Position numbers and translations under genes: made by a program. From Sulfuracidifex tepidarius (GTDB taxonomy: Archaea; Thermoproteota; Thermoprotei_A; Sulfolobales; Sulfolobaceae): DNA of 64,000 nucleotides. The notes under the pieces were generated by a model that made no database searches, was not told the DNA's origin, and saw only the letters and a program-made list of their open reading frames with translations. Positions within the stretch are counted from its first letter, which is position 1, and the number at the start of each line of letters is the position of its first letter. This document shows positions 1 to 64,000 of this stretch, piece by piece. The DNA is taken from the NCBI RefSeq assembly GCF_008326425.1, contig NZ_AP018929.1, positions 1,564,875-1,628,874 on the forward strand, written 5' to 3'.

Positions 1-146
1 ATTATTAAGGTAGGACCATAAGTCTTATCTTCTCTATATATACCTTCCTTTTTTGCTTCCTCCTCGTTTGTTGTATCTATCACTTCACCACTATCCTTTA
101 CCTTTTCAGTATAGTCGATGAGAAGAAAATCTTTATCCTTAAACAT
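1..146 (-). CDS. FKBP-type peptidyl-prolyl isomerase, N-terminal part (cut by window edge)
   Basis: The reading frame starts with ATG at 146-144 and is open to the window edge, giving 48 residues. The start [20 protein letters not shown] and the following acidic [14 protein letters not shown] segment are typical of the archaeal SlyD-like FKBP prolyl isomerase and chaperone, a cytoplasmic protein of about 230 residues. A G-rich ribosome-binding sequence lies a few bases before the ATG, and an AT-rich TTTAAA near 178-183 could be the TATA box. Only the first fifth is visible, so the insert-in-flap and C-terminal domains cannot be checked. Confidence 0.8.
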
Positions 147-360
147 TAAAACCCCTTTCACAACTATAGGGTGTGAATTTAAAGTTTGAGCTATTTATGT
201 CTTAAACCAGTACTTTATAATTATCTATTTATCTCATAAAAAGGAAAGTTAAGATAGAAATTATTTTACTTATTAGATATTGTATAATTAACTATTATAA
301 GATCTACTCATCAGACATAAAATAAGTTAACAAACGCGAGGCAGAACGTAAATTTACGCA

Positions 361-370
361 AATTTTTATC
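361..370 (+). promoter_or_regulatory. Probable TATA box of ahcY
   Basis: An AT-rich element (AATTTTTATC) lies 23-32 bases before the ahcY ATG at 393. This is the spacing expected for a leaderless archaeal transcript. The divergent gap 147-392 between the FKBP gene and ahcY holds no other gene that I can see. Confidence 0.4.
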
Positions 371-392
371 CATAGATAACCTTTACGGTACC

Positions 393-1634
393 ATGTACAA
401 AGTAAAAGACATAAGCTTAGCGGAACAAGGATCTAGACAAATAGAATGGGCAGAACTACACATGCAGACCTTAATGAAAATAAGGGAAAGGATGTCTAAG
501 GAAAAACCTCTCTTGGGAATCAAAATATCTGCAGTTCTTCATGTTACGAAAGAGACCGCAGTGTTGATGAGAACGCTTCATAATGCTGGAGCAGAAGTGT
601 ATCTAGCAGGAAGTAACCCACTTTCCACTCAGGATGATGTAGCAGCTGCCCTAGCTCAGGACGGAATAAACGTGTTCGCTTGGAAGGGAGAAAACGAAAA
701 AGAGTACTATGATGCTATCGAGACCGTAGCTAAGATTTCTCCAAATTTAGTAATGGATGATGGAGGGGATCTCCATGCCTTGATTCATGATAAGTTCTAC
801 TCTCCTAACATAATAGGAGGGACCGAGGAGACAACAACCGGAGTGGTAAGGCTAAAGGCTATGGAAGAGAGCGGTGTCCTAAAGTACCCCGTTATCGCAG
901 TAAATAATGCGTTCACTAAGTACCTCTTCGACAATAGGTTCGGAACAGGTCAGAGCGCAATAGACGGAATATTGAGGGCAACAAACATAATGATAGCCGG
1001 AAAGGTTGTGGTGGTTTCAGGCTACGGGTGGGTCGGAAGAGGAATAGCGAGCAGGATGAGAGGTATGGGAGCTAGAGTCATAGTTACAGAAGTGAGCCCA
1101 GTGAGAGCCTTAGAAGCAGTGATGGAAGGATTCGAAGTCATGCCTATCAGAGAAGCATCCAAGATAGGGGATATTTTCGTCACTACTACAGGAAATATTA
1201 ATGTTATCTCTGTAGACGATATAATGCAAATGAAAGACGGTGCGATTCTAGCGAATGCAGGACATTTCAACGTCGAGATCGATGTAGAAGGTCTTAAAAG
1301 GGCAAGCAAAAATGTAAGGAACATCAGACCTTTCACAGACGAATATTTATTGCCTAACGGGAAACGTGTATATCTTTTAGCAGATGGAAGGTTAGTTAAT
1401 CTGGCCGCTGCAGAAGGACATCCAAGCGAGGTAATGGATCTCAGCTTTGCCAACCAAGCACTCTCAGCTGAATATATCGTCAGAAATAGGAATCTCAAGA
1501 AAGCAGTGTATAACGTCCCTGATGAGATAGACAACCAAGTCGCAGAACTAAAACTTTCAGTTATGGGAATAAAAATTGATCAGATGACACAACAACAGAA
1601 GGAGTACTCAAAGCAGTGGAAATACGGCACATAA
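393..1634 (+). CDS. ahcY: Adenosylhomocysteinase
   Basis: S-adenosylhomocysteine hydrolase reversibly splits SAH into adenosine and homocysteine. It removes the inhibitory by-product of the many methylases in this window. The 413-residue protein has the full family length. It shows the N-terminal substrate domain ([13 protein letters not shown]), the DDGGD motif near residue 121, and the NAD-binding Rossmann fold with [10 protein letters not shown] near residue 211. It ends in the usual K-W-x-Y-G-T type tail. The gene is monocistronic: a T-rich stretch follows about 20 bases after the stop, and the next gene is 280 bases away. Confidence 0.97.
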
Positions 1635-1654
1635 TTAGCATAAATGAAAACATC

Positions 1655-1671
1655 CTTCTTTTATTTTTTTC
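1655..1671 (+). terminator. T-rich termination region after ahcY
   Basis: The sequence CTTCTTTTATTTTTTTC starts about 20 bases after the ahcY stop. Pyrimidine/T runs of this kind are the usual archaeal intrinsic terminators. The rest of the gap to 1914 is AT-rich and I see no gene in it. Confidence 0.45.
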
Positions 1672-2084
1672 TATATGGATTTAAAAATAGCTTACCAAAG
1701 GTTAAAAAGGAAAACATTTCTTTCATACTCATATAATAATTAGAAACACAGTTCTTCCAGTAATACAATATATACTATACAGTTATTATTTATTACATTC
1801 AAGATATCTTAATTAATAAAAAAATAAATATTCTCCAAAAAAGCTTAGCACTATTAAGTTAACATATTATTAATTCTTTTTAAATGTGTTCTGGCAACCG
1901 TAGTACTAGGCAAAATGAGGGAAAAACAACGCCATTATAAGTTCGGGGATTACATCTTGAGGGAAAGGAAAGGTAGGTATTACGTTTACAAGCTAGAGTA
2001 TGAAGACGGTAACGCAAAGGAACGTTACGTAGGTCCTTTAGCCGACGTGGTGAAATCATACGAAGAATCAAAGAGGAGTGGGGG

Positions 2085-2103
2085 TGTGGGGGTATCCCCC
2101 ACA
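2085..2103. repeat. Palindrome abutting the tRNA-Val(GAC) 3' end
   Basis: TGTGGGGG / TAT / CCCCCACA forms a perfect 8-bp stem with a 3-base loop. It ends one base before the tRNA discriminator position at 2104. The equivalent position at the other two int(N)-bearing tRNA genes also carries a G/C-rich palindrome. It is part of the int(N) reading frame and may be an attachment-site arm, or a tRNA 3' processing or termination signal. Confidence 0.75.
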
Positions 2104-2176
2104 TGGGCCCGCCGAGATTTGAACTCGGGATCACCGCCGTGTCAGGGCGGCGTCCTAACCACTAGACTACGGGCCC
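2104..2176 (-). tRNA. tRNA-Val(GAC)
   Basis: The 73-base cloverleaf read on the minus strand has acceptor GGGCCCG/CGGGCCC and an anticodon stem CCGCC/GGCGG closing the loop CTGACAC. The anticodon is therefore GAC, which reads GUC (valine). The T-loop is TTCAAAT, the discriminator is A, and CCA is not encoded. No intron is visible. Its 3' half doubles as the attachment site of a lost SSV-type element, whose int(N) fragment runs antiparallel into it. Confidence 0.93.
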
Positions 2177-2209
2177 AGTGAAATAGAGTAGAAGACTTCA
2201 TATTAAAAA

Positions 2210-4132
2210 TTAAGCTACCCTGAGACTGTCGAGTATACTTGGAGTATAGACATTAGGTCTATAACCTATTCTCCCTCTATCTGAACGTATAAAACTGCTA
2301 AATCTAGAGATTGACTCTGCCTCTCCATGGTTTAGTATAACATTTCTTGGTCTAGGATTTATATTCCTCAGAAAAGAGACTAATTGGTTTCTATCCGAAT
2401 GACCTGAAAATCCGTCAATAACTTTCCTCTCCATTCTAACTTCTATATTCTCCACACGTCCATCTCTATTTATTATACTGACAGGAGACTGACCATCTCT
2501 GACCTTTCTACCTAGTGTGCCTTGAGCCTGATAACTGACAAAGATTATGGTGTTCTTAGGATCTGGAGCCATTGTCTTAAAGAACTCTACCGCAGGACCT
2601 CCGTTCAGCATGCCAGATGTAGCTAATATTATTGAAGGCTCACCAGTTGCTATATCTTCCTTGAATCCATCTATTCTCTTAAAGAGCTCTGAGGTGAACG
2701 GATTTTCATCTTTATAAAGTATCTCTTCTCTCACTTCTCTGCTTAACATCTCAGGGTATGCGTTATGTATTGCGGTAACTTCATCAACGAGTCCTGTGAC
2801 ATAGATAGGAGCTTGCTGTATCATTTTGTTTTTCATCATATAATTAATTATAAGCATGATTTCCTGTCCTCTTCCAACAGCAAGTACGGGTATTAGGACT
2901 CTGCCGCCTCTGCTGAGGGTATTATTTATCACATTCATGAGTTGAGCTTCTGACTCTTCCCTATTCGACTGTTCCTGAACTCCATATGTCGTTTCCATAA
3001 TTAGTGTGTCGACCTTAGGAAAATCGGAATTAGCTCTATCTAAAAGTCTGGTCCTAGCGTACTTGAAATCACCAGAATACACTATGTTATGAGTTCCATC
3101 TCCTATGTGGAGATGTGCCATTGCGGAGCCGAGTATATGCCCTGCGTTATAGAAAGTTAACCTTATGTCAGGGGCAATATCCGTCACTTCTTCATAATCG
3201 AGAGTAATCGTATGAAGTAGCTCTTTCCTTACCTCTTTTGCAGAGTAAGGTCCAGGTCTACCTTCCTTCTCAGCTATGTCTAACCCATCTAACTGCATTA
3301 AAGCCATAATATCTCTAGTTGGCGATGTGGTGTAAACAGGACCTTCGTAACCGTATTTAAAGAGATATGGTATCATCCCGCTATGGTCCATATGAGCATG
3401 GGTTATCACTACCGCATCTATGTCCTCTAGATCAACCTGATCGATATCAAGTTTTGGGAATAACTTCTCTCCTCCATTTACACTAGGGTTCAAACCTACG
3501 TCAAGAAGGACTTTACTTTCCGGAGTCTCCACTAGAACAGCTGATCTTCCAACCTCCATAAATCCGCCCAGCGCTGTGATTCTAACATATCTGTCCTTGA
3601 ACAGAAGTTCTCTATGTATTCTTTCTCCAAATGAGTGTAGTATATCGGATCTATATTCAGTTTCACTATATAAATGCTCCATAATATTATCTAGAATCCT
3701 TGATCTGATGGGTGGTTCCCTAATTATCACTGCTCTCCAGAAAGTGTCAGAAAATATTCTCTGCTGTATGGAACCGCCTTTCCCTATTACGAGCCCAGGT
3801 TTCTTAGCCTTAATCAGAACTTCTCCAAGGTCGTCATCGAACTTGATGTCAGATATTTGAGCCTCTTGTGGGACTTCGTTCTTTATTATTTCCTTAGTCT
3901 CATCTTTATCCTTTCTAACAGAAGGGTCTGCCTTTATTACTAGCCTTTTTTTAAGCTCTTTTGCTATTTTCCTAACCAGGTCGATCTTTTCTTGTGCCAT
4001 TGCGGGTTTCTTTACGTATATTGCTATCTCAGGACCTTCAAACTCAATCCTAGATATCTCGAGCTCTTTAAGCCCTTCATATATAGTTGATATTATCCTT
4101 ATTCTGTTGCTTGAAGCCAACTTATTCACCAA
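2210..4132 (-). CDS. aCPSF1/FttA, KH-domain beta-CASP ribonuclease (transcription termination factor)
   Basis: This is the archaeal CPSF73-like nuclease that cleaves nascent RNA downstream of U-rich sites and drives factor-dependent transcription termination. The 640-residue protein has N-terminal KH domains (GKGG loop at residues 117-120). It then has a metallo-beta-lactamase core with HxHxDH at 245-250, the beta-CASP insert, and a C-terminal [11 protein letters not shown] / NHGE region carrying the remaining metal ligands. Length and order match the family. It is transcribed divergently from egsA across a 64-base spacer. Confidence 0.95.
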
Positions 4133-4169
4133 CTACAAGAAGTAGAATTCTTCTTCCAAAGATCTGTAA

Positions 4170-4183
4170 CTTTTAATATTTAA
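4170..4183 (+). promoter_or_regulatory. TATA region of egsA
   Basis: CTTTTAATATTTAA lies 14-27 bases before the ATG at 4197, consistent with a leaderless transcript. It sits within the short divergent spacer shared with aCPSF1. Confidence 0.4.
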
Positions 4184-4196
4184 AATCTTCCTTTAA

Positions 4197-5261
4197 ATGC
4201 GAGAGATGGATCTAAAGGAACATATCATCAATCTTCCCAGAAAGGTTTACATAGGCAACAACATACTAGAAGAGCTTAGCACATACTTCGCCCAGCTGAA
4301 TTTAGGTTCTCCCTTCCTTTTCGTTACTGGACCTTATGTAGGAAAATCTATCACGAAAAAAGTATTGGAAAGCATACCGCAGAATAAGGAATTCGAAGTT
4401 ATGACAGTGGACAACGCTACTTTAGACGATGTTTACAACACCGAGGAAACTGCGAAGAGAATTGGTGCTAAAGTAATAATAGGGATAGGAGGAGGGAAAA
4501 GCATAGACGTAGCGAAATACGCAGCGTATAAAATTAACTCAGAGTTCATGAGTATTCCTACAGCTCCTTCTCACGACGGAATAACTTCTCCTTTCGCCTC
4601 AATAAAAGGTCTAGGAAAGGCTGTCTCTGTGAAGGCTAAAGAGCCCGTAGCAATAGTTTCGGATATCGAGATAATTAGCTCAGCTCCCAGACGTCTCATA
4701 AATGCTGGAATAGGCGATACTGTTGGAAAAATGGTAGCTGTGAAAGATTGGAAACTCGCCTCCAAGTTAAGGGGGGAGTATTACGGGGATTATACGGCAT
4801 CTTTAGCTCTCATGTCTGCTAAACATGCTCTCATGTGTACTAAGATAATTGAAAAGGATGTACAATCTGGAGTGAGAATACTGATGGAAGCCTTGATAAC
4901 TAGTGGTGTTGCCATGGGTATGGCGGGGAGCACTAGACCTGCTAGCGGTTCTGAACACCTATTTGCGCATGCTATAGAAATGATGAAACCAGACATAGCA
5001 CTTCATGGAGAGCTAGTAGGCATAGGAACGATAATGATGGCGTATCTGCACGGGATAAGATGGAAGAAGATAAAGAGAGCACTAATGTCGATCGGTTTCC
5101 CGGTTAGAGCTAGGGATTTGGGAATTCCAGATGAGATGATAGTCAAGGCATTGACAATAGCACACTCCATAAGGCCAGAAAGGTATACCATCCTGGGAGA
5201 TAGGGGCTTAACGTGGAGATCTGCAGAGAAAATAGCACAAGTAACTGGAGTTATAGACTAA
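4197..5261 (+). CDS. egsA: sn-glycerol-1-phosphate dehydrogenase
   Basis: Reduces dihydroxyacetone phosphate to sn-glycerol-1-phosphate with NAD(P)H, the step that fixes the stereochemistry of archaeal membrane lipids. The 354-residue iron-alcohol-dehydrogenase-like protein shows the [10 protein letters not shown] nucleotide motif near residue 98 and [16 protein letters not shown] near 121. It also has the metal-binding Asp/His residues of this family ([27 protein letters not shown]). It cooperates with GGGP synthase (27037) and the tetraether synthase (50092) in the same window. The ATG at 4197 fits the TATA box; an in-frame ATG three codons later is also possible. Confidence 0.95.
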
Positions 5262-5347
5262 TTTTAATAATAAATTCTATAATATAAAAATTTTTCACTT
5301 TAATGTGTATATAGTCATTTATTTTAAATTTAACGTGTTACCAAGCC

Positions 5348-5354
5348 TTATAAA
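5348..5354 (+). promoter_or_regulatory. TATA box upstream of int(N) copy 2
   Basis: TTATAAA lies 32-38 bases before the ATG at 5386, a normal promoter position for a leaderless or short-leader gene. This upstream region is not similar to that of copy 1, although the coding starts are nearly identical. Confidence 0.45.
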
Positions 5355-5557
5355 CGCGTTGTAATAACATAATACAAACCTGAAAATGAGGGAAAAACAA
5401 CGCCGTTATAAGTTCGGGGATTACATCTTGAGGGAAAGGAAAGGTAGGTATTACGTTTACAAGCTAGAGAATGGAGGCGGTGACGCAAGGGAAACTTACG
5501 TAGGACCTTTAACTGACGTGCTGAAATCATACGAAGAATTAAAGAGGAGTGGAGATA

Positions 5558-5575
5558 GTAGGGGGTACCCCCTAC
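5558..5575. repeat. Perfect 18-bp palindrome next to the tRNA-Val(UAC) 3' end
   Basis: GTAGGGGGTACCCCCTAC is its own reverse complement. It lies 2 bases outside the tRNA 3' end, inside the int(N) frame, at the same place as the palindromes of the other two int(N) copies. Confidence 0.8.
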
Positions 5576-5577
5576 AG

Positions 5578-5652
5578 TGGGCCCGTCGGGAGTTGAACCC
5601 GAGACCTCCGCCTTGTAAGGGCGGCGTCCTAACCAGGCTAGACCACGGGCCC
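5578..5652 (-). tRNA. tRNA-Val(UAC)
   Basis: The 75-base minus-strand cloverleaf has acceptor GGGCCCG/CGGGCCC. The anticodon stem CCGCC/GGCGG encloses CTTACAA, so the anticodon is TAC (valine). The T-arm is CGGG-TTCAACT-CCCG-like, the discriminator is A, and CCA is not encoded. It is the second valine isoacceptor in the window and the second used as a target by an SSV-like integrase. Confidence 0.93.
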
Positions 5653-5740
5653 TCAACTACATTCTATCTAACTGTCTTTTAATATTAATGGTATTTATGA
5701 GTTACGTAGCTAAACACCGTGTTTAGCGATTAAAGAAATA

Positions 5741-6208
5741 TTATTGAATTTTCAATATCCCTGCTGCAATAGAAGAATAGATAAAGGCTATGAAAAGACC
5801 AGTAGGTCCTATGTCGGATTTAACATAGGGTATTTTTACGTGATTGCCTATAGCCTGCTCAGTTTTCTGAAAATCGTTTTCTATCCCATTAAATATTAAT
5901 AAAACTCTCTTACCTTCCATTAGTTCGCTTTGATTAATTTCTTTTTCAGCAAAAGATGATATTAGTAATATTTTATCAGGCTTAATTAGTTCTATTACGT
6001 CTTTAAGATCTGGTAAGACCATTACAGTCTTACCTTGTTTATATGATATTTTCATTACCTCAGGGATTCCAGCTTGAGCCGCAGTACCGCCTACTTTACT
6101 CATTACCAACCCGCTAATTGGAGGAGAGAAAGCATAGACTGCCTTAGCGAAGTCTATTAGTTTTTGTACACTTGCTACGTTATGTATACAGACATACAAT
6201 TCATCCAT
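5741..6208 (-). CDS. Conserved archaeal protein, RecB-like nuclease/SPOUT-like family (DUF2122-like)
   Basis: A 155-residue cytoplasmic protein without membrane segments. Its pattern ([22 protein letters not shown], then [19 protein letters not shown]) resembles the archaeal family variously labelled RecB-family nuclease or SpoU-like (DUF2122/COG4080). I recognise the family only loosely and see no clear catalytic motif. The function is unknown. It is the last gene of the mbf1-hflX-trm56-tfe-methylase operon. Its ATG overlaps the end of the methylase by 8 bases, so the two are probably co-translated. Confidence 0.6.
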
Positions 6209-7154
6209 TCAATGCACCCAACACTTCCTGTGCAATCAGAGATGATAAGACTACTGGAACGGCTTCTCCGACCTGATTGTACTGATCGTCCCTGCTTCCA
6301 ACGAACACATGGTTATCTGGATATGTCATGAGTCTGGCTTGTTCCCTAACCGTAAGAAATCTATTCAAAAAGGGATGAACAAACCTAGAGTTACCCATTA
6401 CTGTTGGTGCAGGCTCGTATGGGTTTAACCTTATTTTCGTTGGAATACTCCTTCCGTTACTTCCTCTAAACATAGTCATATAGTCATCGAAATCTAATTT
6501 GCTTATTTCCTTTAGCTTCTTTTCGTCCAGTTCTTGGATCTCATGATTTGGAACATCATGCCTGTTTTCTAAGTCTCCTATAGCTTCCCAAACTGTAACT
6601 TTTCTCGATAATTTAGGCTTAATTGGTATATTAGAGATGAACACACGTGAACGTCTAGACGGACTTCCTAATTTATCTGCCTCTAGTAAGTTAAGGTAAA
6701 CGTCTTTAAACCCTGCCTTCATAAATTCGTTGAGTATTGCTTCCTTCAAAGACGGAGTTCCTATAATTGCTTGTACATTCTCCATAACGAAAATTTTAGG
6801 AGATAGACCTTCTACTAGCCTGATAAATTCTAGTGTTAGAGAACCTTGCTGATCCTCATATAATCTGTCTAAAGGATTTGTCATTCTCATAGGATTAGCT
6901 GCAGTAAAGGGCTCGCAGGGAGGGCTGCCTATCACAACGTCTGGGTTACCCCCTATAAGATATCTTATATCACTAGCTGAGATATCCCTTATGTCCTCTT
7001 GTAGAACTACAGCATCAGGAAAGTTCAAAGAGTAAGTTTTTGATGCTGAAGAGTTTATCTCTACAGCCAACTTTATCTCGAAACCTGATGATAATCTAAA
7101 TCCTTCTGCAAAGCCCCCAGCACCAGAAAATAAATCAACTATCTTGAGTACCAT
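6201..7154 (-). CDS. DNA (cytosine-5)-methyltransferase, orphan
   Basis: A 317-residue C5-cytosine methylase. It has motif [10 protein letters not shown] at residues 7-15, motif IV SPPCEPF with catalytic Cys80, motif VI MENVQAI near 124, and motif VIII SRRSRVF. The C-terminal motifs IX-X are present ([26 protein letters not shown]). The usual PPCQ is PPCE here. I chose the ATG at 7154, just before [10 protein letters not shown], rather than the upstream in-frame ATG at 7184 that lies deeper in tfe. It still overlaps the tfe 3' end by 20 bases. No restriction endonuclease is next to it. It could modify DNA for regulation or protection; a Dnmt2-like RNA role is less likely given the motif spacing. 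Confidence 0.85.
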
Positions 7155-7668
7155 TCTTAGTCTCTTCGTTGATTTCCTTCTCAATTGCCTTTATTTTTTC
7201 TGATAGAAACTGTTTCACTTTGTCTGAGTCATAATATTCAAGCGGAGTTCCACACCTAGGGCACTTAAATTCGTTCTCAAATGCTTCCTCAAAGGAATAT
7301 CTGTTCATATCCCTACTGCATATGTAGAAAGTGTTACTACTTTCATATTCTAGTCTACTTTGCAACTTGTTAAGTATTTGCCTTTTCCTCTCCATGAGGA
7401 TTTCGTTTATGTGATCTAAGTTTGGCTTCCAGAAGTAAATATACCAGCCTTTTTCTTTCTCTCTAGTTCTCCTTGAAACTACAAATCCTTGTTCCGAAAG
7501 GGAGTAAAGTCTTTTTCTTACATCATTGACTTTCATATTTAGCTTACTTGCTATCTCGTCGTCAGTCATCTCAACTCCTTCTTCTAATAGAAGTCTAAGA
7601 ACAGAAACTACGTCATCTCCTAATAGGCTTTCAGCCAAATCTATAAATAAATCTTCACTATCAACCAT
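7135..7668 (-). CDS. tfe: Transcription initiation factor TFE, alpha subunit
   Basis: Homologue of the TFIIE-alpha subunit; it stabilises the open complex of archaeal RNA polymerase with TBP and TFB. The 177 residues show an N-terminal extended winged helix ([22 protein letters not shown]). A zinc ribbon follows, with CSRD and CPRCG as the metal knuckles, then a charged C-terminal helix. It starts 8 bases inside the end of trm56 and overlaps the methylase gene downstream, so it is translated within a tight six-gene operon. Confidence 0.95.
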
Positions 7669-8197
7669 TTTTCACCACCTTTTTGCCAACCTCTTGAGGA
7701 ATAATCTTTAGCCTAGAATCCTCAAATGTATTATATAACTCCCGCCCTTTATATAATCTATCTAAAAACAACGCTAACGCTGCTATCTCCGAGTGAGGCT
7801 GGTTCCCTACAGCTAAATTATAGTCAACGTTGTGATAATACCATCCGTCTACCTTCTCTGAACCTACTATGACTAACATAGGTTTTTCTATTTTCGATAT
7901 TTCATCAATTCTTTTACATATATGCATTCCATACATTGTCAAATGAATTACCAAACCTCCTTTCTCCCTCCATAGATCCACCACTGACTTTCCGTCTTTC
8001 ACTGTTTCAACTTTGAAATATGATTTCCCTCCCCAAATTTCTATTGCTTTATCCACGGATGAAATTAAGTTAGGATCTTCTCCTTCTATGTATACCCCTT
8101 TCGCTCCGAAGGCCCTGGCAACTAAGACAACGTGAGTTGTGACACGTTTGTCTCTAGCAGGTCTATGACTCAGCCTAAGTACATAAATATCTTTCAG
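7661..8197 (-). CDS. tRNA (cytidine-56-2'-O)-methyltransferase aTrm56, CTG start inferred
   Basis: SPOUT-family enzyme that methylates the ribose of C56 in the tRNA T-loop. The familiar N-terminus (IYVLRLSHRPARDKRVTTHV, then LVARAFGAKGVYIEGED) is encoded upstream of the first GTG. The rest contains IHLTMYG, the SAM-binding VIVGSEKV, and NQPHSEIAALALFLDRLY. Between the in-frame stop at about 8225 and the conserved block there is no ATG, GTG or TTG. The only fitting start is CTG at 8197-8195, whose last two bases overlap the hflX TGA (CTGA, analogous to the common ATGA overlap). From there the protein is 178 residues, the normal family length. A GTG at 8056 would remove the first third. Confidence 0.85.
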   Translation of the reverse strand: MKDIYVLRLSHRPARDKRVTTHVVLVARAFGAKGVYIEGEDPNLISSVDKAIEIWGGKSYFKVETVKDGKSVVDLWREKGGLVIHLTMYGMHICKRIDEISKIEKPMLVIVGSEKVDGWYYHNVDYNLAVGNQPHSEIAALALFLDRLYKGRELYNTFEDSRLKIIPQEVGKKVVKNG

Positions 8198-9261
8198 CGG
8201 AAGGTTAGTTTGAATATCTCATCCCTCAGTTTATTCAAGTTCATTCCTTTTAGAGCTGAAACAGGAATTATTGATTCGATTGGACAATAAATCTCACTCG
8301 CAACCTTTACTATTATCTCTTCCTTGTTTTGAAGGTCCTTATCCATCAGCTTATCTATCTTATTTAAAACAACTAACATAGGCTTGCCTGATATACCTAT
8401 TTCTCTCAATGTATAAATGGAGGATCTAAGGTATTCTATGAGGAGAGACTCTTCTAGGGTAGAGTCCATCACTAGCATGAGAGAATTAGCGTTCTTAGCC
8501 TCGGAAAGCGTGACAAAGAACGCATCGACAATTTGTGGTGGGATAGCTCTGATGAAGCCGACCGTATCTACTAATATTACCTTCTTCCCATCTCTCGATA
8601 TCGAATATCTTTTAGGACTCATGGTAGTGAACATAGTAGAGTCAACTTTCTGTAATAGTCCCGTCAATGAATTGAACAACGTAGTTTTACCTGCATTTGT
8701 ATACCCAACTATTGCCATACTTGGGATACCAATATTCTTTCCTTTCTGAATTAAAGACTCTTTGAATTTTTTAAGTGATTCCAAATCTTTTGTTATTTTT
8801 ACAGCTCTTCTATTATAAAGTTTTATTAATGACTCAACTCCATAAGTTCCAGCACCCAATGGACCTTGCTGCTCAGTGATTTTAGTTTTCGTATATGACT
8901 CTTTGAGAATAGGTAACTCATATTTTATCCTGGCTAACTCGATCTGAAGTTTAGCTTCTTTAGATCCAGCATGCTGAGCGAATATTTCGAGTAAGAGCAA
9001 TGTCTTATCTAATACTTCCTTCTCTCCAAGTTCCCTTTTCAAGTTAATGAAATTTCTAGGCTTTAGGAGATCGAAAACTATCACTGCATCGATGTTTTCG
9101 TCCTGCTTAATGGAGCATAACTTATCCTGTTGTATGAAATATTTGGGATTTGGACGCTTGGGTAACTTGTACTTATCAAGGACAAGAAATCCAGCTCCTT
9201 CAGCTAGATCTTCTGCTTCGTCTTGGAAATCCGGATCTGAGAAGATTACAGCTTTTTTCAC
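8194..9261 (-). CDS. hflX: HflX-type ribosome-associated GTPase
   Basis: A 355-residue GTPase of the Obg-HflX group, which binds large ribosomal subunits. It has the glycine-rich GPLGAG segment of the HflX N-terminal domain near residue 132. The G domain follows: G1 GYTNAGKTTL near 186, G3 DTVGF near 230 and G4 NKID near 301. A short C-terminal tail ends in EIFKLTFR. Its start overlaps the mbf1 stop by 4 bases and its stop overlaps the inferred trm56 start, placing translation and tRNA-modification genes in one transcript. Confidence 0.95.
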   Translation of the reverse strand: MKKAVIFSDPDFQDEAEDLAEGAGFLVLDKYKLPKRPNPKYFIQQDKLCSIKQDENIDAVIVFDLLKPRNFINLKRELGEKEVLDKTLLLLEIFAQHAGSKEAKLQIELARIKYELPILKESYTKTKITEQQGPLGAGTYGVESLIKLYNRRAVKITKDLESLKKFKESLIQKGKNIGIPSMAIVGYTNAGKTTLFNSLTGLLQKVDSTMFTTMSPKRYSISRDGKKVILVDTVGFIRAIPPQIVDAFFVTLSEAKNANSLMLVMDSTLEESLLIEYLRSSIYTLREIGISGKPMLVVLNKIDKLMDKDLQNKEEIIVKVASEIYCPIESIIPVSALKGMNLNKLRDEIFKLTFR

Positions 9262-9758
9262 TTCCTCCCCTCTCTAATCCTCACGATGTCGCCCAATGTT
9301 AATTCGTCTTCTCTGTCACCCTCAGCTCCATTATTCTCTACTGGAACAATTAATTTGACACCTAAAATTTTTTCTATTGACTTTGCTTGATCTATAGTAG
9401 GCTTTAGTTTTCCAAGCTCGAACCTTTTTACTATGTTTTCAGACACCTTTAGTTTCTGAGCCAACTGAAACTGGGTCATTTTCATTCTCTCTCTAGCTTG
9501 CTTGATTAATTTGTAATAATCATCAACTATTTCTATATCCTCACTCAAATTATATTTTGGCTTAGATACAAACGCGTTGGATACAAACTGTTTTGGTTTG
9601 CGGACTTCCTGCTTCTGCGCAGGCTTGGAGTATTTCCTTATCTTAGAGTAACAAGAATCACATACGGTAATAATGCTCCCTTCATAAAGCACGGTAGTAC
9701 CTTTGCCTCTTATTGGTTCTCCACATAGCTCACAGTATTCCCTATCAGAGGTTTCCAT
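9258..9758 (-). CDS. mbf1: Multiprotein bridging factor 1 (aMBF1)
   Basis: A 166-residue archaeal MBF1. It has an N-terminal zinc ribbon (CELCGEPI ... CDSCYSKI) and a basic linker. The cro-type helix-turn-helix is RMKMTQFQLAQKLKVSENIVKRFELGKLKPT at about residues 92-122. In archaea MBF1 associates with the 30S subunit rather than acting as a transcription bridge. First gene of the operon running down to 5741, divergent from PAN with a 67-base shared promoter region. Confidence 0.95.
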   Translation of the reverse strand: METSDREYCELCGEPIRGKGTTVLYEGSIITVCDSCYSKIRKYSKPAQKQEVRKPKQFVSNAFVSKPKYNLSEDIEIVDDYYKLIKQARERMKMTQFQLAQKLKVSENIVKRFELGKLKPTIDQAKSIEKILGVKLIVPVENNGAEGDREDELTLGDIVRIREGRK

Positions 9759-9825
9759 ATAGTAAGTAATGGAAAACCTTACTATTAAACGTTTTTAGGG
9801 GAACGATGACAATAATCTTTATTGG

Positions 9826-11019
9826 TTGAAGTTGTCAGGATATATTGATGTGATAAAGGAAACTCGAAACAATCATAACGTTAACGATGAAACTTTGGAT
9901 AGACTATTACAAGAGAAGATAAACTCTTTGCAAATAGAAATTGAGAGCCTTAGGAAGGAACTAAATTACTACAAGGCTGAAATGGAGAAATTACTAAGCC
10001 CTCCTTTAATAGAAGCTACGGTATTAGACGTAATGGATAATAACAGAGTTCTGGTTAGGAGCTCTTCCGGACCTAACCTTTTAGTAAATTTATCCAATAA
10101 CATAAAGTCCTCTGATATAAAACCTGGAATGAGCGTCGCCCTTAATCAACGTGGCTCCACCATAATAGAATTGCTAAAACAGAGGGATGACCCTTACGTT
10201 AAGTCGATGGAAATAATAGATAAACCTAATGTTACCTATGAAGAGATAGGAGGCTTAGAAGACCAAATAAGAGAACTGAGAGAGGTGGTGGAACTTCCAA
10301 TAAGAAAGCCAGAGCTTTTCAAAGAAATAGGAATAGAGCCTCCAAAAGGTGTATTATTGTTCGGACCTCCAGGTACTGGAAAGACTATGCTAGCTAAAGC
10401 AGTAGCAAATGAGAGCAACGCCACATTCATCCACGTAGTTGCATCAGAGTTTGCACAAAAATTTGTAGGAGAGGGAGCTAGAATAGTAAAGGAAGTATTT
10501 GAGATGGCAAAAAAGAAGGCTCCCTCAATAGTTTTCATTGATGAGATTGACGCAATAGGAGCTAAGAGGATTGAACTAGGAACAAGTGGAGAAAGGGAAA
10601 TACAACGCACATTAATGCAACTATTATCAGAGATTGATGGATTTAAGGCACTTGATAACGTTAAGATAATAGCTGCTACTAACAGGATAGACATTCTAGA
10701 TCCGGCTCTACTTAGACCTGGAAGGTTTGATAGATTAGTTGAAGTTCCCCTACCTAATAAGGAAGGGAGAAAAGACATATTTAAAATTTACACACAGAAG
10801 ATGAAGATAGAAAATGATATCGACGTTGATGTGCTAGCAAGCTTGACGGAAGGATTCAGTGGTGCAGATGTTAAGAACTCCTGTGTAGAGGCGGGGTATA
10901 TTGCTATACGTAATGATAGAAATACAGTTACAATGAACGACATGTTGGAAGCGATAGAGAAAATACAAAAGAAAAAATCTATAAACAAGGGTAGCGAACG
11001 AAAAGAGAAATTCATATGA
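9826..11019 (+). CDS. pan: Proteasome-activating nucleotidase PAN
   Basis: AAA+ unfoldase that feeds substrates to the 20S proteasome. The 397 residues show an N-terminal coiled coil (about 25-57), an OB domain (about 62-115) and an ATPase domain. The ATPase domain has Walker A GPPGTGKT at 180-187, Walker B IVFIDE at 235-240 and the arginine-finger region RPGRFDR. The start is TTG; an ATG-led start is not available nearby. The C-terminus ends KEKFI and lacks the Hb-Tyr-X motif by which many PAN proteins dock to the proteasome. It overlaps the next gene by 4 bases. Confidence 0.95.
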
Positions 11020-11528
11020 GGGAATTTCTTACACCGCCTGAAAGACCATCGAAGTTTGACTTAAATTACATCAAAGGAATAGCAGAATACCAGTTCGGTC
11101 ATGTTGCTTCTAATTTGCTTTTTCAAAAAAATAGTTTTTTTATTAGAAGATCTATAAACACACAGAAAATAAGGGAAGTTTTAACTGATTCGTATGAGCT
11201 TTTCCTTGTGCTTAGAGCACAGACTTCACTATTTTCATTAACCACGGTAAGTGCTAGGGTTCTGTTAGATGGACTTCAAAGACCCAGATTTAGAGTGGTG
11301 GTCATGAACAGCGTCAAGGATTACATTAAAGTTGGTCAAAATGTCTTTTGTAAACATATAATAAGCGCAGATCCGGGTATAAGAAGCGGAGATGAGGCAA
11401 TAGTGGTCGATGAGGAAGATGAACTGATAGGAGTAGGAAGAGCTAAAGTATCCGGATTAGAAATGAATCAGATAAGAAGAGGAATGGCGGTAAGCATGAA
11501 AAGAGGTGTAATAAGAGATGAAGACTAA
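11016..11528 (+). CDS. PUA-domain protein related to the C-terminal part of archaeosine TGT
   Basis: A 170-residue protein. The C-terminal half ([38 protein letters not shown]) is a clear PUA RNA-binding domain. The N-terminal half resembles the TGT C2-like domain ([20 protein letters not shown]). Euryarchaeal archaeosine TGT carries these domains at its own C-terminus, while the catalytic TGT encoded at 12205 ends without a PUA domain. This protein is therefore a candidate for the detached module that contacts tRNA. Translationally coupled to PAN (ATGA overlap) and to the PAC2 gene (11-base overlap). Confidence 0.8.
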
Positions 11529-12243
11529 GATTCTATTAAAGAAAGTGGATCCTAGAACTCTAAGAGAAAGCGTTTTCATAACCGGTTTTAGAACCATTGG
11601 AGAAGTGGGATATCTAGCTACTAGACATTTAGTCTTAAAATTAGGGATGAAAAGGATAGGTTACATAATAACTCCACGTTATAAGGATGTAGCGTTTTTA
11701 GATGATTATGGAGTAGCAACTCCTTTTGAACTGTTTTTTGATGAACAAAACAAGATCATAGTACAGTTAAATCATTTCCTACCATCTCAAAGAGAATGGT
11801 CAGACTTCACGCGATCCACAATAAAGTGGTTGAAAGAAATAGGAGTTAAAGACTCCATTGTTATAGGAGGCTTAGACAAAAGATACAAGACCGGTCAGGA
11901 TACTTTTAGATGGCTAAAGACGTCTTCGAGCAAGAATCAGCTTGATTCCCCCCTGATAGAAAAACAGCTCCTCATGGTAGGTCCGTTGGCTCTGTTCACT
12001 GCTTACTCTGAGGTAGAAGATTTTCCTACCACCGTGATATTACCTTATGCTGAAAGGGATATAACTGATCCCGCTGCTGCAGCAGTAGCGATAGAGGCAA
12101 TAAATAGCTTATATGGCCTCCATGTTGAAGTTGATGAATTATATGAAGAAGCTAAAAGGATAGAGGAGGATATAAAGAAACAGCTAGAGGCTTTCCAGAG
12201 AGAGTCAGGTAGAGGAAAGAGCACCGATAGACTCTATATGTAA
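11518..12243 (+). CDS. PAC2-family proteasome assembly chaperone-like protein with C-terminal HbYX
   Basis: A 241-residue PAC2 protein, the family of archaeal PbaA/PbaB proteasome assembly factors. It shows the PAC2 features VGPLALFTAYSEVEDFPTTVILPYAERDITDPAAA and a C-terminal acidic helix (ELYEEAKRIEEDIKKQLEAF). It ends in DRLYM, in which L-Y-M fits the hydrophobic-Tyr-any (HbYX) motif that inserts into proteasome alpha-ring pockets. Its place directly behind PAN strengthens a proteasome role. The 3' end overlaps that of the convergent TGT gene by 39 bases. Confidence 0.85.
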   Translation: MKTKILLKKVDPRTLRESVFITGFRTIGEVGYLATRHLVLKLGMKRIGYIITPRYKDVAFLDDYGVATPFELFFDEQNKIIVQLNHFLPSQREWSDFTRSTIKWLKEIGVKDSIVIGGLDKRYKTGQDTFRWLKTSSSKNQLDSPLIEKQLLMVGPLALFTAYSEVEDFPTTVILPYAERDITDPAAAAVAIEAINSLYGLHVEVDELYEEAKRIEEDIKKQLEAFQRESGRGKSTDRLYM

Positions 12244-13701
12244 CTCATCACAGTTTACCACGTTAATTTTCTTGTATTTTTTGTTAGAAAGAAACCTCTC
12301 TAATTTCTGTAACATGTCCCTCTTTACCTCATCGTCTATTGGTTCAGTCATCTCAAACTGAGCTAAAGGATACGAATCAGACCAATATATAGGAATTACA
12401 CCAAAAAATGGAACTATAATGAAAATATCTTTGCTTTCCCTCAATGATGAAGAGATGTATTTCCTCACCGTTTGGTCTTCCAAAAAGGGTCTTTCCAATC
12501 CGTTATAACATATTAAAACTGCCTGGTCACTTCTTGGCTCATAAGAATCTAAGTTTCTCTGGTAGCGGAGTATCTCAGGCCTTTTGACAGAGTCGATATC
12601 AAAGAGAAATATTCCTTTACCAGTAGGTTTTATTCCGTTATCATACATCTCCAAAATATCATGATGCATTAATATTTCCTTGAAAGCTGAATACAAAGCG
12701 GGATGACTTCTAGACTTCTCTTGAAGATACTCAAACAATCTACCTTCCTTTATAGCTTGTTTAGTTGAATTTATCTCAGATTTTATAGTATATAAATTAT
12801 GAATAGCCAATAGCCTAGTTCTCTCTTCTTCATCCATCTCCAGCAAATCCTTTGGAGTATATCTTGAACAGACTTCACAATTACACAAAAAGTAGTCCAT
12901 TTCTTCTAATTTCAATACTCTATCTCTTGTAATATACCTATTATCTCTAGCATAAAGTATATACGACGCTGAATCAAAGGAATCTACACCTAACGCAACT
13001 GCAAATGGTATCATATGAGGAACTCCACCTCCAAAGAGATGAAGAGGGTAACCTCTGTCCAATACTTTCCTGGCTGACATTATCATTGCGACTACAGTTT
13101 TATAATCATAGTCTTGTAATAATACTGTAGGACTACCTAAAGCCACGAACTTAAACTTGTCCTTAAATTGAAAGTGAATTGACGCGGATCTCTCAATGAG
13201 ATCTAGATATTTACCACCCTGAATTGGGTAAGTCCAAATAATATTGTCATTTACTTCTTTATAGGCTTCTTTTGCTCTCTTTATAGTTTCTTCCACCGAT
13301 GTTTCGGCTTCTTGTCTGTCATCCGTATCTCCAGTAGGAACGTCGAGGATAACTCCTATATCTGGATTTATATGATTCTCAAACTTAATTATGGAATTAT
13401 TATCAGCTTCAATGTCTCCATATTGCAATATTTGGTACGCCCCACTATCAGTCATTATTACTCCGTCAAAATTAAACTCTGTATGAATATTATTTATATT
13501 ATTCTTATATTTATAAAGAAGATATGCATTTGTAATGAAATTATTAAAACCTATTTTCTTTAATGTTTCTATATCTATATCTACTCTAATTGGATGAATT
13601 ACAGGAAAGAACACAGGCGTTTCAAGTTTTCCATGCTTAGTTTCCAATTTTCCTATCCTTCCGGCTAGGTCTTCCTCCTTTATTTCAAAATCTCCTATCA
13701 T
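12205..13701 (-). CDS. tgtA: tRNA-guanine(15) transglycosylase (archaeosine TGT), without PUA domain
   Basis: Exchanges G15 of the tRNA D-loop for preQ0, the first step to archaeosine. The 498-residue protein has the TIM-barrel catalytic part. Nucleophile region: MTDSGAYQIL near residue 80 and LDVPTGDTDDRQ near 120. Substrate motifs: GGGVPHMIPFAVALGVDSFDSASY. Zinc site: CNCEVCSRYTPKDL near 272. The C-terminal 150 residues form the TGT C1-like domain, but no PUA domain follows; that module appears to be encoded at 11016. It overlaps the upstream SmAP gene by 4 bases. Confidence 0.93.
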   Translation of the reverse strand: MIGDFEIKEEDLAGRIGKLETKHGKLETPVFFPVIHPIRVDIDIETLKKIGFNNFITNAYLLYKYKNNINNIHTEFNFDGVIMTDSGAYQILQYGDIEADNNSIIKFENHINPDIGVILDVPTGDTDDRQEAETSVEETIKRAKEAYKEVNDNIIWTYPIQGGKYLDLIERSASIHFQFKDKFKFVALGSPTVLLQDYDYKTVVAMIMSARKVLDRGYPLHLFGGGVPHMIPFAVALGVDSFDSASYILYARDNRYITRDRVLKLEEMDYFLCNCEVCSRYTPKDLLEMDEEERTRLLAIHNLYTIKSEINSTKQAIKEGRLFEYLQEKSRSHPALYSAFKEILMHHDILEMYDNGIKPTGKGIFLFDIDSVKRPEILRYQRNLDSYEPRSDQAVLICYNGLERPFLEDQTVRKYISSSLRESKDIFIIVPFFGVIPIYWSDSYPLAQFEMTEPIDDEVKRDMLQKLERFLSNKKYKKINVVNCDELHIESIGALSST

Positions 13702-14147
13702 TGACTAACCTCCTTCTTTCTTTTCGAGATATAGTCGTTATAGATCTCATAAACTCTTTGAGCTAGAGGCCCAGTTCCTTCTACTCCAACCTCGCTCACT
13801 TTTATTCTATCCATTACTGTTAAAATTCCTACATCTTCATAAATTTTAACGTCGCCTGGTCTCAGATTCAGATCTTTCTCTAATTTTTGGCCGAACTCTT
13901 TGACATCAAATGTTGGAGGATTCTTTATTTGAATTTCTTCTATAACATTTCCATTTATAATTATTTTATAAAAGCTATTTTTTTCCGAGTCTTTGGCATC
14001 TATAAGAGTAATCAGAAAAGGATTCAATTCAAATGAATAAAAGGTACCCGTATATGTTTTAGAGTTAGTTAACCTGACTGTGACAGTTTTATCTAATATA
14101 GAATTGAACTCTGATAGTATCCTTCTAGCAGACATTGATCTTCCCAC
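13698..14147 (-). CDS. Sm-like archaeal protein with extra C-terminal domain (SmAP3 type)
   Basis: A 149-residue protein. Residues about 7-80 show the Lsm fold: Sm1 ILDKTVTVRLTNSKTYTGTFYSFELNPFLITLIDA and Sm2 KIIINGNVIEEI. It is followed by about 70 residues (DVKEFGQKLEKDLNLRPGDVKIYED...) characteristic of the two-domain crenarchaeal SmAP3 type. It likely binds RNA as a ring. The ATG at 14147 precedes a second in-frame ATG (MSARR), either of which may be used. Divergent from rpo8 across about 40 bases. Confidence 0.8.
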   Translation of the reverse strand: MGRSMSARRILSEFNSILDKTVTVRLTNSKTYTGTFYSFELNPFLITLIDAKDSEKNSFYKIIINGNVIEEIQIKNPPTFDVKEFGQKLEKDLNLRPGDVKIYEDVGILTVMDRIKVSEVGVEGTGPLAQRVYEIYNDYISKRKKEVSQ

Positions 14148-14190
14148 TAACGTTAATAATTACCAGCTATTTATAATGAGATGATCCACG

Positions 14191-14574
14191 TTGCTGAGCG
14201 AAGCTGATAGCATCAATGAAGAATGTAAAGTAGTTTCAGTAAATAAGACCGGCTTAAAGGGGAATTTAGTAGTAGAGCTATCATGCGATAATAAAAAAAT
14301 CCTTTTTGATATAATAGAAAGTATAAACAATTTTAAGCCAGACGAGAAAGTAAAAGCTATAATTAGCAAGAATAGACCTGAATTTGGAGCTGAAGATTTT
14401 TGCGGACATGGATATATAGTAACACAAAAGAAAAATGAGGAATCATTAATTACTATAATATCTTTGTTTGGCTTATTGATAAAGGTAATTGAAGATAAAA
14501 ACTCTAATTTTATGAAAAAAGTAAACTTAAATATAATGGATCATATATATTTCTGCGTTAGAAAGGAAAAATAG
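14191..14574 (+). CDS. rpo8: RNA polymerase subunit Rpo8 (RpoG, Rpb8 homologue)
   Basis: A 127-residue subunit found in Crenarchaeota and Korarchaeota. It is recognised by the conserved string FDIIESINNF, KAIISKNRP, the CGHGYIVT motif near residue 71, and the end LNIMDHIYFCVRK. It joins the polymerase whose Rpo5 and Rpo2 subunits lie at the right end of the window. The start is TTG at 14191; the closest ATG in frame (14176) is followed by a stop after one codon. Confidence 0.9.
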   Translation: MLSEADSINEECKVVSVNKTGLKGNLVVELSCDNKKILFDIIESINNFKPDEKVKAIISKNRPEFGAEDFCGHGYIVTQKKNEESLITIISLFGLLIKVIEDKNSNFMKKVNLNIMDHIYFCVRKEK

Positions 14575-14590
14575 ATAAGAAAAATAATTG

Positions 14591-15178
14591 TTACTGATTC
14601 ACAAATTTTTCTGTAAATCCTTTACTGTCTATTGCTAGTATATCAATTCCGTCTCCTGATGTTATATCTCTCTCTATAGAAGCCCTAACTGCCTTCTCTG
14701 CTATTTCTATTGCTTGTTGAGTAGAGATCCCTTTGGAGTAATTCGATTCTAGCACACCCACAGCAGTCCTTGCTCCGGATCCTACGGCTGCATAGTCGTC
14801 CTCTATCAAGCTTCCTACAGGGTCCATAATAAATAGTTGAGGTCCGTTTTCATCTATTCCGCCAAATATTATCTCTGAAATAAACGGCATCATTTTATAC
14901 TGATAAAGTAATGTAGACAAAAGTTTAGCTGCGGATTTTACAGAAATTTTTCTATTATTGGATAGCTCATAGTATTTTATTTCTACGTTCATTATTCTTG
15001 TCAACGATTGTAGGTCTCCATATATTCCAGCTCCAGCAATTCCGAATTGACCTACTTTGGCTATCTTCTTAGCTTCCCTGCTAAGCACATATCCGCCGTA
15101 GCTTAACCTTCTTTCAGAAGCTAATACTACTCCATCTGAAGCTTTCAGCCCTATCGCAGTTGAAGGTAATTCTTCCAT
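14591..15178 (-). CDS. psmB: Proteasome beta subunit, PsmB1-like (processing doubtful)
   Basis: A 195-residue Ntn-hydrolase-fold beta subunit: [22 protein letters not shown], then GAGIYGDLQ and the C-terminal [15 protein letters not shown]. The candidate catalytic Thr7 is preceded by Pro-Ser instead of the Gly that marks the usual autocleavage site. The segment between Thr and the active-site Lys is one residue short. Relatives with this N-terminus (MEELPATAIG) are, as I recall, the little-active beta1 of Sulfolobus, which works with a second beta subunit. Third gene after endA-like and hisS. Confidence 0.9.
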
Positions 15179-15211
15179 TTAGAACACTCTCATTCTACTT
15201 CTCTTTGCCTT

Positions 15212-16486
15212 TTATAACATTTGTTTTAATACCTCGATTAGTCTGGTCACGTCTATCGTGCTTTGGGTTTTCTTAGCTAAATCTCTTATTGTTACCTTAT
15301 TTTCTTGTAACTCTTTCTCTCCTATAATAATCATAAAATTAAATCCTTGTTCTATATAGAAAGGTATTGCCTTAGTTAATGTTAGTCCTTTTATGTCAAT
15401 ATCTACTATATAATTTTCTTTTCTAAGAAGAGATGCTATTTTTATGGAGAATTCAAAAGACTTATTATTTATATTAAAGATAATTATTTTAGGTTTTTCT
15501 GGTATTTTTATATAATTTCTTCCAGCTAGAATTGTCCTTTCAATTCCTACCGCAAATCCTACAGCTGGAGTTTTTGAACCACCATAAAGTTCTATAAGCT
15601 TGTCATATCTTCCACCTCCTGCTATGCTAAAGGTTACGTCAGGAGATTTCACCTCGAATATTATCCCTGTGTAATAGGCTAGCCCTCTAACTAAGCCCAT
15701 GTTTAGTTTAACCGGTATTCCCAAAGACTTGCAGTTAGAATATATTGAGCTCAGATATGAGAAATCGTCTGAGAACTGATGATACGTTTTCACCATTTCT
15801 TCAAGTTTGGACTCTGATATTTCACCAGCACTGAGGATATCAAATATTATATCTGCATTTTCTTTGTATTTCGATGCGCTTTTGTTGATTTCTTTTAGTG
15901 CATCATCTAGAAATCCTTTATCTATCAAATGTAATATATGTTCTTGTGCTTCTTCTGGAACTTCCATGCTTTCTAAAATCCGTCTTATTAATCTAATATT
16001 GTTAAGATTTATAGAAATTATTTTATTCATACCTATCTTATCATAAAAGTTGTAAAGATCATTTATTACTAAAATATCTGCGTATGACCCTTCTGCTCCT
16101 AATACCTCCACTCCCGCTTGCCTAAATTCTCTATACCTTCCATACTGGGGTTCATCATATCTATATACGGTACCTATATAGTAAAGTTTCACCGGTTTTG
16201 GCAACGATTGGAGTCTATCGAGATAAACTCTCGCTATTGCAGGAGTTATCTCAGGTCTAAGTGTAAGCTCTCTGTCTGCCTTATCTTTAAAGGTATACAT
16301 GGTCTTTCTGAGCTCTTCTCCTCCCTTTATCGAGAAAAGTGAGAAGTCTTCTATTACCGGAGATATTACTTCAGTGTAATTTGCAGACTCCATGACCTCC
16401 CTGAAGAAATTTTCAAGATATACTATTTCCTTTGCCTCATTACCTACATAGTCTTTCATTCCACGAACTGGCTCTGTCTTTATCAT
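15212..16486 (-). CDS. hisS: Histidyl-tRNA synthetase
   Basis: A 424-residue class II synthetase. Motif 1 is near residue 10 (PVRGMKDY), motif 2 is TVYRYDEPQYGRYREFRQAGVE near 107-128, and the histidine-specific LVRGLAYYTGIIFEV is near 265. Motif 3 is AVGFAVGIERT, and a C-terminal anticodon-binding domain follows. It starts 4 bases after the preceding gene ends and precedes the proteasome beta gene by 33 bases. Confidence 0.96.
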   Translation of the reverse strand: MIKTEPVRGMKDYVGNEAKEIVYLENFFREVMESANYTEVISPVIEDFSLFSIKGGEELRKTMYTFKDKADRELTLRPEITPAIARVYLDRLQSLPKPVKLYYIGTVYRYDEPQYGRYREFRQAGVEVLGAEGSYADILVINDLYNFYDKIGMNKIISINLNNIRLIRRILESMEVPEEAQEHILHLIDKGFLDDALKEINKSASKYKENADIIFDILSAGEISESKLEEMVKTYHQFSDDFSYLSSIYSNCKSLGIPVKLNMGLVRGLAYYTGIIFEVKSPDVTFSIAGGGRYDKLIELYGGSKTPAVGFAVGIERTILAGRNYIKIPEKPKIIIFNINNKSFEFSIKIASLLRKENYIVDIDIKGLTLTKAIPFYIEQGFNFMIIIGEKELQENKVTIRDLAKKTQSTIDVTRLIEVLKQML

Positions 16487-16490
16487 ACGG

Positions 16491-16868
16491 TTATCTAATT
16501 AGCCTTGCCTCGCTTATATTATAATAAGTGATATCTCCGTATTTATCCACGAGTGCGACTAGTACTTCTAGGTTTAGAGACTTAGACCTCGAGATAACAT
16601 CTAAAAGTTTTGTTGGAGATATTTTCTCCGCCTCGTTTATCACAAGTATTATCGCTTTGCTCTTACCTTCAATTTTCCTATCTTTAATTATAAGGGTCGA
16701 ATCATCATACCCTTTACAAACAACCTTTCCTTTCTGTTTAAGATCTACGTAGACCGCTAGTCTATCCCAGTTTATCCCTGAGATATCCTCTGCCCTAATT
16801 TCTTTCCTGTTTATAAGTTTTTGAAAGATGTCTTCCTCTCTTTTTACATTTTCGATATGGTCACTCAC
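16491..16868 (-). CDS. Structural (non-catalytic) subunit of tRNA-splicing endonuclease, EndA-like
   Basis: A 125-residue protein. Its second half aligns by eye with the EndA nuclease domain: VYVDLKQKGKVVCKGYD, then LDVISRSKSLNLEVLVALVDKYGDITYYNISEAR, where EndA has YRDLR.RGYVVKTGFK and LVLAVVD.DGDVTYYEV. The catalytic Tyr and His positions are not conserved (DDSTLIIKDRKIEGKSKAI). This fits the inactive partner of the crenarchaeal heterotetramer. The active partner is not in this window. Transcribed ahead of hisS; it is divergent from tfb3. Confidence 0.72.
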   Translation of the reverse strand: MSDHIENVKREEDIFQKLINRKEIRAEDISGINWDRLAVYVDLKQKGKVVCKGYDDSTLIIKDRKIEGKSKAIILVINEAEKISPTKLLDVISRSKSLNLEVLVALVDKYGDITYYNISEARLIR

Positions 16869-16925
16869 ACTAGATCACGTTATATATCTTTACAGTTATA
16901 TCTAGTTAAGGTCTCCTATAGAAAC

Positions 16926-17429
16926 ATGGATATCGACAAATGCAACTTCTGTGGTTCAAATAAACTGAGATGGGATTATAAAAACGGAATAATAGTATGT
17001 GAGGACTGTGGTACCGTGATTGACGACAAAATCTTCGATGGTACGTCCCCGTTCTTGGAAACAAAGATCAAGCCTTCAAATTACCTTGAGAAAAGTAAGG
17101 AAAGGGAATTGAAACAAAGAACTATTAGAAGTTATGAATATATTAATAGCAGAAAGAGTATAAATAAAGTTGATAATTTATACTTAAAATCTCTCTTTAA
17201 TTTTGATAGAGAGCTTTATTTCACTTATCTCAAACTATTAGAGAATGGGATATTAAGCGGTAAAAAAATAAAAACTAGAATAATTATCACAATTTTCTTT
17301 TCTAATAGGAGAGAAGAATATGAGAAATATTTGAGGTATTTCAATATTACAGAAAAGGAGTACAAGGATACTCTCTCACATTTAAAATTAAAGGCAAAAA
17401 TAAAGATAATAGATAAATTAGTTCTATAA
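16926..17429 (+). CDS. tfb3: TFB3, divergent TFIIB-like factor
   Basis: A 167-residue protein with an N-terminal zinc ribbon: CNFCGSNKLRWDYKNGIIVCEDCG (four Cys at about 5, 8, 24 and 27). It has no B-finger or second cyclin repeat. That architecture and the position in front of a thermosome gene match Sulfolobus TFB3, the activator that governs the response to UV damage. The ATG at 16926 starts directly at MDIDKC; an upstream in-frame ATG (16821) would only extend it across the divergent gene. The C-terminal part is Lys/Ile/Tyr-rich and AT-rich. Confidence 0.82.
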   Translation: MDIDKCNFCGSNKLRWDYKNGIIVCEDCGTVIDDKIFDGTSPFLETKIKPSNYLEKSKERELKQRTIRSYEYINSRKSINKVDNLYLKSLFNFDRELYFTYLKLLENGILSGKKIKTRIIITIFFSNRREEYEKYLRYFNITEKEYKDTLSHLKLKAKIKIIDKLVL

Positions 17430-17670
17430 TAAAAATTTCATATCCTGAACATAAAATATATTAGCATAAAAGTAATCTAGTGTTTTTACGGCTAGGTGGC
17501 ATTCCAGGCGATTCAGGTTTCCATTGCAAATTATAATTATGGTAAAAATAGATTAAATAAAGGAAATTGTCAAGCATGAATCCTTACCCAGCTCGCATGA
17601 GAGCGTTCAATTAAATTTATTCTGTTTCGATAAATAGACTGAATTCACAATTGGCGTATGAATGGTCGGG

Positions 17671-17696
17671 ATTTCGGGTATTTCGTTTTCGTTCCG
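17671..17696 (+). promoter_or_regulatory. Cluster of TTTCG repeats upstream of thermosome promoter
   Basis: Within 26 bases the sequence reads ATTTCG-GG-TATTTCG-TTTTCG-TTCCG, three TTTCG units plus a variant. It lies about 45-70 bases upstream of the TATA box, the place where archaeal activator sites usually sit. It is a candidate heat-shock control element; no regulator can be named from the sequence. Confidence 0.4.
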
Positions 17697-17738
17697 TTAG
17701 AGCAGACCTTAAACTAGCGCCTATATCAAGAACAAACT

Positions 17739-17749
17739 TTTTATATAAG
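17739..17749 (+). promoter_or_regulatory. TATA box of thermosome gene
   Basis: TTTTATATAAG lies about 34-44 bases before the ATG at 17783, with an A-rich BRE-like ACAAAC in front. A GGAAGGTGA Shine-Dalgarno-like stretch (17769-17777) just before the ATG implies a short leader. Confidence 0.65.
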
Positions 17750-17782
17750 CATTTTCTAAGGATGTGTGGAAGGTGACATAAA

Positions 17783-19435
17783 ATGGCAACTGCTACAGTA
17801 GCTCAAACCCCTGAAGGAATTCCAGTTATAATTTTAAAGGAAGGATCAAGCAGAACTTATGGAAAAGAAGCATTAAGGATAAACATAGCCGCGATTAAGG
17901 CTGTACAGGAGGCACTAAAGAGCACTTACGGTCCACGTGGAATGGACAAGATGTTAGTAGACAGTCTAGGTGACATCACAATTACTAACGACGGAGCAAC
18001 TATAATGGACAAGATGGATTTGCAACATCCCGCAGCTAAACTCCTAGTACAGATAGCTAAAGGACAGGATGAGGAAACTGCAGATGGAACTAAGACCGCA
18101 GTAATTTTCGCAGGTGAATTAGTTAAGAAGGCTGAGGATTTATTGTATAAAGAGATACATCCGACTATAATAGTGAGCGGATATAAGAAGGCAGAAGAGA
18201 TAGCATTAAACACTATACAAGAGCTCTCTGAGAAGATATCAGTAAATGACACTGATGCTTTAAAGAAGGTAGCTATGACTTCGTTAGGAAGCAAGGCAGT
18301 AGCTGGAGCTAGAGATTACCTTGCAGATGTCGTAACTAAAGCTGTAACACAAGTTGCAGAATTAAGAGGAGATAAATGGTACGTAGATCTAGATAACGTT
18401 CAAATAGTAAAGAAGCACGGAGGTAGTATAAACGATACACAAATGGTATATGGAATAGTAGTAGACAAGGAGGTAGTACATCCTGGAATGCCTAAGAGAG
18501 TTGAAAACGCTAAGATAGCATTACTAGATGCGTCTCTAGAGGTAGAAAAGCCAGAATTGGATGCCGAAATAAGGATAAATGATCCAACTCAAATGAAGAA
18601 CTTCTTAGATGAAGAGGAGAAATTACTAAAGGAGAAGGTCGACAAAATAGTTAGTACTGGTGCAAATGTTGTAATATGCCAGAAAGGGATAGACGAAGTA
18701 GCCCAACACTACCTTGCTAAGAAAGGAATCCTAGCAGTAAGAAGAGCTAAGAAGAGCGATCTAGAGAAGCTAGCTAGAGCAACTGGAGGAAGAGTAGTTT
18801 CAAATGTAGATGAACTCTCAGAGCAGGATCTAGGTTTCGCAGCATTGGTAGAAGAAAGAAAAGTCGGAGAGGATAAAATGGTATTTGTAGAAGGTGCTAA
18901 GAATCCTAAAGCAATAAGCCTACTCATCAGAGGAGGATTGGAGCGTGTAGTTGACGAAACCGAGAGGGCTCTAAGAGACGCTCTAGGTACGGTTGCAGAC
19001 GTAATAAGAGATGGAAAGGCCGTAGCCGGTGGAGGAGCAGTAGAAATAGAGGTAGCTAAGAGGCTTAGAAAATATGCTCCTCAAGTAGGCGGAAAAGAAC
19101 AACTGGCAATAGAAGCATACGCTAATGCAATAGAAGGATTAGTCATGATACTAGCTGAAAACGCAGGGCTAGACCCTATAGACAACCTAGTAAAGCTAAG
19201 AAGCCTCCATGAAAACGAGTCTAACAAATGGTATGGTCTCAACTTCACTGCTGGAGCCCCAGACAACATGTGGAACGTGGGAGTTATAGAGCCAGCTATG
19301 GTGAAAAGCAATGCTATAAAGGCAGCTACTGAGGCTGTTACTCTGATACTCAGAATAGATGATATAGTAGCTGCAGGAAAGAAGACAGGCGGTTCTGATA
19401 ACAAGAAAGGAGAAGAACACCACGAAGAGGACTAA
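17783..19435 (+). CDS. thsB: Thermosome subunit (group II chaperonin), probably beta
   Basis: A 550-residue ATP-dependent chaperonin subunit, part of a double-ring cage folding proteins under heat stress. It shows [28 protein letters not shown] near residue 46, the nucleotide loop GDGTKTAV as [14 protein letters not shown] near 100, VVSNVDEL, and GGGAVEIE near 415. The C-terminal tail is charged and His-rich (GEEHHEED). The N-terminus [21 protein letters not shown] and the neighbouring tfb3 match the beta subunit of Sulfolobus; alpha or gamma cannot be strictly excluded. Confidence 0.95.
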
Positions 19436-19457
19436 AATTTTTACTCTTTGACTTTTT

Positions 19458-21077
19458 CTATCTATTACAGTTACTCTCTATTTTTATTATAATAGGATTC
19501 TTAATATTTGGGGCTGATAGTATAGCTTCTCCTACATCTAATTTATCTAAGGATGAAATCATCTTATCATCTAAAGACAGAGAATCCTTTATCGACTTCT
19601 TATCAATGTCTGATTTTATAGAGTGAATTATCTTAATATTTGTATTTTTCATAATTTCACTCGATAATGAAGATGGAGATTGTGAGATCACACAAAGGGA
19701 AACTCCGTATTTACGAATCTCAGATATTAACCTATCAGTAAAATCATTTTTATCTGCAAAGTAATTATGAGCTTCATCTATCACTACCATTGTCATCTTT
19801 GTAGTCTTCGCTTCGATGTAAAAGTCTGAAATTAGTTTCATAATTAGAAGTCCATAGAGTTTCCTTAACCTCATGTTCCTAATGAAACTGAGGTCCACTA
19901 TTGTAAGTCCGTTGAAGAAATTACCTAAATTGTCTACCGTTAAACCGTCATGAGAAAAAATTTCTCTACCCTCCTTACCTAACAGAATGAAGAATTTTCT
20001 AGCCAATGCGTATTTCACGTCCCTTATCCAGTTTGACGTTTCCTCTATGCTTCTTAGGATTTCTATTAAATTTTTAAAGTTTAACTCTGGAGACTTTTTC
20101 AATTTATTAAGAACAGTATACAGTAAAAATCTTTGAGGATCCGTAAGTTGCATAGTATCCCCAAAGATTTCTACAGCGTCATTAATATCTTTGGAAATTA
20201 TTGAATTTAAGTCTATTCTAAGGACTTTATTTGCATTATAAAGAGTGTAACTTACATTGTTTGGTATGGATCTTGAATACTCACCATGCCAGTCTAGAAT
20301 AACTACATCTACATTTTTCTTGAGAACTTGAAGAGACAGATGACATGCAGTGGTGCTCTTACCAGACCCTGTTGTTCCGAATATTCCTATATGACGAGTT
20401 ACATCCTTAAGATTTATACCTGTATTGCTAGCAAGATCATTTTGCACTCTACCTAGAGGTATATCATAGTCGAAAACTAAAGGCTCATTTGACACAGCAC
20501 TAAATGTCTTTTCTGGAGCATAGAGGTATGGCACATTTCCGAACAAGGAAGGAAGAGGTACCGGAGTGGAAGATATTGACGTAGGAATAAGTTCTAAATG
20601 CGGTGATATGGCTTTTGCTATATTCTTTATGTCAGTAACCTCTTTCTCGATTTGATCCTTTTCTAGTTTAGGTTTACATGACTTAAAAACAATTAATGCA
20701 GACCCCATTTTGCCGTTCGATATAGAAGTTGTGAAGACATAATGAAAGTCTCCTTGCCTTCTAGCCAGGGACATCCCCAGCTTTCTAATTTCGTCTTCAA
20801 CTAGACTTCTTGAAGAGAGATCTGTTTTACCAATTATCCTCAGAACTTCTCCACAAAAACGATCGTCTTGAGTAATTAAATCAAATATATTTGAGTTTAT
20901 ACTAATACTATTTAGTCTAATAACTCTTCTATTCAGTATAATAGCAATAGGAATAAGAAATAGAAGAGGAATTATAATGTATACAAAATATTTTGGAAAT
21001 AAATTAGTATATCGATATACAAGGATCATAATAGATAGGGATATAAGAACTAGTGGAAATATCCTTCCTTTTTCCAT
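19458..21077 (-). CDS. Membrane-anchored HerA/FtsK-like P-loop ATPase (DUF87)
   Basis: A 539-residue protein. Two hydrophobic segments near residues 7-21 and 30-48 should anchor the N-terminus in the membrane. The cytoplasmic part has Walker A GTTGSGKS at 234-241, DWHGEYSRSI near 262 and Walker B MVVIDEAHN at 430-438. The Ser/Gln-rich sensor region is VISQSPSSLSSEIMKN. This is the HerA-VirB4 branch of hexameric translocases. It lacks the NurA partner of DNA-repair HerA and is last in the fbp-rps17e-urm1-cgi121 operon. Substrate unknown: DNA, or protein or pilus export. Confidence 0.75.
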   Translation of the reverse strand: MEKGRIFPLVLISLSIMILVYRYTNLFPKYFVYIIIPLLFLIPIAIILNRRVIRLNSISINSNIFDLITQDDRFCGEVLRIIGKTDLSSRSLVEDEIRKLGMSLARRQGDFHYVFTTSISNGKMGSALIVFKSCKPKLEKDQIEKEVTDIKNIAKAISPHLELIPTSISSTPVPLPSLFGNVPYLYAPEKTFSAVSNEPLVFDYDIPLGRVQNDLASNTGINLKDVTRHIGIFGTTGSGKSTTACHLSLQVLKKNVDVVILDWHGEYSRSIPNNVSYTLYNANKVLRIDLNSIISKDINDAVEIFGDTMQLTDPQRFLLYTVLNKLKKSPELNFKNLIEILRSIEETSNWIRDVKYALARKFFILLGKEGREIFSHDGLTVDNLGNFFNGLTIVDLSFIRNMRLRKLYGLLIMKLISDFYIEAKTTKMTMVVIDEAHNYFADKNDFTDRLISEIRKYGVSLCVISQSPSSLSSEIMKNTNIKIIHSIKSDIDKKSIKDSLSLDDKMISSLDKLDVGEAILSAPNIKNPIIIKIESNCNR

Positions 21078-21109
21078 AATGTGGATGTATAATAATAATC
21101 TAGCTACAG

Positions 21110-21496
21110 TTAAGCGAAAGTTATTGCATTTAAAGTCAGACGTATCCTATCTTCTCGAGTCAACGGTGAAACTCCATCCTGATCGCAGCTTAACCTACAG
21201 GAATTACACTTTATCAGATAGTTCTCGCCTGGTATATTTATTTTGGACGATGAGATTGCGTCCTTAATCTGCGGTGAAGAGGTAAGGAGCATTAGGAAAA
21301 ACATTTCAGGACTTCTAACTCTCATCCTGTTTAGATATTGAATAGATCTAAAAAATATATAGCATGACTGTGCTAAAATTATGTCACTAGGTAAGTAACC
21401 TAAAACCTGAGATACGTTTTTCCCATCATACGTCGATAAGGAAGAGATCTCTTCCTTCCTGTTTATTTTTACCTTTGAAATAGAAATCATTATCAT
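21110..21496 (-). CDS. Probable KEOPS subunit Cgi121
   Basis: A 128-residue protein. The core ILAQSCYIFFRSIQYLNR ... RSPEMFFLMLLTSSPQIKDAI follows the Cgi121 pattern: a helix with A..H...A, then the motif (M/L)EILL..SG..QI.EAI. Cgi121 recruits tRNA to the KEOPS complex that makes t6A37. The N-terminus is short and the C-terminal part carries three Cys (CNSCRLSC), which is not typical. It overlaps the urm1 gene by 4 bases. The assignment rests on pattern only; an unrelated helical protein remains possible. Confidence 0.55.
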   Translation of the reverse strand: MIMISISKVKINRKEEISSLSTYDGKNVSQVLGYLPSDIILAQSCYIFFRSIQYLNRMRVRSPEMFFLMLLTSSPQIKDAISSSKINIPGENYLIKCNSCRLSCDQDGVSPLTREDRIRLTLNAITFA

Positions 21497-21750
21497 CCAC
21501 CGTGGTTTACGGGAATAAATCTAACTTCATCGTTACCAGAAAGGATTTTTTCATTTAAGGTTTTGCCAAAAAGCCTGATATCCTTACCATTTAGTAATAC
21601 CAAGATGCCCGGTCTTATTCTTCCAGAAGAATCTAAAATAACTTTAGATTTATCCAATCTTGATAATATTTCAAAAAGAGATCCATCTTCTGCAATAAGA
21701 GATTTCCCGAAAAAAGAAACTAAAGGACCTTCAAATACAAATTTAGGCAT
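21493..21750 (-). CDS. urm1: Ubiquitin-like Urm1/SAMP family protein
   Basis: An 85-residue beta-grasp protein (MPKFVFEGPLVSFFG ... ILVLLNGKDIRLF ... EVRFIPVNHGG) ending in the di-glycine needed for activation by an E1-like enzyme. In Sulfolobus the Urm1 homologue can be conjugated to proteins and directs them to the proteasome; it also relates to tRNA thiolation. I use the ATG at 21750, which overlaps the end of rps17e by 8 bases; an in-frame ATG at 21774 adds only eight basic residues. PAN, PAC2 and a proteasome beta gene are encoded within 12 kb. Confidence 0.88.
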   Translation of the reverse strand: MPKFVFEGPLVSFFGKSLIAEDGSLFEILSRLDKSKVILDSSGRIRPGILVLLNGKDIRLFGKTLNEKILSGNDEVRFIPVNHGG

Positions 21751-22003
21751 AGCTTTCTGTTTCCTCCTCTTCAATTGACTCTTGAGCTGCAGCCTTGTTC
21801 TTGGCTTTACTATAATACCTAGTTAAATATCCAGCTAGTCTATTTCTTACTACTTTAGATTCAACTGTTACTACTTTCTTAACCAATTCTTTGTTTTTCT
21901 GGTAATCGCTCGTCACATCTTCTGTATATTTCTCATATATTAATTCTGCCATATGCTTTATATCCTTAGTATAGACTGTGCCTATAGCCCAACACCTATT
22001 CAT
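21743..22003 (-). CDS. rps17e: 30S ribosomal protein S17e
   Basis: An 86-residue protein with the S17e signature VYTKDIKHMAELIYEKYTEDVT and VRNRLAGYLTRYYSKAK. The N-terminus (MNRCWAIGTVYTKDI) is longer by about seven residues than the usual M-G-x-V/I-Y-T-K start, and the C-terminus ends in an acidic tail. The start overlaps the fbp stop by 8 bases, and no later start codon lies before the conserved block. Confidence 0.9.
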   Translation of the reverse strand: MNRCWAIGTVYTKDIKHMAELIYEKYTEDVTSDYQKNKELVKKVVTVESKVVRNRLAGYLTRYYSKAKNKAAAQESIEEEETESYA

Positions 22004-23144
22004 TACTTTCAGTAGATGTATATATGCTTGCCTTAGCCTTTTTAGATCCTTCTTCCTTGGTAAATCTGCCCTTTAATCTCTCCATGACCTTTGGAAGGGT
22101 CGTGTACTCCATTACTTGTGGCTCTAACCTATGAGGCATGAATGGACCGTGTCTGCGCATGTAATCAGCTATAATATTAGCGTTTCTTCTCACCTCGTCG
22201 AATGCAGGGTCATCAAATAGATCTGATGGTCCTACTAATCTTCCATTCTTTAGGTTAAAGCCAAGTCCTACTAGTCTGGGTGGTCCATCAAATCTTGTCG
22301 CTCTAGCATCTTTCTGAGATACAGGCATCAATGGACCGTAATGACTACCTCTCATCCATCCAGCAACTAGATAGGGAACTGTAAATGCTTCTAAAGTCTC
22401 TCCTAACGCCGGTAGACCATGCTGAACTCTCACTATCATTGCAGGGTCGTCCTTTCCAACATATTTACCTGCTATCAAGTTCAATCTCTCCGTAGTTACT
22501 ACTGCAGCAAGCATGTTGTCTTGCTTTCTATAGATTCTTCTTACAATGTATCTATCGGGAGTCCCTATTAATGCCAACAAATCGTATGATTCTTCTGGTG
22601 TGTTAAGTGCAATTGATTCTCCTTCATAGACATCCAGAACTTCAAATTTGAATCCGTCATGCAATGCTGGATCTATGACTAAGCCTGCAGTATTAAACGG
22701 GTCAGCGAACATCTTATATAGAGGTAAATTGAATGCTCCAGGCTCAGTTTTGTCAGCCATGAAAACTACGAAGGGTTCTGAAGGTCTTTCTTCTATTTCC
22801 ATTTCAGCTATTCCAGGTCCCATACCTTTTAAATTGCCAGAGAAAGAATCTGAAAGAAGATCTTGACCAGCAGCGTATAGACCTAATTCCTTTGCCTTGT
22901 TAGCAGCCTCCTTTAAAGCATTCCATACAAGCTCATGTACTTTTTGATCTAGTTCACCTCTATTATGTGAGATTATAAACTCCATATCATCCCCAACGAA
23001 AGTAGGATAGAAGTCGTTTATTATGCCTTGCTTCTTTCCCTCGGATAGAACCTTAGTCGCAACCGCAATTGTATCAGGGTGAACCATGTGATGGCCTGCT
23101 AGAGAGCCAATATCGGCTTTTAACACGCTGATAGTAGATTTCAT
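21996..23144 (-). CDS. fbp: Bifunctional fructose-1,6-bisphosphate aldolase/phosphatase
   Basis: The archaeal unidirectional gluconeogenic enzyme that both condenses triose phosphates and dephosphorylates FBP. The 382 residues start with the characteristic MKSTISVLKADIGSLAGHHMVHPDTI. Further family strings are DFYPTFVGDDMEFIISH near residue 45, GPGIAEMEIEERPSEP near 128, GSHYGPLMPV near 262 and GPPRLVGLGF. First gene of the operon leading to rps17e, urm1, cgi121 and the HerA-like ATPase. Confidence 0.96.
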   Translation of the reverse strand: MKSTISVLKADIGSLAGHHMVHPDTIAVATKVLSEGKKQGIINDFYPTFVGDDMEFIISHNRGELDQKVHELVWNALKEAANKAKELGLYAAGQDLLSDSFSGNLKGMGPGIAEMEIEERPSEPFVVFMADKTEPGAFNLPLYKMFADPFNTAGLVIDPALHDGFKFEVLDVYEGESIALNTPEESYDLLALIGTPDRYIVRRIYRKQDNMLAAVVTTERLNLIAGKYVGKDDPAMIVRVQHGLPALGETLEAFTVPYLVAGWMRGSHYGPLMPVSQKDARATRFDGPPRLVGLGFNLKNGRLVGPSDLFDDPAFDEVRRNANIIADYMRRHGPFMPHRLEPQVMEYTTLPKVMERLKGRFTKEEGSKKAKASIYTSTESNE

Positions 23145-23186
23145 CTTGAATAAAGGATGAGAATTATAATCTAAAAACTTTTGCTC

Positions 23187-24989
23187 TTATGAGGAAACTT
23201 TAGCTATAGAGTAATATTCTCCTTTTTCCTTCTGTAAACGATCTAAGTAACTGTCGAGTTTATTAACACGAGGCCTTCCGGTTTCAGCGTCTCTTCTGAA
23301 AGTTATACCAAGCTCTTTGAGGAAAATATTCATTCCCTCTTTAATAGAGAAGGGCCCTTTCGCTTCTCCTTCAATTGAAGGCGTTCCAGAAAATACTAAT
23401 ATCCTATCTGCAATATAATCATGAATCGATAGATCGTGTTCTACCACAAATGTAACTGACTTTCTTTCTCTTGTAATTTTCTTTATAGCTTTTGCTACAA
23501 CATATCTCTCTTCTACGTCAAGGTAAGAGGAAGGCTCGTCGAAGACGTATACATCAGCGTCTCTCGCTAACGCAGCGGCTATGAGAAGCTTTTGGAGTTC
23601 CCCTCCGCTGAGATTGTTGACAACTGATTCGAGTAATCTATGTAATCCTAATCTTCTTATCACTTCTACATAAAACCATGATGAATTAGAAAGAACGTCC
23701 TTACTTACATTCTCAAGATAATCCTTAACCGTTAGATCACTATTCGGAGATATAACTTGGGGCTTATATGAAAGTCTTAATTCGTCAGGTATGACTTCTC
23801 CTACATCCGGCTTGTATTCTCCTACTAATATTTTTACAAATGTGGTTTTACCTATTCCGTTAGGTCCTACTATTCCTATTATCTCTCCCTCTCTAGCCTT
23901 ACCACTGTTAATTTTAAGCTTGAAGCCTGAATTGTCCTTATAAATATCACTCCATATTATTTTTTCTTTAACTCCTTTAGCAAAATCTAATTCAGATAAT
24001 TCCTTTATCACAAAATCTATTTTGTCTTGTCTTATTTTCATATTTTCTGCTGGAAGGAAGCCATTCAAGAAATTGTTTATACCAACCCTTGCAGAATAGA
24101 CTTTAGAGACTTTACCATAAATACTACCTTCTCCATAAACAATATTTAGAAAGTCTGCAAGAAAATCTAAAACTACCAGATCATGTTCCACCAAGACTAC
24201 ATATTTGTTCTTAGTCAATTCTCTTATTGCTTTGGCCATGTTTGTTCTTTCTCTTACGTCAAGGTAAGAGGAAGGCTCGTCGAAGACGTATACATCAGCG
24301 TCTCTCGCTAACGCAGCGGCTATGAGAAGCTTTTGGAGTTCCCCTCCGCTGAGGACTTTGCAATCTTTATTCCAAAAACGTTCCATTGAAAGAAGGGTTT
24401 TTATTTCATCTACCTTACCTCTTTGGTCAACCTTCGTTAAAACTTCTGCTACAGTACCTTTAAGAAACCTCCCAGCGTATTCTACATATTGTATTTTATG
24501 AACTACTCTTATCTCCTTTGAATAAAGATCCTTAAAATATGAATACATCTCTTTTCCTTTAAATCGTCTTAAAACTTCTTCTTGACTGGAGGGACCTTGA
24601 GTATCACCAAAATTAGGAATAAGTTCTCCAGAGATAATCTTCAACATTGTAGTCTTTCCAGTTCCGTTTTTACCTAAAATTCCTGTAATAAATCCCTCTT
24701 TTAAAGTCGGTATTCCGAATAACTTGAATCCGTTTACCCCATAACGATGAATAAGTTCTCCCTCATATTGATCTGGAAGGTTAATTACCGTGATTGCCTC
24801 AAAAGGACATTTCTTTACACATATACCACATCCTATGCACGTTTCTTCATATATAACGGGCTTACCTTTTACAATTTCAGCCAACTCTATTGCTTTACCT
24901 CCGGATCTGTCGATAGGACAGTATGAAATACATTCTGTGCTACATTTATCTGGTTTACAAAAATCATAATTTATGACTGCTAGCCTCAC
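23187..24989 (-). CDS. ABCE1/Rli1 ribosome-recycling ATPase
   Basis: Splits ribosomes into subunits after termination. About 600 residues. Two Fe-S clusters lie at the N-terminus (CKPDKCSTECISYCPID and CIGCGICVKKCPFEAI). NBD1 has Walker A GKNGTGKT and NBD2 has GPNGIGKT. Both carry an LSGGELQ signature, and a C-terminal hinge follows. I place the start at GTG 24989 (MRLAVINYDFC), preceded by a GGTGG ribosome-binding site. The 33-residue block from LSGGELQ to SYLDV is identical in both halves down to every codon (see the 99-bp repeat). The 35-residue acidic protein is encoded 52-55 bases upstream on the same strand. Confidence 0.97.
   Translation of the reverse strand: MRLAVINYDFCKPDKCSTECISYCPIDRSGGKAIELAEIVKGKPVIYEETCIGCGICVKKCPFEAITVINLPDQYEGELIHRYGVNGFKLFGIPTLKEGFITGILGKNGTGKTTMLKIISGELIPNFGDTQGPSSQEEVLRRFKGKEMYSYFKDLYSKEIRVVHKIQYVEYAGRFLKGTVAEVLTKVDQRGKVDEIKTLLSMERFWNKDCKVLSGGELQKLLIAAALARDADVYVFDEPSSYLDVRERTNMAKAIRELTKNKYVVLVEHDLVVLDFLADFLNIVYGEGSIYGKVSKVYSARVGINNFLNGFLPAENMKIRQDKIDFVIKELSELDFAKGVKEKIIWSDIYKDNSGFKLKINSGKAREGEIIGIVGPNGIGKTTFVKILVGEYKPDVGEVIPDELRLSYKPQVISPNSDLTVKDYLENVSKDVLSNSSWFYVEVIRRLGLHRLLESVVNNLSGGELQKLLIAAALARDADVYVFDEPSSYLDVEERYVVAKAIKKITRERKSVTFVVEHDLSIHDYIADRILVFSGTPSIEGEAKGPFSIKEGMNIFLKELGITFRRDAETGRPRVNKLDSYLDRLQKEKGEYYSIAKVSS
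23514..23612 (-). repeat. 99-bp exact repeat, copy in NBD2 of ABCE1
   Basis: Ninety-nine consecutive bases are identical to 24255-24353. They encode the ABC signature motif through Walker B and D-loop (LSGGELQ ... SYLDV) of the second ATPase domain. The repeat boundaries coincide with the most conserved codons. Confidence 0.95.
24255..24353 (-). repeat. 99-bp exact repeat, copy in NBD1 of ABCE1
   Basis: Identical to 23514-23612 over 99 bases, same strand and same reading phase, 741 bases apart. It encodes the equivalent block of the first ATPase domain. Flanking sequences of the two domains are clearly diverged. Confidence 0.95.
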
Positions 24990-25040
24990 ACTTACCACCA
25001 AAAATATTTATGTTTAAAAATAAAAATTAATTATAATTTT

Positions 25041-25148
25041 CTAAAACTCGTCTTCTTCCCAGTCATCATCTAAATCTTCATCATCTAAATCTTCTTCTTC
25101 CCACTCTTCTTCTTCCCAGTCTTCCTCGTCCCAGTCCTCTTCAAACAT
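25041..25148 (-). CDS. 35-residue Asp/Glu/Trp-rich microprotein upstream of ABCE1
   Basis: ATG at 25148-25146, stop TAG at 25043-25041. The product is 35 residues, about 70% Asp/Glu, with Trp at positions 6, 11, 16 and 30 (EEDW DEEDW EEEEW units) and no Lys or Arg. It should be disordered and strongly negative. The ABCE1 gene follows on the same strand after about 50 bases with no terminator visible, so the two may share a transcript; a TATA-like A/T run lies about 38-49 bases before its ATG. I do not recognise a named family. Acidic-Trp segments of this sort occur in Sem1/Dss1 and the eIF3j N-terminus, which is only an analogy. Confidence 0.72.
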   Translation of the reverse strand: MFEEDWDEEDWEEEEWEEEDLDDEDLDDDWEEDEF

Positions 25149-25471
25149 TAGATGACCACAATTAAACCTCAACAAACGAAACTACTTTATTTTTTTCTAT
25201 TGTTAAGCCTTATGCTATATGCAATAACTGACTAGATTTCTTACACTCTTCTATCATTTCTTATAGAAGTATTTTATGAACATATTGTTGTAGGATGAAC
25301 AGTTTTTTAGTAAGAAAATTTTAATAAAGAAACAAACCTTTACGACAACTTTATAGTAATAAGTAAAGCTACTTTACTTAAGAAAACTCTGTATGGGGTT
25401 CCCTTAAAAGGACCCTGCCTGGCGTTATTTTAATTATAGTAGAAATCTCAATTGATAACCAGGAAAGTTAG
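25149..25471. other. 323-base intergenic region between the microprotein and tRNA-Arg
   Basis: AT-rich, no gene seen. It contains the putative promoter of the microprotein/ABCE1 unit (25186-25197), the 19-base inverted repeat at 25361-25379 and the 3' flank of tRNA-Arg. Unlike the tRNA-Val and tRNA-Ala genes, this tRNA flank has no integrase fragment. Confidence 0.5.
25361..25379. repeat. Inverted repeat AAGTAAAG-CTA-CTTTACTT
   Basis: A perfect 8-bp stem with a 3-base loop in the otherwise AT-rich spacer. It could be a regulator-binding site or form a weak hairpin; nothing nearby decides between these. Confidence 0.5.
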
Positions 25472-25546
25472 CGGATCCGCCGGGATTTGAACCCGGGCTC
25501 TAGGGCTCCGGAGGCCCTCGCTTTGTCCTAGCTAAGCTACGGATCC
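25472..25546 (-). tRNA. tRNA-Arg(CCG)
   Basis: The 75-base minus-strand cloverleaf has acceptor GGATCCG/CGGATCC. The anticodon stem AGGGC/GCCCT encloses CTCCGGA, so the anticodon is CCG (arginine). The T-arm is CCGGG-TTCAAAT-CCCGG, the discriminator is G, and CCA is not encoded. No intron. This isoacceptor is the classical SSV1 target, but it is unoccupied here. Confidence 0.92.
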
Positions 25547-25587
25547 CATTCAAGATATATATTCCTTGTTTATATAACTCAGTTGAT

Positions 25588-26295
25588 ATGGTAGATTTAA
25601 AAGAGAAGCTGGCTTCCTATTCAATAGATCTTTTAAATAATAAGAGAGTAATTGGAATTGGTACTGGTAAAACTGTAAGAGCTTTGATAGAAAGAATTTA
25701 TCAAAATAAAGATAAATTTATCGATAAGTTATTTATAACGTCCTCTATAGATTCAGAGATAAGGCTCAGAGATCATGGTTTCAATGTAATCTCAATTTAC
25801 ACTGGTACAAGACCGGAGATATATATCGATAGCTTTGATCATATCTTCTACCTAGACCAGATCGACAAGTCCGTAATGATAAAAGGGGGAGGAGGAGCCC
25901 TATTCAGAGAGAAAATATTAGCTACTTATTCCAATTACAGGGTCTACATCGGGGAAAGCTCAAAAGTAGTTACCAACGAAACTATCATTAGAGTACCCAT
26001 AGAGGTATTGCCTTTTGCTCAAGGATATGTCATGGATTACCTCAAGAAGAAAGAGATTTCGATAAAGCCACGGGAATCAGATAGCAAGATAGGAACCATA
26101 TTTTCGGATAACGGAAACATGATTCTTGATATTTACATCAACTCAGATAGAAACTTATGCGAGCTCGATTTGGAATTAAAGAGAGTTACTGGTGTACTTG
26201 AGACCGGTATATTCTGCAACAACCTAATTGATAAAGTAATCATAGCAAATAACGAGGATGAAGTGAAGGTTGTCACAAGAGAAGAAAATACATAG
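25588..26295 (+). CDS. rpiA: Ribose-5-phosphate isomerase A
   Basis: Interconverts ribose-5-phosphate and ribulose-5-phosphate. The 235 residues show the phosphate loop GIGTGKTVRALIE near residue 23 and the catalytic block IKGGGGALFREKI near 98-110. The C-terminal ETGIF segment is typical of RpiA. It begins an operon-like series on the plus strand through secG; its end overlaps the SWIM gene by 26 bases. Confidence 0.92.
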   Translation: MVDLKEKLASYSIDLLNNKRVIGIGTGKTVRALIERIYQNKDKFIDKLFITSSIDSEIRLRDHGFNVISIYTGTRPEIYIDSFDHIFYLDQIDKSVMIKGGGGALFREKILATYSNYRVYIGESSKVVTNETIIRVPIEVLPFAQGYVMDYLKKKEISIKPRESDSKIGTIFSDNGNMILDIYINSDRNLCELDLELKRVTGVLETGIFCNNLIDKVIIANNEDEVKVVTREENT

Positions 26296-26611
26296 ACATT
26301 ACGCTGAAAATATAGTTAAAATTATAGATAAAAATTCAATATTATCTGTTTATATCTACATGGGCAAAAACGGTTACGATTACTTAATGAGCAATAAGTC
26401 TTGCTCCTGTAAGTCATTTTTGTTCAATTCTGTATTTAAAAATAAATCTTACTTGTGTTATCATTTAAAATATTTAGAAAATGCTGAGGAAAAAGACGAA
26501 ATCAGGACGATTTATTTAAATAGTAATGATTTTTTATTAATAATAGAAGAAATCTTTTCCACTGGAAAATCTTTAAAACTAAGGAAGGAGTTGCTAAACG
26601 GGAATAGCTAA
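26270..26611 (+). CDS. Small SWIM-type zinc-finger protein
   Basis: A 113-residue protein with C45-x-C47-x15-C63-x-H65, the CxCx(n)CxH pattern of SWIM zinc fingers. Such fingers are found in DNA- or protein-binding factors, including the RecA-paralogue partner Sws1. The rest is short, AT-rich and helical. The start is TTG inside rpiA; the stop overlaps the ATG of the next gene (TAATG). I do not recognise a named orthologue. A role with RecA/RadA paralogues is a guess from the motif alone. Confidence 0.65.
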   Translation: MSQEKKIHRHYAENIVKIIDKNSILSVYIYMGKNGYDYLMSNKSCSCKSFLFNSVFKNKSYLCYHLKYLENAEEKDEIRTIYLNSNDFLLIIEEIFSTGKSLKLRKELLNGNS

Positions 26612-26757
26612 TGTCGCTCAATGTAGTTGAGATAGTTTTCATAGCATCAATTGTAGCTATATTCATAACCTTTGCCTATGTAATTACTGTAGATTTAGTT
26701 ACGCCGGAAAAGAAAGAAAGTTCAAAAAAGAAAAAAACTATTAAAGGTAGGTTATAA
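26611..26757 (+). CDS. 48-residue single-pass membrane protein
   Basis: ATG at 26611 overlaps the previous stop, and the stop at 26755-26757 overlaps the ATG of elf1 (TAATG on both sides). This tight packing supports a real gene. One transmembrane helix (VEIVFIASIVAIFITFAYVITV, about residues 6-27) is followed by a strongly basic tail (PEKKESSKKKKTIKGRL). It probably sits with the basic end in the cytoplasm, where it could touch nucleic acid, ribosomes or acidic lipids. No family recognised. Confidence 0.68.
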   Translation: MSLNVVEIVFIASIVAIFITFAYVITVDLVTPEKKESSKKKKTIKGRL

Positions 26758-27071
26758 TGGGAGGTAAGAGGAAGAAGAGGACTAAACCGATTAGAGTTAG
26801 ACCAAAGGTTCCTAGTACATTTGAATGTCCACGGTGTGGGAAGGTCAGCATAAACATTAAAATTAAAGATGGCGTTGCAAATGTAACTTGCGGTTCTTGC
26901 GGACTTCACGCAGAAATAGAAGTACCTCCAGTTTTTGATAATGCTAATGCGTACGGAAAATTTCTAGACATGTACTTAGAAGGAAAAATTGAAATAAATG
27001 AAGAGGAAACCAACATAGACGAGGAAGAGGAAAACCATGAAGATGAAAGGAAAAGTGAAGAATTACATTGA
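26757..27071 (+). CDS. Elf1-like transcription elongation factor
   Basis: A 104-residue archaeal Elf1. It has a basic N-terminal helix ([17 protein letters not shown]) and a four-Cys zinc ribbon ([34 protein letters not shown]). The acidic C-terminal tail ([19 protein letters not shown]) is typical of this family. Elf1 binds RNA polymerase near the downstream DNA. The end overlaps the GGGP synthase start by 35 bases. Confidence 0.9.
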
Positions 27072-27795
27072 CGAGATGTTACATGAAAAAAGATCTTTGC
27101 ATTTTTCTTTGATAGATCCAGACAAGATTAGATCTATAGATGAACTGTCTAGGTTGTCAAAGCAGCTGTATGACGCTGGTACAGACGCGTTTCTAATAGG
27201 AGGTACTCTAGGAATATCGAAAAGCGAGCTTGAGTTGTGCTTAGATATATTAGAAGATTTTGAAATTCCAAAAATACTTTTTCCAAGTAATATTAACATA
27301 GTTTCAGAAAAAGCTGACGCTGTACTTTTCATGTCGCTTCTGAACTCAGATGATATCTATTATGTAATCGGGGCTCAGGTGATGGGCGCCCCTATAATTA
27401 AGAAGAACAAGTTAGAACCTTTATCTACAGCTTACATAATAATAGGCCACGGTGGTACAGCTGGTCACATAGGAAGAGCTAGAGTGATACCATTCGATAA
27501 CTTTGAACTTGCCTCCGCATATGTAATGGCAGCCGAATTCATGGGGATGGATTTCGCTTATCTTGAGGCTGGATCCGGATCTCCTGAGACAGTTAAACCT
27601 GAAATGGTATCCGCTGTGAAGAAGATATCTAGAATAAATTTAATAGTAGGTGGCGGAATTAGAAGCGAAGAAAAAGCCGAGAAAATAGCTTCCGCAGGAG
27701 CTGACATTATAGTTACAGGGAACGTTATAGAGAGTAATATAGAGAACGCGACAAAAATTATAAGGCGGATAAAACAGACAAAGAGTATTGAGTGA
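27037..27795 (+). CDS. Geranylgeranylglyceryl phosphate synthase
   Basis: Prenyltransferase that makes the first ether bond of archaeal lipids from sn-glycerol-1-phosphate and geranylgeranyl-PP. The 252-residue TIM-barrel protein shows HFSLIDPDK near residue 22, [10 protein letters not shown] near 50 and [13 protein letters not shown] near 172. The phosphate-binding end is IVGGGIRS ... [11 protein letters not shown]. Two ATGs (27037 and 27043) are possible starts. It uses the product of egsA at 4197. Confidence 0.95.
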
Positions 27796-27801
27796 TGCAA
27801 A

Positions 27802-27978
27802 ATGCCAGCATCTAAAAAGAAAAAAGAAAACATTCCCCTTTCGTCTATGGCAGGACTAATAAGATACTATGATGAAGACATAGAAAGAATAAAAATAAAC
27901 CCTAAGGCAGTAATAATTGCAAGTTTAGTAATGATAGGTCTTGTTATAGCGCTAACTAAACTACTTCCTACACCTTAA
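27802..27978 (+). CDS. secG: Preprotein translocase subunit SecG/Sec61-beta
   Basis: A 58-residue protein. It has a Lys-rich cytoplasmic start (MPASKKKKENIPLSSMAGLIRYYDEDIERIKINP) and one C-terminal transmembrane helix (KAVIIASLVMIGLVIALTKLL). This is the archaeal Sec61-beta pattern, including the conserved SxAGLIRYY and NP residues. It starts six bases after the GGGP synthase stop and completes the series from rpiA. Confidence 0.92.
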   Translation: MPASKKKKENIPLSSMAGLIRYYDEDIERIKINPKAVIIASLVMIGLVIALTKLLPTP

Positions 27979-27987
27979 ATTTTTTAA

Positions 27988-28289
27988 GGGCCACGGTAGG
28001 GGACAACGGCCGAAAGGCTGAGGAAACTCCGGCCTCCAGCTCAATAGGAGTTTCGCTATGAAACAAGGGGAGATCCCTTGGCTACTGCACAGAAACGTAA
28101 CGGCTAGCTCTCAAATGAAAATGATCCAATTTTTCAATATGTGAATGTTGAAAATAGGTGAGAGGGAGCTGGACGTCTGAAACGGCAGGCCTCCTCGGAG
28201 CAAGTAGGGGGAAAATGATAGGAGCTTGATTCCTCCTGAAACGCATAGCCAAATTCCCCTGTACAGAAGCCGGGTTATTACTGGGGCCC
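27988..28289 (+). ncRNA. rnpB: RNase P RNA
   Basis: About 300 bases with the universally conserved P-RNA blocks. CR I is GAGGAAACTCCGGCC (near 28018). CR II/III is ACAGAAACGTAACGG (28088-28102). CR IV is GACGTCTGAAACGGCAGGCC (28173-28192), and CR V includes ACAGAAGCCGGGTTATTAC (28263-28281). The ends pair as GGGCC...GGCCC (P1). It is transcribed just after secG. The last bases overlap antisense with the tsr3 3' end; the exact ends are by eye. Confidence 0.94.
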
Positions 28290-28787
28290 TTTACCTATAA
28301 TTTTATTCATGACTTCTTTCTCTATTTCCTTTATTTCCTCCTCATTTTTTTCTACATATGAATTCAGTAACTCTTTATTAAGTGTTAGGAATGTATCACC
28401 CCATTTAAATAAACTAAGAAGAGACTTAGCTATTTCTACTTCCCCTATGATATAGAACGATGCAGCTACTGCCTCTATTGACGAAAGTTTGAAAGGCTTT
28501 GCATAGTTCACCGGGTTCCCAGCTAGAAGAAAAGGGAGCCTTCTTCCGCTTCTTGTATATCTTTGGAAGAAACTTTCATCGGATTGGTTCCATGAACTAT
28601 CTATAACAGTAATCCCAAATTTCTCAATTACGGGTTTGTCTTTAATCGAAAGGACTCTATCTACCAATGGATTTAGGATTATTCCGTATACTCTCCTGGT
28701 TTTTACTGCTAATCCTTTTCTAATCATTTTCTTTGCAGTGTTCTTTGAAGGGTCATCCTGATTAAACTCCAATACGTAAATTTTCAT
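28278..28787 (-). CDS. tsr3: Tsr3-like rRNA aminocarboxypropyltransferase
   Basis: A 169-residue enzyme of the DUF367/Tsr3 family. It transfers the 3-amino-3-carboxypropyl group of SAM to a small-subunit rRNA pseudouridine near the decoding site. The recognisable strings are MKIYVLEFNQDDPSKNTAKKMIRKGLA, VIDSSWNQSDESFF, RRLPFLLAGNPVNYAKPFKLSSIEAVAAS. I take the ATG at 28787 rather than 28805 because the family starts there. Its stop lies inside the antisense 3' end of rnpB. Confidence 0.9.
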   Translation of the reverse strand: MKIYVLEFNQDDPSKNTAKKMIRKGLAVKTRRVYGIILNPLVDRVLSIKDKPVIEKFGITVIDSSWNQSDESFFQRYTRSGRRLPFLLAGNPVNYAKPFKLSSIEAVAASFYIIGEVEIAKSLLSLFKWGDTFLTLNKELLNSYVEKNEEEIKEIEKEVMNKIIGKGPQ

Positions 28788-28839
28788 AAATGCCGTAAAG
28801 TTCATATAACCAAAGTTGTATTAAAACTACTGGGAAAAA

Positions 28840-29091
<252 letters not shown>

Positions 29092-29097
29092 TATCTC

Positions 29098-30429
29098 ATG
29101 GAAATAATTATAGGTGTTGATGACCACGACTCCACCAAAGCTGGATGTACAACTCATTTTTCTGTCTTATTAATGAGAGAATTGGCGAAAAGAGGTTTCG
29201 AAATAAAAGAAATTCCTAAATTAGTTAGGTTAAATCCGAACTTACCTTGGAAGACGAGAGGAAATGCAAGTGTAAGTTTTAGCATAGAAGTTACAGAAGA
29301 TACTGACATTATACTAAAAATAAAAGAGATTATAGAGAACCTTTCATACAAGTACGTGACTGAGATCTCTAAAGGATTTGAGATGAATAGGAAACCTGGA
29401 TATGCACTAGCTAAAACGAATGACTTGATAGGTGTCAAGGATGACATCGAGAGATTCTACGAGATGGCCTTATCCGATGTCGTAACCACTGACTTAGCAA
29501 AGCGTTTTGCCAAGAACAGGAATATAGTTGTAGGTGGTGATAGAGGAATTATCGGAAGCATAGCGTCAATGGGTTTTCACGGAGATTATTCCTTTGAGTT
29601 ACTTACTTATCGAATCAAAGATAACTGGGATAAAGAAAGGATCTTAGATAAAAACTCAGTAATTGGAGCAGATATAAAGCTATTTCCGAAAGTCTCTTCA
29701 AATTACGACTACTTTAAGGATGTTCCTCTGATTTTATCTCATGGTACCGATCCTGTTTTATACGGATTAAGAGGAACTACTCCTTACGTGTTACTTGAAG
29801 AGATGAATTTAGTGAAGGCATATGAGGCAATTGATTTTTTCATGTTATTTAAGACGAATCAAATGACAGATGCCCATATAAGGAGAACCGGAATTAATTT
29901 CTATCAGACTACTAAGATAGAATTCAAAGTTAGTTCTATAAAGGTCCTTGAGGGAGGACATGTCATAATTAATGGATACGATTCCCCTGTCGTAGTATAT
30001 AAAGAGACAAGGGAGCTAAACTCCATGTCTAAAATACTGAAAAATGGAGATGTAATAGAAGTAATAGGATCTGTTAAACCTTCATATAATAACACTAAGA
30101 TAGTTGAAGCTGAACGGATCAGAGTAATTTCATTAAATGATATGAGGGAGGAAGTTCCCACATGTCCTAAGTGCGGAAAGAAAATGGAATCTATCGGGAA
30201 AAATAAGGGATACAAGTGCAGAAGATGTAAGACATTCTCTAAGGAAAAAGATAATATAAAAATTAAAAGAGATCTCTCGTTGGAGGTCTATCAATCTTCT
30301 CTTTATAGACATTTAACCAAACCGATCTTTCTAGAACTTCAACATATTGACCTGAGAGTAGAGAAAGATGTCATGGACAAGATATTATCAGAGATATTAG
30401 AAAAAGATATATCTATAAAACTAGGCTAG
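29098..30429 (+). CDS. tiaS: tRNA(Ile2) 2-agmatinylcytidine synthetase TiaS
   Basis: Attaches agmatine to C34 of tRNA-Ile(CAU) so that it reads AUA. The 443 residues start with the conserved IIIGVDDHDSTKAGCTTHFSV and contain NPNLPWKTRGNASV. The ATP-dependent kinase-like section is present (VVGGDRGIIGSIASMG), followed by an OB-fold region (ITGSVKPS-like VIEVIGSVKPSYNN). The C-terminal zinc ribbon is CPKCGKKMESIGKNKGYKCRRC. Full family length. Confidence 0.95.
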   Translation: MEIIIGVDDHDSTKAGCTTHFSVLLMRELAKRGFEIKEIPKLVRLNPNLPWKTRGNASVSFSIEVTEDTDIILKIKEIIENLSYKYVTEISKGFEMNRKPGYALAKTNDLIGVKDDIERFYEMALSDVVTTDLAKRFAKNRNIVVGGDRGIIGSIASMGFHGDYSFELLTYRIKDNWDKERILDKNSVIGADIKLFPKVSSNYDYFKDVPLILSHGTDPVLYGLRGTTPYVLLEEMNLVKAYEAIDFFMLFKTNQMTDAHIRRTGINFYQTTKIEFKVSSIKVLEGGHVIINGYDSPVVVYKETRELNSMSKILKNGDVIEVIGSVKPSYNNTKIVEAERIRVISLNDMREEVPTCPKCGKKMESIGKNKGYKCRRCKTFSKEKDNIKIKRDLSLEVYQSSLYRHLTKPIFLELQHIDLRVEKDVMDKILSEILEKDISIKLG

Positions 30430-30435
30430 CGCCTT

Positions 30436-31386
30436 CTATCTATCCGATAATTTTTCTTCTAAGAATGGTAGAGAATATTCATACCTATTAGAATTTCCAA
30501 AATGCCCTCCACTGAATTCTTTAAATTCGTGAGATATGCCTATCTCGGACATCCTTTTATGCAAAGTCCTCATTCCTACAAACAGATTATACTCATCTTT
30601 ATTTCCGACATCAAGGTAGATTCCTTTCATTCTCTTGAGTTCGTCCCTGTAGTTTACTACATTCTTTGCTGGATCATAGGATAGCCATTTTTCCCAAATT
30701 TCCCTTCTAATCCCACCAGTTTCTAAATCAATAGGGAGATCCGCATAGAGATCATTTTCAGGATTTGGAGAATAAAAATAGGCACTGCCTATCACATTAG
30801 CAGCGCAGACTTCATTGTCGGCAATTTCTTTACTATTAATTACACCTTTCAACCATTTAGTCGGATTAATTGAAGCAAATAGTTTTAATGTACAGATAAA
30901 GTCTTGGATATACATATATTCAAAACAACTATCTCCGAAATGCATAGCAAAACCTTGAATCAGATCTGGATGTCTTACTGCAATTGAATAAGAGCCGAAT
31001 CCTCCAGAGGACTTACCAAATAAACCTACAGCTTGAATATCATATCTTTCCTTAAAGTACGGTATTATTTCTTTTACTATGAAATCTTCATACCTTCCAA
31101 GGATCGAGGAGTTGAGATATTGATTTACATAAATTCTAGTCTTAAAATTAGGATTTATTACAATACTATTCTTTAACTTTTTTGTCGAAAATAGCTTTTC
31201 TATTATCTGTCCAAATCTATTAGAAACTGTAGGTTTCCAATTAAGTCCTGCTAATTCTATAAGGAGAATTGGTCTCTCCTTAGATTCACGAGGGAGTAAC
31301 GTGAGAACCTCTCTTTCTGTAGGGTCACCCATCATATTATCCTTTAAAGCCTCACTTTCGATTTTTTCAATCGTATACTTCAGCAT
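30436..31386 (-). CDS. Alpha/beta-hydrolase, esterase D/enterochelin-esterase-like
   Basis: A 316-residue soluble hydrolase. The nucleophile elbow is GKSSG (VGLFGKSSGGFGSY near residue 124). A probable acid is in LDVGNKDEYNLF near 257 and the catalytic His is in GGHFGN near 298. No signal peptide is present. The substrate cannot be told from sequence: carboxylesterase, S-formylglutathione hydrolase-like and similar activities all share this layout. Transcribed toward tiaS, with which it ends convergently, six bases apart. Confidence 0.8.
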   Translation of the reverse strand: MLKYTIEKIESEALKDNMMGDPTEREVLTLLPRESKERPILLIELAGLNWKPTVSNRFGQIIEKLFSTKKLKNSIVINPNFKTRIYVNQYLNSSILGRYEDFIVKEIIPYFKERYDIQAVGLFGKSSGGFGSYSIAVRHPDLIQGFAMHFGDSCFEYMYIQDFICTLKLFASINPTKWLKGVINSKEIADNEVCAANVIGSAYFYSPNPENDLYADLPIDLETGGIRREIWEKWLSYDPAKNVVNYRDELKRMKGIYLDVGNKDEYNLFVGMRTLHKRMSEIGISHEFKEFSGGHFGNSNRYEYSLPFLEEKLSDR

Positions 31387-31540
31387 AACGCATCTTCTTT
31401 GTATGAGTCTTTATTTTAATAAATAAAGATTTTTTCAAGTTTCAAGATAAAGAAAAATTTCTTTCATTAACAAAGAGAGTATGGTACTAATCACCGATAG
31501 TCAATCTTATTATGCTTATGAATTAATTGTTTCAAGAAGA

Positions 31541-31784
<244 letters not shown>

Positions 31785-32056
31785 TATCTTGTTATTGGTA
31801 CGTTATTTTAAAAGCCTTGATAATTATCATGTCGTGCTCTGTAGCTAGAATACTTACATATAATAATTATCTATCTAATAATGTAAAATATTTGAACCTT
31901 TTTGATCTTATCTAACCTAACTAACATGTCTAGAATATATACTAGATAAATAACTAGGTAAAAGTTAACCTAATGAAACTCTTGTAGATAAATATTAACT
32001 TTTTTGAGAAAATTTTAATTTATTACATTTTCTCTATAAGTAAGAACATCAGAGGG

Positions 32057-32077
32057 ACCCCTCTATTTCCATTGGAG
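32057..32077 (-). promoter_or_regulatory. Origin recognition box 1 (ORB-like)
   Basis: On the minus strand it reads CTCCAATGGAAATAGAGGGG plus T. The bipartite pattern (TCCAnTGGAAA dyad followed by a G-string) is the Orc1/Cdc6-1 binding site of Sulfolobus and other archaea. It is oriented opposite to the other two. Confidence 0.78.
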
Positions 32078-32182
32078 ATTCTTAAGAAAAGAATTTCGTA
32101 GAGAGTCTCAACTTTATACAAACTGTTTTAATTCTGTTATAGATTATGTGTAGAGATCCTTGTATCATTACTGATCTCGAAA

Positions 32183-32203
32183 CTCCAGTAGAAAGACAGG
32201 GGT
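32183..32203 (+). promoter_or_regulatory. Origin recognition box 2 (ORB-like)
   Basis: CTCCAGTAGAAAGACAGGGG plus T. It keeps the TCCAGT and GGGGT halves with the same spacing as the other elements, with changes in the middle, so it may bind more weakly. Confidence 0.7.
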
Positions 32204-32241
32204 AGGACAATATAATAATATATCTTCTCTTTCATAGTTGT

Positions 32242-32262
32242 TTCCAGTGGAAATAGAGGGGT
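32242..32262 (+). promoter_or_regulatory. Origin recognition box 3 (ORB-like)
   Basis: Reads TTCCAGTGGAAATAGAGGGG plus T. It is the closest match to the ORB consensus with its full dyad and G-string. It ends 62 bases before the cdc6 ATG, so initiator bound here could also repress its own gene. Confidence 0.82.
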
Positions 32263-32263
32263 A

Positions 32264-32281
32264 TTTTACTCCCCAGTAAAA
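32264..32281. repeat. Inverted repeat TTTTACT-CCCC-AGTAAAA before cdc6
   Basis: A perfect 7-bp stem with a CCCC centre, placed between ORB3 and the cdc6 TATA box (CTTTTAAG, about 32292-32299). The position suits an operator or an extended initiator-binding site. Confidence 0.6.
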
Positions 32282-32324
32282 TGGAGTACATCTTTTAAGA
32301 ATATTGCGATAACTCCAATTATGA

Positions 32325-33509
32325 ATGAGCGACATTATAGATGAAGTTTTGGAAAACATAAAGAAATCTAGCATCTTCAAGAATAGAGAATATCTTCTTC
32401 CAGACTACGTTCCAGACCAGTTACCTTATAGAGAAAGGCAGATCAAGGAAATCGTAAGCGTGATGGTCCAACTCTATAAGGGAGAGAGACCAGGAAATAT
32501 TTTCATTTACGGGTTAACTGGAACAGGAAAGACTTCGGTAACGAAGTTCGTTTTGTCAAATCTTCATAAAAGGATTCCGGACAAATTTACATATGTCTAT
32601 ATAAATACAAGGCAAAGTGATACGCCGTATCGCGTGATAGCTGATTTCCTTGAATGGCTCGGAGACAAGGTTCCATTTACGGGGCTATCGTTGGCCGAGC
32701 TCTATAGAAGGTTAGTTAAATCCCTAATTTCGCTAAGCAATAACGTAGTCGTAGTCCTTGATGAGATAGATGCTTTAGTAAAGAAATATGACGATGATAT
32801 CCTCTATAGACTCACTAGAATAAACTCAGAACTGAACAGAAGTAAGGTTTCAATAATAGGCATAACCAACGACATACAATTTATTGACATCTTGGATCCT
32901 AGGGTAAAAAGTAGTCTGGGAGAAGTGGAGATCGTATTTCCACCTTATAATGCGGAAGAGCTTACTCAAATTTTGAAAGTCAGGTCATTATCAGCGTTTC
33001 AGGAAGGGGTAGTGGACGATGTAGTTATAGGTTTATGTTCGGCTTTGGCTGCAAGAGACCATGGCGATGCTAGAAGGGCATTAGATCTTCTCAGGGTAGC
33101 AGGAGAGATAGCAGAAAGAAAAGGTAAAAACAAAATCAGCGAAGAAGAAGTTCAGGAGGCCAGAAGTGAAATAGAAAAAGACAGAGTCCACGAGGTGGTC
33201 TCTACTCTCCCTTTTCACTCTAAGCTAGTGTTAGCGTCGATACTCATCTCTAGCGAAAAAATGAGCACCGGGGAAGTTTATAATCAGTATGTCTCTCTTG
33301 CAAAGAAGTTGAAAGTAGAAGTGGTAACTCAGCGAAGAGTCAGCGATATAATTAATGAATTGGACATGATAGGGATATTGAACGCTAAGGTGGTTAACAG
33401 GGGAAGATATGGAAAGACGAAAGAGGTGACACTAGCAGTGGATAAATTCCTCGTTACAAAAATATTGAGGGAGAGTGACCCCAGAATTGCTAGTGTCTGG
33501 AGTAGATGA
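32325..33509 (+). CDS. cdc6-1: Replication initiator Orc1/Cdc6-1
   Basis: AAA+ initiator that binds ORB elements and loads MCM. The 394 residues show Walker [11 protein letters not shown] near residue 63 and Walker [12 protein letters not shown] near 139. Sensor 1 is ITND near 184, followed by the lid domain ([15 protein letters not shown]). The C-terminal winged helix is [11 protein letters not shown]-like, with [18 protein letters not shown] near 345. The ATG at 32325 follows the TATA box by about 26 bases, so the message is probably leaderless. It is located directly next to the ORB elements, which supports the Cdc6-1 rather than Cdc6-2/3 assignment. Confidence 0.93.
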
Positions 33510-34014
33510 CGGATATTTTCCTTTGAGTTATAAAAGGAAATCAGGAAAGGCCCCGTTAGTAAGTGTTACGTTTTCTAATTATGCAGTCCAAGACGTAGAC
33601 TTCGGTTTTGTGACTGTGGACGGTGAAGATGCTACAGACGTGTTTAACTCCTTGCATAAAGGTGAATTCACAATAATTGATAGCGTAATCTGTGGCGGAT
33701 TTAACTATATTAAGGCAGCAGAGAATTATATATATTTTTTTGGAAAAAAACCAAACACAGAAGCTATATTTAATGCATTGAAGAAGAACTTTGGGAGTGA
33801 CGAAATGAGGATAGAAGTTATAATGAATGTACTAAAAAATATTACTAGAATTCCAACAAAGAAGGGGACAGTCTATATTAATACTGATCTACAACTGAAC
33901 GTTGCAAAAGAGATTATAGAATATTATCAAGTTTTCGTTAAATATCCAGAACCTATAAGGCATGCTCATATAATAGGTCGTGCCATTGGTCAGTTACACG
34001 TAAATGAACTTTGA
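33475..34014 (+). CDS. DUF99 (UPF0215) family protein, endonuclease V-like fold
   Basis: A 179-residue protein. It starts with the family pattern [11 protein letters not shown] and continues with [15 protein letters not shown] and [10 protein letters not shown], then R.P.KKGTVYI and the C-terminal [18 protein letters not shown]99 proteins resemble endonuclease V in fold, and their activity is not established. The start is GTG within the last 35 bases of cdc6-1. The 3' end overlaps the convergent thioesterase gene by 25 bases. Confidence 0.8.
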
Positions 34015-34937
34015 ACCGCTTTGGAGTCCTTTATTCTTTCTTCTCTTTCCTTTAGTCTAGCCTCAAATCTTCTCTTCTCTTTCTCAGTTGAAGGCGTTAT
34101 TTTCTCTATAGGCCTAGGTTTGTTATTTTCGTCGATAGCAACGAAAGAGAACACAGTATTAGTTACCAGCCTCTTCTTTTGTTCAAAGTAATCTATCGCG
34201 AAGACCTTTCCTCCTACATCTAGTGAGGTGTTTCCAGTATATTCTACTGCCCCTTGAATTTCAAGTATATCTCCTACTTTCACAGGAGTCAGGAAATCTG
34301 CGTACCCTGTAGAGACAGTGAACACGTTTCCCTTAGAGTACATCTTGGCTACTACTGCCATAGCCTCGTCTAGCATTGTATACATTTTTCCAGCATATAG
34401 TATTCCATTTCCAAACGCATGTTCAGGATAAATTGTCCTTGTATAAGATCTAGAAAACGTCATATCACTCAAGATGTCTTCATTATCTAGCATTGCCTGC
34501 TTTCTCCTTTGTAATCTCTTCTCTCTCCTCTTCTCGCTCTCCTCCCCATTACGAAAACCATCAATATTTATTTTCCTAGGTCTGTTTTGCTCATCTGTGG
34601 CAACCAACGTCATGTAACTGAAAGCACCGAGCTCTTCCTTTTCCTTCCCTTCCTTGCTTATACAACCTTTAACTCTGACTTCAATTGAAGTGTTCCATGC
34701 GCCAGTGACCTCAGCCACGACTCTTACTATATCTCCTATTCTTGCAGGTTTAATTAGAAAAATGGAATCCACGGATGCTAATAAGTAATTTCCTTTGCTT
34801 ACTGATGACATTAAAACCCCTGCAGTATCTACTAACCAATTCATGTATATTCCTCCGTGTAATGAACCGAAATGATTAGTATGCCAAGGGAAAACATTGT
34901 AGAAAGTTTCTAATTTATACATTTCCTTAAACCTCAC
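33990..34937 (-). CDS. Tandem hot-dog acyl-CoA thioesterase
   Basis: A 315-residue cytoplasmic protein with two hot-dog domains. Each has the acyl-CoA hydrolase pattern. First: [25 protein letters not shown] near residues 21-45, with [16 protein letters not shown]. Second: [25 protein letters not shown] near 170, with [18 protein letters not shown]. The two are linked by a charged Arg/Lys/Glu segment. It may recycle CoA from short acyl-CoA. Its start overlaps the nadM stop by 4 bases, linking it to NAD synthesis in one operon. Confidence 0.88.
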
Positions 34938-35452
34938 TTATCAGTTCCGACTATCTCTTTTAATCTTTCATCTCCTTTTATTGACTTTATAAAAGAATAT
35001 GTACTTTCTGAAACTAGATCCTTCCATTCTCCATTAGTAATGATTAATTTTCTGATTAAAGTTGAATTGTATTTCTCTCTATCAAAAGCCGGTGGAATCA
35101 TTGTTTTATATCCAGCTTCTTTAAATATTCTGATTACTAGAGGGTTTCTAGCAAAGAGTATTGAAAAAGAAGGAACATACATTCCTACGTGGTATGCCCA
35201 AATGCTATTCATTAGAATATCTGGTATTGGTATTATCATAATTCTTGTGAGGTCTATTCTATTCTCTTCTAATGTCTGACGTATCATCTCTATTCTTTCT
35301 CCTGCAGTAAACGGATTAGTCAAAGTGTGGCTCTCCTGAGCACTGCCTACTAACACTATCAGCTCGTCTACTTTTTCAAGGCTCCACTTTAAAACCCCTA
35401 AGTGACCTAGGTGGAAGGGCTGGAATCTCCCTGGGTATAGTCCTCTAAGCAT
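34934..35452 (-). CDS. nadM: Nicotinamide-nucleotide adenylyltransferase
   Basis: A 172-residue archaeal NMN adenylyltransferase making NAD from NMN and ATP. It has the nucleotidyltransferase HxGH motif in [16 protein letters not shown] near residue 8-23, [23 protein letters not shown] near 36, and the C-terminal STLIRKLI (ISSTxIR-type) motif near 129. Its first 46 bases overlap the end of the SAM hydroxide adenosyltransferase gene in another frame. Confidence 0.95.
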
Positions 35453-36237
35453 ATCTCATCTCCTTCTGAAGTTTTCAGAGTATGATAGGCACTTCCCTTA
35501 TTAATTCCTATTTCAAGAAACCCATACCCATTGCTATAAATAATCAGTTGATTCTCTTCACCGTAACCGAAAGTCCTCTTTGAGGTTACTTTATATTTTA
35601 ATCCTTTAACATTTATTTCGTATATCTGATTTTCTTTCACTTTAAATTCACGTGAAGTGATGCCAAGCGTAACATTCCCGAAATTATCTACATAAACGAC
35701 CTTAGTCTTTAATCCATAATTGATTTTCTCATAATATTTTAATTCATACTTGTATAGATCGTTTTGGCTCTTAACATCTCCGAAAGCTTCAGTCTCTACT
35801 CCCGTTGATAGAAGAGCTGCGGAAACAGCAAATATATCTCTTCCATGAAACGTTTTAGAGATTTCCTTAGAAAGGAAGACTTTGGGATTATTTATTTTCC
35901 TTATTTCTACTATTCCGTCTTCAATTATAGAAGGATAAAGAACTCCGTTATCTGGACCTATGAAAAAGTAATTTCGTGTCTTCACTAATAACGCATCTCT
36001 TTCAGTCCCTACACCTGGATCCACGACTACAAGGAAAACTGTTTTTCGTGGAAAGAATCTGTATCCAGTATAAAGTAAGTATGAAGCGCTCTTAACATTA
36101 AACTTTTTCGAGTTTCCACTTAAATATGTGATATTAACATCTTTGTTAAATCTTCTTATTGTACCTTCCATAACCCCATTGTAATTATCTGAGAGACTGA
36201 AATCCGTAAGGATAGCTATGTTATTTGCTCTTATCAT
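35407..36237 (-). CDS. S-adenosyl-L-methionine hydroxide adenosyltransferase (DUF62)
   Basis: A 276-residue member of the fluorinase/duf-62 family, which hydrolyses SAM to adenosine and methionine. It begins [21 protein letters not shown] and has the motif [16 protein letters not shown] near residue 71, [11 protein letters not shown] near 92, and [15 protein letters not shown] near 127. The C-terminal beta-barrel domain follows ([14 protein letters not shown]). The 17-base overlap with the CYTH gene and 46-base overlap with nadM imply coupled translation. Confidence 0.92.
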
Positions 36238-36763
36238 AACCTCTCAATAGAAGTTCTAGATAGGAGATATTTGTTACTTCCCCTTTTATTTGGAAATCAT
36301 CTATGAATTTCTGAAAGAAGTCCTTCAGTTGACTCTCTGTCACATCCTGTCCTTCAACTTCTACGAAATCTCCCAAACCTTCAACTCTATCTAAAGAAAT
36401 AATATAAGAGTCTATTTTGAAGTTCTTTCTAGTCTTCTTCACTGTAAATGCTTTATATAATCCAATTCTCTCCATGATTATGTTAATGTTTTGTACGTCC
36501 TTTTCGGATATTCTAACTGTTATTTCCTCTCTGCTCTTTCCATAATTTCCTGTTTTCGGGCCTTTGTATGTCAGTTCATATTCGTTGTTAGACTTCCTTA
36601 ACCTTACAGCTTCATCTGAATCTTTGAAATCTCTGTATTTGTAGTTAAAGTATATATCCTCTTGGACTTCTTCGTCCAGTTTTACTGATCTCCTTTCAAG
36701 AAGCTTTTCCAGTTCCTCAAGAGAGGGAGATTTAAGCTTTAGCTTGACTTCTCTTTCTATCAT
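36221..36763 (-). CDS. CYTH-domain triphosphatase (CyaB/TTM type)
   Basis: A 180-residue tunnel-fold metal enzyme. The EREVKLKL start gives the ExExK signature. The later basic and acidic strands are also present (AVRLRKSNNEYELTYKGPKTG, SREEITV, VKKTRKNF, ISLDRVEGLGDFVEVEG). Archaeal members of this family hydrolyse inorganic tri- or pyrophosphate; adenylate cyclase activity is less likely. Divergent from the NSUN-like gene with only 2 bases between the two ATGs, so both promoters must lie inside the other gene. Confidence 0.9.
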   Translation of the reverse strand: MIEREVKLKLKSPSLEELEKLLERRSVKLDEEVQEDIYFNYKYRDFKDSDEAVRLRKSNNEYELTYKGPKTGNYGKSREEITVRISEKDVQNINIIMERIGLYKAFTVKKTRKNFKIDSYIISLDRVEGLGDFVEVEGQDVTESQLKDFFQKFIDDFQIKGEVTNISYLELLLRGYDKSK

Positions 36764-36765
36764 AT

Positions 36766-37782
36766 ATGGTTACTACACCAGAGGATTACTTAAGACGTTA
36801 TGAAAGAATTTTCGATTATAGCTCTTTGCAATCGGATCCTTCTTTGAGCAGGAGATTTCATGTCATGGATTACATGGTATCTAGGTATTTAGAGATATTT
36901 AGAGAAAAGGAAGAAGCTTCATACTTTCTGGAGAGCTGTAGTTTTCCCTTAAAGAAGACAATCAGGTATAACTCATTAAGAGTTTCTAAATCTACTTTTG
37001 AAAAAATAATGAAAGAAAAACGGTTTCAATTGAAGATGATAGAAGATGTAGAAATAGGATATGAGGTGATTAGATCTCCGAGTAAACCGTCGCTTGGGGC
37101 ATCCCTAGAGTATTTAAAAGGTTTCTATCATATTCAGTCCAAATCCTCTATGATACCCCCTCTGTTACTCTCCCCATCAGTAAAGGACTCAATCTTAGAT
37201 ATGGCAGCTGCTCCGGGGAGCAAAACATCGGAAATAGCACAGCTCTTGGGCAATGGAGGATCTATAGTAGCTCTAGAGAAATCAAGAAGGAGAGTTAAAT
37301 CATTACTAAGCAATATTAATAGATTAGGAGTTTTAAATACTATAATAGTTAGAACAGACGCTATTAATCTTACAAAAACTCCTCTCAGGTTCGATGAGAT
37401 CTTGCTAGATGCACCTTGTTCTGGAGAAGGGATAATCTATAAAGATCAGTCAAGGAGAAACAAGACATCTCCTACAGATCTTAAAAGTTTAGCTTTGAAT
37501 CAATTAAAGCTTGTTAAGGCGGCTTATGATTTATTAGATAGTGGGGGAAGGATGGTTTACTCGACATGCAGTATAGGCCCTGAGGAAGGGGAATTCGTGG
37601 TCAACTATGCAGTTTCGGAGCTTGATATGAAAGTTGTGAAATCAAGTAAATTCAGTTTCTCCAGTGGCATAACGGATTTCAATAACGTCAAATTCGACGA
37701 AAGTGTATCGTCTTGTATCAGGATATATCCACATCTGCATGGTTCTGAGGGGTTCTTTATATGTCTTCTAAAGAAAGATTAA
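36766..37782 (+). CDS. RNA (cytosine-5)-methyltransferase, NSUN/RsmB family
   Basis: A 338-residue SAM-dependent RNA m5C methylase. It has motif I LDMAAAPGSKTSEIA near residue 139 and motif IV LLDAPCSGEGIIYK near 206 (releasing Cys). Motif VI is YSTCSIGPEEGEFV near 260, which holds the catalytic Cys. An N-terminal RNA-binding region precedes the core. The target (tRNA or rRNA) cannot be decided. It overlaps the next gene by 22 bases. Confidence 0.9.
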   Translation: MVTTPEDYLRRYERIFDYSSLQSDPSLSRRFHVMDYMVSRYLEIFREKEEASYFLESCSFPLKKTIRYNSLRVSKSTFEKIMKEKRFQLKMIEDVEIGYEVIRSPSKPSLGASLEYLKGFYHIQSKSSMIPPLLLSPSVKDSILDMAAAPGSKTSEIAQLLGNGGSIVALEKSRRRVKSLLSNINRLGVLNTIIVRTDAINLTKTPLRFDEILLDAPCSGEGIIYKDQSRRNKTSPTDLKSLALNQLKLVKAAYDLLDSGGRMVYSTCSIGPEEGEFVVNYAVSELDMKVVKSSKFSFSSGITDFNNVKFDESVSSCIRIYPHLHGSEGFFICLLKKD

Positions 37783-38294
37783 CCTTTGAGAAGCTTTCTA
37801 ACAAGAAGTTTATTTCTATCCTAAAAGAATCTATAGATCAATATGAATGTGAGGTAGATGAGAATATTTTCGCAGACAAATGTTTCTTTATAGCTCATTC
37901 AAAGTTCGATCAAATTTTTATGATCAAGTATAATAATAGGAATGAAGAATTTTTAAATGGCTTTAGTAAGATAGATCTTTCTCCTTATAGTATAGGAGTT
38001 CCTGTACTAAAATGGCACAGAAATAAGTTCTTTCCTACAATTTCTATGGGAAATATCTTAGCAAAAATATGTAAAAATAAAATTACATTAGATGAATCAA
38101 AAGTTGAAAAATTGACCTATGGAAAACCAGTTTTAATTGATAGAAAAATAGAATTTAGAGATGGAATTGCCGTAGATAAAAATGGCGACTTTATATCGTA
38201 TGTAACACTATTAAACAAGAAAAATGGGATCAAGATAGTTACAGAAGTAATACCAACTTTAGATGTAGGATGGTATTTAAGAGAGGGTGGATAA
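37761..38294 (+). CDS. Conserved hypothetical protein, possible PUA-like C-terminus
   Basis: A 177-residue, AT-rich, Lys/Phe-rich protein with no membrane segment. The last ~65 residues (YGKPVLIDRKIEFRDGIAVDKNGDFISYVTLL) run like a PUA-type beta barrel as seen after RNA methylases, but the match is weak. Its ATG lies 22 bases inside the m5C methylase, so it may supply an RNA-binding partner for that enzyme. No family named with confidence. Confidence 0.55.
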   Translation: MSSKERLTFEKLSNKKFISILKESIDQYECEVDENIFADKCFFIAHSKFDQIFMIKYNNRNEEFLNGFSKIDLSPYSIGVPVLKWHRNKFFPTISMGNILAKICKNKITLDESKVEKLTYGKPVLIDRKIEFRDGIAVDKNGDFISYVTLLNKKNGIKIVTEVIPTLDVGWYLREGG

Positions 38295-38349
38295 ATATAT
38301 TAGGTTATGGGAATTATTTTAAGTTTAACTTCGGTGGATGGTGATTTAA

Positions 38350-39330
38350 ATGGGAGAAGTTCAAGAGAATACAAGTAAGAAGAGTATTAAATCTATAGAG
38401 GAACTTTCAGGAATCAGCCAGAACATAATTAATAAGCTTCAGGAAGCGGGATATCCTACTATAGAGTCTATAGCTATAGCATCAGCCCAGGACTTAAGCG
38501 TAGCAGCAGGAATACCTCTAACTACAGCTCAAAAAATAATAAAGGAGGCCAGAGAATCTCTCAATATAAAGTTCAAAACGGCTCTCGAAGTTAAGAAGGA
38601 AAGACTAACTGTAAAGAAAATAACCACTAGCAGCCAGGCTCTGGACGGCCTTTTAGGAGGAGGAATTGAAACGAGAACAATGACAGAGTTCTTTGGAGAA
38701 TACGGGACAGGAAAGACACAAATTTGCCATCAAATAAGTATTAATGTTCAACTTCCTATGGAGAAAGGCGGATTGAATGGAAAGGCAGTATATATAGATA
38801 CTGAGGGTACTTTCAGATGGGAAAGGATTGAAGCCATGGCAAAAGGCCAAGGTTTAGATGTTGAACAAGCAATGAACAATATTTATTTCATAAGAGCTGT
38901 AAATAGTGATCATCAAATGGCTATAGTTGACGAGTTACAGGAAAAAATCGTTCAGGATCCTTCGATAAAATTAGTTATAGTAGATTCTGTAATGGCTCAG
39001 TTCAGAGCGGATTATACGGGAAGGGAAAATTTAGCTGCTAGACAGCAAAAATTAAACAAACATCTCCACCAACTCACTAAGTTAGCCGAAATGTATGATT
39101 TAGCTGTAGTTATAACGAATCAAGTAATGGCTAGACCAGATATGTTTTACGGAGATCCTACGACTGCAGTAGGCGGACATACTCTATATCATGTGCCAGG
39201 GATAAGACTTCAGGTTAAACGGAGTAGAGGAAGTAAAAGAATCGCAAGGATGATAGATGCCCCTCATCTACCCGAAGGAGAAGTGGTATTCGAAATAACA
39301 GAAGAAGGAGTAAGAGACTCTCAAGAATAG
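38350..39330 (+). CDS. radA: RadA recombinase
   Basis: Archaeal RecA/Rad51 homologue for homologous recombination. The 326 residues show an N-terminal helix-hairpin-helix domain ([24 protein letters not shown]) and the polymerisation motif FKTA near 75. Walker A is GEYGTGKT at 116-123, Walker B is [12 protein letters not shown] near 208, and the L2 region is [13 protein letters not shown]-like TATTTTAAG lies about 30 bases upstream and a GGTGAT box just before the ATG. Confidence 0.97.
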
Positions 39331-39402
39331 ACTCGACTAACTTGGTAATATTCCTTAGCAATTCGTAAGAAAACTTTAATCTATGTTGATTCTTAACATG
39401 TT

Positions 39403-39897
39403 ATGCAGAATTTATGGGCTCCATGGAGGTCAACTTATATTCAGAACGCCTCTAAAAATACTGAAGTGAATGACTGTCTTTTCTGTAGGGTAACGCGTGA
39501 AGATAACGATAAACGAAACTATATTGTAAAGCGAAGTAAATTTTCTTTTATGATATTAAACGCGTATCCTTATAACACAGGTCATGTAATGGTAGTTCCT
39601 TATAGGCATGTTCCATCTATTGATCTTTTATCTGACGATGAAGTTATTGACTTATTTCATTTAGTAAAAGATAGCATGAACTCAATCAGAAATTCCTATA
39701 ATCCGCACGGTTTTAACATAGGAATAAACATAGGCAGAGTCGCCGGAGCCGGCATAGAAAACCACGTTCACGTTCACATAGTTCCTAGATGGAATGGTGA
39801 TTCTAACTTCATGCCGGTCGTATCTAATACAAAGGTAATTTCTGAGACTTTAGAAGACACATACGTAAAGTTATCAAAGTATTGGGAAAAAGAATGA
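39403..39897 (+). CDS. HIT-family nucleotide hydrolase
   Basis: A 164-residue histidine-triad protein. A zinc-like pair CLFC lies near residue 25, and [18 protein letters not shown] is present. The triad is [12 protein letters not shown] near 127-138 (HxHxH followed by hydrophobics). It probably acts as a dinucleoside polyphosphate (Ap4A-type) hydrolase or phosphorylase. Its stop overlaps the likely ATG of ilvA (ATGA). Confidence 0.9.
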
Positions 39898-41120
39898 TCA
39901 ATATGAAATACTTGGAACTATTTGATAAAATAATTGACGCAAAACAAAGAGTTTCACCTTACATTCATGAGACGCCCATCGAGTTTTCCTCTACTTTTTC
40001 CAAGAAAACAGGAAGTAATGTGTTCTTAAAACTAGAGAATTTTCAGAAAACTGGATCTTTTAAAGTTAGAGGAGCTTTCAATAAGCTTCTCTCAATGTCA
40101 CCGAGTGAGAGGGCTAAGGGTGTAATTGCCGTATCTGCAGGAAACCATGCACAAGGAGTAGCTTACGCATCATCAACTCTTGGGGTTAAATCGACCATAA
40201 TAATGCCTGAAACTGCGCCTATCTCAAAATACTTAGCTACAAGATCCTATGGAGCAAATGTGATTCTTCATGGGAAGTTCCTTCATGAGGGAGTAGAGAA
40301 GGCTAATGAAATTATGAGAACTACAGGAAGCATATTCATTCATCCCTATGACGATATTAACGTAATAACAGGTCAAGGAACCTTGGGATTAGAACTTCTT
40401 AGTGTTTCTCCCGATATAGTAGTAGTTCCAATAGGAGGAGGTGGGTTAATATCAGGAATAAGTATAGCACTGAAGGCTAAAAATCCTAACATCAAGATAA
40501 TAGGTGTTCAAACCACAGCTTCACCTTCCATGAGAATCTCTAAGGAGTCTGGAAAACTCATTTCGGTTGAACCCTCTTTTTCTGTTGCAGATGGTATTCT
40601 GGTTAAGACGCCTTCAACACTAACATTTGACATAATTAATGAGCTAGTAGACGATATAGTTTTAGTTGATGATGAGGAGATAAGTGAGAGTATATTCCTC
40701 CTTGCCGAAAGGTCAAAGGTGATGGTAGAGGGAGCCGGAGCAGCTTCTTTAGCAGCCATACTTAACGACAAGATAAGGATTCCTTCTGCTAATTCTAAGG
40801 TAGTTTCAATTATAAGTGGAGGAAATATTGACATGAGTCTATTTGTAAATATTATAGAAAAGATGTTGTATATATCTAAGAGAGTAGTAAAAATAAAGGT
40901 AATAGTACCGGATAAGCCAGGATATCTTAATAAAATCCTAAGTAACGTGGTCAAGGTCAGAGGTAATATAATAGACATCGTTCATGATAGAATAAGCAGT
41001 GACGTTCCTCCAGGATTTACAAAAATATACATTACATTTGAGGTTCCTAGCAGAGAGAACATAAATTCCTTCGTAAATGAAATGGTGAGTGAAGGGATAG
41101 AGACTAAATTTGTTGAATAA
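39894..41120 (+). CDS. ilvA: Threonine ammonia-lyase (threonine dehydratase) with ACT domain
   Basis: PLP enzyme that converts threonine to 2-oxobutyrate, the entry to isoleucine. I use the ATG at 39894, which overlaps the HIT stop as ATGA (408 residues). Motifs: the PLP-lysine [10 protein letters not shown] near residue 54, [10 protein letters not shown] near 80, and the phosphate loop [10 protein letters not shown] near 178. A C-terminal ACT domain ([18 protein letters not shown]) suggests allosteric control. Followed by pheA 13 bases later. Confidence 0.93.
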
Positions 41121-41133
41121 GAGGTTTTGAGTT

Positions 41134-41934
41134 TTGGTGGTAAACTCAATATGTTTTCTTGGTCCTATAGGCTCATTCTCTCATCAAGCAGCTACTATGA
41201 TCACTGGTGAGAAAGAACTTATTCCGAAGGGCACAATCACAGATGTATTTAATTCTATAAATGATAAAGAATGTCATGAGGGTTTAGTACCAATTGAGAA
41301 CTCTCTTGAAGGCCCGGTAAATGAAACCTTAGATAACTTATTTTATAAAAATCTATTTATAAATTTAGAAATAGAGGTTCCTATTAATTTAGTTTTAGCG
41401 TCAAAAAATGATAAATTTAATATAGTTTATTCTCATCCACATGCAATTCAAGAATGCAGAGATTATATTGTAAGGAAATCTCTTGATAAGGTAATCCCAG
41501 TAGAGAGCACATCCAGGGCTGCAGAGCTGGCCTCTGTTGATCCCAACGCTGCTGCTATATGTTCTGAAATGGCTGCCAGAATCTATAATCTTAGAATTTT
41601 GGACAGAAATATTGAAGATAATGTGAATATAACTAGATTTTTCTTAATTTCTAGGAAAGAAACCAAAGAAGGAAACAAGTCTAGCCTCATTTTTACCGTA
41701 CCGCATACGTCGGGTTCGCTCTATCACGTATTAGGCAAGTTTTATGAGGAAAAGATAAATTTAAGCATGATTTACTCTAGACCATTAAAGAGCATTCCAT
41801 GGAGATATTATTTTTATGTAGAATATGAAGGAAACAAAAATGAAAGGCTCTTAGAGAAGCTTAGAGAAGTAACAACTTCATTGAGCTTTAAGGGAAGTTA
41901 TTCCAAATTTTTAAATAACAATTCCGGGTTTTAG
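41134..41934 (+). CDS. pheA: Prephenate dehydratase
   Basis: Converts prephenate to phenylpyruvate in phenylalanine synthesis. The 266 residues show FLGPIGSFSHQAA at the start, GLVPIENSLEGPVNETLDNL near 51, and the catalytic TRF motif in NITRFFLISR near 165. An ACT regulatory domain follows, with a YSRPLKSIPWRYYFYVEY segment in place of the usual ESRP. The start is TTG or GTG; no ATG lies before the conserved block. The 3' end overlaps the convergent ahb gene by 24 bases. Confidence 0.93.
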   Translation: MVVNSICFLGPIGSFSHQAATMITGEKELIPKGTITDVFNSINDKECHEGLVPIENSLEGPVNETLDNLFYKNLFINLEIEVPINLVLASKNDKFNIVYSHPHAIQECRDYIVRKSLDKVIPVESTSRAAELASVDPNAAAICSEMAARIYNLRILDRNIEDNVNITRFFLISRKETKEGNKSSLIFTVPHTSGSLYHVLGKFYEEKINLSMIYSRPLKSIPWRYYFYVEYEGNKNERLLEKLREVTTSLSFKGSYSKFLNNNSGF

Positions 41935-42888
41935 ATTATCTAAACTATAAAGCATCATGTAACTTTTGGCCGATGTAACTTCTACTATTTTTCTTGCAGA
42001 AGAATAGATTACCTCCTTATCTTTTCCATGAATCATAGCATAGCATAAGTAGTCCCATTCTTTGTCAGCTTCTCTAAGTACTACGTGGGTAGCTTCTCTT
42101 ACATTGGAGGCTATGCTTCTACAACTTTCCTCTAGGTTATCGGACGTAATTAGAACCATTGCATTCTCTCTTATTCCTACTTTATCTCCGTTTACCGTAG
42201 CTCCGTAATCTTTAATTACATGAAGCTTCTTTAGCCTTAAAATCAAATCTATAAGTTCTTCTTCGTTCTTACCAACTCTCTCGGCTATCTCTTTAAATGG
42301 TCTATCCACTAGAGGAAGAGGATAGGATAACTGCTTGAGCATCTCCTTGTCTATACCTAGTTCTTCTGCTGTGGGTATATAATCAGGCGTTACTTCGTTC
42401 TCCCCGCTCATGGATACGCCTCTAATTACGTCATACTTTACACTTAATTTGAGATTTTTCTTTGAAAACAAAATCACGTAGTCGTCGCATCCCACTTTTC
42501 TCAGAATCTCTCTAACTCTTTCTGCCAGTCCTTCTTTGCTATAATCTTTTATGACAAACCATACGTTAAACCTTGGATGGTCTCTTACAAAGTTGTGTGT
42601 AATTTCTCTGATTCCTAATGCTAATCTCCTAAAAGATTCCAAGTTATCTTGAGAAATGTTCGATGCTACTAAAGCTCCTACCATGCCTTTACTTCTAAAA
42701 TTGACATACATTCCTACTCTCTTTATAATCTCATTATCTATAAGATATTTTATCTTGGATATGACTTCATTTTCAGTTAAATTTAGGTCTCTTCCTATCT
42801 CTAAGAACGGTCTCTCTGAGATTGGGAAGTTATACTGTAATTCCATAATCAGCTTATAATCAATTTCTGAGAGCGTAGTCGAACTCAT
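41911..42888 (-). CDS. Siroheme decarboxylase, AhbA-AhbB-type fusion
   Basis: A 325-residue protein made of two Lrp/AsnC-like halves, each a winged helix plus RAM domain. First half: DYKLIMELQYNFPISERPF, then EITHNFVRDHPRFNVWFVI. Second half: LKQLSYPLPLVDRPFKEIA, then EATHVVLREADKEWDYLCYAM. The motif THNxxRDHxxxNVWF is that of siroheme decarboxylase (AhbA/AhbB, NirDLGH), which removes two acetate carboxyls of siroheme on the way to heme. The subunits are usually separate proteins of about 160 residues. A pure transcription regulator is less likely given this motif. Confidence 0.85.
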   Translation of the reverse strand: MSSTTLSEIDYKLIMELQYNFPISERPFLEIGRDLNLTENEVISKIKYLIDNEIIKRVGMYVNFRSKGMVGALVASNISQDNLESFRRLALGIREITHNFVRDHPRFNVWFVIKDYSKEGLAERVREILRKVGCDDYVILFSKKNLKLSVKYDVIRGVSMSGENEVTPDYIPTAEELGIDKEMLKQLSYPLPLVDRPFKEIAERVGKNEEELIDLILRLKKLHVIKDYGATVNGDKVGIRENAMVLITSDNLEESCRSIASNVREATHVVLREADKEWDYLCYAMIHGKDKEVIYSSARKIVEVTSAKSYMMLYSLDNLKPGIVI

Positions 42889-42930
42889 AATAAGTTATAT
42901 TACTGCTTACTCTAAAAACAGTTTTCTTGC

Positions 42931-44346
42931 TCAGCTTAGAATGCCAAGTTTGAGGAGAATTCCTCTTGCCGCTAACACACCTGTTGCTGCCGCTACGTTT
43001 ATTCCTCTGGATAGGCCTGTACCATCTCCTGCAGCAAACAAGTTATCTATTACTGTTTCCATGTTTCTGTCTACTACAGCCTTCATACTATAGTATTTTA
43101 TCTCTGGAGCATATAACAAAGTGTTAGACGAATAAATCCCTGGCGCTATGTTGTCTAGTCTCTCTAAGCCTTCTACTAAGTTACTTATTACTCTATAAGG
43201 AAGTCCCATGCTTATATCACCTGGAGTTACATCTCTTAAGGTAGGTTTCACTGTAGATCTTTCTATTCTTTCCCATGTACTTCTTCTTCCCTTTTCAAAA
43301 TCTATGAGTCTCTGAAGGATTGGCCTTTCTCCTCCCAATCTGGTCATCAATCTCGCTATGCTTTTTCCATATTCTATAGTATCCTCAAGGGGATCGGAAA
43401 GCTTTATTGTAGTTAGAAATGCAAAATTTGTATTATTACTCTTTCTATCTGCGTATGTTTCTCCATTTACGCCTATAGTTCCGTCATCGTAAACTTCCTT
43501 CATTATGAACCCTCCAGGATTTACACAGAAAGTTCTTACTTTGTCATCGTATTTCTTTGAGTACATTATTACCTTCGGATCCCAGACAGCCTTAGTTAGC
43601 TCCTCCGTAACGAATTTTTCAGTTTCTACTCTCACTCCAATATCCAGAGGACCAGGAACCATATCTAATCCGAGTTTCTTAGCCTGATCGAAGAACCATT
43701 TAGCTCCAGCTCTACCAGGGCCAGCCATAACGATGTTTGATTCTATTTCCCCTTTACTAGTCTTTATAGAGAACTTATTCCCTACCTTCTGTATTTCCAT
43801 GACATCTGTAAGTTCCCAAACCTTTACCCCTTCACTTTCAACGAAGTTAGTCATGTTTTCTATTACTATCGGTGTCTTATCTGTACCTATATGTCTCTGT
43901 CTTATCGGTACAAATTCAGCTCCAACCTTCGCAGCTTTCTTCTGTACCTCTAAAACTTTCTCCATGTCGGGTTCGAAAAGTCTATCTTTCGGTGCCCCGA
44001 ATTTTACTAGGACATCATCGACATAATTTATCAGGTTCTGCGCTTCATCCCAACTTCTGACTATCTCTTGTAGTTCACCTCCTATATCGGGTCTCAGATT
44101 TATTATTCCGCTACTATATGTTCCGGCACCTCCTATTCCGTAAGTTATGTGGCATGGATTACAAAACGTACATTTCTCTTTTGGAGACATCAGAGGGCAA
44201 GTCCTCTTCAGAGCTCTCACTCCTTTATCTATCAGGACAACATTGTACTTCTTTGATGCTCCACTTATTGCCATCTCGTAAGCTGTGAAAAGACCTGCAG
44301 GGCCTCCACCTACGATTACAACATCAAATTTGTTCATGTCACTCAC
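42931..44346 (-). CDS. FAD-dependent oxidoreductase (COG2509-type)
   Basis: A 471-residue flavoprotein. The N-terminal dinucleotide fold is [18 protein letters not shown] near residue 9. A Cys-rich loop follows ([31 protein letters not shown] near 50), and the C-terminal FAD motif is [26 protein letters not shown] near 437. The four Cys in the loop could hold a metal or Fe-S centre. The reaction is not known for this family. It overlaps the purA stop-side neighbour by 8 bases. Confidence 0.85.
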
Positions 44347-45352
44347 CTATCTTCTCAAATCTAAGATCTATGATGTCCTCAGAGTCTTCTCCCGTTCCAA
44401 TTAACGTTATAGGAGTTTTCAGCTCGGCCTCAGTTAACTCTATCCATTTCTTAGCCTCAGGAGGAAGTTTATCATAACTTCTTACTTTATAAGCCTCCTT
44501 AAATAGAGCATCTATTTTAGTTATTGCTACTTGAGTTGCCGAATTAATTCTTATGGATTCTTTAGCTAGCTTTATATTGAAGGATGATACTCTTCTGGGT
44601 CTACCAGTAACGGTTCCAAACTCCTGCAATCCTTTCTCTCTAGCTTCCTCTTGTGACATTTCTCCTTCTAAAGGTCCCCCTCCTACTCTAGTCACAAAAC
44701 TTTTGAATATAACGATGACGTCTTTCACATATTTAGGACCTACTCCTACCTCACTTAAAACTCCTGAAGATGTAGTATTTCTGCTTGTTACAAATGGATA
44801 ATTTCCGTGATATAGGCTTAGAAGGAAACCTTGCGTTCCTTCGACTAAAACCTTTCCTCCATTTTCTAAGGTGTTTATTGTGACATCTGGTACATCAACT
44901 AAATAATTTTTCAGGGCCTCATACTCAGACGCAAGCTTCAATTTCCTTAGAATCCTAGCACTCTCTGCATACCCTACTCCCTGACCTGTACTACCTATTA
45001 CTTTCATGAGATATTCATCTTTTCGTTCTTGTTCTATCTCCTGTTCGGTAATTATACCGGTATGTTTATCTACAAGTACCCTGCCCTGGGTCTCGGTTTC
45101 TTTTATTTCGTTTAACAAAGTGTCCAGAGAAGTTATTGCTCCAGGTCCCAAAGCGAGTTTGGTAGATTGACTTAAGAAGGATGAGGGTAATATTCTAAGC
45201 TTCCATTTTTTATCATGGTATATAATGGTATGACCAGCGTTTACTCCCCCTGTTCTTATTGACAATGAGGGTTTATCTTTTAAACCTAGATAAGATACGA
45301 CCTTACCTTTGCCCTCATCTCCGTAAAAACCTCCTACTACTATATCGAGCAT
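44339..45352 (-). CDS. purA: Adenylosuccinate synthetase, short archaeal form
   Basis: Joins IMP and aspartate using GTP, the first step from IMP to AMP. The 337 residues show [16 protein letters not shown] near 7 (GDEGKGK catalytic loop), GGVNAGHTI near 36, [10 protein letters not shown] near 119, and [24 protein letters not shown] near 169. It lacks the roughly 90 residues present in bacterial enzymes, as is normal in thermophilic archaea. purB lies 2.2 kb away, with both purP genes between. Confidence 0.95.
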
Positions 45353-45477
45353 TCAAATCCATTTCGATGTGATTGAGCTCATGTTATTTAAATATAAGCT
45401 ATCCTTATCTATAATTATAAATATGATATTTTCTTCTATATAGTCTTCATTAATGTCGCTAATTTATCATGATAGAA

Positions 45478-46527
45478 CTATGTCGTTATTTCGTGTAGAG
45501 AATTCTTTATTATCGCTTCTTTGATTTCTATACCAATTCTTCTACCTAAACTTATAGGTTTTCCAAAATAGAACTTTGAATATTGACTGCCTATTCCCAT
45601 GTACGCATTAGTACCTCCTCCGATCCTGGGTGCAACGTCATAAACTACAAGGTCCAGATCAGGAGTCACCATTACTTGTAAAGTGAATGGTCCGATTATC
45701 CCTGGCCTTTCTAACTTTATTGTCGATTCTACAAATTTTTTACCTATATCAAAAACTTTCTCCAATAGACTTTCTCTTATAGTCACTGGTATATGGCCCA
45801 CTTCTATTAGTCTGGGTTCTTTTCTCATTTTGAGCTGTATCTCAGCTGGAAGCCTATAGAATCCATCCCAGTCGCTCTGAATCCTACGATCTATACTCAA
45901 TAGCTCCAGTCTGTCTTTCATTTTACTATAAAAGTAATTCAAGTTGAAATGTGCTCCAAGAACGAACTCTTCTATTACCATATGTTTTCTACCCTCTTCA
46001 TCAATAATTCCTAATTTGGTAAGTTCATTTATTTTATTATCGAAATCTTCCCTATTTACTGCTATGAAAAATCCTCTTTCTACTTTCCTCTTGGCTTCAG
46101 GCATCTTTACCATTACAGCCCCATCTATTTCGTCTTCCTTCAAGGTCTTCGGTCTCCTTATTCCCCCGTCGTCAAGGATTCTGTAATAGTTCTTATTGCC
46201 TTCTCTTTCTTCCCACCTTAACATCATTTTATTTCCGAAAAATTTCACCTCCATTTTCTCTATGGTGTCATACCCTAGATACACCGCCATGCTTCTGTTA
46301 GGCACAATTAAAGAGTTCATTTCAATTAATTTTCGTTGAAATTCTAATTCTGCTATATCTCTATATTCATTTAGTATAAAGCAATAATCTATTATGCCAT
46401 GGAACTCCTTGTATGCTGCTTCTCTTCCTTTTTTGCACAGAGCTATAGTCTCAAATCCTTCGTCTTTTACGCCATCGTAAACGTCGAGTGCGGAGTGACT
46501 AGCTACTGAAGCTACTCTATAGTTCAT
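45478..46527 (-). CDS. purP: PurP-family ATP-grasp enzyme (FAICAR synthetase), copy 1
   Basis: A 349-residue ATP-grasp ligase of the PurP family, which uses formate and ATP to turn AICAR into FAICAR in archaea. It shows the PurP N-terminus ([27 protein letters not shown]), the ATP-grasp core ([22 protein letters not shown]) and the C-terminal [30 protein letters not shown]. It overlaps the second copy by 4 bases. The two copies differ widely and may have distinct roles or form a hetero-oligomer. Confidence 0.9.
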
Positions 46528-47528
46528 GTTAACACCATGTTTAGCTTGTTGTTTATAACAGCATTCTTTAACTCCCTTGCGATTCTTCTACCCATACTCA
46601 TGGGCTCGTTCCAGTAAAGCCAACTATATGGGCTTCCGTTAGTATACAGATTAGTTCCAGCGACTATTCTTCCAGAGAACTCAAAGACTACGATCTCCCC
46701 TTTATCTGTAACTACCGATTCCAAACAGAAAGGTCCTATCATTCCTGGGCTTACTCTTTCTCTTACGTTTTTAACAAAGTTATTAGCATATTCTAACGCA
46801 GTGGGGAGAAGGCTTTCTCTAGCTACAGCAGGTATGTTTCCTACTACTACGAATGTAGGCTCTAAAGATCCGTATGAAGAAGGTAACCTTCTGAGACCAT
46901 CAACATTCGTTTCATATCGTATATCGATTCCAAATATCTCGGTTCTATCTAGAAGTGGGCTATAGAAAAATTGGAAATACATAGGAACTCCTACTACATA
47001 TTCTTGGATAATTACGTCTTCCTCAGAATTTATTTCCTTTTTATTAATCAATTCATCTATCCCTTTTCTAGCTTCTACTTTATCTCTAGCTAGAAAATAG
47101 CCGCGCCCCCCTTTAGCACCAGGAAGCTTCACTATGACTAACCTATCAACGTCTTCTGGTCTTTCAAACGTTTCAGGAATTTTGATGTCGGATGTTTTAA
47201 GCAGAAACATCTTCTTGTGCTGATTTCCTTCCCACTCAAATATATTTCTATTCCCAAAAATTTTTGTGGTGATTTTATTTACTCTTTCTTGCCCCAGATA
47301 TTCAACTAAACTTCCATGAGGAACCAGAACGGATTCCTCATTTCTGTTTATCAGATCTACAGCCTCGTCTATTTTATCGAATGATAAAACAGTGTCAATA
47401 AAGTTAAACTGTTTATAAAAACCCTCTCTTTTTCTATCTGTAATTACAATAGTATTAAACCCCTCCATTTTAGCTCCGTGAAGTATCTGAAGGGAGGAAT
47501 GGCTTCCTATAGTAGAGATCGACTTCAT
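46524..47528 (-). CDS. purP: PurP-family ATP-grasp enzyme (FAICAR synthetase), copy 2
   Basis: A 334-residue paralogue of the neighbouring PurP. It has the start [25 protein letters not shown], the ATP-grasp stretch [19 protein letters not shown], and the end [29 protein letters not shown]. The GAKGGRGYF loop is the more canonical ATP-binding sequence of the two copies, where copy 1 has [11 protein letters not shown]. This copy is therefore the better candidate for the standard FAICAR synthetase. Divergent from purB. Confidence 0.9.
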
Positions 47529-47596
47529 GTTTATGAGATAAGTCTCAAATATAATAAGGTTAAATTAGTGAGATGTTGCTTTAGTTTGTTGTTAAT

Positions 47597-48949
47597 ATGG
47601 ATGTATGTCCTTTAGATTGGAGATATGGAAGCAGGGAGATAAGAGAAATTTTTGATAAAGAAAATGTGCTGAGAACAAGGCTCAATGTTGAAGTTGCTCT
47701 GCTTAAAGCACTAAGGGATGTAGGACTGGTTTCAGAAGCAGATGTTAACATAGTGGAAGGTAAGATTGCTGAGGTGAAATCAAGTGAGGTCGAAGATTTG
47801 GAATCGAAGCTAGGCCATGACGTTATGGCAATGGTGGTTACCTTAGCCCAGAAAAGCGGAGATGCAGGTAGGTTTGTACATTTCGGGGCTACTAGTTACG
47901 ATATAGTAGACACTGCAAACGCTATTCTCTTCAGGCAAGCCCTAAATATAATAATACCCAAACTAATGAAAATTCTAGATATTTTAGCAAAATATTCTAA
48001 TAAATATAGAGATATAATAATGGTAGGAAGAACTCATGGGCAACACGCTCTTCCTATTACTTTAGGTTTCAAGTTTGCTAATTATCTTTATGAGTTTTCT
48101 CGCTCATTAGAAAGGATTAATGAATCAAAGGAAAGGATCATAAGGATAAAAATGGCAGGTGCAGTAGGAACAATGGCTGGATGGGGAGATAAGGGTATTG
48201 AGATAGAGCAATATGTATCTAAATACCTTGGTATACCAGCACACGTTATATCAACACAAGTAGCTCCTAGAGACGGTTTTGCAGAGATTATTTCTGATCT
48301 CGCTATTCTTACAGCTGTAGGAGAGCGTTTCTCGCTGGAGGTTAGAGAACTGATGCGACCTGAAATTAGCGAGATTGGAGAGGGGGTAGGAGAAAGAGTT
48401 GGAAGTAGCACTATGCCTCAAAAAGAGAACCCCGTAACGGCAGAGAAAATAACTGGCCTCTCTAGAATAGTCAGATCATTTGTCTCTGCTTCAATTGAGA
48501 ATATTCCGTTATGGCATGAGAGAGATTTAACTAATAGTTCCTCAGAAAGAATTCTAATTTCACATACATTTATAATCGTAGACGAGATATTAAATAGTTT
48601 AATAGAATTATTAACTAATCTAAGATTAAATATAAACAATATGGAGAAAAATCTTCAATTAACTAGAGGCCAAATAATGGCTGAAAGCTTGATGGTAAAC
48701 TTAACTTTAAGGGGAATGGCAAGACATGAAGCACATCGTTTAGCTGGCGAAATCTCAAGAGAAGTGAGGAGATCAGGATCCTCATTTCTTGATGCTTGCC
48801 TGAAAAGGGAGGAAGTAACTAGGCTCTTCACAGAGAAAGAACTAAAGGATATTCTTGATCCTAAAAATTACTTAGGGGAATATAGCAAACTAATTGACAG
48901 AAGTATAGACTATTATAACAGAGTCAAACAAGAAGTGAAACAAATTTAA
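47597..48949 (+). CDS. purB: Adenylosuccinate lyase
   Basis: Catalyses both the SAICAR and adenylosuccinate cleavages of purine synthesis. The 450 residues carry [12 protein letters not shown] near 75, [14 protein letters not shown] near 98, the catalytic His in [10 protein letters not shown] near 144, and the fumarase/aspartase signature [16 protein letters not shown] near 272. The ATG at 47597 follows PYrich promoter DNA shared with the divergent purP genes. tRNA-Thr follows after 23 bases. Confidence 0.96.
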
Positions 48950-48972
48950 GAGCAAATGTCATAAATTAAATT

Positions 48973-49046
48973 GCCGCTGTAGCTCAGCCCGGTAGAGCGC
49001 TGGCCTCGTAAGCCAGTGGTCGCGGGTCCGAACCCCGCCGGCGGCT
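48973..49046 (+). tRNA. tRNA-Thr(CGU)
   Basis: A 74-base cloverleaf with acceptor GCCGCTG/CGGCGGC. The anticodon stem CTGGC/GCCAG encloses CTCGTAA, so the anticodon is CGT (threonine). The T-arm is GCGGG-TCCGAAC-CCCGC, the discriminator is T, and no complete CCA is encoded. A CCTTTT run follows at once. No integrase fragment is present at its 3' side. Confidence 0.92.
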
Positions 49047-49068
49047 CCTTTTAGATGGCTGATGAATA

Positions 49069-50022
49069 ATGAAGCTGAAGGATATAGGAGAACACAGATA
49101 TATTGAGGAAAATGTGAAAAAATATTTAGATATAGATAATATGGACGATGTTTTCTTTAACGATGGAAGTACATTTAAGGTGGATGGATTTTCCCTTTCT
49201 TACAAATCTGAAGATATGAGCTTCTACGATATTGGTTGGAAGGCAGCGATAGCTACTTTCAGTGACTTGATATCTGCAGGTTCATCTCCATCTTTTGTTA
49301 TGTCTTCTATAGGAATTAATCATGAGATGGATGACACGGTTTTAGAGGAAATCCTCAGAGGTCTCTCAGACTGTGTTAGTTATTATAGTGCTAGATATGT
49401 AGGAGGTGATCTGAACAACTCTCCAGCTGGTGGATGGATAGATGTAGTGGGAATAGGAAAAAGAAGAGCTTATCCTACATTTGAGCCTAAAAAGGGGGAT
49501 CTCTTAGTTTTGACCAATCCATTAGGCTATACTTCTTTATATTTTTTAAGCAAATTTATATTAAAGCTAGAATTACCTCAATATCTGTTTTTAAAAGCTT
49601 TAGCGAAAATAAGACATCCATTAGTAAATAAGCTGATATTGAATGTTCTATCATCGTTATCCGGAGATCTAGTTTACTCCACAGATGTGAGTGATGGGCT
49701 TTTGATATCCATTGATAAAATAAGTAAACGTTTAAATATGGGAATTGAAATGAGCAGCTTCGGAATTGAAGAGAATATTTTGAATTATTTGAAGGCTATT
49801 ACACCAAAAATAGATCTTATTGACATATTGAGATATAGTGGGGAAGAGTTCGAAACCATAGTTGTAATCCATGAGGAGGCTAAAGATCGGGCAATAGATT
49901 TGATGCGTAGTTTTGGACTAGATCCGCTGGTGATAGGTAAGCTCTCGGAAAGCAATGACGTCACTTTTAATGGTAACAAAGTAAAAATTACAGGATGGGA
50001 TAATTTCAGAGGTTGGTTTTAA
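49069..50022 (+). CDS. thiL: Thiamine-monophosphate kinase
   Basis: A 317-residue ThiL/PurM-fold kinase that phosphorylates thiamine phosphate to thiamine diphosphate. It has the fold pattern IGWKAAIATFSDLISAGSSPSFVMSSIG near 55, YVGGDLNNSPAGGWIDVVGIGK near 107, and STDVSDGLLISIDKI near 203. The usual N-terminal GDDAA metal loop is here only ND (FNDGST), a divergent first metal site. It follows tRNA-Thr by 22 bases. Confidence 0.88.
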   Translation: MKLKDIGEHRYIEENVKKYLDIDNMDDVFFNDGSTFKVDGFSLSYKSEDMSFYDIGWKAAIATFSDLISAGSSPSFVMSSIGINHEMDDTVLEEILRGLSDCVSYYSARYVGGDLNNSPAGGWIDVVGIGKRRAYPTFEPKKGDLLVLTNPLGYTSLYFLSKFILKLELPQYLFLKALAKIRHPLVNKLILNVLSSLSGDLVYSTDVSDGLLISIDKISKRLNMGIEMSSFGIEENILNYLKAITPKIDLIDILRYSGEEFETIVVIHEEAKDRAIDLMRSFGLDPLVIGKLSESNDVTFNGNKVKITGWDNFRGWF

Positions 50023-50052
50023 CTGTAGCTACAATACAAAGAGTGAATATTC

Positions 50053-50060
50053 TTATATAC
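50053..50060 (+). promoter_or_regulatory. TATA box of the tetraether synthase gene
   Basis: TTATATAC lies 32-39 bases before the ATG at 50092, the standard spacing. The gene thus has its own promoter rather than being read from thiL. Confidence 0.5.
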
Positions 50061-50091
50061 GATTAGCAGAGTTAATGTAAAGTAGATAGTT

Positions 50092-51849
50092 ATGGCTCAA
50101 ACAACTGCAGAAAACAACGAAAAGTTTAGGCTATTGCCAGCTCCTTCATCATTCGATGAGGGCTCTGTAAAGTTTGGAGATAGAGAAATAAAAATAGGTG
50201 GGCCTTTACCAAAACTTTCATCAAACGAGAAGTTAGTAAGAGTAACTCATTCTTTGTGCCCTGCATGTTATAGGCTTCTTCCGGCTACCATATTTGAGAA
50301 AGAGAATAAGCTCTACATAAGGAAAATCTGTCCAGATCATGGAGAGTTCGAGGATCTTTACTACGGAGACGTAGGGATGTACTACAAGTTTGATTATTGG
50401 GAGTATGAAGGAAAAGGGCCTAAAGTTCCTTATGTGGATCTGAAAGCTCCATGTCCTTATAACTGTGGACTATGTCCAATGCATCACCAGCACTCAGCTC
50501 TAGTGAATCTAGTGATTACTAACAGATGCGATCAGTCGTGCTGGTATTGTTTCTTCTATGCTGAAAAGGCTGGGTATGTATATGAGCCCACGCTAGACCA
50601 AATTTCCTATCAAATAGATCAGCTAAAGAAGCAAGGTATAACTTTGGTTATACAAGTTACTGGTGGTGAACCAACACTTAGGGAGGACATTCTAGAAGTT
50701 CTAAAGATATTGAGAGAGAAGGGTGTTAGGCACGTACAACTAAATACATGGGGAGGTACATTTGCGAAAATGTACATGGACGATCCGGATAAGGCAATAA
50801 CTTATGCTAAACAATTGAGGGAAGCAGGAGTTAATACCATATACATGAGCTTTGACGGAACCAACAGAAAGACCAATCCAAAGAACCACTGGGAAATTCC
50901 TTACACATTTGAGGTGTTTAGGAAAGCAGGAATGACAAGCGTAGTCCTAGTTCCCACTGTAATTAAGACAGTGAATGATAATGATTTAGGGAATATTGTT
51001 AAATTTGCAGCTAAAAACCTAGATATTGTAAGAGCAGTGAACTTCCAGCCAGTAAGTTTAACTGGAATGATGAAGAGGAACATGAGAGCTAAGTTTAGAA
51101 TAACTATACCAGAGGTTCTAAGAGACATCGAAGAACAGACAGACGGCGAAGTAACCAGGGACAGTTGGTATCCTATAGGAACGTCTGTTGTATTTTCAAG
51201 GATAGTTGAAGCACTTACTGGTAAAGAGCAGTTTGAAATGGCAAATCATCCTTCCTGCGGTGCAGGAACATATATTTATGTAGAGTGGAAAGGAGGAGAA
51301 CCACATTTCATTCCAATATCTAAATTCATAGATTTAGAGGGACTTTTAGAGTATCTTAAAGAGAAGTCTGAGGAGATAAGGGAGGGCTCCAATAAAGCAT
51401 GGGTAGGTATGAAGGCATTGCTTAACATTAGGAAGTTTATTGACAAGGAAAAAGGTCCCAAGGACTTCGACGTGTACAAGATGCTATACAACGTCGTAAT
51501 AAACCACAACTACGAGGCTTTAGGAGAGTGGCATTACAGGACGCTATTCTTAGGAACAATGCATTTCATGGATCTCTACAATTACGATGTTCAGAGAGTC
51601 ATGAGATGTGATATCCACTACGCATCTCCAGATGGCAGAGTAATACCATTTTGTACATATAACGTTCTGAACGATCTCTATAGAGATAAGGTATTGAGAG
51701 ATTACCAGATACCTCTTGATGAGTGGATAAAGGTACATGGTTCTAATAGCTTAGGTGAGTCTGTGAAATACAAGAGAAAGGCTACTACATTAGAGCAGGG
51801 AGATCTCTACAAGATAACTTATAAAGGATTCGTAGATTCTATAAGCTAA
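50092..51849 (+). CDS. tes: Tetraether lipid synthase Tes (radical SAM)
   Basis: A 585-residue radical-SAM protein that joins the phytanyl chains of two archaeol units into membrane-spanning GDGT tetraethers. It has an N-terminal Cys-rich zone ([21 protein letters not shown]), then [11 protein letters not shown] near residue 124. The radical-SAM motif is CDQSCWYC near 145-152, with GGEPTLRED near 189. More Cys clusters follow ([36 protein letters not shown]), providing sites for extra Fe-S centres. The length and layout match the family of the characterised archaeal Tes. It is highly expressed-looking and has its own promoter. Confidence 0.92.
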
Positions 51850-51867
51850 GGCTAATAGAATTATTTT

Positions 51868-52500
51868 TCATGATTCATGTTTTTTATATATTAAATGAAT
51901 TTCATTTTTGCATTCACATACTTTGGAATCATATAGCACTAGTTCCTTTATTTCGTCGTTTTGAAATCCTTTTCCTTCAAGCAAGCTAGTTCCATTACCG
52001 AAGAGCTTAGGGGAGATAGTCACTCTCAATTCATTGAAGCAGTTTTCCTCGATAGCTCTGTATATAGTCTTTCCTCCACCTTCTATGAGAACTTTTCTTA
52101 TGCCTCTTCTATAAAGGTCCTCCATAATCAAGCAGATCGAAGTATTCTCTAAAGTTACGACTTCAGCATTGTAAGGAATTTCAGCCTCACGCTTATCGGT
52201 ATAAATAATTGTCTTTGGAGGCTGTGTAAATATGTTTAAACTATTGTCAAATTTAAGACTATGTGATATTATAACCCTAATAGGATTTTTATTACATTTT
52301 ATATCTCTGATTGTTAACAATGGATTATCGTGTCTTACTGTGTTTCCTCCCACAATCACTGCATCCGAATCACATCTTAGCATCATCTGTCTTCTTTTGT
52401 CGTATGGACAGCTGAGCCTACTGAAACCAGAAGCTGAGGCTATTCTCCCATCTATACTCATAGTACTGAATATAATTATATACGGTAATCCAACCCTCAT
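51868..52500 (-). CDS. 2,5-diamino-6-ribosylamino-4(3H)-pyrimidinone 5'-phosphate reductase
   Basis: A 210-residue RibD-C/DHFR-fold reductase of archaeal riboflavin and F420 precursor synthesis (RIB7/ArfC). It shows PYIIIFSTMSIDGRIASASG at the start, DAVIVGGNTVRHDNPLLT near 47, and KVLIEGGGKTIYRAIEENCFNELRVTISPKLFGNG near 136. NADPH-dependent. Its ATG overlaps the stop of the Cys-rich gene by 4 bases. Confidence 0.92.
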   Translation of the reverse strand: MRVGLPYIIIFSTMSIDGRIASASGFSRLSCPYDKRRQMMLRCDSDAVIVGGNTVRHDNPLLTIRDIKCNKNPIRVIISHSLKFDNSLNIFTQPPKTIIYTDKREAEIPYNAEVVTLENTSICLIMEDLYRRGIRKVLIEGGGKTIYRAIEENCFNELRVTISPKLFGNGTSLLEGKGFQNDEIKELVLYDSKVCECKNEIHLIYKKHES

Positions 52501-52688
52501 ATCTTAATTTCACGTGTTTTAAGTCCCTTATTAGTAACTTTTAGTTCCTTAAACCAGACTCTAATTTCACATTTATCCCTATAATTACAACTTAAACAAC
52601 AATTATAGCATACATCTAGTTTTTTTATCTTGCAATACTTTATTACTGTATACCTTCCACATGAGTCGCATTGCTCTTCAAAGATCAT
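52497..52688 (-). CDS. 63-residue cysteine-rich protein, probable zinc binder
   Basis: Eight Cys among 63 residues (positions 7, 10, 19, 27, 30, 31, 34 and 40), arranged as CxxC ... C ... CxxCCxxC ... C. This could hold two zinc ions. No signal peptide or membrane segment. It overlaps the riboflavin reductase by 4 bases (ATGA) and would be co-translated with it. I know no family for it; a ribosome- or nucleic-acid-binding zinc protein is a guess. Confidence 0.65.
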   Translation of the reverse strand: MIFEEQCDSCGRYTVIKYCKIKKLDVCYNCCLSCNYRDKCEIRVWFKELKVTNKGLKTREIKI

Positions 52689-52704
52689 GATTTTATAATC
52701 GAGA

Positions 52705-53229
52705 TTACCCTTTTATGCATGTCTCAATAGTACATAGGGTCTTTCTGGGCAGAGGGGACACATCAGTTATCGTCCCAGAAAAGACAATATCCTTAGTTGC
52801 AGCAATAATGTGAGGAGACGCTAAGTGATAAGCTAGCTTCAGCGTTAATTCATTTTCTAATTCATAACTCTTATCTCTAATCTCCATGTTAACTGGGGCA
52901 GGTGGTATTTCCCCATTCATTCCCTTTCCAGATCTTACCATTTTTGCAATTAGAGAGTGCGATATTATTATGGGAGTGAAAACATTATAGATCACGTTAG
53001 CTCCGCCAGCTTCTCTTTCGTCATTGCTTAATAAAATGAAGTACTTTAGCCTCTTTTTATCGCCGAGTAACGTCATAATACTATTAATTATATAATTAAT
53101 AGCACTTCCATTACCGCTATCTATTAGAATGAAATCTCCATCTTTATCCTCTACTAGATAAACATTATAGTCTCCTAACTGCCTCAGTTCTATCATGAAT
53201 GTACCTTTTCCTATTCTAGCCAAACTCAT
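52705..53229 (-). CDS. Metallo-beta-lactamase-fold protein without metal ligands
   Basis: A 174-residue protein. The first part follows the MBL pattern (YNVYLVEDKDGDFILIDSGNGSAINYI near residues 21-47). At the metal-binding loop the expected T-H-x-H-x-D-H-x-G-G reads L67-S-N-D-E-R-E-A-G75-G76. All four ligands are gone while the double Gly remains. The later HLASPHIIAATKDIVFSGTI also looks like the third-ligand region (GHTPG..., ...LFSGD). Likely a non-enzymatic or altered relative. It precedes the Cys-rich protein by 16 bases on the same strand. Confidence 0.68.
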   Translation of the reverse strand: MSLARIGKGTFMIELRQLGDYNVYLVEDKDGDFILIDSGNGSAINYIINSIMTLLGDKKRLKYFILLSNDEREAGGANVIYNVFTPIIISHSLIAKMVRSGKGMNGEIPPAPVNMEIRDKSYELENELTLKLAYHLASPHIIAATKDIVFSGTITDVSPLPRKTLCTIETCIKG

Positions 53230-53297
53230 AACAAGAGATAGAATAATTATATAAGTTAAATTCTATCTGGGAAACAATTTGACAAACACTTTCTTTG

Positions 53298-54365
53298 TTA
53301 TTTTTTGAGACTTTCTTCATAAATTGTTTTTATATTTGTTGCTATATTTCTCCATCTCCAATTTTCCGTCCCAGTTTTAGAATTTATACTTAATCTTTCT
53401 CTCATCTTTTCATCCTTTAATTTCTGTACTGCTTGGTAGAACTCTTCACAGTTGCCTACGACGAACCCATTGTATTCATGTTTGATTAGGTGAGAGAAAG
53501 CTCCGACAAAGTTTCCTACTATTGCGGGAACTCCTCTCACTAACCCCTCTCTTATTACTATAGGATCGGCCTCCATGGTTGACGTTAATACTAACGCTAA
53601 AGCGTTATCTATATAAGAATATTTTTTATCATCTTCTATTCTTCCAATATACTTAACTTTATTTTCTAATTTAAGAGACTTTATTGTATTGTTTATTTCT
53701 TCCATATAAGTTGTTTCTCTAATATCACCAGCTAACAAAAGTTTTATTCCGTCTATTTTTTCCATACATTTTATACTAAATAACTGATTTTTCTCTCTTG
53801 AAATTCTAGCTAAAAATAGGAGATAAGGCTCATCTAATGGACGACTCTGTTTAGGTAACTCAAAGGCTTTCTCCTCCACACCGTTACTTACCACCTTTAT
53901 CTTCTCTTTGGGAAATCCCATCTTAGTCATGGAGTCTCTTTCCCATTCGCTTACAGCTATTGTGAAGGACGTATTCTTTACAATCTTTTTCTGAATCGAT
54001 TGTATAATCTTATTTCTCTGCTTAAGAAATGAATCGTGTGGAGTGAAGATTTTCCCTTCTCGATGAGATCCCAAGAGGAACAATGAGGTAGAAAAGTTCC
54101 ATAACGAAAAAAGTCTAGCCATATTATGTACATGGATTATGTCTGCACCATTACCAGGATACCATGTGTAATCGTGTCTTATTATTTCAATCCCATCTAC
54201 GTATTCTCTCCTCTCTAGGCTCCTCTTCTCTGTGTAGGTGTTTCTAGTTGTATGCACAACTACATTAATTCCTATTTCCTTCAAAGCCTTACTTAAGTTC
54301 AATACATGAATTTCAGTTCCACCTCTCACGGGATAGAAAAGAGGCGTCACCATAATTACATCCAT
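53298..54365 (-). CDS. GT4-family glycosyltransferase
   Basis: A 355-residue GT-B enzyme. The start is MDVIMVTPLFYPVRGGTEIHVLNLSKALKEIG, with HVHNMAR in the acceptor domain. The donor domain has VSNGVEEKAF near 162, LFLARISREKNQL near 186, and a C-terminal E-x7-E-like STMEADPIVIREGLVRGVPAI near 268. It probably transfers a sugar in N-glycan, S-layer or lipid glycosylation. No other glycan genes are adjacent, so the substrate is open. Confidence 0.9.
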   Translation of the reverse strand: MDVIMVTPLFYPVRGGTEIHVLNLSKALKEIGINVVVHTTRNTYTEKRSLERREYVDGIEIIRHDYTWYPGNGADIIHVHNMARLFSLWNFSTSLFLLGSHREGKIFTPHDSFLKQRNKIIQSIQKKIVKNTSFTIAVSEWERDSMTKMGFPKEKIKVVSNGVEEKAFELPKQSRPLDEPYLLFLARISREKNQLFSIKCMEKIDGIKLLLAGDIRETTYMEEINNTIKSLKLENKVKYIGRIEDDKKYSYIDNALALVLTSTMEADPIVIREGLVRGVPAIVGNFVGAFSHLIKHEYNGFVVGNCEEFYQAVQKLKDEKMRERLSINSKTGTENWRWRNIATNIKTIYEESLKK

Positions 54366-54767
54366 TTTAATTCATATCTTATTGTAAGTTCTGTTTACCT
54401 AAGTTTTTATCTCAACGTGAGTTAAGGGGACGAAAGAGTCCTTCTGTGATTGTAGGCCTATGTTTAACTATTAACTATAATATCTATATATATAAATAAA
54501 TAATCAATATATAAATATATTAAAAACATGAGGGACGTAAGCATTATGAGATACCTTAGAGTGAGAGTATATGCTATATGTCCTTACTTCAGCTATGAGC
54601 CTATTGGCACACCACTGACGTATATTAAATGTTAGCTTCTGAAGACCTTACTCTATCTTATATCTGTACCATCGTGCTATGATAAGGTGCTCCATGACGT
54701 TGAGTTCCCCATATGTTAGACTAGTTCATTAGGAAAGCAGGTAGCTCAAAAATGAAGAGTTTTAGGT
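54366..54767. other. 402-base intergenic region
   Basis: Contains the promoter side of the glycosyltransferase gene, a hairpin (GGAC-GAAAGA-GTCC, about 54431-54444) and a strongly AT-rich stretch (54480-54525). A possible 35-residue frame at 54528-54635 is listed separately. I see no recognisable RNA gene or transposase. Confidence 0.5.
54528..54635 (+). other. Possible 35-residue ORF or mobile-element remnant
   Basis: ATG at 54528 just after AATATATTAAAAAC, with an AT-rich TATA-like run before it. The frame gives MRDVSIMRYLRVRVYAICPY followed by FSYEPIGTPLTYIKC. It has no recognised domain and could equally be the edge of an old insertion element. It is the only plus-strand frame in this spacer. 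Confidence 0.25.
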
Positions 54768-55490
54768 CTAAATCCTAAATAATGTTATTATCTGAAATTT
54801 ATTCTCTAATTCGGGAGGAAGTTTATGTCCACTAGCGATTATTATTGCTCCTAATATCTTAGCGCCAGCACGTGATGCTAAGTTATACAAGGCAGTTAGA
54901 GTCTTCCCTGACCTTAAAACGTCATCTACTAAGACTACTTTATCATTCTTCTTTATGAGGTCTTCCCTTAGATAAATCGAGCTTACGACACTGTTACTTT
55001 CTTTTACATTTTCCTCCAAGTATCTTAGAAATGTAGAATCTTTATGTTTCTTTGCTATTATTAACGGAATATCGTAAATAGACGCTACAATTGTTGCAAA
55101 GGGTAACCCGTTTGACGCAATGCCGACTATTTTGTTTATATTATCATTAATTTTAACTCCTAACGTTAGGCTAAGGTGTAGTTTTAGTAAAGTAGGAAAG
55201 AACAATAAATTTGAAACATCAATGAACCCATCATCAAATACTTTTATTTGATTTCTGAGTATTTGTGACATAGTTAATTTTTCTTTTATCTTTGTTATAA
55301 TCTCAGCTGCTTGTTTCTCACTCGGTATTCTATTGCCATTTACGTATCTGCAAAGTAAACTTTCTTGTACATTAAATATCTCGCTTAATTCCTTATATGT
55401 ATATATTGTTTTTAGTTCTTGTAATAATTCTATAGAAATTAGCCTTCTCCTCAAGTTATCTTCCTTGTTCTGAGAAAACATATATATCAC
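54768..55490 (-). CDS. HTH-phosphoribosyltransferase regulator (GfcR/PyrE-like)
   Basis: A 240-residue protein. An N-terminal helix-turn-helix (TYKELSEIFNVQESLLCRYVNGNRIPS, about residues 29-56) is fused to a type I phosphoribosyltransferase domain whose PRPP loop is KVVLVDDVLRSGKT near 182-195. Similar HTH-PRTase proteins (GfcR) act as sugar-metabolism regulators in haloarchaea, and PurR-type relatives sense PRPP. The PRTase could be enzymatic, but the HTH argues for regulation. The start may be either ATG (55490 or 55481). Confidence 0.82.
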   Translation of the reverse strand: MIYMFSQNKEDNLRRRLISIELLQELKTIYTYKELSEIFNVQESLLCRYVNGNRIPSEKQAAEIITKIKEKLTMSQILRNQIKVFDDGFIDVSNLLFFPTLLKLHLSLTLGVKINDNINKIVGIASNGLPFATIVASIYDIPLIIAKKHKDSTFLRYLEENVKESNSVVSSIYLREDLIKKNDKVVLVDDVLRSGKTLTALYNLASRAGAKILGAIIIASGHKLPPELENKFQIITLFRI

Positions 55491-55562
55491 AGCAAGGCAA
55501 CAAATAATTTGGATGTACTAGATTTTAAGTGCTGATCTATGAAGATAGACCCACGCTGTGAA

Positions 55563-57640
<2,078 letters not shown>

Positions 57641-57883
57641 TTACCTCTTTGTAGTTAACTTTCTGGCCTCTCTTTCTGTTTCCCTTAAAATAAGTATGTC
57701 TCCTAGTCTAACAGGACCTAGCACGTTTCTTGTTAGTATTCTTCCTTTATCTCTTCCCTCTAAGACCCTGACCCTTACTTGAGTAACTTCCCCGGTTACT
57801 CCAGTCTTAGCTAAAATCTGGATTACTTCTGCCGGAAAGCCAAATTCTTCTATTATTGAGCCAGACTGTTGTTTTTCGCTCAT
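57641..57883 (-). CDS. rps28e: 30S ribosomal protein S28e
   Basis: An 80-residue protein with the S28e OB fold: [58 protein letters not shown]. The last segment is the family signature. Divergent from rpl24e across a 68-base promoter region. Confidence 0.95.
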
Positions 57884-57951
57884 GTTTGATCCTTATGAAA
57901 TAGGGAACATTCGACTTAAATACTTGCCTCATAATTTTTAGTTGGATAAGG

Positions 57952-58125
57952 ATGGAATGTAGCTTTTGTGGTAAAACTATACCCAAAGGAACTGGTATGC
58001 TATATGTGAAAACTGATGGTACTCTACTTTGGTTTTGTTCTAGTAAATGTAGAAAGTATATGCTAAAGTATAAGAAAGATCCCAAGAAGCTAAAGTGGAC
58101 TTCCAGCTATATGGGAAATAGATAA
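57952..58125 (+). CDS. rpl24e: 50S ribosomal protein L24e
   Basis: A 57-residue zinc protein: [21 protein letters not shown], then [25 protein letters not shown]. The four Cys (3, 6, 29, 33) and the KCRKYxLKxKxxPxKxxWT tail are typical of L24e. ndk begins 5 bases after its stop, as in many archaeal rpl24e-ndk-infB clusters. Confidence 0.95.
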
Positions 58126-58130
58126 GCGCT

Positions 58131-58556
58131 GTGATGGAAATGGAAAGAACCTTCGTTATGATAAAGCCTGACGCAGTGAAGAGAAATTTGATAGGTCAGA
58201 TAATTTCGAGGTTTGAACTCAGAGGTCTAAAGATAATAGGAATGAAGATGCTTAAGATGGACAGGGAAACTGCAGAGAAACTATATGCGGAACATCAAGG
58301 AAAACCTTTCTTCCAAGAGTTAGTCAGCTATATAACTTCTGGACCTGTTGTGACTATGGTCATAGAGGGAGACGGCGTGGTTCAGCTAATCAGAAAAATG
58401 ATAGGTAACACTGATCCTAAAGAATCTCCGCCTGGGACAATAAGGGGTGATATGGCTCTCTCTAAATCTGAGAACGCTATCCATGCCTCAGATTCCCCCG
58501 AGAAGGCACTTAGGGAAATGTCTATTTTCTTTACGGAGAAAGAACTCCTTCAGTAA
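58131..58556 (+). CDS. ndk: Nucleoside diphosphate kinase
   Basis: Balances NTP pools by phosphate transfer through His. About 138-141 residues, starting at GTG 58131 or at ATG 58134 or 58140 ([19 protein letters not shown]). It carries [21 protein letters not shown], the GTIRGD loop near 102, and the active-site segment [12 protein letters not shown] near 114. It ends convergently with infB, 126 bases apart. Confidence 0.96.
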
Positions 58557-58682
58557 GATAACTTAAAACGAATATCATTACTTATAGCTTAAGATGTTTT
58601 ATTAATATTTATTGATTAAATCTTAATGTTAAATTTTTATGGTCTATGGCTCGAACCTTTATTCCTTTTTTCCTCATCATTT

Positions 58683-60482
<1,800 letters not shown>

Positions 60483-60544
60483 TGAGAATCACCAATACAT
60501 TCAAGCTAGACAAACTAGATATTGAGTTTATTATGTAATGGGAA

Positions 60545-60555
60545 TTATTTATAAT
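60545..60555 (+). promoter_or_regulatory. TATA box of malic enzyme gene
   Basis: TTATTTATAAT lies 30-40 bases before the ATG at 60585, fitting a leaderless or near-leaderless transcript. Confidence 0.5.
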
Positions 60556-60584
60556 CTGCACTAGGCTTATACATTTGATTCTAT

Positions 60585-61862
<1,278 letters not shown>

Positions 61863-61915
61863 TAAACTCTTAAATGCTGGTTCTCTTTCTTTAAGATACA
61901 TTTCTTGGTGAACTC

Positions 61916-62170
61916 ATGAGAGCATCTTCTAGTAAAAAAATAGATCCACGTATACATTATCTTGTACCCAAACATGAGGTATTATCAATAGAGGAAGCTT
62001 TCACTATAATGAAAAACCTAGGCATAAAGCCAGAAGACCTGCCATGGATAAGAGCTTCAGACCCGGTAGTTAAATCGATAGGAGGAAAACCAGGAGATAT
62101 TATTAAAATTACCAGAAACAGTAAGCTTACTGGAACTTCGATAGCATTAAGATATGTTATAAGTGGGTGA
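61916..62170 (+). CDS. rpoH: RNA polymerase subunit Rpo5 (RpoH)
   Basis: An 84-residue homologue of the Rpb5 C-terminal domain. It carries the conserved [50 protein letters not shown] and TSIALRYVI. It starts the rpoH-rpoB operon; its stop overlaps the rpoB GTG by 4 bases. Confidence 0.95.
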
Positions 62171-64000
62171 GTACAACGTCACAAACTAACTTAACTATAG
62201 ACGAAAAATGGGTCATAGTAGAGGCTTACTTTAAGGCTAACGGTTTGGTTAGACAACATCTGGATTCGTTTAACGATTTCATTAGAAACAAATTACAAGA
62301 GATTATAGACGAGCAAGGTGAGATAGAAACCGAGATTCCTGGCCTGAAAGTCAAACTAGGTAAGATACGAATAGGAAAACCGAGGCTGAGAGAAGCGGAT
62401 AGAGGGGATAGAGATATAACTCCAATGGAGGCTAGGCTAAGAAATCTTACTTATGCAGCTCCTTTGTATTTAACAATGATACCTGCAGAAAATAATATAG
62501 AAGGCGAACCGTCCGAAGTTTATATAGGAGATCTCCCGGTCATGCTTAAGTCTATAGCAGATCCTACTTCGCAACTATCTCCAGAAAAACTAATTGAGAT
62601 AGGTGAAGATCCAAAAGACCCTGGAGGTTACTTCATTGTTAACGGATCTGAAAGGGTAATAGTAACACAGGAAGATCTGGCATCGAACAGAGCCTTAGTA
62701 GATAACGGAAAATCTAGCTCTAATGTTACACATACTGCGAAGATAATTTCCAGCACTTCAAGTTATAGAGTTCCCGTAACTATAGAAAGAATGAGAGATG
62801 GAACTGTTCAGATATCATTCTCAGCCGCGCCTGGAAGGATACCATTTGCTATCCTAATGAGGGCTTTAGGAATAAATACTGACCGTGACATTGTTTACGC
62901 TGTCTCCCTAGATAACGAAGTGCAGAATGAGCTTCTACCTTCCTTGGAACAAGCAAGTTCAATAAATAACACGGAGGACGCTCTTGATTTCATAGGCAAT
63001 CGTGTAGCAATAGGTCAAAAGAGAGAGAGTAGAATTCAGAAAGCTGAACAAATTATAGATAAATACTTCTTACCTCATATTGGCACGTCTCCTGAAGACA
63101 GGCTAAAGAAAGCCTACTATCTAGCATCAAGCGTATCTAAGGTAATTGAGCTTTTACTTGGGAAAAGGGGACCAGACGATAAAGATCACTATTCCAACAA
63201 GAGGCTAAAGCTAGCAGGGGACTTGTTCGCTAGTCTATTTAGAGTTGCATTCAAGGCTTTCGTGAAAGATCTGAAATATCAATTAGAGAAGTCCAAGGTA
63301 AGAGGCAGAAGGCTAGCTCTAAATGCTCTTGTTAGACCTGATATAATTACTGAAAGAATCAGGCACGCTCTCGCCACAGGAAACTGGGTTGGGGGTAGGA
63401 CTGGAGTAAGTCAGCTATTGGATAGAACTAACTGGCTTTCCATGCTAAGCCATCTTAGAAGGGTTATATCGTCTTTAGCTAGAGGACAGCCTAACTTTGA
63501 AGCTAGAGATCTTCACGGTACTCAATGGGGAAGAATGTGTCCATTTGAAACTCCAGAAGGTCCTAATAGCGGTCTAGTGAAGAACCTTGCATTAATGGCG
63601 CAGATCTCAGTAGGAATAAATGAGTCTATAGTAGAAAAGGTGCTCTACGAATTAGGAGTAGTTCAGATCAGTGATGTGATAAGGAAAATAATAGAGGAAG
63701 GAGAAGATCAAGAAACTTATTTAAACTGGGCAAAAATTTACCTTAACGGAAGGTTAGTAGGTTATTATCCTGATGGGAACGAGCTTGCGCAGAAAGTACG
63801 TGAAAGAAGAAGATCTAATGAATTAAGCGATGAAGTGAACGTTTCATTCATTTCTACAGAATTTATAAATGAGGTTCAGATAAACTGTGACTCGGGCAGA
63901 GTTAGAAGACCTCTAATCATAGTTAAGGACGGCAAACCTTTGGTTGATAAAAATGATGTGGAGAAATTAAAAGCTGGAGAAAAGACTTTCGATGATTTAG
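62167..64000 (+). CDS. rpoB: RNA polymerase subunit Rpo2 (RpoB), 5' part (cut by window edge)
   Basis: The frame starts at GTG 62167 ([38 protein letters not shown]) and is open to the window end, giving 611 residues of an expected ~1,120. Visible motifs are [23 protein letters not shown] (lobe) and [16 protein letters not shown]. The fork region is [45 protein letters not shown]. Crenarchaeal Rpo2 is an undivided subunit, consistent with no stop here. GTGA overlap with rpoH. Confidence 0.96.

Follow-up and report, generated by a model that had tools for sequence, protein, structure and literature searches.

The window analyzed here is a 64,000-nucleotide stretch of the 2.56-Mb Sulfuracidifex tepidarius genome (positions 1564875-1628874 of the contig). 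Its minus strand carries a short open reading frame (ORF) at 25041..25148, with an ATG at 25148 and a TAG stop at 25041-25043, whose predicted product, MFEEDWDEEDWEEEEWEEEDLDDEDLDDDWEEDEF, is an acidic-tryptophan microprotein of 35 residues, 26 of them Asp or Glu. The first-pass annotation of this DNA had the coordinates, strand, start and stop right and placed tryptophans at residues 6, 11 and 16; these three are present, and there is a fourth at residue 30. On the same strand lies the gene for ABCE1 (RNase L inhibitor, Rli1), the ribosome-recycling ATPase (23187..24989, GTG start at 24989). The gap between the microprotein stop and the ABCE1 start (24990..25040) measures 51 nt, close to the 50 bases first estimated; it is T-rich and contains a Shine-Dalgarno (SD)-like GGTGGT at 24994-24999. 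Directly before the microprotein ATG is a putative SD sequence, GTGGTCATCT (25150..25159, minus), and farther upstream an A/T-rich, TATA-like block, AGAAAAAAATAAAGTAGTT (25180..25199, minus), is a candidate promoter for the microprotein; both are conserved in the sister species. A tRNA-Arg (CCG) gene (25471..25546, minus) is the upstream neighbor, outside the proposed unit, and sits between the microprotein and an rpiA-like gene.

The microprotein was the one ORF in the window to pass our acidic-Trp criterion, and no ORF passed in 120 simulated windows of matched di- or trinucleotide composition. Acidic-Trp pattern searches of the whole S. tepidarius genome likewise returned this site as their sole match.

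Coding constraint and distribution of the microprotein

We compared the ORF between close relatives and counted 64 substitutions, which fall at codon positions 1, 2 and 3 in the ratio 3/2/59, although the within-genus pairs behind these counts are not fully independent. Among the changed codons, 47 were synonymous, 11 exchanged Asp and Glu, and two were of other kinds, both from one in-frame realignment. Frameshifts in relatives, which the first-pass annotation had named as grounds for doubt, were looked for and none was found; ORF length differences in the compared pairs are multiples of three. Upstream of the ORF, other Sulfolobaceae have a GGTGA-like sequence where S. tepidarius has GTGGTCATCT, and in the g3 genomes (presumed Metallosphaera) the CGAAAATTATAAGTACTATTC block is nearly unchanged ahead of the ORF, while the sequence farther upstream is unrelated. 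Conservation of the A/T block and start region thus bears out the earlier suggestion of a plausible promoter. With both coding constraint and a conserved start region found, as expected for a protein-coding gene, the microprotein gene is almost certainly real and conserved, and its ORF is presumably translated in vivo, judging from sequence.

Of the order's 197 genomes, 171 yielded ABCE1. A counterpart of the microprotein is encoded in all 29 Sulfolobaceae genomes among them. The search for such ORFs upstream of ABCE1 that had been proposed at the outset was positive in 23 of these 29, on the ABCE1 strand and mostly at a spacing of 40-60 nt (682 nt in G167). In the other six, all of genus g5 (G050, G131, G141, G146, G151, and G155), the gene is unlinked and lies hundreds of kilobases from ABCE1; G175 carries both linked and unlinked copies. 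HMMER copes badly with such low complexity: a profile search built on the peptide alignment recovered no more than 5 of the 31 family genomes, so we replaced it with a DNA pattern of two W-acidic motifs and used the reversed pattern as a control. This pattern found an ORF in 43 of the 197 genomes, against one match for the reversed control; across all pattern searches, reversed controls were nearly zero.

We extended the survey to the phylum, with 141 genomes, in 139 of which ABCE1 was located. ABCE1 neighborhoods (±5 kb for most) were scanned by a composition criterion blind to position, covering 218 ABCE1 loci and 1.76 Mb with negative-control clades included. Matches occurred at 75 of the 218 loci: 67 on the ABCE1 strand and at most 1.1 kb upstream, with spacers reaching 1030 nt, and eight others within 6 kb, mostly in Desulfurococcaceae-like genomes and on the opposite strand or downstream. 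The same type of ORF thus precedes ABCE1 across Thermoproteota, in many families outside Sulfolobaceae and in Bathyarchaeia, and the Sulfolobales-wide frame first proposed proved too narrow for a family that spans the phylum. The matches listed in a separate, collection-wide pattern scan include named genomes with the ORF directly upstream of ABCE1, namely Bathyarchaeota L113, L165, and L167 and Thermoprotei archaeon L115; most of the listed matches were acidic tails of long bacterial proteins, and only archaeal stand-alone matches were used.

Free-standing copies are also widespread. In a set of 46 genomes, picked mainly for lacking a linked copy, 23 match the pattern and none matches the reversed control; the positives include all five f19 genomes (presumed Pyrobaculum-like), all three f28 and both f34, f20, and f24 genomes, and two Thorarchaeota. 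The microprotein thus stands alone, far from ABCE1, in Saccharolobus-like, Pyrobaculum-like, Vulcanisaeta-like (presumed names) and other lineages, where it is often convergent with neighboring genes. Its gene is separable from ABCE1. The pattern was found in none of four Nitrosopumilaceae-like (presumed; f13) genomes, so ABCE1 works without the microprotein there. Sampled Asgard and Thermococci ABCE1 loci had no adjacent microprotein under a relaxed criterion, which returned a single match of a different type (L541). Loki- and Thorarchaeota do encode stand-alone acidic-Trp microproteins (e.g., MFFDEDFDDEDLDDDEDWDDDEDWDDDDEDW; L127:3949-4098, L157:1723-1818, L177:7608-7763, and L181:6876-6989), none beside ABCE1. 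A quick tree of ABCE1 scatters the linkage over several distinct clades and requires about 18 changes of state, which fits an old linkage that was repeatedly lost or relocated; repeated gain is an alternative.

Several side observations concern neighboring genes and ABCE1 itself. In three genomes the microprotein has a THUMP-domain gene as its divergent neighbor, in one of them alongside ABCE1 (L115:3660-4208, L572:1750-2301, and L573:779-1330; assigned by Pfam on L115 and L572); a Brix protein, considered for L115 and L572, was rejected on the Pfam result. In Thermoproteota genus f18/g81, ABCE1 contains an insertion of about 320 residues between CIGCGIC and CVKKCPF, within an Fe-S cysteine motif (L445:4980-7739, minus; also L448 and L455). 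The long frame occurs in six genomes; the sequence read, that of L445, resembles the Pfam models Intein_splicing and Hint_2 weakly, with scores that stay under the Pfam cut-offs, and the insertion is likely an intein in the Fe-S domain of the recycling factor. Residue 12 of ABCE1 (numbering of the window protein) is Lys in 99% of microprotein-linked Thermoproteota and is not Lys in Thermococci and Nitrosopumilaceae-like genomes, a contrast confounded by phylogeny. The comparison of basic-residue columns between peptide-bearing and peptide-lacking clades is confounded in the same way, and we excluded it from the evidence.

Anatomy of the family and comparison with known systems

Members of the family are 20-50 residues long, consist only of Asp and Glu plus Trp, Phe, Leu, and Ile, and usually end in EEW. 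In 96 distinct cores, Glu makes up 69%, Trp 14%, and Asp 10% of residues, net charge runs from -13 to -40, and hydrophobic residues are mostly 4-6 positions apart. The last residue is Trp in 74 of the 96 cores and Trp or Phe in 83. Such conservation of a terminal aromatic is unexpected for an unselected acidic repeat, which suggests a specific binding partner. In genome G248 (L563:1333-1611), a small zinc-ribbon-like protein (PICDEMIDLGEKPHVGDVIECPSC...) ends in an acidic-Trp stretch, possibly a fusion that could hint at function.

Searches of Pfam, NCBIfam, and PDB sequences gave no match to the family. Eighteen members searched against Pfam-A had no relevant match, the Dss1/Sem1 model included, and a profile search of PDB sequences, the eIF3j chains of 6zce/7a1g among them, had none at E<=10. 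We found no description of the family in the open-access literature, and UniProt or GenBank may list single copies as hypothetical proteins; this is apparently an undescribed family of conserved archaeal microproteins. AlphaFold2 predicted no fold for the peptide alone (mean pLDDT, 62). We also modeled a peptide-linker-ABCE1 fusion, an in-frame read-through of the window sequence, with a shallow alignment of eight rows; the peptide was predicted to be disordered (pLDDT, ~30) with no docking, a result that weighs little either way at such depth.

The eukaryotic accessory factor of ABCE1 is eIF3j, and Dss1, too, is small and acidic and has aromatic motifs. The microprotein resembles the N-terminus of eIF3j/Hcr1 in being disordered and acidic, with several W[DE]x[DE] motifs, and eIF3j has ABCE1 as its functional partner; yeast eIF3j, present in the solved complexes 6zce/7a1g, has three Trp-acidic motifs (SWDDE, SWDAE, and SWDAEEEE). 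The W[DE][DE] repeats of the microprotein are a low-complexity resemblance only. Whereas eIF3j has about 265 residues and a folded central and C-terminal part, the archaeal protein is stand-alone and alignable in composition only, and the 35-residue product has no counterpart of the folded region. The first-pass annotation had called its eukaryotic comparison an analogy, and an analogy it remains. Of its two examples eIF3j fits better than Sem1/Dss1, being a documented ABCE1 partner with three Trp-acidic motifs.

Two further systems invite comparison. Acidic leader peptides that act by intrinsic ribosome destabilization, such as the upstream-ORF leader of an Mg2+ transporter (PMC8092293), likewise put an acidic nascent chain just upstream of a gene, as is the arrangement in most Sulfolobaceae; unlike them, the microprotein in many lineages has no linkage to the gene it would precede, or lies on the opposite strand or downstream of it, and its aromatic pattern and C-terminus are conserved. 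The Thermoprotei-specific ribosomal proteins aS33 and aS34, found by cryo-EM (PMC11698992), are also small proteins of these archaea that had been overlooked, and they are tied to translation. They differ in being integral proteins seen on the 30S subunit, one with zinc-binding motifs, and in having no acidic-Trp repeats.

Candidate partners and rival functions

The first-pass interpretation, a translated microprotein that serves ABCE1 as a cofactor, finds partial support: the reality of the gene and its tie to ABCE1 are strongly backed by the conserved ORF, its promoter-like and start region, and its phylum-wide position upstream of ABCE1. ABCE1 is the one neighbor that recurs across the phylum, and a direct functional link to ABCE1 or its step is hence the most economical reading; we consider it probable that the microprotein is functionally tied to ABCE1 or the 30S subunit. 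Because copies also occur without linkage, on the strand opposite ABCE1, or downstream of it, the product must be able to act in trans, which speaks against a function solely as a leader peptide. The enzyme ABCE1 is essential and connects recycling with initiation. As our main reading, with a probability of about 0.55, we propose a trans-acting role in which the microprotein, itself disordered, partners ABCE1 and the 30S subunit by a mechanism like that of eIF3j/Hcr1. Through its short Trp-acidic motifs it would dock on ABCE1, the 30S subunit, or both at basic surfaces, as the Trp-acidic N-terminus of eIF3j/Hcr1 does in eukaryotes, and it would adjust how ABCE1 is loaded, its ATPase state, or its release in the interval from recycling to the next initiation. 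We infer the docking from the fact that eIF3j/Hcr1 assists ABCE1 and has such motifs in its N-terminus, and by the same analogy the microprotein may bind ABCE1 or 30S and affect recycling. eIF3j interacts with ABCE1 functionally and physically (PMC3836723, PMC12794334); an eIF3j/Hcr1 deletion has phenotypes that extra ABCE1/RLI1 suppresses, and the two proteins share complexes (PMC3836723). A study of the archaeal 30S-ABCE1 complex leaves open what triggers the release of ABCE1 and states that external factors may do so (PMC7196836). In a review of initiation in archaea, eIF3 figures solely as a factor of eukaryotes (PMC7531240). Points that weigh against a dedicated partner of ABCE1 are the lineages whose gene lies well away from ABCE1, the varied neighbors found there, the absence of the pattern in the Nitrosopumilaceae-like genomes and of an adjacent copy in Thermococci, and, weakly, the undocked peptide of the fusion model.

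The main rival is a general polyanion that mimics RNA or mRNA on the ribosome. Such a protein would act in trans on 30S (e.g., in the mRNA channel) or on ribosomal or chromatin proteins, as a hibernation, anti-association, or chaperone factor, and its association with ABCE1 would then stem from co-regulation, with no direct contact. The extreme negative charge of the cores and their aromatic residues suit this role, and unlinked copies have varied neighbors, some of them translational: the THUMP-domain gene of L115, L572, and L573, a class II tRNA synthetase (L568), and a radical-SAM/TRAM enzyme (L062). However, only ABCE1 recurs as a partner throughout the phylum, and it does so in more than one orientation and at differing distances, and we regard the polyanion as somewhat unlikely, if a serious competitor. 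That the ORF might be low-complexity DNA, non-coding or without function, is suggested by its composition of two residues and by similar stretches that occur as tails of long bacterial proteins. This is contradicted by conservation, third-position substitutions, the conserved promoter-like block, the phylum-wide position near ABCE1, and the zero occurrences in simulations, and we give it almost no credence.

A different kind of alternative places the function in cis: as a leader peptide, the acidic stretch would destabilize the translating ribosome, report recycling capacity, and control translation of ABCE1. The short distance to ABCE1 in most Sulfolobaceae, the T-rich spacer with an SD ahead of ABCE1, and the finding that an acidic nascent chain is able to cut translation short (PMC9718836, PMC8092293) are all in keeping with this idea. 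Yet a position directly upstream on the same strand is not common to all members: copies stand alone hundreds of kilobases away in the six g5 genomes and in Pyrobaculum-like and Vulcanisaeta-like genomes, lie on the opposite strand or downstream in Desulfurococcaceae-like genomes, and are separated from ABCE1 by as much as 1030 nt elsewhere. Trp and the C-terminal aromatic, unneeded for destabilization, are conserved, and the ABCE1 SD is retained in genomes with no upstream copy; ABCE1 SD motifs did not distinguish linked from unlinked genomes. That the microprotein is only a cis-acting leader peptide is therefore very unlikely. Less probable still is a Sem1/Dss1-like cofactor of the proteasome or another complex, beside ABCE1 by chance or ancestry; small size, acidity, and aromatic residues are shared with Dss1, but its Pfam model found no match, and no proteasome gene was recognized among the neighbors examined.

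Implications for archaeal ribosome recycling

Returning to the trans-acting partner, a tentative extension is that this near-universal Thermoproteota microprotein may be the cofactor still missing for ABCE1 in archaea and correspond, as a stand-alone protein, to the Trp-acidic arm of eIF3j. Were this so, that arm would predate or parallel eukaryotic eIF3; acidic-Trp microproteins are encoded in Asgard genomes too, away from ABCE1. Should the mechanism prove to be eIF3j-like, the microprotein would be performing a stand-alone variant of a known function, and what is new would be the protein family. A phylum-wide microprotein of two letters coupled to ABCE1 offers a concrete candidate that is genetically testable in S. 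acidocaldarius, and a highly conserved translation gene would have evaded annotation by being short and of low complexity.
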